32,325 nucleotides of DNA, from positions 1 through 32,325 of the forward strand of contig DRKT01000058.1 in assembly GCA_011053195.1 (NCBI GenBank), given 5' to 3'. Numbering within the stretch: position 1 is the first letter of the stretch; each line of letters opens with the position of its first letter. This DNA comes from Phycisphaerales bacterium. GTDB taxonomy: Bacteria > Planctomycetota > Phycisphaerae > Phycisphaerales > UBA1924. The translations under genes and the position numbers were made by a program. Below are positions 1-32,325 of the stretch, in pieces. Under the pieces are notes generated by a model. That model did not search any database, had not been told where the DNA came from, and saw nothing but the letters and a program-made list of their open reading frames with translations.

Positions 1-881
1 GCCTCTCGCTTGCCAAAGAACTCGGTGTCATCGTCACCGCGCACTGCGAGAACGCCGCCGCGATCGACGCCATGCAAAGGCGACTCATCGCCGAGGGCAA
101 AACCGGTCCTGAATGGCACGAACCGAGCCGACCCGTTTCGGTCGAAGCCGAGGGGGTGGCCCACCTCTGCACATTCGCCGGCCTCACCGGAGCGCACATC
201 TACACCGTTCATACCTCGTGCGAGCCCGCGGTCCGAGCCGCGATGGATGCCAGGCTTCGCGGCGTCGATGTCTGGGTCGAAGCCGTCGCCCCCCATCTTG
301 TGCTCGACAAGACATACGCAGAGCTTCCCGATTTCGAGGGCGCCAAGTATGTCATGTCGCCGCCGCTACGCGACAAGGCCAACCAGCAAACGCTCTGGGC
401 CGGCCTCCGCTCGCGCGCAATCAGCACGATCGGCACCGACCACGCACCGTTTGATTTCATCGACCAGAAAAAGAAAATGGGCGCCGATGACTTTACCAAG
501 ATCCCCAATGGCATCCCATCCGTCCAGGAACGCATCGACCTTGTGCACACCTATGGTGTCTGCACCGGAAAGATCACCCTCAACACCATGGTCGATGCCT
601 GCAGCACACAGGCCGCCAAAATTTTCGGCCTCTACCCGAAGAAAGGCACCATCCGCGTCGGGTCCGATGCCGACCTCGTCATCTATGACCCGAACCATAC
701 GGCGAAGCTTTCAGTCAGCACAAGCCATTCCGCTGTGGACTACAACGCCTTTGAAGGCTGGCCTATTCAAGGCCGATCTTCGGTCGTCACCGTCCGGGGC
801 CAAGTTCAGGCCCGGGATGGCCAATTTGTCGGAACCCTCGGCCGAGGACAGCTCCTCAAACGCGAGCCCACGCATTTCTAA
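1..881 (+). CDS. hydA: Dihydropyrimidinase (D-hydantoinase family), 5' partial
   Basis: This is the C-terminal part of a cyclic amidohydrolase that opens dihydrouracil/dihydrothymine rings in reductive pyrimidine catabolism. The left window edge cuts it; the first complete codon is at 3 and the TAA stop at 879-881. Visible family features are AHCEN and HTSC with metal-site histidines, the SPPLR-K-NQ-LW segment, GTDHAPF with the catalytic Asp, and the IPNG-PSVQERIDL substrate loop, followed by the usual DADLVIYDP end of the barrel. The carbamylated Lys would lie upstream of the window. It converges on preA and the two stop codons share 4 bp (878-881). An allantoinase or other hydantoinase substrate cannot be excluded, but the adjacent preA supports pyrimidines. 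Confidence 0.88.
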   Translation, partial: LSLAKELGVIVTAHCENAAAIDAMQRRLIAEGKTGPEWHEPSRPVSVEAEGVAHLCTFAGLTGAHIYTVHTSCEPAVRAAMDARLRGVDVWVEAVAPHLVLDKTYAELPDFEGAKYVMSPPLRDKANQQTLWAGLRSRAISTIGTDHAPFDFIDQKKKMGADDFTKIPNGIPSVQERIDLVHTYGVCTGKITLNTMVDACSTQAAKIFGLYPKKGTIRVGSDADLVIYDPNHTAKLSVSTSHSAVDYNAFEGWPIQGRSSVVTVRGQVQARDGQFVGTLGRGQLLKREPTHF

Positions 882-2047
882 TCATCATTGGCGACGAGCT
901 TGTCGCTCTGCTCGACAAACTTGTCGCCTTCCCATGCCGCATCCTCGGTGACAAGCCCGGCCTTGGCCGCCTTCTCGGCCGCCTTGACCTCTTTCTGCCG
1001 CTGCACGAGCGCCGCGTGCGTCGTGAAATACTGCAAACTCTGCCCACGGAAGTCCTCGATCGTCTTGAACCCATGCGAGTCCATGAACTCGGACAACTCG
1101 GCGCACATGTCCCGAACCATCTTGTACCCATGAATCATCACGCCCGTGCAGACCTGCACCGTGCTGGCACCGAGCAGAATAAACTGGGCCGCATCCTTTC
1201 CGGTCTCGACTCCACCGATGCCTGAAAGCGACCGGTCGGGAAATTCGCCCTCGCCGGCCTGCCCGATCTCCGAGCCGAGGCCGCCGCCGTACATCATCGT
1301 CGCAAGCTCCATCACCATCCGAAGTGCGATCGGCCGAACCGCCTTGCATGAATACCCGCCGGGCACCGTGTAGCCCTCGACCGTCGGCTCAGGACGAAGT
1401 GTTTCCAGGTTCACGCCCATCACACTCAAAATCGTGTTGATCGCCGCAATCCCTTCGCACCCGGCCACCAGCGCCGCCCGCGCCGGCTCGCAGATATGCG
1501 TGATGTTCGGCGTCATCTTCGCCCACACCGGCACCGACGCCGCCTCATTCACCCAGCCGCAAACTTCCTGCAAGATATCCGGCGCCTGACCCATGGCCGC
1601 GCCCATCTTCCGCTCGGGCAATCCGTGCGGACACGAGAAATTCAATTCAAACGCATCCACGCCGCACGCCTGGCATCGCTCCACAAGCTCGACCCACGCC
1701 TCCTTGCGGTACTCCTCCATGATCGACGCGATCAGCACCCCCTCGGGTCGCTCCTGCTTGAGCTGCCGAAACTCCTTCTCCCAGACCTCAAAGGGCCGAT
1801 CGCTGATCAGCTCGATGTTCTCCCAACCGATGACCTCGCGGGTCTCAGCCGCCCGCATGCGCGCGTACCGCGGCGCCACATTGACCACCTTTGACGCATC
1901 AAGACTCACCGTTTTGGCGATCACCGCCCCCCAGCCCTCGTCAAACGCCTTCTTGATCACATTGGCGTTCGTCCCCGGCGGCCCCGATCCGATCACAAAC
2001 GGGTTCTTCAGCTTCAATCCATCAACCATCACGCTCAGATCGGCCAT
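878..2047 (-). CDS. preA: Dihydropyrimidine dehydrogenase subunit PreA-like (lacks ferredoxin domain)
   Basis: A 389-residue FMN TIM-barrel protein of the dihydroorotate dehydrogenase/PreA family, which reduces uracil or thymine with electrons from a partner subunit. The start ATG at 2047 follows a good GGAGGG site and begins at the typical MADLSV-KNPFVIGSG; in-frame sequence upstream to 2221 is not family-like. Seen are NFSCPHG (about residues 134-140), the GMG-like loop with GQ, AKMTPN, INT and the phosphate site GIGGVET-DAAQFILLGAS. In this catalytic loop the residue aligned with the mammalian active-site Cys is Met. E. coli PreA, as I recall it, has Val there, so this is not unusual. The chain ends in a charged, Ala/Lys-rich tail with no CxxCxxC cluster motifs, unlike E. 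coli PreA. No PreT partner is in view. It is convergent with the dihydropyrimidinase gene. Confidence 0.82.
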   Translation of the reverse strand: MADLSVMVDGLKLKNPFVIGSGPPGTNANVIKKAFDEGWGAVIAKTVSLDASKVVNVAPRYARMRAAETREVIGWENIELISDRPFEVWEKEFRQLKQERPEGVLIASIMEEYRKEAWVELVERCQACGVDAFELNFSCPHGLPERKMGAAMGQAPDILQEVCGWVNEAASVPVWAKMTPNITHICEPARAALVAGCEGIAAINTILSVMGVNLETLRPEPTVEGYTVPGGYSCKAVRPIALRMVMELATMMYGGGLGSEIGQAGEGEFPDRSLSGIGGVETGKDAAQFILLGASTVQVCTGVMIHGYKMVRDMCAELSEFMDSHGFKTIEDFRGQSLQYFTTHAALVQRQKEVKAAEKAAKAGLVTEDAAWEGDKFVEQSDKLVANDD

Positions 2048-2098
2048 AATGCCCTCCACGGGTCCGTCTCGAAAAATCGACCAGAACGACATCGTATC

Positions 2099-2140
2099 AA
2101 AAAAAACGAGGCCCGGTCGGCGTTCTGCACCGACCGGGCC
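2099..2140 (-). terminator. Intrinsic terminator of the secreted four-module cysteine protein gene
   Basis: A perfect 11-bp inverted repeat (2110-2120 with 2130-2140, 9-nt loop) is followed, reading the minus strand, by a run of eight T (2099-2106). It lies 29 bp after the stop at 2169 and ends the transcript before preA, so the two minus-strand genes are separate units. Confidence 0.9.
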
Positions 2141-2168
2141 CGTGATTGTCTCCGCAGAAACCGAGCGA

Positions 2169-3146
2169 TCAGCCGCCCATATCCATGTCCATCCCGCCTT
2201 CGGCATTGAAGCCCCGTGCAAACTCGGGGTGCCCGGCAGCCATCCAGGCGGCGTCCAGCTTCATCATCGTGGCCGTCGGATCCTCCTCAAAGTCCTCAAC
2301 ACAACCGGCACAGCAGAACTTGACCAAGCGGTTGCCATAGACCTTGCTGATCTCCTTGGCCTCACCCTTGATCTCGTTGCCGCTGATCGGGCAGGTCTTG
2401 AGCGGGTAGTCCTCGCTCTGCTGGGCGATCACTGCCTCATCGAGCTTGGCCAAGTATGCCGCCGGGTCATCCTTGAAATCGCTCCGGCACATCTTGCAGC
2501 AGAAACGGACAAGGCGATTGCCATAGACAAAGTTGATTGGCTCGCCCATATCCTCACTGCCTTCGAACTCCTCACCCGAAACAACGCACATGGTCAGCGG
2601 ATACATCGGCAACTGGTTCTTGATGATCTGCTCGTCCATCTTCGCCAGCGACATGTCCAGATTCTTCTCAAAGTCCGGCGCACACCCATCGCAGCAGAAC
2701 CGAACCTCGCGGCCTTCATACACCTTGACAAACGGATCACCCATCGCACCGAACGTTTCACCCGAGATCGGGCACGTTGTCAGAAGATATGGCGCAGCGG
2801 CCTGTCCGCCTGCAACATCAGCACCGGAATCCTTGCCCATCTTGTTGTGCTCGGTCCCCGGCTCACGATGAGCCACGGCAAGTGCCACAAACTCATCCTT
2901 CTTGGCCTCGTCCCACTCAGCGAACTCCTCGCTGCAACCCGGGCAGCAGAAGCCGATCGTCTTGCCCTTGTATTCGATCGTGCCGGCGTCGGCCTCAACC
3001 GACTCCTGACCGATCGGGCACATCGTGTTCACCGGCTCACCGGCATGCTCGCCGTGCTCGCCGTGATTCTCATGACCCATCTGGGCCATCGCCGACGGGC
3101 CCATCAGCCCAAGACAAATACAGAACGTCGTCAAACTGCGTCTCAT
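2169..3146 (-). CDS. Secreted protein with four YHS/TRASH-like cysteine modules
   Basis: A 325-residue exported protein. Residues 1-21 form a signal peptide ending at a likely AMA/Q cleavage site. A His-rich stretch (about 24-36) follows, then four copies of a metal-binding-like module at roughly 43-76, 125-160, 187-225 and 252-287. Each has a first Cys (CPIxG or CVVSG), then Y-x-G/N-R/K, FCC, two residues and a final Cys, so four Cys per module and sixteen in all. The C-terminus is Met/Gly/Asp-rich. The pattern resembles YHS and TRASH domains of metal-handling proteins, which suggests binding of copper or another soft metal in the periplasm; the metal is not known. AGAGGA before the ATG at 3146 is the likely ribosome site. 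The gene diverges from a DoxX-like gene. Confidence 0.8.
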   Translation of the reverse strand: MRRSLTTFCICLGLMGPSAMAQMGHENHGEHGEHAGEPVNTMCPIGQESVEADAGTIEYKGKTIGFCCPGCSEEFAEWDEAKKDEFVALAVAHREPGTEHNKMGKDSGADVAGGQAAAPYLLTTCPISGETFGAMGDPFVKVYEGREVRFCCDGCAPDFEKNLDMSLAKMDEQIIKNQLPMYPLTMCVVSGEEFEGSEDMGEPINFVYGNRLVRFCCKMCRSDFKDDPAAYLAKLDEAVIAQQSEDYPLKTCPISGNEIKGEAKEISKVYGNRLVKFCCAGCVEDFEEDPTATMMKLDAAWMAAGHPEFARGFNAEGGMDMDMGG

Positions 3147-3390
3147 TGGAATTCCTCTACATTGGGGTGTATCTCGTGTTCCTCACGTGTGCCGAAGTTT
3201 AGCCATTCCTCCGGCGCATCGGACGTTCTCAGCGAGTTTCCGATGCACGGGGGGAAACCATTTCCGTCCGGTCAATATTCCATCCGGTCGGTTGTCAAAT
3301 ACAGATAGATTTATCGAGAATAAGCTTCCGTTCTCCGCTGCTGGAATATCACAACCCGAACCGCTGTTCGGGCCAGCAGGAGAGGAAACA
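3147..3390. promoter_or_regulatory. Divergent intergenic region with near-identical direct repeats
   Basis: This 244-bp gap separates two divergent genes and should hold both promoters. On the plus strand TCCGTCCGGTC (3263-3273) is repeated as TCCATCCGGTC (3279-3289), 16 bp apart start to start, just before a TTGTCA (3292-3297) that could be a -35 element for the DoxX-like gene. No convincing -10 follows at standard spacing. No coding sequence seen. Confidence 0.35.
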
Positions 3391-3813
3391 ATGGCCAAGC
3401 CAGCACAGATCATCAGTTGGATTCTTCAGGTCGCCATCGCCGGCATCTTTGTTGCCTTTGCGATCTCGAAACTCCGGTATGTCCCAATGACCCAGGCCAT
3501 CTTCGGCGAGATCGGTGGGCGCCCGGCCGCCACCACCGTCGCGGTGATGGAACTCGTCGCTGCGGCCCTGCTCCTCATCCCAAGGACCATCCCCTACGGG
3601 GCGATTCTGGCCGTCTTCGTGCTCCTGGGTGCAATCACGACCCACATGGCCAAAATCGGAATCTCGCTCACCGACCCCGAGACGGGCAAGAGCGACGGTG
3701 GGTCGATGTTCATGATGGCGATCGGTTTTCTCATCGCCTCGCTGGTGGTGTTTGTGCTTCGCAAGTCGCAGTTCGTGCGCTCGAAGACCAGCGAGCCCGA
3801 AAGAGCTCCCTAG
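3391..3813 (+). CDS. DoxX-like small integral membrane protein
   Basis: A 140-residue protein with four predicted membrane helices: IISWILQVAIAGIFVAFAI, the ATTVAVMELVAAALLLI segment, ILAVFVLLGAITTHM and MFMMAIGFLIASLVVFVL. The layout, including the SKL-Y after helix 1 and a G-rich loop before helix 2, fits the DoxX/DoxD-like family of small membrane proteins, whose biochemical role is generally unclear. The start ATG at 3391 has a strong AGGAGAGG site at 3378-3385; earlier in-frame codons back to 3187 look non-coding. The stop overlaps the stop of the convergent GGDEF-EAL gene by 4 bp. It is divergent from the secreted cysteine-module protein, so shared regulation is possible but not shown. 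Confidence 0.75.
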   Translation: MAKPAQIISWILQVAIAGIFVAFAISKLRYVPMTQAIFGEIGGRPAATTVAVMELVAAALLLIPRTIPYGAILAVFVLLGAITTHMAKIGISLTDPETGKSDGGSMFMMAIGFLIASLVVFVLRKSQFVRSKTSEPERAP

Positions 3814-5921
3814 GCCGCCTCGCGCCCGTCCGTCTTGGACCGAATGCTCTCGAGCACCGGAAGATTCTCGATCCATCGTTCCAGCCCGGATGCGCACAGT
3901 TCCATGGCTTCTTCGAGATCCATCGCCTCGGCAAACACCCAGCCCTGACCGAGCTGACAGCCGAGACCAACCAAAAGATCGAGGTCTTCCACGGTCTCGA
4001 TGCCCTCGCAAACCACCGGCACATCAAGGCTCTGGCCCATCTCGAGCATGGTGTTCAGAATCGTTCGCCTTGTCGGCTCATCCCGGTCGCTCCGCAAAAA
4101 TCGCTGGTCGATCTTCAGTTGGTCGACAGGGAACTGTTCGATACAGAAAAACGACGAGTCACCCGTCCCGAAATCATCGATCACAATCTGCACACCCAGC
4201 GAACGCAACCCATTGAGCACGGGCACCACCGATGCCTGATGGGCAACACACACGGATTCGGTCACTTCGACACGTATCAACTCGGCCTCAACCGCCATCT
4301 CCTGCAACACATCCGCCATCGTCTCCACAAAGCGGCCGGAGAGAAGCTCCCGCTTCGAATGGTTGACCGATACCGCGATCTTCCGGCCCCTGGGCAGAAT
4401 CTCCTTGAATCGGCGCACAGCCAGACATGCCTCACGAAGCATGGTCTGACCGATCGTGTCGATCAGGCCGAGCTCCTCGGCCAGCGGGATGAACACCTCT
4501 GGCGGAACATAGCCCCGTCCCTCGTGTTGCCATCGGATCAACGCCTCGAACGAATGAATCTGCCCGGTGTGCAGATCGATGATCGGCTGGAAGGCCGCAG
4601 TGAACTCACCGGTCTCAATCGCGGTCCGCAAGTCATGCTCGAGCGAAACCGTTGACAAGGCTCGTTCACGCAGACCCTCATCAAAGATCACAAAGCGATT
4701 TTTACCGGATTCCTTCGCGGCATACATCGCAAGATCAGCATCACGGAGCAAATTCTCGGCTCGGACATAGTTCCCCCGATCCGTCACCACGCCGACACTC
4801 ACTGTCGATATCACCGTGTGTTCGCCCAACTGGTGAGGCTCGGCAAAGCGCTGGACGATCCTCTCGGCAAACTCTCGAGCGACCTTCGTATCGGTCATGC
4901 CCTCGAGCAATAGAACGAACTCATCACCACCGAGCCGAGCCGCGATCAGCTCTCCGTGTGGAGGACGAACCGAACGCACCGCTTCCTGGAGTCGCGAGGC
5001 AATGCTGCACAGCAGTTCATCCCCGACATCGTGCCCGAGACTGTCATTGATGAATTTAAAACGATCAAAGTCGAGATACAGCAGTGTCAAACCGGGGCCA
5101 GACTTGCAGTATGCACGATGGACAACACCGGCCAATGCCTCTTTGAGTTTGGCCCGGTTGGCAAGACCCGTCAGTGGGTCTGTGTGCGCCTCCCGCCGCA
5201 GCGCATCCTCGACACGCCGGCGGTCCGTCACGTCTGCGATCGTCATCGTGACACCCGAACGGTGGGACACCGAACGCACCTCGTACCAGACCGTGTGCTT
5301 GCCATCAAAACGCCGTTCATCCTGGCATGGAAGCTTTGTTTCGATCGCATCATAAGCCAGATCAATCAACCATTGGCGGAGATGAACCGGGCAGACTTTG
5401 TCTAGTTTTTTGCCGATGAGCATCGAAGATGGTGCGCCGAAGAGCTGTTCGATCTCGCCATTGACCATCATGATTTTGAAGCCCGAATCACGATCTTCCG
5501 AGCAACTTTTCAGCATGATCTTGGCGCCCAGCGAGCTGCGGAGCATGCTCTCGGCAACACTCTGCGCATGAAGCAACTCGCGAGAGGTGCTTGCGAGCGC
5601 TCGCTGGAGCGATCGCGTACTGCTCGCTGCCGTGGCGCCTCGTCGTGAGAGAAGCAGCACACCGACACTCGTCAATGCCAGACCGATCATTTCACCCGTG
5701 CTCGGTGAGGCATCCAGACCGAGCCAGTTCGGATACGCCAACCAAGGTGCCGTATGTCCGATCACCGTTCGGCTCATACTGAGCATCACAAACGACAAGG
5801 CGAACAGACTGATCAGAACCGCCGGCGTGCGCTTGGCTTCCTCGAACCAAGCGGCCACAAACGCGGCGCCGAGCGCCCCTGCAGCGACCAAGGCCGCCAG
5901 CGAATGTGACTCAACCACCAT
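3810..5921 (-). CDS. Membrane GGDEF-EAL cyclic-di-GMP protein with PAS-like domain
   Basis: A 703-residue bifunctional-type c-di-GMP enzyme. About three hydrophobic segments lie in residues 1-95, then a helical linker, a PAS-like region (about 115-235), a GGDEF domain with intact GGDEF at 331-335, and an EAL domain starting at EAL 458-460. In the EAL part, the NHS, VTES, IDDFGTG, LKID and CEGIET segments are present, so the phosphodiesterase metal residues look intact. The usual Tyr after DFGTG is Asp. The inhibitory RxxD site before GGDEF is absent (PHGE there). ATG 5921 is preferred because GGGGGG lies just upstream; a TTG at 5942 would add seven residues. Which activity dominates cannot be told from sequence. 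A PilZ protein at 26931 could read the signal. Confidence 0.88.
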   Translation of the reverse strand: MVVESHSLAALVAAGALGAAFVAAWFEEAKRTPAVLISLFALSFVMLSMSRTVIGHTAPWLAYPNWLGLDASPSTGEMIGLALTSVGVLLLSRRGATAASSTRSLQRALASTSRELLHAQSVAESMLRSSLGAKIMLKSCSEDRDSGFKIMMVNGEIEQLFGAPSSMLIGKKLDKVCPVHLRQWLIDLAYDAIETKLPCQDERRFDGKHTVWYEVRSVSHRSGVTMTIADVTDRRRVEDALRREAHTDPLTGLANRAKLKEALAGVVHRAYCKSGPGLTLLYLDFDRFKFINDSLGHDVGDELLCSIASRLQEAVRSVRPPHGELIAARLGGDEFVLLLEGMTDTKVAREFAERIVQRFAEPHQLGEHTVISTVSVGVVTDRGNYVRAENLLRDADLAMYAAKESGKNRFVIFDEGLRERALSTVSLEHDLRTAIETGEFTAAFQPIIDLHTGQIHSFEALIRWQHEGRGYVPPEVFIPLAEELGLIDTIGQTMLREACLAVRRFKEILPRGRKIAVSVNHSKRELLSGRFVETMADVLQEMAVEAELIRVEVTESVCVAHQASVVPVLNGLRSLGVQIVIDDFGTGDSSFFCIEQFPVDQLKIDQRFLRSDRDEPTRRTILNTMLEMGQSLDVPVVCEGIETVEDLDLLVGLGCQLGQGWVFAEAMDLEEAMELCASGLERWIENLPVLESIRSKTDGREAA

Positions 5922-6033
5922 GCACCATCCCCCCGGATCCAAACACGCTCGTTCATGGTGCTATCGTCGGTTTCAAGGGCGGAATCCACTGCTCGGAACG
6001 ATTTCAAGCCGAGTTTCGGTCAGGGGCCTGCGG

Positions 6034-6057
6034 AAAACCCCCAGCCCGCACGGCTGG
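6034..6057 (-). terminator. Possible terminator downstream of tRNA-Ala
   Basis: On the minus strand CCAGCC and GGCTGG (6052-6057 with 6041-6046) form a 6-bp stem with a 5-nt loop, followed by GGG and TTTT (6034-6037). It lies 37 bp past the tRNA 3' end. The stem is short and the T-run is only four bases. Confidence 0.45.
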
Positions 6058-6093
6058 TCCGGATGTTTCGGCAAATCACCTGAAAAGGGGGAA

Positions 6094-6166
6094 TGGAGCG
6101 GAGCAGATTCGAACTGCCGACCTACGCATTGCGAACGCGTCGCTCTACCAACTGAGCTACCGCCCC
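6094..6166 (-). tRNA. tRNA-Ala (anticodon CGC)
   Basis: A 73-nt cloverleaf on the minus strand. The acceptor stem GGGCGG-type pairing is complete and contains the G3-U70 pair that marks tRNA-Ala. The D-arm is GCTC/GAGC, the anticodon stem ACGCG/TGCGT with loop TTCGCAA gives anticodon CGC (reads GCG), and the T-arm is GGCAG-TTCGAAT-CTGCT. The discriminator is A and the 3' CCA is not encoded. Confidence 0.96.
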
Positions 6167-6268
6167 TCGGCTGCCGGGTATCAACCCGGAGACAACACAC
6201 TAGGCCACTAGGACCCCGCCTCTCTAGCCCCATTCACTGCGATCTGACTACCATCGCCGGACCCACCC

Positions 6269-6481
6269 ATGCAGGGTGAACAGGAGCGCGGAACCATGCG
6301 AGCCGAAACCTTCCTGGCCGAACTGAACCGATTGCGCCAAGACCTCGACGAGGACCCGACCGACATCGAATGGTTGACCCTTCACCATGTTTTCTGCTTC
6401 ATTTCGTACAAAATGGGCGATTTCCAGGCCTACATCGACGAGCAGGCCGAGCGAGGGGCCTTTGACCAGTTCCAGGGGTGA
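6269..6481 (+). CDS. Small hypothetical protein
   Basis: A 70-residue ORF, or 61 residues if it starts at the second ATG (6296), which has AGGAG about 10 nt upstream and is perhaps the better start. The product is acidic and mostly helical, with a leucine-rich first helix (FLAELNRLRQDLDEDP) and a central aromatic stretch (WLTLHHVFCFISYKMGDF). There is no signal peptide or membrane segment. I do not recognise a family. It stands between tRNA-Ala on the other strand and the structured RNA region. Its codon use resembles neighbouring genes, with mostly G or C in third positions, which supports it being real. Confidence 0.5.
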   Translation: MQGEQERGTMRAETFLAELNRLRQDLDEDPTDIEWLTLHHVFCFISYKMGDFQAYIDEQAERGAFDQFQG

Positions 6482-6763
6482 GTCCACCGATTCGGCACCC
6501 GATCGGCGCCCAACCTCAGACAATCCACGCCAGTTTTTTATCGCAGGTCGGCCGGTTTTTCGATAGACTCCGCATGGGTGTTGGCAGTTCCGCCCGATCG
6601 GCCCGGCGAACCCGGGTGCGCCAAGGCGGGCCGGGCACCCACGAACGGTCCCCATGCGGGGCCGGGCGATGAGCCTTCGGCGACGGCCGAAGGGAAAGGA
6701 ACCCGGCGGCGGCTCGTACTGCCGTGACGGTCGGGGCTGGACTTCGCGAAGGGAGGTGGTCGA

Positions 6764-6802
6764 GTGAAAATATGTGACTGTACGATGGGGCTGTGCCGGT
6801 AA
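6764..6802 (+). CDS. Possible 12-codon leader ORF inside the structured RNA
   Basis: GTG at 6764 is preceded by GGAGGTG (6752-6758), a near-perfect anti-Shine-Dalgarno match, with 5 nt spacing. The reading frame runs 12 codons, MKICDCTMGLCR with three Cys, to TAA at 6800-6802. The stop lies inside the 6788-6835 helix, so translation could affect folding ahead of the terminator. The motif could instead be part of RNA structure only. Confidence 0.3.
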   Translation: MKICDCTMGLCR

Positions 6803-6863
6803 CGGTCAGCCGACGGGCAGCCGTTGGTGCAGCCCTCTCAACTGTTGAAAGACAATTTCTACG

Positions 6864-6894
6864 GCTGCCGGTCCTCTGGATCGGCAGCTTTTTT
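6864..6894 (+). terminator. Intrinsic terminator of the structured RNA
   Basis: GCTGCCGGTCC (6864-6874) pairs with GGATCGGCAGC (6878-6888) through 11 pairs including one G-U, with a 3-nt loop, followed by TTTTTT (6889-6894). It ends one base before an in-frame ATG at 6896 of the dehydratase frame. Confidence 0.88.
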
Positions 6895-6902
6895 CATGCG
6901 CA

Positions 6903-6908
6903 TATCGT
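6903..6908 (+). promoter_or_regulatory. Candidate leaderless -10 element of the dehydratase gene
   Basis: TATCGT lies 5 nt before ATG 6914 and just after the terminator. There is no ribosome binding site for 6914 or 6896. The TANNNT spacing matches several other genes in the window. A promoter here would make the dehydratase gene independent of the structured RNA. Confidence 0.35.
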
Positions 6909-6913
6909 CTGAC

Positions 6914-7921
6914 ATGCACCCTGACCGGACACCCGACCTCTCCCTCGCCGACACACCGAGCATCAATGACATCCACGCAGCAGCACGCGCTCTGGAACGT
7001 TTCGCCCATGAGACTCCGATCCTGACGTCATCGTCCCTCGATCGCATAGCAAACGGCACGATCATACTGAAATGTGAAAACTTTCAAAGGGCTGGCGCCT
7101 TCAAGTTCCGTGGCGCGTTCAACGCGCTCTCAAAAATCAATTCCCCCGGCGTGCTCACCTATTCGTCGGGGAATCACGCCCAGGCTCTCGCGCTCGCATC
7201 GGCCCTGCTCGGGACTCAGGCCACCATCGTCATGCCGAGCAATGCCCCGAAAATCAAACTCCGGGCAACGCAGGAGTACCTGAATATGGGCGGCGTCGCC
7301 GGCAGCAGGATCGTGCTGTACGATCCAGAAACCCAGATCCGTGAAGAACTCGGTGAACGATTGGCCAATGAGCACGGGCTTACCATCATCCCGCCGTACG
7401 ACCACCGGGATGTCATCGCCGGCCAGGGCACCGTCGCGCTCGAGCTCTGCCGACATGCCCGAAATCTTGACGCGCTGTTCGTTCCCTGTGGCGGCGGCGG
7501 TTTGCTCTCCGGCTCGGCCATCGTGACAAAGACCATGTTGCCGGATTGCCGCGTGGTGGGGGTCGAGCCGGAAGCCGCAGACGATGCCAAACGAAGTTTC
7601 GAGACCCGAACGCTGCACACGGTTCACAACCCGCCCACGATCGCCGATGGCGCCAGGACTCCGCACCTCGGCCGACACACCTTCCCCATCGTTCTCAAAC
7701 ACGTCGACGAGATCATCACCGTCCCGGATGATGCCCTGCGTCACGCGATGAGGCTTTGTTTCGAGAGGCTCAAAATTGTCGTCGAACCCACCGGCGTGCT
7801 CGGGCTTGCCGGGGCGATTGAACACGCGAAACAAGCCGGGCCAAGCCGTGGTCGGATCGGCGTCATCATCTCCGGAGGAAATATCGACGCCGACTCATTT
7901 TCACAGATCATTAACCCGTGA
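6914..7921 (+). CDS. Threonine/serine dehydratase (TdcB / serine racemase-like)
   Basis: A 335-residue fold-type II PLP enzyme that deaminates threonine or serine to the 2-oxo acid, or racemises serine. Seen are the PLP-lysine motif GAFKFRGA, the SSGNHAQA substrate loop, the PLP-phosphate loop GGGGLLSG and the late EPTGVLGLAGA segment. The length matches the short, catabolic or racemase-like class; there is no C-terminal ACT domain, so isoleucine feedback inhibition as in long IlvA is not expected. The start is uncertain: ATG 6896 directly abuts a terminator T-run and neither start has a Shine-Dalgarno site, so 6914, with TATCGT 5 nt before it, is preferred. The 3' end overlaps the convergent GNAT gene by 11 bp. 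Confidence 0.85.
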   Translation: MHPDRTPDLSLADTPSINDIHAAARALERFAHETPILTSSSLDRIANGTIILKCENFQRAGAFKFRGAFNALSKINSPGVLTYSSGNHAQALALASALLGTQATIVMPSNAPKIKLRATQEYLNMGGVAGSRIVLYDPETQIREELGERLANEHGLTIIPPYDHRDVIAGQGTVALELCRHARNLDALFVPCGGGGLLSGSAIVTKTMLPDCRVVGVEPEAADDAKRSFETRTLHTVHNPPTIADGARTPHLGRHTFPIVLKHVDEIITVPDDALRHAMRLCFERLKIVVEPTGVLGLAGAIEHAKQAGPSRGRIGVIISGGNIDADSFSQIINP

Positions 7922-8570
7922 CTGTTCGTCCGTTCCATTCATCAGCAAGCACGCCCCAGCCCAGCCGTGTCGTGCAGCCATACCCCTCGACCCAGTAGTC
8001 ACCGGGCATCTCGACCTCCTTACGGATACCCAGTTTCTCGATCACACGAATCGAGGCCGGATTCGCCGAGGAACAGAAGATCCGAACCCGCCTGAGCCCG
8101 AGTCCACCCCGGTTTTGCGGGCAAAGCGCCCAGTCGATGGCCCGTCGGCACACTTCGGTTGCATACCCGCGCCCCGTGTGGGCGGTGTGGATCCAATACC
8201 CCGTCTCGCACGAGGCCGTGTCCCGCCGAACATCATGCACGCCCGACCCACCGATATACTCGCCGGTTTCCTTGAGAAACACACCAAGCCCGATGCCGTC
8301 CCACGTCTCCGGCCGACGTGTATTCATGATCTGAGCAGCGATGTACTGGGCCGTCGACGCCGGTTCGAGATGTTGAGTCCTCACCCACACCATCCAGGGA
8401 AGCAACTCGCCCCGGCACGAACTAATCGCCCGAAAGACCGCATCCACATCATCAAGCTCATACGAACGGATCACCAGACGATCCGTTTCAAGCCGGATCG
8501 ACGACAGATCCGGTGGCCTCCAGCCCAATCCTTCCGATGGATACTCTCGTTCGCTCGCACACCGTGCCAT
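7911..8570 (-). CDS. GNAT N-acetyltransferase, RimJ/RimL type
   Basis: A 219-residue acetyl-CoA dependent N-acetyltransferase. The N-terminal RLETDRLVIRSYELDDVDAV is the typical opening of RimJ/RimL-like proteins, followed by the GLGVFLKETGEYIGGSGVHDV strand pair, GYWIHTAHTGRGYATEV with the acetyl-CoA loop, and SSANPASIRVIEKLGI. Such proteins acetylate ribosomal protein N-termini or small molecules; the substrate here is unknown. The start ATG 8570 has no Shine-Dalgarno site but has TAGACT 6 nt upstream. It is divergent from the thiF-like gene with only 34 bp between start codons, and overlaps the convergent dehydratase gene at its 3' end. Confidence 0.85.
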   Translation of the reverse strand: MARCASEREYPSEGLGWRPPDLSSIRLETDRLVIRSYELDDVDAVFRAISSCRGELLPWMVWVRTQHLEPASTAQYIAAQIMNTRRPETWDGIGLGVFLKETGEYIGGSGVHDVRRDTASCETGYWIHTAHTGRGYATEVCRRAIDWALCPQNRGGLGLRRVRIFCSSANPASIRVIEKLGIRKEVEMPGDYWVEGYGCTTRLGWGVLADEWNGRTVTG

Positions 8571-8604
8571 GCGACCAGTCTAGCCGCGCATAGACTCACC
8601 AGGC
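8571..8604. promoter_or_regulatory. Compact face-to-face promoter pair (TAGACT on both strands)
   Basis: Between divergent start codons only 34 bp remain. TAGACT occurs on the plus strand at 8591-8596, 8 nt before ATG 8605, and on the minus strand at 8582-8577, 6 nt before ATG 8570. Neither gene has a Shine-Dalgarno site. This fits two leaderless promoters whose -10 elements lie back to back. Confidence 0.5.
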
Positions 8605-9651
8605 ATGCCAGAAACCAACCCATCTCGATACCACCGGCAAACGCTTCTGTCGGAAATAGGCAGCGACGGGCAAGCCAAACTCGCCCAATCCAAAATCGCC
8701 ATCGTCGGCATCGGTGCCATCGGGTGCGCCTCGGCCGATGCCCTCACGCGAGCCGGTGTTGGGCAGCTTGTTCTGATCGATCGCGACATCGTCGAACTTT
8801 CCAATCTCCAGAGACAATGCCTCTACACAGAAACCGATGCCGACCGGGGCACTCCAAAGGCAGTCGCAGCCAAGCGTCGCCTCTCCAAGGTCAATAGCAT
8901 GATCAGGATTCAACCGATTGTTGCCGACCTCACGCCGGAGAATGCCGTTTCACACCTCGACAGAGCCGACATCATCGTCGACGGCACAGACAACTTTGAA
9001 ACACGATATCTGCTGAATGATTACGCCGTCCGCGAACGCACCCCGATGATTTGCGGCGGGGCGATCGCCACAAGGGGCACAATCATGCCAACCTTCCCCG
9101 GCATCGGCCCATGCCTCAGATGTCTGCACCCGGAGGTCCCTGTGGTGCGAGAAACATGCGACACCGTCGGCGTGCTCGGCCCCATTGTTCAGATCGTCGG
9201 CGCTCGACAGGCTGCACTGGCCATGAGAGTGCTCATTCACGGAGAAGGATCAATTCCGATCCAACTCGAAGAGTTCGATGCCTGGACAGGCCAAGCACGA
9301 TCATTCGACATCACCACTGCCAAAGAGCCCGACTGCCCGTGCTGCGTGCGGCGGCAGTTCACGTTTCTCGATGGTGTCCGCGGCAGCAAAGCGATTCGCC
9401 TGTGCGGTCGGGGAGCCGTCCAAGTCTCGCCTGCACACACATCAGGCATTGATCTTGTAGCACTCGCCCAAAGGATGCAGTCATCGGGCGATGTCATCGC
9501 CACCGATCTGTTCGTCCGCACCAGGATTCAATCTCACAACGAGCCCGGCACCATCGAACTCACCGTTTTTGGAGATGGCCGGGCAATCATCAAGGGCACC
9601 GAAGATCCCGCCCAGGCCCGCATGATTTACGCCCGATATATCGGGTCATAG
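8605..9651 (+). CDS. thiF: ThiF/MoeB/HesA family adenylyltransferase
   Basis: A 348-residue E1-like enzyme that adenylates the C-terminal glycine of a ubiquitin-like sulfur carrier (ThiS or MoaD). Residues 35-40 are the GIGAIG nucleotide loop, followed by LIDRDIVELSNLQRQ, DGTDN at 126-130, the zinc pairs C170-C173 and C244-C247, and a likely active-site Cys185 in ETCDTVG. The C-terminal part, with an LCGR-AVQV segment and a final FGDGRAIIKGTEDP-AR-YARYIG, resembles the tail of ThiF proteins as I recall them, rather than a rhodanese domain as in MoeB/MOCS3. Hence thiF is the favoured name, but MoeB cannot be excluded and no carrier gene is adjacent. A TAGACT hexamer 8 nt before the ATG suggests a leaderless transcript. 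Confidence 0.85.
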   Translation: MPETNPSRYHRQTLLSEIGSDGQAKLAQSKIAIVGIGAIGCASADALTRAGVGQLVLIDRDIVELSNLQRQCLYTETDADRGTPKAVAAKRRLSKVNSMIRIQPIVADLTPENAVSHLDRADIIVDGTDNFETRYLLNDYAVRERTPMICGGAIATRGTIMPTFPGIGPCLRCLHPEVPVVRETCDTVGVLGPIVQIVGARQAALAMRVLIHGEGSIPIQLEEFDAWTGQARSFDITTAKEPDCPCCVRRQFTFLDGVRGSKAIRLCGRGAVQVSPAHTSGIDLVALAQRMQSSGDVIATDLFVRTRIQSHNEPGTIELTVFGDGRAIIKGTEDPAQARMIYARYIGS

Positions 9652-9680
9652 CCGTCCCCCTTCGGGTGGCATGTGGCCAT

Positions 9681-9717
9681 AAAAAAACTCGACTGAGAGC
9701 GTGAGCTGTCAGCCGAG
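9681..9717 (-). terminator. Second minus-strand terminator beyond tsf
   Basis: On the minus strand CTCGGCTGA (9717-9709) pairs with TCAGTCGAG (9696-9688) through nine pairs including one G-U, followed by seven T (9687-9681). On the plus strand the same position is an A-C mismatch and there is no T-run, so the orientation is clearly minus. Confidence 0.75.
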
Positions 9718-9846
9718 CCATGGGAAGAGAGAGACAAGACACCCGAAATATGCACCAACTTTTTCAACGTGCCAGTGATTTGGGTAAAATATTGTGTTTA
9801 TTCCGTATCTTCTGTATTGACCGGCACTTACAGGCATCAAATCCAC
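9718..9846 (-). ncRNA. Candidate small RNA between two stacked terminators
   Basis: This AT-rich 129-bp interval lies between the tsf terminator (9847-9874) and a second minus-strand terminator (9681-9717). On the minus strand GTGCCGGT (9827-9820) pairs with ACTGGCAC (9776-9769), enclosing an AU-rich 43-nt loop. No ORF of note. Either a small RNA of about 160 nt including the terminator, or merely a fail-safe terminator spacer. Confidence 0.35.
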
Positions 9847-9874
9847 AAAAAAAGCGAAGCCGCCGGGCTTCGCT
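9847..9874 (-). terminator. Intrinsic terminator of rpsB-tsf
   Basis: AGCGAAGCC (9853-9861) and GGCTTCGCT (9866-9874) form a perfect 9-bp stem with a 4-nt loop, followed on the minus strand by seven T (9853-9847). It lies 41 bp past the tsf stop. Confidence 0.92.
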
Positions 9875-9915
9875 GAAGAATCGGGTCATGTTTGGTACGG
9901 ATGAAGGCCTCGGAT

Positions 9916-10725
9916 TCAGGCCTCCACGCCGACCTCCCACCGGAAGAACTCCTTGATGGCCGCTCCGCCCAAAAGATCCTTGATCTTCTTTGACGGGTCA
10001 ACCACGAAGTCCTGTTCGAGCAGCGCCACATCCGAGAAGAACTTCTTGATCCCACCCTCGACCATCTTGGCCGCGATCTCCTCGTTCTTGCCCGCCTCGA
10101 TGGCCTGCTCCATGCGGAACTTGCGTTCCTTCTCGACCAACTCCTCCGGAATATCGTCCGGCGTGATCCCGATGGGCCTCGGCACAGCGGCCGTGATGTG
10201 CATGCAGATTTGCCGCAACACATCCTCACCGACACCCGTCGTCGCGTGAATCAGCACACCCGTTTTCCCATCGTGGTGGACGTAGGTGCCGAACGATTCG
10301 CCGGCGTCACGAGCCGTCTTGTGGATCCGCGCGATCGAGGCATTCTCGCCCGTCGAGATACGGATGTCGTCGATGATCGCCTTCATCTCATCGGTCGCCT
10401 CGATATCGCCCGCATCCTGTTCCAACGCAAGATGGGCGATCTTGTCCGCAGCCTCGATAAACTTATCATTCTTTGCCGTGAAGTCGGTTTCGCACCGAAG
10501 CTCGACAATCGAGGCGGCTCCGTCATTGACCGCAACGGCGACCCGACCCTCGGCGGCTGCCCGCTCCGTGCGCGTCTCCATTTTCCCCTTGAGCGTCTTG
10601 CGAAGATGCTCCTCGGCGGCCTCGATGTCGCCACCAACCTCCTTAAGTGCTTTCTTACACGACATCATCGGCAGACCGGTACGGTTGCGAAGTGCCATGA
10701 CGTCCTTGGCGCTGATATCGGCCAT
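9916..10725 (-). CDS. tsf: Translation elongation factor Ts
   Basis: A 269-residue EF-Ts, the nucleotide exchange factor that releases GDP from EF-Tu. The N-terminal UBA-like domain shows AKDVMALRNRTGLPMMSCKKAL-E-GGD-EAA-E-LRK, and the core contains the ETDFTAKNDKF form of the conserved TDFVARN motif. The C-terminal LLEQDFV-DPSKKIKDLL segment is also typical. The length lies in the usual range. It follows rpsB by about 127 bp on the same strand, the common rpsB-tsf operon, and is closed by a strong terminator at 9847-9874. A GGAG lies about 11 nt before ATG 10725. Confidence 0.97.
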   Translation of the reverse strand: MADISAKDVMALRNRTGLPMMSCKKALKEVGGDIEAAEEHLRKTLKGKMETRTERAAAEGRVAVAVNDGAASIVELRCETDFTAKNDKFIEAADKIAHLALEQDAGDIEATDEMKAIIDDIRISTGENASIARIHKTARDAGESFGTYVHHDGKTGVLIHATTGVGEDVLRQICMHITAAVPRPIGITPDDIPEELVEKERKFRMEQAIEAGKNEEIAAKMVEGGIKKFFSDVALLEQDFVVDPSKKIKDLLGGAAIKEFFRWEVGVEA

Positions 10726-10852
10726 CTCAGAATGCTCCGGGTCGCTGTGCGTGAGCGAAAAAAACGCCCACGGCTGGATTTCGTATCTTCATCTCGGGGC
10801 ATACCCGCCCCGCACATCAGTTCAAAGTTTCCCCGCCGATCGGCAGGATGTC

Positions 10853-11725
10853 TTACTTGGTCGGTGTCGCGACGGCATCTGTGCCGGCCGGGACGGGCGC
10901 CGGATCGGATGCCGATGCCGATGCCTCGCCACGCGCCATCGCTCGCCGGCTGCTGCTCCGCTGAGGCTTGCTCGCCTGCGACGAGCCCTCGTCCTCGGAC
11001 GATTCCTCGCTCTTGCCGGCACGCTCGCTGCGCTGCTGTTTGCCCTCGGCGATCGACTTGCAGAGCTCACGCACCACAACATCAATCGAACGCATCGAGT
11101 CATCATTACCCGGAATCGGGATATCCGCATACGCCGGGTCGGCATCCGTATCGATCAGGCAGACCGTCGGAATGCCAAGCTTGCGGGCCTCGCGGATCGC
11201 GGTCATCTCGCGGGTCACATCGATCACCACCAAAGCCCCCGGCAGCTTGTCCATCTTGCGGATGCCGTCGAGGTTCCGCTTGATCTTGCGCATCTCCCGA
11301 CGAAGCTGGCTCTCCATCTTCTTCGAGTAGCTCTGGAAGTTGTCTTCCGCCTCGATCGCCTCGAGTTCTTCAAGCCTCTTGAGCCTGGCGCGAATCGTGC
11401 GAAAGTTGGTCAGCGTCCCGCCGAGCCAACGCTCCGTCACATAGTGCATCCCGACATCGGGAACGTACTGCTCGAGGATACTCCTCGCCTGGCGTTTGGT
11501 ACCCACGAAGCAAATATCCTTGCCATCGGCAACCGTCTTGCTCAGAAACTTCTTCGCCAGAAGGAGACCCTTGATCGTCTCCTTGATGTCGATGATGTGG
11601 ATCCCGTTGCGCTTGCCGTAGATGTACGGCCCCATCTTCGGGTTCCATCCACTGGCGCGCTGCCCAAAGTGAATGCCCGCGTCAATGAGATCCTGAACGA
11701 GTGGTGGTGCGGTCTGCTCGGCCAT
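10853..11725 (-). CDS. rpsB: 30S ribosomal protein S2
   Basis: A 290-residue S2 protein. It shows the family path LIDAGIHFGQR-GWNPKM-PYIYG-RNGIHIIDI, ICFVGTKRQA, ERWLGGTLTNF-TI, KMDKLPGALVVID and IPTVCLIDTDADP-DIPIPGNDDS-RSI. S2 is usually about 240-260 residues; here a Ser/Ala/Glu-rich, low-complexity tail of about 60 residues follows the core. ATG 11725 is chosen because it has AAGGA 8 nt upstream and opens at MAEQTAPPLVQDLI; 22 in-frame codons upstream are not S2-like. First gene of the rpsB-tsf operon, with a leader of about 180 nt from the promoter at 11911-11939. Confidence 0.97.
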   Translation of the reverse strand: MAEQTAPPLVQDLIDAGIHFGQRASGWNPKMGPYIYGKRNGIHIIDIKETIKGLLLAKKFLSKTVADGKDICFVGTKRQARSILEQYVPDVGMHYVTERWLGGTLTNFRTIRARLKRLEELEAIEAEDNFQSYSKKMESQLRREMRKIKRNLDGIRKMDKLPGALVVIDVTREMTAIREARKLGIPTVCLIDTDADPAYADIPIPGNDDSMRSIDVVVRELCKSIAEGKQQRSERAGKSEESSEDEGSSQASKPQRSSSRRAMARGEASASASDPAPVPAGTDAVATPTK

Positions 11726-11879
11726 CGAAACTATCCTTCCAGCGACACCGGCGATACCGAGCCGATTGAAGGGAGTCACCCCTATCGGCATCGCGCATGG
11801 GCGCTTTCATTGCGGGTCGTCCCCGCCCTCGAATTCAATCCATCGGCCTGGCCGAACACAGGTTCCGGGCCGCCGGCCG

Positions 11880-11905
11880 CGGTTGGAAATCGACAGATCC
11901 AACCG
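11880..11905 (-). promoter_or_regulatory. Hairpin at the predicted 5' end of the rpsB mRNA
   Basis: CGGTTGGA (11880-11887) and TCCAACCG (11898-11905) form a perfect 8-bp stem with a 10-nt loop. The predicted transcription start (about 11904) puts this hairpin at the very 5' end of the rpsB leader, about 155 nt before the start codon. S2 autoregulates its own mRNA in some bacteria; whether this element does so is unknown. Confidence 0.35.
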
Positions 11906-11910
11906 GCCGA

Positions 11911-11939
11911 AGTCTAGGCACGCCACCCGGCCGACACAA
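11911..11939 (-). promoter_or_regulatory. Predicted sigma-70 type promoter of rpsB-tsf
   Basis: On the minus strand TTGTGT (11939-11934) is separated by 17 bp from TAGACT (11916-11911). The rest of the 304-bp gap 11726-12029 holds the rpsB leader and the upstream region of the lipoprotein gene. No further gene is seen in it. Confidence 0.55.
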
Positions 11940-12029
11940 AGCACGGCCGCACCCCACCGGAACGACAACCGCCCTCCTAGAGTCTACCGGCTGGGCATCG
12001 AAAATGAAATCCGTTTGAGGACAAAGCAC

Positions 12030-13070
12030 ATGTCTATGCGGTTCAGATCCGTCAGATTCCACCAGCCCTGGGCAACGGCGATGGGGCTGCTCACCGTCAT
12101 GCTCACGGTCGGGGTGTCCGGGTGCGAGAAGCCCAAAATACATGCCTACCGCGTTCCAAAACCCGAAAAAACCATCGCGCCGGCTCCCGTGCCGCCAGCC
12201 AGGCCTCAGGGTGTGGCATGGACGGTCCCCGAATCGTGGGTTCAGGTTGAAAATCCAAATCCCCAGCGGGTCGCCACCTTCAAGGACAAAAAAGGCCTCG
12301 AGATCGCGATCAACGCCTTCCCCGGAGACGTCGGAGGCCTGCTTGCCAACATCAACCGCTGGCGAGGCCAGATCGGTCTCGAACCAACCGATCAGGCCGC
12401 CCTCGCCCAGTTGACAGAGTCCATGACCTCAGAGGCCGGAGCCGAGGTCGTCATCGCCGATATCGCGGGGTCCGAGAACCGCCTCGTCGGCGCCATCATC
12501 AAGCCGGGCGACGGCCAGAGTTGGTTCGTCAAGGCCATCGGTGATACCCAATCCATCGAACAGGCCAAACCGGAAATCATCGCCTTCGCCAAAACCTTCC
12601 GTCTCGGGCAGGACTCGGCCCAAAGCAACGTCAACAAGCCAAGCCAGTCGGACACCAACCCCCACACCGAGCAGTGGCAGCCTCCTGCGGAATGGAAAGT
12701 CGATCCCGAGGCCTCACCCATACTCACTGCCGCCTTCCGCGCGGACAGCGGCGCCAGAATCACACTCACCTCGCTCAAAGGCATGGGGGGGGGCGTCCTC
12801 GGCAACATCAACCGCTGGCGAGGCCAACTCGGCCTCGAACCTGTCACCTCGCTGGCCGAGCTCTCCACAACTGAGCCCGCCCCCGGTATCCTCATGATCG
12901 ATCTACAATCCGAATCGAACGACGACCGGATCGTCGCTGCCATTCTCCCACTCGAATCGCAATCCCTCTTCTTCAAACTCACCGGCACCAATGATCAGGT
13001 CGATGCCGAGATGGAACGATTTACGAGCTTTGTTCTCGACGTCAGCTCGAACAGGAAAGGATCACCGTGA
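12030..13070 (+). CDS. Lipoprotein with two tandem NINRWRGQ-type domains, cytochrome c maturation context
   Basis: A 346-residue predicted lipoprotein. A signal peptide ends in the lipobox VSGC (Cys32), then a Pro-rich linker and two homologous domains of about 120-130 residues. Each begins with a WxxPxxW-like stretch, includes the near-identical motif NINRWRGQ(I/L)GLEP and ends in a hydrophobic A(F/S)FVL-type helix. The second copy lies after a linker rich in Ser, Gln and Asn. I do not know a function. The gene overlaps resB by 4 bp (GTGA at 13067-13070), so it is translated with the cytochrome c synthesis genes and probably works outside the cytoplasmic membrane with them. GAGGA before ATG 12030 supports the start. 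A tract of nine G lies at 12785-12793. Confidence 0.8.
   Translation: MSMRFRSVRFHQPWATAMGLLTVMLTVGVSGCEKPKIHAYRVPKPEKTIAPAPVPPARPQGVAWTVPESWVQVENPNPQRVATFKDKKGLEIAINAFPGDVGGLLANINRWRGQIGLEPTDQAALAQLTESMTSEAGAEVVIADIAGSENRLVGAIIKPGDGQSWFVKAIGDTQSIEQAKPEIIAFAKTFRLGQDSAQSNVNKPSQSDTNPHTEQWQPPAEWKVDPEASPILTAAFRADSGARITLTSLKGMGGGVLGNINRWRGQLGLEPVTSLAELSTTEPAPGILMIDLQSESNDDRIVAAILPLESQSLFFKLTGTNDQVDAEMERFTSFVLDVSSNRKGSP
12345..12385 (+). repeat. Direct repeat, copy 1 (in lipoprotein domain 1)
   Basis: These 41 bp match 12801-12841 at 37 positions, including a long identical core. They encode the NINRWRGQ motif in each domain. Third positions are also conserved, which suggests a fairly recent duplication, gene conversion or strong constraint. 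Confidence 0.85.
12801..12841 (+). repeat. Direct repeat, copy 2 (in lipoprotein domain 2)
   Basis: Second copy of the 41-bp repeat at 12345-12385. The flanking parts of the two domains are much more diverged than this segment. Confidence 0.85.
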
Positions 13071-14242
13071 TACGTCGCCTGCTCAAACCGCTGGCATCGC
13101 TCCGCCTGACCGTGGTCCTCTTTGCGCTCTCCATGTTCCTCATCTTTGCCGGAACACTCGCGCAGGTCCGCGATGGGGTCTGGACCGTTGTAGACCAATA
13201 CTTCAGGTCACCATTCGTTCTAATTGATCTCCAGCTCTTCGTCCCCGAAAAAATAGCAAAGATACCGGGCGCCATCCTCTTTCCTGGTGGCTTCACCCTC
13301 GGTATTGCACTGCTCATCAACCTCATCGCCGCACACGCCGTCCGATTCAAACTCCGATGGAAACGTATGGGCATCATCATCACCCACCTCGGCGTTATCT
13401 TCCTGCTTGTCGGTGAATTCGTCACAGGTTTGGCCGCCCAGGAGGGCAAGATGACCATCATCGAAGGCCAATCGGCAAACTACACCGAGGACATTCGTAC
13501 CGCCGAACTTGCGATCGTCGATCCCTCCGGCAGTGATGACGATCTGGTTGTCGTCGTGCCGCAACACCTGCTCACACACCCCGGATCCACGATCCAGGAC
13601 GGGCTGCTCCCGTTCAAAATCCACATCAACGAGTGGATGCCCAACTCGCAGATACTCGGGCCAAACCAGACACCGCCTGAGCGAAAGAACCTCGCCAATG
13701 CCGGATTGGCAAGCTCGCTTGCAGCCATCCCGATCCCAAAGGCAACAGGCGTGGATGGGCAGTCCGTCGATGTTCCAGCCGCATACATCTCGCTCACTCA
13801 CCAAGACAAACCGCTCGGCACATATCTCGTCTCCGTCCATCTCCAGCAGCCACAAACGGTCATATTTGATGGACAAGCCTATCAGATTGAACTGCGATTC
13901 AAGCGAACGTACAAGCCCTACACCATCCACCTGATCGACTTCAAGCATGACCTCTTTACGGGGACAAACAAGGCAAGGAACTATTCCAGCCAGATCCGAC
14001 TCGTCGACGAGGCAAAGAATGTTGATCGAGAAGTGCTCATCTACATGAATCACCCACTCCGATACGCCGGCGAAACCTTCTACCAGCAGTCGTTCCTCAG
14101 AGGCGACACCGGCACGATCCTCCAAGTCGTCAAAAACCCCGGCTGGCTCATCCCGTATATCTCCTGCATCATGATCACCATCGGAATGCTCTGGCACTTC
14201 GGCCTGCGACTGGCGCCGACTCTGCGGAGGAAATCGTCATGA
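13067..14242 (+). CDS. resB: ResB/Ccs1-like cytochrome c biogenesis protein
   Basis: A 391-residue membrane protein of the System II cytochrome c synthase, which with CcsA/ResC delivers haem to apocytochrome c outside the cytoplasmic membrane. It opens with LKPLASLRLTVVLFALSMFLIFAGTLAQV, a characteristic first helix. Further membrane helices lie near residues 80-95, 103-122 and 352-372, with a large extracytoplasmic domain between the third and the last. The late segment with GETFYQQSF ahead of the final helix is also ResB-like. It starts with GTG at 13067, overlapping the lipoprotein stop by 4 bp, and its own stop overlaps the ccsA start by 4 bp (14239-14242). It is shorter than many ResB proteins. 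Confidence 0.85.
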   Translation: MIRRLLKPLASLRLTVVLFALSMFLIFAGTLAQVRDGVWTVVDQYFRSPFVLIDLQLFVPEKIAKIPGAILFPGGFTLGIALLINLIAAHAVRFKLRWKRMGIIITHLGVIFLLVGEFVTGLAAQEGKMTIIEGQSANYTEDIRTAELAIVDPSGSDDDLVVVVPQHLLTHPGSTIQDGLLPFKIHINEWMPNSQILGPNQTPPERKNLANAGLASSLAAIPIPKATGVDGQSVDVPAAYISLTHQDKPLGTYLVSVHLQQPQTVIFDGQAYQIELRFKRTYKPYTIHLIDFKHDLFTGTNKARNYSSQIRLVDEAKNVDREVLIYMNHPLRYAGETFYQQSFLRGDTGTILQVVKNPGWLIPYISCIMITIGMLWHFGLRLAPTLRRKSS

Positions 14243-15942
14243 ACACCCTCCAAAGAGCACTCCCATGGATCGCCGCACTGCTCGCGGTTGTCTATGTCGG
14301 AATCCGCTTCGCATCACAAGATATTGACAGCTCCGTTTACCATCTCCAGCAACTCCGCGCCGTTCCGGTCTCAGGCGAAGGACGGACCAAGCCGCTCGAC
14401 ACCGTTGCACGAAACAGCCTCATGGTGCTCAGCGGTAAGCAGTCCGCCCGAACATCCAGCAAAAATCTATCCGCTATCGAATGGTACATGGAGCTCATCA
14501 CCAAGCCGAACGAAGCCGTCAACCGACGGGTCATTCGCATTGACCACCCCGATGTACTGGCCCTGCTCGGCTTGAACGAAGAAAAACGAACCCGCTTCTC
14601 ATTCGACGAACTCAGACCCAATCTCAACGAGATATCACGTCAGGCGATGCTTGCCGACCAAACCAAGCCCAAGGCACGCGATCCCTTTCAACGCTCCGTC
14701 CTCACCCTGTACCAACGTCTGTTCCGGTTCAGTGAACTCTCTCAACTTCAGAAGCCGTTTACCGTTGCCCCGCTGACATCGAGTGACGACTGGCGGTCTC
14801 TGTATGCGGTCCTCAAAGAAGACAGGACGGACCCTGACGCCCAGGCAATCCTGAGGGTTTTCGAGGCGTACAGCAATGATGATCCCGCTGCCTTCAATGC
14901 GAACCTCGATGGCTACCTTGGACAGATCAACCGTGTCCTGCCCGGCGAGGCCAAGAAAGCCCGATATGAGGTTGTTTTCAATCGTGTCCAGCCTTTTTAC
15001 GTTGCCGCCGTGATTTACGTTGCCGCGTTCTTGACCGGCTGCTTCGGCTTGCTTCTCAGCCAGCTTAAGGATTCAGAGTGGGGCCAAACCCTTCGGCGAT
15101 CCATGCTTGCCTTGATCCTTGTCGCCTTTGTCGTGCAAACGATCGGAATTGTCGCGAGGATCTACCTTCAGGGGCGACCACCCGTCACTAACCTCTACTC
15201 CTCCGCCGTCTTTATCGGCTGGGTCTGCGTCATGCTTGGCGTGTTTGCTGATCGACAGATGAAGCTCGGTCTGGCCGGCATCCTTGCTGCAGCCATCGGT
15301 TTCGGCTCTCTCATCATTGCCCACAACCTCGGCTCCTCGGGCGACACCATGGAAATGATGCAGGCCGTTCTCGACTCAAACTTCTGGCTCGCAACCCACG
15401 TCATTGTGGTTTCCATCGGCTACTCCGCCACCTTTTTCGCGGGCTTCCTCGCCATCGCCTACATCATCCTCGGCGTATTCACCCAGATGATTGACAAAGA
15501 TCGAGCTAAATCACTCTCCAAAATGATCTATGGTGTGATCTGTTTTGCGACGCTGATGAGTTTCGTTGGGACTGTTCTCGGCGGCATCTGGGCCGACCAA
15601 TCCTGGGGACGATTCTGGGGATGGGATCCAAAGGAAAACGGCGCCGCACTGATCGTTTTGATGAATCTGCTCATCCTCCATGCCCGCTGGGGGGGCATGA
15701 TCCGAGATCGGGGAGTCGCCGTCCTCGCGGTCCTTGGCAATATCATCACCGTCTGGTCATGGTTCGGCACCAACATGCTTGGCGTCGGGCTGCACTCTTA
15801 CGGCTTCACCCAGTCCGCCGTGTTCTGGCTCGCCCTGTTCATCCTCAGCCAGCTCATTATCATCGCCATAGGACTCATCCCGACCCGCTTGTGGCGAAGC
15901 CGGGATGGCATGGCTAAACTCACCCGAACCGCGGGCGCATAG
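14239..15942 (+). CDS. ccsA: CcsA/ResC-type haem-handling protein of cytochrome c synthesis
   Basis: A 567-residue System II protein. One N-terminal helix (about 8-24) is followed by an extracytoplasmic domain of roughly 220 residues, then a block of about eight membrane helices. The tryptophan-rich WWD haem motif is at 451-466 (IWADQSWGRFWGWDPKE) and flanking His387 and His519 are candidate haem ligands. The long N-terminal domain is not part of the shorter CcsA proteins of plastids and many bacteria. The start overlaps the resB stop (ATGA at 14239-14242). The last two codons and the TAG stop lie inside tRNA-Val, so the mRNA must either end within, or be processed at, the tRNA. Confidence 0.92.
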   Translation: MNTLQRALPWIAALLAVVYVGIRFASQDIDSSVYHLQQLRAVPVSGEGRTKPLDTVARNSLMVLSGKQSARTSSKNLSAIEWYMELITKPNEAVNRRVIRIDHPDVLALLGLNEEKRTRFSFDELRPNLNEISRQAMLADQTKPKARDPFQRSVLTLYQRLFRFSELSQLQKPFTVAPLTSSDDWRSLYAVLKEDRTDPDAQAILRVFEAYSNDDPAAFNANLDGYLGQINRVLPGEAKKARYEVVFNRVQPFYVAAVIYVAAFLTGCFGLLLSQLKDSEWGQTLRRSMLALILVAFVVQTIGIVARIYLQGRPPVTNLYSSAVFIGWVCVMLGVFADRQMKLGLAGILAAAIGFGSLIIAHNLGSSGDTMEMMQAVLDSNFWLATHVIVVSIGYSATFFAGFLAIAYIILGVFTQMIDKDRAKSLSKMIYGVICFATLMSFVGTVLGGIWADQSWGRFWGWDPKENGAALIVLMNLLILHARWGGMIRDRGVAVLAVLGNIITVWSWFGTNMLGVGLHSYGFTQSAVFWLALFILSQLIIIAIGLIPTRLWRSRDGMAKLTRTAGA

Positions 15943-16006
15943 CTCAGTTGGCTAGAGCGCTGCCGTCACATGGCAGAGGTCACAGGTTCAAGTCCTGTTG
16001 CGCCCA
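15933..16006 (+). tRNA. tRNA-Val (anticodon CAC)
   Basis: A 74-nt cloverleaf with perfect pairing in all four stems: acceptor GGGCGCA/TGCGCCC, D GCTC/GAGC, anticodon CTGCC/GGCAG with loop GTCACAT (anticodon CAC, reading GTG), and T ACAGG/CCTGT. The discriminator is A and CCA is not encoded; TTTT follows directly. Its first 10 nt overlap the 3' end of ccsA on the same strand. Confidence 0.96.
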
Positions 16007-16028
16007 TTTTCCACGCGAACAATGAACG

Positions 16029-16718
16029 CTACCCGGCTTTGACCATCCCCATTTTGATCGAGCAATTCTGCGTCACCTCTCGCACGGCCCGCAAGCCGGA
16101 GTTTATGCGGTTCCAGTTGGCAAGCTGTTGATCCGAGTTCGTTGCAAAGTCGCAGTGGAATCTGACCAATTTACCAATCGCAGGCTCCTCCATCCAATCC
16201 AAACCCAACTCTGGGTTCTCCGCGTGCCGCCGATACGCGTTGACACGTGACACCTCACGAGGCTTCTCGTGAACATACAAATCGATTGCATGCAGCATCC
16301 GCCCACCCGGTTTCAAAATCCTGGCCATGTCCGCGAAGCAATCTCCCAATGAATCATCAGGAATATGCTCAAGAACCGAAATCGAGAACACCACATCGAA
16401 ACTCGCATCCTCGAGCGCCGAGTCAAATTCTCCCATATAGGACCGGACGATCTCAACGCCGGGAATCACGTCGATTACCTGAGGCCCGTTCCCGCTGCCC
16501 TCGAACTTGTCAACATTTACGCAGGTATTCTTTGACGCCAGCTGCCTGAGCACCCGAGAGTTTCCGCCCCCGATCTCACAGATCCGAAGCCCGCTGCTCG
16601 CGCGAAGCTGTGAAACAACAAACGCATCCTGAATGCCCTTCAGATACCATGATTCCTTGTCGCAGAAGCCGGCGTCCCACCATGAAAATAGTTCGGATTT
16701 CCGAATAAAATCGTACAT
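16029..16718 (-). CDS. Class I SAM-dependent methyltransferase
   Basis: A 229-residue methyltransferase of the UbiE/type 11 kind. Motif I is LRICEIGGGNSRVL (about residues 43-56), an acidic residue ends the next strand (NVDKFEG), and FDVVFSISVLEHIPDD followed by ILKPGGRMLHAID are the later conserved segments. The substrate is not predictable. ATG 16718 is chosen because GGAGG lies 5 nt upstream; the frame stays open to 16856 and would otherwise overlap the response regulator gene, but that stretch is Cys/Arg-rich and not protein-like. It lies 106 bp downstream of the response regulator on the same strand. Confidence 0.82.
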   Translation of the reverse strand: MYDFIRKSELFSWWDAGFCDKESWYLKGIQDAFVVSQLRASSGLRICEIGGGNSRVLRQLASKNTCVNVDKFEGSGNGPQVIDVIPGVEIVRSYMGEFDSALEDASFDVVFSISVLEHIPDDSLGDCFADMARILKPGGRMLHAIDLYVHEKPREVSRVNAYRRHAENPELGLDWMEEPAIGKLVRFHCDFATNSDQQLANWNRINSGLRAVREVTQNCSIKMGMVKAG

Positions 16719-16824
16719 CAGATCCTCCGGCGACCAGTTCGCGCCAAGGCACAGGCACATACATCGGCCACGCCAGCCGAATCGACCGGAGTCTATCGCA
16801 GGAAAGACACGCTGGCAATCCGCC

Positions 16825-18240
16825 TCAACCGGCACACCGCTCCTCAGACTCACCAATCCCGTACAACTTCATTTTCTTATACAGCGTTGTCCGGTTGATC
16901 TCGAGCTGCTCAGCGGTCTTCGACCGGTTCCACCCGTTCGCCTCGAGCGCACGGATCAGAATCCGCCGCTCCGGCTCACGCAGTGCCTCAGCAAGCGACA
17001 TCGGTTCCCAGTCCTCAACACGCTCTGTGATTGCCCCCGCAATTCCAACGTCATCATCCGATCCGAGCATCCCCGGCGGCAGCGCATCGACATCAATCGT
17101 CGGGCGGGTGGTCAATACCGCCGCCCGCTCGATCACATTCTGCAACTCCCGCACGTTCCCCGGATACGAATACCCCGCGATCGCCGACAACGCCTCATCC
17201 GTAAACCCGACCAGTTCCTTGCCCATCTCACGCCCGAATCGATCCAGAAAATGCTTCGCAAGCAGCGGAATATCACTCACCCGCTCACGCAAAGGCGGCA
17301 AATCAATTTGAACAACATTGATCCGGTAGTACAAATCCTGACGAAACTTCCCCTCGGCAACCAACGCATCCAACGGCTCGTTCGACGCCAGAATCACACG
17401 CACATCGACCTCGATCGTCTCATTCGATCCCACCGGCTCGAACCGACGCTCCTGCAAAACACGCAACAGCTTCAGCTGCATCCCGGGGCTCGCCGAGTTG
17501 ATCTCATCCAAAAACAGCGTCCCGCCGTGCGCCGCCTGGAACTTTCCAATTTTGTCCGTGTGCGCCCCCGTAAAAGACCCGCGAACATGCCCGAACAGTT
17601 CACTCTCCAGCAGCGTTTCAGGAATTGAGCCACAAGCCAATTCAACATAAGGCTTGTCCTTCCGATCACTCTTGACATGGATCGCATGCGCGATCAGGCT
17701 CTTGCCCGTCCCGCTCTCACCTGACATCAACACGGTCGTCTTGCTCGGCGCCACCGCGGACACCAACTCATACACCCGCTGCATCCGCGAATCTCGACCG
17801 ACCAGCGAATCAAGCCCAAACCGGTCATCGAGCTGCCGACGCAGCACCGCGTTCTCCTGGATCAACGCCCGCTGCTGAATGGCCCGCTCGATCGCAAGCT
17901 CCAGCTCATGTTCGACCACCGGCTTGGTCAGATAATCCGCCGCCCCGAGTCGAAGTGCCTCGACCGCAGACTCAACCGTCCCATACCCGGTCAGCATGAT
18001 CACCGGCGAGCCGATCTTGCGCTCACGAACCTGCCTCAACAGCGAAAGCCCATCCGTCCCCGGCATCAGCACATCCGTCAGGATCGCATCCGGCGGGCTC
18101 TCCAGAGACGAGAGCGTCTCAAGCGCTTCATCACCGCCGAGTGCCGTCGTCACCGAATACCCGCTCTCCGTCAGCAGTTCACTCAGCGACTCCGCGACGA
18201 TCGGATCATCATCCACGATCAAAATGCTGGCCTTGGTCAT
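16825..18240 (-). CDS. Sigma-54 dependent response regulator (NtrC family)
   Basis: A 471-residue transcription activator. The receiver domain (1-120) has the acidic pocket DDD 10-12, phospho-acceptor Asp56, Thr84 and Lys106. The AAA+ domain has Walker A GESGTGKS at 174-181, the sigma-54 contact loop as GSFTGA at 221-226 instead of GAFTGA, and Walker B FLDE at 243-246. It has the arginine-containing FRQDLYYRINV segment. A Fis-type helix-turn-helix closes it (ALEANGWNRSKTAEQLEINRTTLYKKM). It would activate sigma-54 promoters when phosphorylated; no histidine kinase lies in the window. ileS is upstream on the same strand with a 137-bp gap in which no terminator was seen. Confidence 0.95.
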   Translation of the reverse strand: MTKASILIVDDDPIVAESLSELLTESGYSVTTALGGDEALETLSSLESPPDAILTDVLMPGTDGLSLLRQVRERKIGSPVIMLTGYGTVESAVEALRLGAADYLTKPVVEHELELAIERAIQQRALIQENAVLRRQLDDRFGLDSLVGRDSRMQRVYELVSAVAPSKTTVLMSGESGTGKSLIAHAIHVKSDRKDKPYVELACGSIPETLLESELFGHVRGSFTGAHTDKIGKFQAAHGGTLFLDEINSASPGMQLKLLRVLQERRFEPVGSNETIEVDVRVILASNEPLDALVAEGKFRQDLYYRINVVQIDLPPLRERVSDIPLLAKHFLDRFGREMGKELVGFTDEALSAIAGYSYPGNVRELQNVIERAAVLTTRPTIDVDALPPGMLGSDDDVGIAGAITERVEDWEPMSLAEALREPERRILIRALEANGWNRSKTAEQLEINRTTLYKKMKLYGIGESEERCAG

Positions 18241-18377
18241 GACGATTCCATCGGCGCGTGAGGCGTCCAGTCAACGCAAAGAGCATGGCCTCGGCAACTT
18301 CACCAGCCCACAATCCGCACAACTGTTGCCGGCACGCAACACCCGCACACACCACGTCCGAGAACAGCCCCGCTCAG

Positions 18378-21284
18378 CTACTCCACACCAAGGGCCGCAG
18401 CATCACGGTCGCTCAGCGTGTCCCCGTTGGATCGCAGCCGAACCGTCCCGTCCCGCTTCCAACTCCGTTCACACCGGGCCCGATCGCGCACATCCACAAC
18501 CCTCGGCCCCTCGGCGCCCGCATCAAGCTCAACCCCGCTCACGCCGAGCAGGTCCGCAAGATCCACTTGGTCAAACCGTTCCAGCACACCTTCCGGATCC
18601 GCCAGCACGACCACGGCATCAAGCGGGTTTTCGATCCCCTCGGCCTTGGCGTGCTCAAGTGCCAAAAGCCCAGCGTGACGAGCCGACATGGCCGCCTCCC
18701 AACCCGCATCCGCACGGACTCCCGTTTCCGGCAGCACTTCCACAAGATGCACACACGCGTCATCCCCTGAATACAGCGTGCGATACGCCTCATCCGCTGT
18801 ATGACAAAGCACGGGCGACAGCAGCCGGCACAACTGGTCTGCAATCCGGTGCATCGCCGTCTGCGTCCGTCGCCGTCGCGCCGAATCCGCAGCATCGCAA
18901 TACAGCCGATCCTTCACCGCAGCAAGATACACCGAACTCAGGGTGTCATTGCAAAAATTGAACAGCGCATGATGCGCCGTCTTGAACTGGAACCGTTCAT
19001 ACGCCTGCGAAACCGTCGCCGAGAGCGAATCAAGCTCACCCAGCACCCACGCCTCAAGACTTGTCGGTTCAATCGAAGCAAGATCCACGCCATCTTGTTC
19101 GACATCGAACCCGTCGAGGTTGCTCAGCAGAAAACGGAGCGTGTTGCGCACCTTGCGGTAGCTCTCGCCAGCGGTGGCAAAGAACTCATGGTCAACCTTG
19201 ACATCGTTCTCATACGCCAGCGAACTGACCCACCAGCGGAGCACATCGGCACCGAACTCCTTGAACAGATCCTCGATCGTGTCGCCCGCGCTCTTGCTCA
19301 GTTTCTTCCCGTCCTTGTTGACCATGAACCCGTGTGTCAGCAACGTTCTAAACGGCGGCTTGCCCCGGCTCCCAAGGGCCGTCAACAGTGACAACTGGAA
19401 CCATCCCCGATGCTGGTCCGTCCCTTCCAGATACAAATCGCAGGGAAAGTCCCGCCCGTCCGAGCGCCGGCGCATCACGGCATTCCACGACGAACCCGAC
19501 TCGAACCACACATCAAGAATGTCATGCCCCTTGACCAGATCGGCCAGTGCGATCTCGCCATCGCGGATCTTCTCCGGTGCCTCCGAATCCCCAGCCGCGT
19601 CGTAGCCCGCCAAGAGCTCCTCCGGCGACATGGTGTACCACGCATCCGACCCCTTTTCCTCAACAACCGCGGCGACCGCACGCACGCTCGCCTCGGTCAT
19701 GAAGCTCTCACCGCTCGGCAAAACAAACGATGGAATCGGCAAGCCCCACGATCGCTGCCGGCTGATGCACCAGTCCGGCCGGCTCTCCAGCATCCCACGC
19801 ATCCGGTTCTTGCCCCACTCCGGAACATACCGCACATCCGTTTCCGTTTCATCGAGCGCCATCTGCCGAAGATCCTTCCCGTCCCGAGCGGTGGGGCGGT
19901 CGACTCCAACGAACCACTGCTCGGTCGCACGGAAGATCACCGGCCCCTTGCTCCGCCAGTCATGCGGATAACTGTGCAAAAACGAGAATTCATGAAACAA
20001 ATGCCCGCTCGCACGCAGATGGCCCGCCACCTGCTCGTTCGCCTCGAACACGTTGCGACCCACGAGCCACCCCGGCACCGTCTCGTCATACGTCCCGTCG
20101 GCAAGCACAGGGCAGTACACCCCAAGCCCCTCGCGAAGCCCCGTCTGGTAGTCGTCCGCACCGTGCCCGGTCGCGGTATGCACAAGCCCCGTGCCGTCTT
20201 CGAGCGTCACATAGTCCGCGTTGACCACCGTCCAGGTCTTCCCGTTCGGGTCTTCCACCGGCGGCTTATCCTCGCGCACCGGGCTCCGATACCGAACACC
20301 AAGCAGGTTCTTCCCGCTTGTCCTCGCCAACACCTCCACTTCGCCTGACTTGGCCAGCTTCGTCACCGTCTCAACAAGGTCCGATGCAAGCACCGAAATC
20401 GCACCATCCACACGCACCAGCGCATACTCGAACCGCTCATTGACCGCGACAGCCATGTTCGCAACAAGCGTCCACGGCGTCGTTGTCCAGATCATCAGGC
20501 TCGGCCCGGCCTTGGGGCGTTCATCCTCGCCAAACCCAAACCGCGCATACACGTCCGCCGGGTCTTCGCACTCGAAATCCACATAGACCGAAAGATCCTC
20601 GCGGTCTTCATACTCAAGCTCCGCCTCGGCCAGAGCCGTCTCGTTGTCCACCGACCAATGCACCGGCTTGAGTGCCCGGTAGACCAACCCCTGCGCGCAC
20701 AGATCGGCCAGCACATCCAGCACCGCGCGTTCATACCCAGGGTCCATCGTCAGATACGGGTGCTCATACTCCGCCAGCGTCAACAACCGCTGCATCTGGC
20801 CCGTCTGCAACTTCTGATACTTCGCCGCGTTTTTCTGGCACTCCCGCCGGATCGCCACCCGACGCTGCTCGTCCGGCAGATCCATCAGTTTGCGGATCTT
20901 CCCGCTCTCCACAAGCCCAGCCATCACCTTGTGCTCGATCGGAAGACCATGGCAATCCCAGCCCGGCACAAACGGGACATCAAAGCCCAGCACCGTCCGG
21001 CTCCGAACCACAAAGTCCTTCAGACACTTGTTCATCAGATGCCCGAGATGGATCGACCCATTCGCATACGGCGGCCCATCGTGGAAAACGAACCGACCCC
21101 TCGGCTTGCTCGATCCCGCCTCACGCAGTCGCTCGTACACACCAAGCCTGGCCCAGCGCTTCAGGCTCTGAGGCTCATTCTGAACGAGATTCGCCCGCAT
21201 CGGAAACGAGGTCCGAGGCAGGTTCAATGTCGACTTGAACCGATTTTTTGCGGGCTTCTCGGCGGCCCGATGGTCTGCTGTCAT
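18378..21284 (-). CDS. ileS: Isoleucyl-tRNA synthetase
   Basis: A 968-residue class I aminoacyl-tRNA synthetase. It shows PPYANGSIHLGH with the HIGH signature as HLGH (79-82), the CP1 editing domain with WTTTPWTL, TGHGADD and the later DWCISRQRSWGLPIP, DVWFESG, EGTDQHRGWF, and KLSKS (661-665) for the KMSKS loop. The C-terminal zinc finger of long bacterial IleRS is degenerate: the first Cys remains (938) but the others are Ser941, Ser958 and Asp961. ATG 21284 is preferred, with GGAG 9 nt before it; in-frame sequence upstream to 21404 does not look like IleRS. A possible small ORF overlaps the start by 4 bp. Confidence 0.97.
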   Translation of the reverse strand: MTADHRAAEKPAKNRFKSTLNLPRTSFPMRANLVQNEPQSLKRWARLGVYERLREAGSSKPRGRFVFHDGPPYANGSIHLGHLMNKCLKDFVVRSRTVLGFDVPFVPGWDCHGLPIEHKVMAGLVESGKIRKLMDLPDEQRRVAIRRECQKNAAKYQKLQTGQMQRLLTLAEYEHPYLTMDPGYERAVLDVLADLCAQGLVYRALKPVHWSVDNETALAEAELEYEDREDLSVYVDFECEDPADVYARFGFGEDERPKAGPSLMIWTTTPWTLVANMAVAVNERFEYALVRVDGAISVLASDLVETVTKLAKSGEVEVLARTSGKNLLGVRYRSPVREDKPPVEDPNGKTWTVVNADYVTLEDGTGLVHTATGHGADDYQTGLREGLGVYCPVLADGTYDETVPGWLVGRNVFEANEQVAGHLRASGHLFHEFSFLHSYPHDWRSKGPVIFRATEQWFVGVDRPTARDGKDLRQMALDETETDVRYVPEWGKNRMRGMLESRPDWCISRQRSWGLPIPSFVLPSGESFMTEASVRAVAAVVEEKGSDAWYTMSPEELLAGYDAAGDSEAPEKIRDGEIALADLVKGHDILDVWFESGSSWNAVMRRRSDGRDFPCDLYLEGTDQHRGWFQLSLLTALGSRGKPPFRTLLTHGFMVNKDGKKLSKSAGDTIEDLFKEFGADVLRWWVSSLAYENDVKVDHEFFATAGESYRKVRNTLRFLLSNLDGFDVEQDGVDLASIEPTSLEAWVLGELDSLSATVSQAYERFQFKTAHHALFNFCNDTLSSVYLAAVKDRLYCDAADSARRRRTQTAMHRIADQLCRLLSPVLCHTADEAYRTLYSGDDACVHLVEVLPETGVRADAGWEAAMSARHAGLLALEHAKAEGIENPLDAVVVLADPEGVLERFDQVDLADLLGVSGVELDAGAEGPRVVDVRDRARCERSWKRDGTVRLRSNGDTLSDRDAAALGVE

Positions 21285-21463
21285 CGCGTATCGCTCCGGC
21301 ACGTACCCAGGCCCATGCCCGGGACGCTCTTCTTGTGGTTCTGATGGTAGGGAATCAACTCGGCAGGCTCGAAAATCAAGCCCGTTCCAGCCCCGCGCCG
21401 GCATCGGTCGCCGCGATCACGCACCGCCGACCCGTCGTCAGCGGGGCCGGCTAATTCGCTCAT
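21281..21463 (-). CDS. Possible 60-residue ORF overlapping the ileS start
   Basis: ATG 21463 opens a 60-codon frame whose TGA (21283-21281) overlaps the ileS ATG as ATGA, the usual sign of translational coupling. The C-terminal half contains IFEPAELIPYHQNHKK. The first half is Arg/Asp/Gly-rich. No clear ribosome site precedes it and I do not recognise a family. The rest of the 265-bp gap 21285-21549 holds an 8-bp inverted repeat (GCACCGC-type) and no other gene. Confidence 0.25.
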   Translation of the reverse strand: MSELAGPADDGSAVRDRGDRCRRGAGTGLIFEPAELIPYHQNHKKSVPGMGLGTCRSDTR

Positions 21464-21549
21464 CGAACTGCCATACGCGGTGCGCCATGATGAAGCAAGT
21501 ATCGCCCGTTTCGGCCCAGAAGACAAGAAAAAAGACCGCGAACCCGTGA

Positions 21550-22098
21550 TCAATCCGCCGTGATCTCGAAAATTGTTTGCGTCCGAAGCACAAAGCCACC
21601 GGAGGCCACGAGATGGTACGACTCGATGTGGATCTCCGATCGGCGGGGCTCGACGTCAAGAATCGTAAGATTCGGCCCCGAATCATTGTCCCAGGCAAAG
21701 AACTGAGAATCGTTCTCCTGCACATGTTCGGTCATTTCCCGATGGGTCGCGAGATAAAGATTCTCACTCAGAACCTCGGTCTGAACCGTCACAAGGTAGT
21801 TCACACCCTCGGCCTCGAAAAAGTGCTCGTAGTCCTTCTCGCCTGCACACGGAAAGGCCGTCACCACACCAGTCGATGGAAGATCATCCTCCCGATCAAT
21901 CACCAACTCCGTCGCACACAATTCCCCGAACCCAAACCGCAGCACGTGATTCCCCGGCATCACCCACGATTCCAGCTCATACCCTCCAAGACCGACCACG
22001 CGCCGATCCCGCAAATCGAACAACTCGGGATGCAACGCCCTGCGGTAGAGGACCACCTGGTAGGACTGCGTGCTCAGTTGCTTTGCTGTGAGATCCAT
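21550..22098 (-). CDS. Conserved hypothetical protein, 182 residues
   Basis: A soluble-looking 182-residue protein with alternating short strands and many charged residues, no signal peptide and no membrane helix. The start is firm: GGGAGG lies 5 nt before ATG 22098. Notable segments are YQVVLYRRALHPELF near the N-terminus, GYELESWVMPGNHVLRF and the paired C-terminal strands ending FVLRTQTIFEITAD. It vaguely recalls the DUF2617 family in length and in a QVV-Y start, but I cannot confirm this. It is upstream of ileS on the same strand and divergent from the HEAT-like gene. A TATACT at 22241-22236 on the minus strand is a possible -10 element with a long leader. Confidence 0.7.
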   Translation of the reverse strand: MDLTAKQLSTQSYQVVLYRRALHPELFDLRDRRVVGLGGYELESWVMPGNHVLRFGFGELCATELVIDREDDLPSTGVVTAFPCAGEKDYEHFFEAEGVNYLVTVQTEVLSENLYLATHREMTEHVQENDSQFFAWDNDSGPNLTILDVEPRRSEIHIESYHLVASGGFVLRTQTIFEITAD

Positions 22099-22331
22099 TC
22101 ATCCTCCCGAATCCGTCGACCCGGCGCCTTACCACACCACCTCGGCGGACACTTCTTTGGCTTCCTGCCCAGCGAGAACCGTAGCCGCAGTCCAACGATG
22201 CTGGATCACACCGTTTCACGCCAACCGGCCTCCACAGTATATTGTACGAATACGAAAAAGTTTCCCTAAATCTTGTAGTTGACAGGTCTTTTTGCGAATA
22301 TGCCCAGTCTGCCGATACCCAATCTACAACG

Positions 22332-24371
22332 ATGCGTACCGATCTGACCCATTCCGCGATGCTCTGGCTCACTTCACCGAGGCTGGCCCTGAGGGCATCC
22401 CGCATCGCCCACACCCTCCGCAAGCGCGATATCTCAGCCTCCGTCGGCCCGATCTTTGACCTCGCCCACGAGCTCCGGGCCCGCCCCGGCTCCCCAACTG
22501 GTCACGATCCGATCGACGAACTCCAGCGGCTGATCCGCTCGGCTAGGCACCGTCGCGCCGAGTCGCTCGAACGGGCCCTGGCCCTCGGCTACACCGACCT
22601 CCCACCCGAAGACCGCAAAGCGTTCCGCCGGCACCTTGGCCCGGATGCCGCTCGCATCGTTGCCCAACTCGTTCGCGTGCCGGATCCCAATGCCCGAATC
22701 GCCGGCATCAATCTCGCCCGCGACCTGGCCGACACCGGCTCGATTCCCGCAATCCTCCCGCTGGTCGAGGATGATCCCAGCTCAGTCGTTCAGGCCGCGG
22801 GTGATGCCATTGCCGAACTCGCCGAGCGATTCGCTGAGTCCAAAGAGCACTCGAACTCAGAAGCCGCACCAGGAAGCGCCTTCGTCGTGTCATCCATTCT
22901 GGCTTCCTGTGACCGCTATCCCGAACACCGCATCGTCGGCGTCGTCGATGCCGCGGTGCTCGTACTGGATCACTCTGCCCGCAAGGGCGGGCTCGGTCCT
23001 GATATCGCCCAATGGTTCGCAACGACCGACCAGGCCGTGCGCATGGCCCTGCGTGCGGCGATCCGTCGAGCGCCGGGGCGGTTCGGACACCTCCGCGCCT
23101 GGGAGATGCTCGATGAGCCTGAACTCCGCCAGTCGGCGATCGACCGGCTCGTCTCAACCCAGCGAGACGCGGATCTTGAACTCACTATCGCCAAGGCGCA
23201 CCTCGGCCTCAGACCCGTTCGGCGTCAGGCCATCCGAGCCCGCATCCGCCCGGCACACCTCCCCGCGCTGCTCCCGAACCCCGACACCCTCCGCCTCCTC
23301 AGCGACGATGCCCGCCGTGGATATCCGCTCTGGATCGAGTCGGTCAGCCCACACGCCCCAACCGCCGAGACCGCGCTGGAATGCTGCCTGAGCGATCCCG
23401 ACCCGGCTGTGAGGCTCGCTGCACTACGCATCGCACCGCCCGGACTTGTGCGCGATTTCGCCTTCGATCCTGATCGCACCGTGGCAACATCCGCCACCCG
23501 GCGACTGCTCCGGTTCGATCGAAGCGAGCAAGATGGAGTCGCGATCGAGCATCTCGCCCGCAGCCCGCACGAAGCCGTCCGGCAACTCATCGCGTCGTAC
23601 TCCGCCGGTCCCAAGGCTTCGCTTTCCATGCGTCGCCTGCTCGCCTGTGACCGCGACCGTGCAATCGGTCTGGTCCGCACCCGTCTCGAGTCGAACCGGG
23701 AACGGGATGTGCTCGGCGCCATCTCGCTGATTCATCGGCTCGACCTCCAGCAGGAACTCACACACGACCTGCTGGCTCTGCTCGATCGGGCATTCCGCAG
23801 AAACGACTCACCATCGTGGAGGATCATCGCCAGCGTGATGGGCGTGCTGCCCGAACTGCCGCATCCCGCAGTCGCCAAGCTGCTCGCCGCCGGCCGGGCG
23901 CACGCCGATGCTCGTGTCCGAGCCAATGCCGTTGAAGCCGAGCCGAAGCGATCGAGCGTCAAAGCATCCTCGATGGTCGAACTGATCAAGCCGGCCTGTG
24001 ATGATGCGCACCACCGCGTGCGCACGAGCGCGATGCGCGTGCTGCTGCGTTCAGGCCATCCGCCGGAAGACACCGTTGATCGTGTCCTCGGCTCACTCGC
24101 GGATCAGGACCCGACCGCACGGGCTGCTGCCCTGTGGCTCGTGGAACGCTCCGTCGTCGAACTCCGACCCGTGGCGGGACCGCGTTGGGCCGACCTTGCC
24201 GCACGCATCGCCGAGATCGCCCGCGGCGGCGAGCAACCTGCCGAACGCGCCCGCGCCACCCGATGCGCTCGAAGAATGCTCGCCGAGATGCGCAGCGACC
24301 ACCCATCATCGAGCACTCCAAGCCCCTCAGCCCGGATCAGACGACACCGCGTCTCCAAAATTCATGTCTGA
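22332..24371 (+). CDS. HEAT-repeat-like helical protein
   Basis: A 679-residue, Arg/Ala-rich, almost fully helical protein. Repeated units of about 30-40 residues with the spacing of HEAT repeats can be seen, for example DPNARIAGINLARDLADTG, DPAVRLAALRIAPPGL, HPAVAKLLAAGRAHADARVRANAVEA and DAHHRVRTSAMRVLLRSG. There is no signal peptide. Such alpha-solenoids act as scaffolds or binding platforms; the partner is unknown. ATG 22332 starts the conserved-looking part; the upstream in-frame stretch from 22242 is AT-rich and unlike the rest. The 3' end overlaps the convergent ispG gene by 10 bp. The 233-bp divergent gap before it contains TTGACA at 22279-22284 but no well-spaced -10. Confidence 0.75.
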   Translation: MRTDLTHSAMLWLTSPRLALRASRIAHTLRKRDISASVGPIFDLAHELRARPGSPTGHDPIDELQRLIRSARHRRAESLERALALGYTDLPPEDRKAFRRHLGPDAARIVAQLVRVPDPNARIAGINLARDLADTGSIPAILPLVEDDPSSVVQAAGDAIAELAERFAESKEHSNSEAAPGSAFVVSSILASCDRYPEHRIVGVVDAAVLVLDHSARKGGLGPDIAQWFATTDQAVRMALRAAIRRAPGRFGHLRAWEMLDEPELRQSAIDRLVSTQRDADLELTIAKAHLGLRPVRRQAIRARIRPAHLPALLPNPDTLRLLSDDARRGYPLWIESVSPHAPTAETALECCLSDPDPAVRLAALRIAPPGLVRDFAFDPDRTVATSATRRLLRFDRSEQDGVAIEHLARSPHEAVRQLIASYSAGPKASLSMRRLLACDRDRAIGLVRTRLESNRERDVLGAISLIHRLDLQQELTHDLLALLDRAFRRNDSPSWRIIASVMGVLPELPHPAVAKLLAAGRAHADARVRANAVEAEPKRSSVKASSMVELIKPACDDAHHRVRTSAMRVLLRSGHPPEDTVDRVLGSLADQDPTARAAALWLVERSVVELRPVAGPRWADLAARIAEIARGGEQPAERARATRCARRMLAEMRSDHPSSSTPSPSARIRRHRVSKIHV

Positions 24372-25654
24372 TTGATCGTCAGCCCCGTTGGAGACTGCAC
24401 ATCGCCGGCCGCGATCTTGGCGATACCCGACCCGAGATCGCCGATCGGGTCCGGCGGGATGATCTCCACCGACTTCTCGCCAAGCTTTGCCTCGCCCGAG
24501 AGCACCCGCCGCTGGAACGACTCACATTCGGCTAGAAGCCTGTCGAGAATCTCACCTTCCGGCACATTGGCGACACGCACACCCTGCACATAGATAATGC
24601 CCTTGCGATCGCCCGCGAACACCGCGACATCCGCTCCCTCGGCCTCGCCCGGACCATTCACCACGCACCCCATCACCGCAACCTTCATCGGAATCGTGAT
24701 CGCCTTGGACAGGGTCCGGTTCACATCCTGAACCAACCGGAACAGGTCGACCTGGATGCGCCCGCACGTTGGGCAGGCAATCAACTCAACACCGCGACGC
24801 TCGCGCAGCCCGAGCGCATACAGCAGCTCAAGCCCGTCCTGCACCTCATACGCCGAGTCATTGGCATAACTGATCCGAATCGTGTCACCGATGCCCTGTG
24901 TGAGCAATCCGGACAGGGCCGCGATCGAGCGCACGGCCCCGGTCTCCTTCGGCCCGGCATGCGTCACCCCGAGGTGCAGCGGCGCATCGAACCGCTTGGA
25001 AACCTCCTGGTATGCCGCGATTGTGAACGCCGCATCCATTGACTTGCAACTGATCGCCACATCGTGAAAATCACGATCGTGGAAAATATCCATGTATTCC
25101 TCGAGCTTGGCAATGATCAGCGCCAGCAGCTTCGCATGCCGACCGCCGATGTGGCCCCGCTCGAAGAACGCCCCGAGTTCCTTCTGCCTTTGCTGCTTGT
25201 CCTTGCGCTCGATGATCGAGCCTTCATTCACGCCGATGCGGATCGGAATCCCGGCATCCTTGCAGGCGTCGATCACCGCGTTGACCTGCTCGCGATCCTG
25301 AATATTGCCCGGATTCAGACGGATCTTGTGCACCCCCGCCTCGACCGCCTCCAGGGCCCGCTTGAAGTGAAAGTGGACATCCGCCACGATCGGCACCGAC
25401 GTTTGCTCGAGAATCGCCCGCAGTGCCGCCGTGTCCTTCTTCTCGGGAACCGCCACCCGCACGATGTCCGCACCCGCCTCGGCAAGCCGATTGATCTCGG
25501 CGACGCAGCCATCGACATCGTGCGTATATCCCGCGGTCATGGTCTGGACCGAAACCGGGGCCGGGGATGTGCCGTCCAATCCGCCCCCGATCAGGACGAC
25601 ACCCGTTCGCTCATCGCCGACGCGGATCTGATGGGTGGGCTTTCGCTCAAACAT
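24362..25654 (-). CDS. ispG: 4-hydroxy-3-methylbut-2-en-1-yl diphosphate synthase (GcpE)
   Basis: A 430-residue enzyme of the MEP isoprenoid pathway that converts MEcPP to HMBPP with a 4Fe-4S cluster. The TIM-barrel domain shows VQTMTAGYTHDVD, ADIVRVAVP, PIVADVHFHFKRAL and RLNPGNI; the C-terminal cluster ligands are Cys294 and Cys297 (CPTCGR), Cys330 in MGCVVNGPGEA and Glu337. It is the short bacterial type without the extra domain of plant enzymes, although somewhat longer than E. coli IspG. ATG 25654 begins MFERKPTHQIRVGD; upstream codons to 25720 are non-coding in character. TACCCT lies 8 nt before the ATG and no Shine-Dalgarno site is seen, suggesting a leaderless transcript. Confidence 0.96.
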   Translation of the reverse strand: MFERKPTHQIRVGDERTGVVLIGGGLDGTSPAPVSVQTMTAGYTHDVDGCVAEINRLAEAGADIVRVAVPEKKDTAALRAILEQTSVPIVADVHFHFKRALEAVEAGVHKIRLNPGNIQDREQVNAVIDACKDAGIPIRIGVNEGSIIERKDKQQRQKELGAFFERGHIGGRHAKLLALIIAKLEEYMDIFHDRDFHDVAISCKSMDAAFTIAAYQEVSKRFDAPLHLGVTHAGPKETGAVRSIAALSGLLTQGIGDTIRISYANDSAYEVQDGLELLYALGLRERRGVELIACPTCGRIQVDLFRLVQDVNRTLSKAITIPMKVAVMGCVVNGPGEAEGADVAVFAGDRKGIIYVQGVRVANVPEGEILDRLLAECESFQRRVLSGEAKLGEKSVEIIPPDPIGDLGSGIAKIAAGDVQSPTGLTINQT

Positions 25655-25782
25655 GGTGCGATAGGGTAGGTTCGCCCCCCGACGGATGGGGGGCGTCGGG
25701 GGCCGTTCGGGTGAATCCACCGCCCGAGCGTGATAGGCTCATCCGTCAGCCGACCCGCGGGTCGGCTTTGGGAGTCCGCGCC
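25655..25782. promoter_or_regulatory. Divergent ispG/GNAT gap with two strong hairpins and an ispG -10 element
   Basis: On the minus strand TACCCT (25668-25663) is 8 nt before the ispG ATG. On the plus strand CCCCCGACG (25676-25684) pairs with CGTCGGGGG (25694-25702), and a perfect 20-bp palindrome at 25748-25767 folds into an 8-bp stem followed by only TTT. The second hairpin ends 15 nt before the GNAT start and could act in its 5' UTR. Confidence 0.4.
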
Positions 25783-26283
25783 TTGGTCCAGTACCGACGC
25801 ATCACGCCGAACGATCCGCTCTACCCCGGCGAGTGTCGGCTGCGCGAACGCGTCCTGCTCACACCCATCGGCTACGACATCAACAGATTTCGAGAGGAAT
25901 ACCCCGGCATCGACGAGCTCTCCGAGCATCACATCGCCACCACCAAGACCCCGGGCGGCGACCGGGTCATCGGATGCGCCCTGCTCCTGCCGAGTTCCGA
26001 CCGCGAAGGCTTCGGTAAGCTCACCCAGATGGCGGTCGATCCGCAGCGGCGAGGCGAGGGCATCGGACAACGCATCGTCATCAACGTTGAAAGCCGGGCA
26101 TTCGGCGACCTCGGGCTTCAAGGCATCTACTGCCATGCACAGGTCAACGCGGTTAGTTTCTACGAAAAACTCGGCTGGTCACGCGAGGGTGAGAAATTCA
26201 TCGAGGCGGATATCCCGCACCAATGCATGGTGATCCACCGCCCGCCGGAACTTTCCGATGAAACCGACGACCGAATGTGGTAA
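25783..26283 (+). CDS. GNAT family N-acetyltransferase
   Basis: A 166-residue acetyltransferase. It has the RVIGCALLLPS strand, LTQMAVDPQRRGEGIGQRIV with the acetyl-CoA pyrophosphate loop, GLQGIYCHAQVNAVSFYEKLGW and a closing FIEADIPHQCMVIHRP. The order resembles ElaA-like acyltransferases; the substrate is unknown. No ATG precedes the domain. TTG 25783 is chosen because GGGAG is about 9 nt upstream and the product then starts just before the first strand; a GTG at 25711 in frame is possible but would include the palindrome at 25748-25767. It ends 17 bp before the dyad upstream of the Fur-family gene. Confidence 0.75.
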   Translation: MVQYRRITPNDPLYPGECRLRERVLLTPIGYDINRFREEYPGIDELSEHHIATTKTPGGDRVIGCALLLPSSDREGFGKLTQMAVDPQRRGEGIGQRIVINVESRAFGDLGLQGIYCHAQVNAVSFYEKLGWSREGEKFIEADIPHQCMVIHRPPELSDETDDRMW

Positions 26284-26299
26284 CATACCCCGGCAATAA

Positions 26300-26339
26300 T
26301 CGACAAACTTGGAGTGATTTGTCGAGCCACGGGTAGAAT
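26300..26339 (+). promoter_or_regulatory. Promoter with overlapping perfect dyad upstream of the Fur-family gene
   Basis: TCGACAAA (26300-26307), 10 bp, then TTTGTCGA (26318-26325): a perfect 8-bp inverted repeat. TAGAAT (26334-26339) is the likely -10 and TTGGAG (26309-26314) a weak -35 with a 19-bp spacer, lying inside the dyad. An operator here would block RNA polymerase, so autoregulation by the downstream Fur-family protein is the simplest reading. Confidence 0.55.
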
Positions 26340-26356
26340 GTCCATCATGAGGTCGG

Positions 26357-26860
26357 GTGTTGTTCAGGGGTGAGATCCAATTCGAGTTGCCAGAGGGCCG
26401 GGAACAGGTCAGATCCCTGCTGCGTGAGCATGGCCTGAGGTCCACCCGCCAGCGAGAGGATGTCTACATCGCGTTGGCCACCTCCGGGGACCACCTCACA
26501 GCGGATGAGGTCCACCGCTCGGTCCGGCTGACCCGTGCGGGGATGAGCCTGGCCACGGTCTACAACACCCTCGAAGCGCTCGCCGGGGCGGGGCTCTGCA
26601 CCCGGCTGCTCACCACGGGCGGGGCAGCCCGGTATGACACCGATGTCTCGGACCATGCCCACGTCGTCACCGCCGATGGCCGGATCTTCGATGTGCCCGA
26701 TGACCTGAGCGAAAGACTGCTCAACTCGATCGATTCAGACGTCCTGCAGGAGATCGAGCATCGGCTGGGAATGCACCTGGCGGGGTTGAGTCTGGAACTC
26801 CGGGCCGAGACCCAACCTTCGGCCTCCCCAAACAAGGGGAAAGCCCGAAGCCGATCCTGA
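26357..26860 (+). CDS. fur: Fur-family transcriptional regulator without zinc CxxC motifs
   Basis: A 167-residue Fur/PerR/Zur-type repressor. The winged helix is clear: LREHGLRSTRQREDVYIAL, DHLTADEVHRSVR and GMSLATVYNTLEALAGAGL. The dimerisation half has GAARYDTDVSDHAH (His100, His102), but the usual CxxC pair after it is replaced by VTADGR and no C-terminal CxxC exists, so the structural zinc site is missing. A polar tail of about 17 residues ends the protein. The start is GTG 26357, or TTG 26360, which has better spacing from GAGG at 26349-26352. An ATG at 26347 opens a different frame of eight codons that overlaps this start. The sensed metal or signal cannot be told. Confidence 0.88.
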   Translation: MLFRGEIQFELPEGREQVRSLLREHGLRSTRQREDVYIALATSGDHLTADEVHRSVRLTRAGMSLATVYNTLEALAGAGLCTRLLTTGGAARYDTDVSDHAHVVTADGRIFDVPDDLSERLLNSIDSDVLQEIEHRLGMHLAGLSLELRAETQPSASPNKGKARSRS

Positions 26861-26930
26861 AGTTGGGGGCCGGAAGGGCCGATAGTGCTTGTCGGCGAGG
26901 GTGTTCGCCGATCCAGCAGGAGGTCCAGCC

Positions 26931-27341
26931 GTGCCCACCGCAGAGAATCAGCTCGATCGTCGCCAGTATGAACGTTTCGCACTGCTGCCGATGTACACGC
27001 GGGTCGCTCTGCGGTTCCAGGACCGGGAATCGTTCGATTACGAAGGACACTGCTACGACATTTCCGAGGGCGGCCTCTGTTTCGAGCTGGATCGCCCCAT
27101 CGAGCCGGGGACACCCGTGATCCTGCAGATTGATTTGCCGTTGGACGAGCACGGCCAGCCGCCGGCGGATGCCAGGGACCGGAGTGTCTACGTCGAATCC
27201 AAGGTTGTCTGGCTCGATCAGGACGAGTGCGCTGCCGGGCCGGCGCGCATGGCAGCGGTGTTCACCCGCTTCTCGAGATTCGGCGACAAGGAACGGCTCA
27301 TCGGCCAGTTCTGCTCGGGCCGATTCGCTCGCGCCGCCTGA
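26931..27341 (+). CDS. PilZ domain protein
   Basis: A 136-residue single-domain PilZ protein, the common c-di-GMP receptor. Both halves of the binding motif are present: RxxxR at Arg11-Arg15 in DRRQYERF and DxSxxG at Asp43-Gly47 in YDISEGGL. The remaining strands, with VILQIDLPL and VESKVVWLDQDE, complete the barrel. It has no partner domain, so it would act by binding another protein or complex. GTG 26931 is a firm start, with AGGAGGT at 26918-26924 and 6 nt spacing. It lies between fur and obgE on the same strand, 70 bp after fur; whether they share a transcript is unclear. The GGDEF-EAL protein at 3810-5921 could supply or remove its ligand. Confidence 0.87.
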   Translation: MPTAENQLDRRQYERFALLPMYTRVALRFQDRESFDYEGHCYDISEGGLCFELDRPIEPGTPVILQIDLPLDEHGQPPADARDRSVYVESKVVWLDQDECAAGPARMAAVFTRFSRFGDKERLIGQFCSGRFARAA

Positions 27342-28406
<1,065 letters not shown>

Positions 28407-28478
28407 GCCGGTTCATGGCTCGCGGGTGTTGGATGGATTTCGTCGTGTCGACTTTCTCTGCAACACCGTGAAACCGGC
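28407..28478 (+). other. Two-tier inverted repeat directly after the obgE stop
   Basis: GCCGGTTCA (28407-28415) pairs with TGAAACCGGC (28469-28478) with one bulged A, and inside it GGTGTTG pairs with CAACACC (28461-28467). It starts at the base after the stop codon and has no T-run. A 3' UTR structure or an RNA element is possible. The rest of the 366-bp gap 28407-28772 holds two more hairpins (28632-28651 and 28670-28699) and no credible gene. Confidence 0.4.
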
Positions 28479-28669
28479 CGGCAACTTCCGCGTATAGCAG
28501 TGGTCCGATACCCGAAGCAATCTCTTTCGGGTGATGCCAGTTCTGGCGTGTTCGTTGTATCTGTTTGTATGACAGTGGATTTGGTGTGCAAATGATGCGC
28601 GTCTTGACAGGTGCGGACTGATTCTCGGCCTGTGTGGGATTCTTCCCGCACGCATGGCCCTCTTCCTCG

Positions 28670-28702
28670 CCCGATCCCGCTTTCTCAGGCGGGGTCGGGT
28701 TT
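28670..28702 (+). terminator. Probable obgE terminator
   Basis: CCCGATCCCGC (28670-28680) pairs with GCGGGGTCGGG (28689-28699) through eleven pairs including one G-U, with an 8-nt loop, followed by TTTCCTT. The stem is strong but the T-run is broken. Another 8-bp hairpin lies just upstream at 28632-28651. Confidence 0.5.
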
Positions 28703-28758
28703 CCTTCCAAAGAACCACGTCCGGATGATGCTGCCCAACCATGATGGGTCGGTGTTCG

Positions 28759-28764
28759 TATACT
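28759..28764 (+). promoter_or_regulatory. Candidate leaderless -10 element of the NfeD operon
   Basis: TATACT lies 8 nt before ATG 28773, with no Shine-Dalgarno site between and no recognisable -35. A very similar stretch with GATGGGT and TATACTCA recurs before floA (31167-31172). Confidence 0.4.
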
Positions 28765-28772
28765 CATACATC

Positions 28773-30623
28773 ATGCGGAACGCTTTGCAATCCTGTGCGT
28801 CCGGCTTTGGAAGAGCTGCCCGCCCCCGCCAGGTCGTGGCTTTGGTGTCGCTGCTGCTGGCGATGCTCTCGGTCGCGGTCGGTGAATTGCAGCCCGATTC
28901 GGCTTCGGGCCAGCCCAAGGCCGTCCCCGCATTCCGCCAGGCCGACCGGGTGGCCATCATCACCATCCACGGTCCGATCGACCGCGTGACGTCCTACAGC
29001 GTGCGCCGACGGATGGACATCGCCATCAAGGGCGGAGCGCAGGCCATTGTCTTCGATATCGACACCCCCGGCGGCGAAGTGCCCGCGGTGCTGGATATCT
29101 GCTCGATGATCAAGTCCTCGACGGTTCCCAACACCGTCGCCTGGATCCATCCCAAGGCCTTCAGCGGCGGGGCCATCATCGCTCTGGCCTGCCGAGAGAT
29201 CGTTGTCGCCGATGGCGCGCAGATGGGCGATGCGCTGCCGATCATGATCGGTCCCGGCGGCGTGGACGTTGCGACGCAGGGGGAATTGCGCAAGAAGCAG
29301 GTCCCGCCCGTGCTCGCCGAGGTCGTTGATTCGGCGCGCATCCGAGGCTGGGACGAGTTCATCGTGCAGGCGATCGTCATCGACCGGGTCGAGTTGTGGT
29401 GGGTGGAGCAGACGAACCCGCCACCGGGCACCAAGCCGAAGCGGATGGCGATCAACGAATCGGAGTTTCGATTGTTGTTCCCCGGTCAGGACCCACCGCG
29501 TGGGTTGCCGGGCATCACCGGCGCGCACGCCGAACGACAAGCATCTGCACCAGCATCCTCAGAGTCCGACTCACCGCCGAGTCCCGATTCAGGAGCGACG
29601 ACGTTCAAGCCCGCTTCGCCTGCATTGCGTGATCTCTCGCCGGCCCTTTCCGGGGAAGTTTCGGCGTCTTCGGTGCCGGATCTGGACATGCTTTCTGCGC
29701 CGTCAAAACGGCCACAACTGACCGAGGCCGACGCCGGCCAGTGGCGTCTCGTGGGCTACCTGACCAACGGCAGCGGCCCGATCGTCATGTCACAACAGGA
29801 TCTGATCGACTACGGCTTCGCCAGTGCGGTCATCAACACGGATGAGGAGCTCCGGGCGTACTTCGGGGCATCCAACGTCGTGCGCATCACGCCGAGCTGG
29901 TCTGAGGCCGCGGTCAAGCTGCTCTCGAACATGTGGGTGCGCATGGGTCTGATCGTCGTGTTCCTACTGGCGATGTTCATCGAGATGTCCACGCCGGGCG
30001 TGATCCTGCCCGGCACGATCGCGGGGATAGCGCTCGTGCTGATCCTGGCGCCCGCGTGGATGCTCGGGCTCGCCGGGTGGTGGGAAGCCGTCGCGATTGT
30101 GCTCGGCATTGTGCTGATCCTGGTCGAGATTCTGGTCATTCCCGGCTTCGGGATATTCGGGATTGCCGGCGTCACACTGCTTTTCGGCGGCCTGGTCTGG
30201 TCCTTTGTGGGCTACTCGGGCGGCCTGTTCCCGGATTCACCCTCGGGTCAGCAGGACCTGATGCGCTCGGCGGTGACGGTGCTGCTCGCGCTGGCGACAG
30301 CGGTTGGGGGGATGGTGGGTGTGAGCAAGTACCTCGGCACCCTGCCATTCGTGGGTCGGCTGGTGCTGCAGGACCCAACCTCGGACGATGGCGAGGGGCT
30401 GCTCGAAGCGATGGATGAACCGGACGATCTCGCGGCTCTTGTCGGCCGGGACGCGGTGGCGCACTCACCGCTCAGGCCTTCCGGCCGGATCGAACTCGAT
30501 GGTCAGCTATACGATGCGATGTCGGCGTTTGGTATCATCGACTCTGGAACGCGGGTGCGTGTGGTCCGGGCCGAGAGCTGGCAGGTCGTTGTCGAACCGA
30601 CCGAATCGTCGGGGAGTGCCTGA
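28773..30623 (+). CDS. NfeD-type membrane-bound ClpP-class serine protease homologue
   Basis: A 616-residue membrane protein. An N-terminal signal-like helix (about 20-37) is followed by a ClpP-like domain with VAIITIHGPID, FDIDTPGGEV (97-101) and FSGGAIIALA, where Ser131 is the likely nucleophile. A Ser/Pro-rich linker of about 85 residues (240-325) precedes a second part of this domain with the VGYLTNGSGPIVMSQQDLIDYGFA segment. About five membrane helices (388-510) and a C-terminal NfeD OB-fold-like domain (LVGRDAVAHSPLRPSGRIELDGQLYDA) follow. Long NfeD proteins of this type are paired with flotillin-like proteins, as here. A catalytic Lys is not certain. Start ATG 28773 gives a clean signal sequence; the frame is open further upstream but is not protein-like. 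Confidence 0.88.
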   Translation: MRNALQSCASGFGRAARPRQVVALVSLLLAMLSVAVGELQPDSASGQPKAVPAFRQADRVAIITIHGPIDRVTSYSVRRRMDIAIKGGAQAIVFDIDTPGGEVPAVLDICSMIKSSTVPNTVAWIHPKAFSGGAIIALACREIVVADGAQMGDALPIMIGPGGVDVATQGELRKKQVPPVLAEVVDSARIRGWDEFIVQAIVIDRVELWWVEQTNPPPGTKPKRMAINESEFRLLFPGQDPPRGLPGITGAHAERQASAPASSESDSPPSPDSGATTFKPASPALRDLSPALSGEVSASSVPDLDMLSAPSKRPQLTEADAGQWRLVGYLTNGSGPIVMSQQDLIDYGFASAVINTDEELRAYFGASNVVRITPSWSEAAVKLLSNMWVRMGLIVVFLLAMFIEMSTPGVILPGTIAGIALVLILAPAWMLGLAGWWEAVAIVLGIVLILVEILVIPGFGIFGIAGVTLLFGGLVWSFVGYSGGLFPDSPSGQQDLMRSAVTVLLALATAVGGMVGVSKYLGTLPFVGRLVLQDPTSDDGEGLLEAMDEPDDLAALVGRDAVAHSPLRPSGRIELDGQLYDAMSAFGIIDSGTRVRVVRAESWQVVVEPTESSGSA

Positions 30624-30624
30624 T

Positions 30625-31134
30625 TTGGATGTGATGCTGATCTGGGGTCTGGCGCTGCTGGGGATCTCGATTCTCCTGCTCGTGGTCGAGCTCTTTGTGC
30701 CATCCGGTGGCGTGATCGCGTTGACCTCGGGCGTGGTCGGGATCGCCGGGATCGTGTGCCTGTTCCTGATGAAGGAATCGCCAATCCTCTGGGGCTCGGC
30801 GGGAACGCTGACGATGCTCATCATTTTCCCGAGCGCCTTTGCGCTGTGGGTGAAGATCCTGCCGAGCACGAAGATCGGCCAGAACATGCTGGGCGATATT
30901 CCGGAAGAGGAGCACGAACGCCAGCGGGAAGAGCAGCAGCAGGCTCGGGATCGGCTTTTGGCGCTGGTTGGCCGGGAGGGCACCGCCAAGACGGTGCTTC
31001 GGCCCGTCGGCGTCATCGAGATCGACGGGCACCGCTATGACGCGCTGGCCGAGGGGGTCGCCATCGAGCCGGGCCGGCGGGTTCGGGTGATCGAGATCGT
31101 GAACATGCAGATCCGGGTCAGGCCGATCGACTGA
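30625..31134 (+). CDS. Short NfeD-family membrane protein
   Basis: A 169-residue protein with an N-terminal block of about three membrane helices ([40 protein letters not shown] and [15 protein letters not shown]), a charged Glu/Gln-rich linker ([17 protein letters not shown]) and a C-terminal NfeD OB-fold domain, [31 protein letters not shown], which repeats the end of the preceding long NfeD protein. TTG 30625 is preferred, with GGGGAG about 8 nt upstream; GTG 30616, GTG 30631 and ATG 30634 are alternatives. It follows the long NfeD gene by one base and precedes floA, so all three probably assemble membrane microdomain complexes. Confidence 0.82.
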
Positions 31135-31166
31135 GCGCCGGCCGGACTTCGCTCCCGATGGGTGCT

Positions 31167-31172
31167 TATACT
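31167..31172 (+). promoter_or_regulatory. TATACT upstream of floA
   Basis: A consensus-like -10 hexamer in the 86-bp gap before floA, preceded by GATGGGT as at the NfeD promoter. It lies about 48 nt before the start codon, so this transcript would have a leader. No -35 is seen. Confidence 0.3.
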
Positions 31173-31220
31173 CAGGTTGCACGATCCGAGTCTGACCACG
31201 TACACGAGGAACCCCGATCC

Positions 31221-32325
31221 ATGCGTCCACTTCCAACCGCGATCGCCATGTTGATGTCAGCCGGCGCTTCTTCGACACTTGCCCAGGCGGGAACCACAGC
31301 CCTGGGCGGTGTGAACAAGGTCCTCGTCGCGGTCATCATCATAGTCATCATCATTCTGCTGGTGATTCTGTTCGTGGTCGGGCAGTTCATCAGCCTGTAC
31401 GTCCGGGCGCTCTTTGCCAAGGCCCCGGTCGGGATTCTCGAAATGGTGGGGATGCGGCTGCGGAAAGTGGATATCCGAACCGTTGTCGGAAGCCGAATCC
31501 GTGCCGTCCGCGCCGGCGTGCCGATCTCAACGGCCCAACTCGAAACCCACATCCTCGCGGGCGGTCGCGTATCCAATGTGGTGTTGGCGCTGATCTCCTC
31601 GCGCAAGGCGAAGATCGATCTGGACTGGGACACCGCGTGCGCGATCGACCTCGCCGGCCGGGACATTCTCGATGCGGTTACGACCAGCGTGAACCCGAAG
31701 GTGATCGACTGCCCGCACCAGGTCGCCGGCCAGCGCACGACGATCGACGCGGTCGCGAAGGACGGCATCCAGCTCAAGGCCCGGGCTCGCGTCACCGTCC
31801 GAACGAATCTTTCAAGACTTGTCGGCGGTGCCACGGAAGAAACAATCGTGGCCCGTGTTGGTGAGGGCATCGTCTCGTCGATTGGTTCGGCGGCTTCCCA
31901 CAAGGAGGTGCTCGAAAATCCGGATGCCATCTCCAAGACGGTGATGTCACGCGGATTGGACTCCGGCACCGCATTCGAGATCCTCTCGATCGACATTGCG
32001 GATGTGGATGTCGGGATCAACATCGGTGCGAAATTGCAGGCGGATCAGGCGGACGCGGACAAACTGCGATTCCAGGCCGAGGCCGAGAAACGCCGTGCGA
32101 TGGCGATGGCGCAGGCCGCCGAGCACAAGGCGGATGTTGAGAAGAACCGGGCACTGGTCGTCCTCGCCGAGGCCGAGATCCCCAAAGCCATGGCCGAGGC
32201 GTTCCGCAACGGCAATCTCGGCATCATGGACTATCAAAGGCTGCGCAATATCGAATCTGATACGTCGATGCGGTCGGCGATCGCCAACCAGGGCAAGCCC
32301 GAAGCCGACGGTGATTCCGCGAAGA
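31221..32325 (+). CDS. floA: Flotillin-like protein FloA, 3' partial
   Basis: The first 368 codons of a FloA-type SPFH protein, cut by the right edge. A signal-like N-terminus (1-22) precedes the usual membrane hairpin segment ([21 protein letters not shown]), then the family path [116 protein letters not shown], an Ala/Glu coiled coil and [12 protein letters not shown]. FloA organises membrane microdomains. Compared with the roughly 330 residues of B. subtilis FloA, this one has an extra N-terminal piece with a second hydrophobic stretch. A weak GAGGA lies before ATG 31221. The NfeD genes upstream match the known NfeD-FloA association. Confidence 0.95.

Follow-up and report, generated by a model that had tools for sequence, protein, structure and literature searches.

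Introduction

The dual-function small RNAs (sRNAs) such as SgrS/SgrT and RNAIII/delta-haemolysin are stand-alone transcripts with their own terminator and an internal short open reading frame (ORF), and the function of the encoded peptide is conserved. In the rpsO mRNA coding for S15, a pseudoknot by the Shine-Dalgarno (SD) site can entrap the 30S subunit, in cis control of the ribosomal-protein gene. In cyanobacteria, yfr6 is transcribed separately, with a length of about 250 nt (PMC2864571). In Staphylococcus aureus, extended SD pairing is combined with a GUG start, and G:U is able to replace A:U (PMC13009471). The Planctomycetes are listed among the phyla with few SD genes (PMC5397173).

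The RNA described here was found on a 32,325-nt stretch of DNA from a Phycisphaerales bacterium (assembly GCA_011053195.1, contig DRKT01000058.1), hereafter referred to as a whole as the window. It differs from the dual-function sRNAs in keeping the ORF but not the peptide, and its ORF makes up one strand of a pseudoknot and of helix P5. As in rpsO, the pseudoknot adjoins the SD site, but there is no downstream gene to be controlled. With tmRNA it has in common the stand-alone organization, a similar size, a pseudoknot, a short ORF, and a single copy per genome, but tmRNA carries a tRNA-like domain and is without SD or start codon. The order of a structured RNA and then a short ORF is that of the Downstream-peptide RNA/yfr6; the latter, however, is a glnA-related riboswitch candidate of another phylum with recognisable peptides of 17-100 aa, for which neither an ORF within the conserved fold nor a full complement of the 16S rRNA tail is described. 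Pairing past the CCUCC core, a GUG start, and tolerance of G:U are shared with the extended SD of S. aureus (PMC13009471), but there ordinary mRNAs gain two extra pairs, whereas the planctomycete RNA is predicted to pair across the whole spacer.

Location and boundaries of the RNA

The extent of the RNA in the window and the features at its ends are as follows.

6574..6894, + strand: whole RNA, about 321 nt (homologues collected via BLAST and covariance models)
6562..6567, + strand: likely promoter -10 box GATAGA, with transcription presumably starting at about 6574
6847..6859, + strand: P6, a small hairpin preceding the terminator
6864..6894, + strand: intrinsic terminator, stem about 6864-6874/6878-6888 and U-run 6889-6894

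The first-pass annotation of this DNA had noticed a structured RNA at 6570-6894 with a strong intrinsic terminator and no signature of a familiar RNA class. The structured RNA proved to be real at about 6574-6894, with a fold z-score of -2.78 against shuffles (-2.31 for 6540-6910), and the terminator is present as a hairpin stem, scanned at 6863-6889, with T-residues behind it. The same annotation, correct in seeing a structured and terminated RNA, had missed the extended SD element, the mini-ORF, the pseudoknot, and the two GACG tetraloops described below. Within 200 nt on the 3' side of the mini-ORF stop, a terminator-like hairpin was detected in 133 of 156 relatives as compared with 5 of 94 control regions, and the P6 stem appears in relatives as GGAG/CUCC, GGAA/UUCC, or GAAA/UUUC by eye. 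A scan for sigma-70-type promoters gave no passing match in the window itself; in relatives, GATANT was seen by eye at the same place as the -10 box, with a TTG-like -35 sequence about 17 nt upstream, and GATANW stands at the promoter position in 86 of 156 relatives.

The search of the window with the Rfam 15 covariance models at gathering score detected tRNAs only and none on the RNA, in agreement with the first impression that no familiar class is involved, and no match reached E < 0.5. The best match below gathering score was M23 with 18.8 bits against 41.2 needed and E 0.5, which is at chance level. The RNase P RNA (RF00010) and tmRNA (RF00023) of this genome are located elsewhere, on its contigs C72 and C130 (the latter with 152 bits), respectively, and these two RNAs, together with any other Rfam family, were ruled out as the identity of the locus. 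Literature searches on small RNAs of planctomycetes, on motifs of structured RNA, and on RNAs with complementarity to the 16S tail yielded no description of this RNA, which is uncatalogued in Rfam. The Rhodopirellula-1 motif, a possible cis-regulator of Proteobacteria and Planctomycetes (Weinberg 2010), is listed without Rfam accession.

Distribution in Planctomycetota

A BLAST search with the DNA of the RNA gave a match, almost always a single one, in 25 of the 61 genomes searched, including its own. By the covariance model R1, constructed from 69 sequences, the RNA was detected in 177 of 269 Phycisphaerales genomes, covering 102 of 132 genera, and among the genomes listed only two carried two matches. 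The model R2, made from 52 diverse sequences, identified the RNA in 89 of 342 Planctomycetota genomes of about 30 families, with exactly one match each. In other sampled orders of the class to which the window belongs, the RNA is absent or too diverged. Among 20 of the weaker R2 matches from new families, 19 retained the described elements at least partly, the exception being the locus L278; all these 19 carry both the 16S complement and the ORF, and 13 carry GACG shortly after the stop. Both models span the SD region, and thus relatives without SD are under-sampled.

Phyla beyond Planctomycetota were reached by one pattern scan only, in which a pattern derived from the first homologues matched the GTDB contigs in 92 stretches; almost all of these have Planctomycetota titles and one a Cyanobacteria title. 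The latter, on RHKP01000017.1 of a metagenome-assembled genome (MAG) titled 'Cyanobacteria bacterium CYA', is a typical copy of the RNA, and this MAG is probably mislabelled or a mixed bin. Viral contigs gave no match to a pattern made of the SD and the first part of the ORF, and on this ground a phage or other viral origin was ruled out. Occurrence as a single copy in multiple families, together with a well-supported fold, makes an important role likely.

Genes adjacent to the RNA

The first-pass annotation had left the choice between a stand-alone transcript and a leader of the next gene. In the window, the next gene, coding for a PALP-family dehydratase (PF00291; 6896-7921), begins right after the terminator, its ATG being one base past the U-run. 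This arrangement would fit a cis attenuator or leader of this gene, and the same protein cluster is located downstream of the RNA in a few relatives only. The first downstream ORF varies from locus to locus and is oppositely oriented in 29 of the 76 non-redundant loci, in contrast to the conserved co-directional target gene of a leader-peptide attenuator. Such varying and often convergent neighbours indicate that the RNA is free-standing; together with the frequent terminator-like hairpin noted above, they favour the stand-alone transcript over the leader, and a leader function becomes highly improbable. On the same ground, control of the dehydratase gene by a riboswitch or attenuator was ruled out.

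Directly upstream of the RNA is a 61-aa ORF (6296-6481) without Pfam match, and many Phycisphaerales relatives have related proteins coded in this upstream position.

Secondary structure supported by compensatory changes

The fold was examined by alignment with 91 full-length relatives. The helices in the window are as follows.

6575-6580/6636-6641, + strand: P1, linking the 5' end of the RNA with the junction at P2; 90% paired, with pair types C-G, G-C, U-A, and U-G
6646-6648/6662-6664, + strand: P2; outer pairs 93% paired, inner part of variable length
6674-6681/6686-6693, + strand: P3 hairpin with GACG tetraloop 6682-6685; 99% of cells paired
6702-6707/6730-6735 and 6709-6713/6721-6725, + strand: P4; 96% and 85% paired, with compensatory changes
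6714-6720, + strand: apical loop of P4; 6726-6729, GACG in its internal loop
6788-6797/6826-6835, + strand: P5, including the final ORF codons; 91% paired, double changes at 8 of 9 pairs
6801-6805/6821-6825 and 6809-6811/6816-6818, + strand: inward extension of P5, closing the second GACG tetraloop 6812-6815

In the alignment A2, 88.5% of cells were paired and 30 of 33 pairs were changed on both sides. The covariation score was 0.468, as compared with 0.231 (sd 0.008) after shuffling and no more than 0.138 when the partners were slid. The P3 hairpin shows as many as five pair types at a single position, with double changes at all eight pairs, and the pairs adjoining the second GACG loop are 95-97% paired. 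The window itself carries a compensatory change in P1, where UGGGUG/CACCCA replaces the UCGCGG/CCGCGA of most relatives. Since G:U cells (175) outnumber A:C cells (33), the plus strand is taken as the RNA; a minus-strand RNA with a mimic of the 16S tail was ruled out by this asymmetry and by the direction of the terminator.

Two helices proposed from the window sequence, for which a check of covariation had been suggested, did not survive the comparison. The helix 6570-6578/6651-6659, perfect in the window, is paired in 38% of cells among the 91 relatives, and on the sequence evidence is to be regarded as a coincidence of the window. The helix 6661-6666/6702-6707 is 79% paired, but this reflects sequence conservation plus G-C/G-U changes only, and it would be at best an uncovarying alternative. 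The anatomy of the RNA as a whole can be accepted from the comparison as almost certain.

Extended SD element complementary to the 16S rRNA tail

Between P4 and P5, a stretch of 14 nt was identified as a complement of the 16S rRNA 3' end.

6750..6763, + strand: extended SD element, AGGGAGGUGGUCGA in the window (consensus AAGGAGGUGAUCCA)

The element matches, as a complement, the entire 3' tail of the 16S rRNA of the same genome, GGCUGGAUCACCUCCUUUCU; the window copy forms 12 contiguous pairs, including two G:U, and has one mismatch close to the start codon. At the element positions 7-13, transitions that keep a wobble pair were found in 43 of 397 cases and those that break the pair in 0 of 312 (Fisher p = 8e-12), as counted with 104 sequences from the covariance models, sequences from the pattern scan being left out. 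This bias points to selection for 16S pairing along the element as far as the start codon. In 12 genomes, the 13-mer AGGAGGTGATCCA was almost unique; among 15 sites checked outside the RNA in nine genomes, 10 lay antisense to the 16S gene and five were scattered, with 0-2 per genome. Because few SD genes are reported for Planctomycetes (PMC5397173), a full-length SD across the phylum was unexpected.

The pairing-type selection on the 14-nt complement could also be taken as the sign of an rRNA-directed RNA, a partner in maturation or quality control that pairs with the 3' end of mature or precursor 16S rRNA and uses the ORF only secondarily. A second stretch before the terminator, CUCCUACGGC, is consistent with this reading in one clade, being complementary to GCCGUAGGAG of 16S rRNA just upstream of helix 45 (the window has UUUCUACGGC at 6856-6865). 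This type of 16S complementarity gave 25 matches against 2 in shuffles, and TACGGC was found in 34 of 157 against 0 of 111, but it can equally be explained by a UACG loop or by the P6 hairpin. A third candidate, CGGGCGRUGWG against the 16S decoding region, was ruled out with two mismatches in the commonest form. For an rRNA-directed RNA, moreover, the start codon, the frame, and the stop would be superfluous, and we consider this reading rather improbable.

Conserved mini-ORF with a variable peptide

The extended SD element is immediately followed by a short ORF.

6764..6802, + strand: mini-ORF, GTG AAA ATA TGT GAC TGT ACG ATG GGG CTG TGC CGG TAA (MKICDCTMGLCR*)

In 158 non-redundant sequences, the start codon is GTG in 143, TTG in nine, and ATG in six, at a distance of 13-18 nt from the first base of the 16S complement, and the frame is closed by a stop after 10-33 codons, with 12 or 13 as the usual length. 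An ORF with both start and stop was present in 93 of 94 model matches and in 19 of 20 of the weakest matches from new families. The offset of the P5 motif from the start is a multiple of three in 83 of 86 sequences, over distances of 18 to 90, and the pattern scan, which permitted 7-16 nt, returned only 9 or 12 among the matches listed. Each of the three stop codons occurs, in most cases 7-12 nt ahead of the second GACG loop.

In the commonest group, the predicted peptide is recognisable as MxxxDCTKGLRR, with D5 in 61, C6 in 64, G9 in 70, and L10 in 68 of 76 sequences, while all four ACN codons are used for Thr at codon 7. Taken together with the near-universal and in-frame ORF, this would be expected for a plain or dual-function mRNA of a functional 12-aa micro-peptide, with the RNA structure regulating its translation. 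The conserved residues, however, are those encoded by the nucleotides of the pseudoknot (GACUGUAC) and of P5 (GGGCUGCGC). Furthermore, other families carry unrelated peptides such as MMIVRGSIRRWVR, VGSPNRRPSS, VSNLSQDLKRIHDRTLRR, and a Cys-rich one of 33 aa, while the SD, the fold, and the GACG loops are retained. As judged by this comparison, the frame of the ORF is conserved, and the predicted peptide differs from family to family without conservation. The gene arrangement and the conservation of the ORF fit the layout of dual-function sRNAs, with a putative transcript and putative translation, but the conserved functional peptide of these sRNAs has no counterpart among the unrelated peptides, and a micro-peptide message therefore appears unlikely.

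Two related lineages, L144 and L241, carry, instead of the usual 12 codons, a much longer Cys-rich mini-ORF of 32-33 codons, e.g., MIELCTPRPGGKCCCGDSCDGNCCCGRKRIGLR.

Pseudoknot between the P4 loop and the mini-ORF

The apical loop of P4 is complementary to the middle of the mini-ORF.

6714-6719/6780-6785, + strand: pseudoknot, UCGUAC of the P4 apical loop with GUACGA of the mini-ORF

The partners differ among relatives, as represented by ACUGUC/GACAGU (L025), AAUCACG/CGUGGUU (L136), and UGGACUU/AAGUCCG (L153), and the pairing was examined by a permutation test. The fit of each loop to its own ORF was 12.61 as compared with 11.12 (sd 0.21) after permutation, and none of 300 permutations reached this value. 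Since relatedness inflates permutation tests, thinned sets were employed; with a set of 73 sequences, the fit was 12.17 against 10.51 (sd 0.27), with 0 of 1000 permutations. The pseudoknot uses approximately codons 4-8 of the ORF, but this placement is approximate, and its position within the ORF changes from species to species.

The 5' domain is complex and conserved at many positions, and together with the pseudoknot and the short ORF downstream it is also what would be expected if a small molecule were sensed by a riboswitch-like 5' domain, with the pseudoknot controlling the tiny ORF; the Downstream-peptide/yfr6 RNAs of cyanobacteria, about 250 nt with a short ORF, give a precedent (PMC2864571). 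Conservation is highest, however, in the 16S complement and the GACG loops and not in a candidate ligand pocket; P1 and P2 are seemingly absent, by eye, in some distant lineages, and the peptide is unconserved across families. A riboswitch-like sensor thus has a low probability.

Possible mode of action as a ribosome-operated RNA

The conserved core of the RNA is an interface to the ribosome, that is, the full complement of the 16S tail, a start, and a stop. Such an interface without a conserved peptide suggests that translation takes place as a signal and not for the product. From the sequence comparison, we slightly favour the view that the RNA is a stand-alone switch or trap operated by the ribosome, being itself a miniature message. 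Ribosome loading and translation of the mini-ORF are likely, as we infer from the comparison.

In such a ribosome-operated RNA, the landing site for the 16S tail would be open in the folded state, with the sequence downstream locked in the pseudoknot and P5, and the 30S subunit would dock on the exposed, near-full-length SD element. The pseudoknot, which the docked ribosome would then meet at its leading edge, might either hold the ribosome or melt upon initiation and translation. Translation of the 12 codons would open both the pseudoknot and P5, and termination would set both strands free again. Two states could thereby alternate, one ribosome-free and folded, perhaps via contact between the GACG loops, and the other ribosome-occupied and open. 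With its fully paired spacer, leaving no single-stranded nucleotide before the start codon, the element could be a hindrance rather than a help to initiation.

The RNA would then sense or trap ribosomes with a free anti-SD tail. Candidate outputs in trans include sequestration of 30S subunits, presentation of the GACG hairpins to a partner, and a change in stability of the RNA. A more specific form of this proposal, which we put forward tentatively and with less confidence than the switch or trap itself, is a test message or state sensor of ribosomes, in which new or idle 30S subunits whose anti-SD tail is free would be captured at an almost fully complementary site, the 12-codon product would be irrelevant, and the fold would read out success or failure. 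If this is the case, a phylum with few SD genes would make dedicated use of the anti-SD. The RNA bears on the question of why planctomycetes retain the anti-SD sequence though few genes are reported to use it.

The two GACG tetraloops, the hairpins of which flank the mini-ORF, are candidates for the contact in the folded state. The P3 loop is GNCG in 138 and GACG in 127 of 158 sequences, as compared with about 4% GACG in shuffles, and the loop of the hairpin after the stop is GNCG in 141 and GACG in 135 of 158, against about 3%. In retroviral RNAs, GACG tetraloops have a part in the dimerisation of RNA with RNA (PMC516450), and by analogy it is a reasonable idea that the two loops may touch each other. 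GACG-like sequences are also located in the P4 internal loop (6726-6729) and at the P1/P2 junction (6640-6648; CGACGACCG in relatives), amounting to up to four per RNA.
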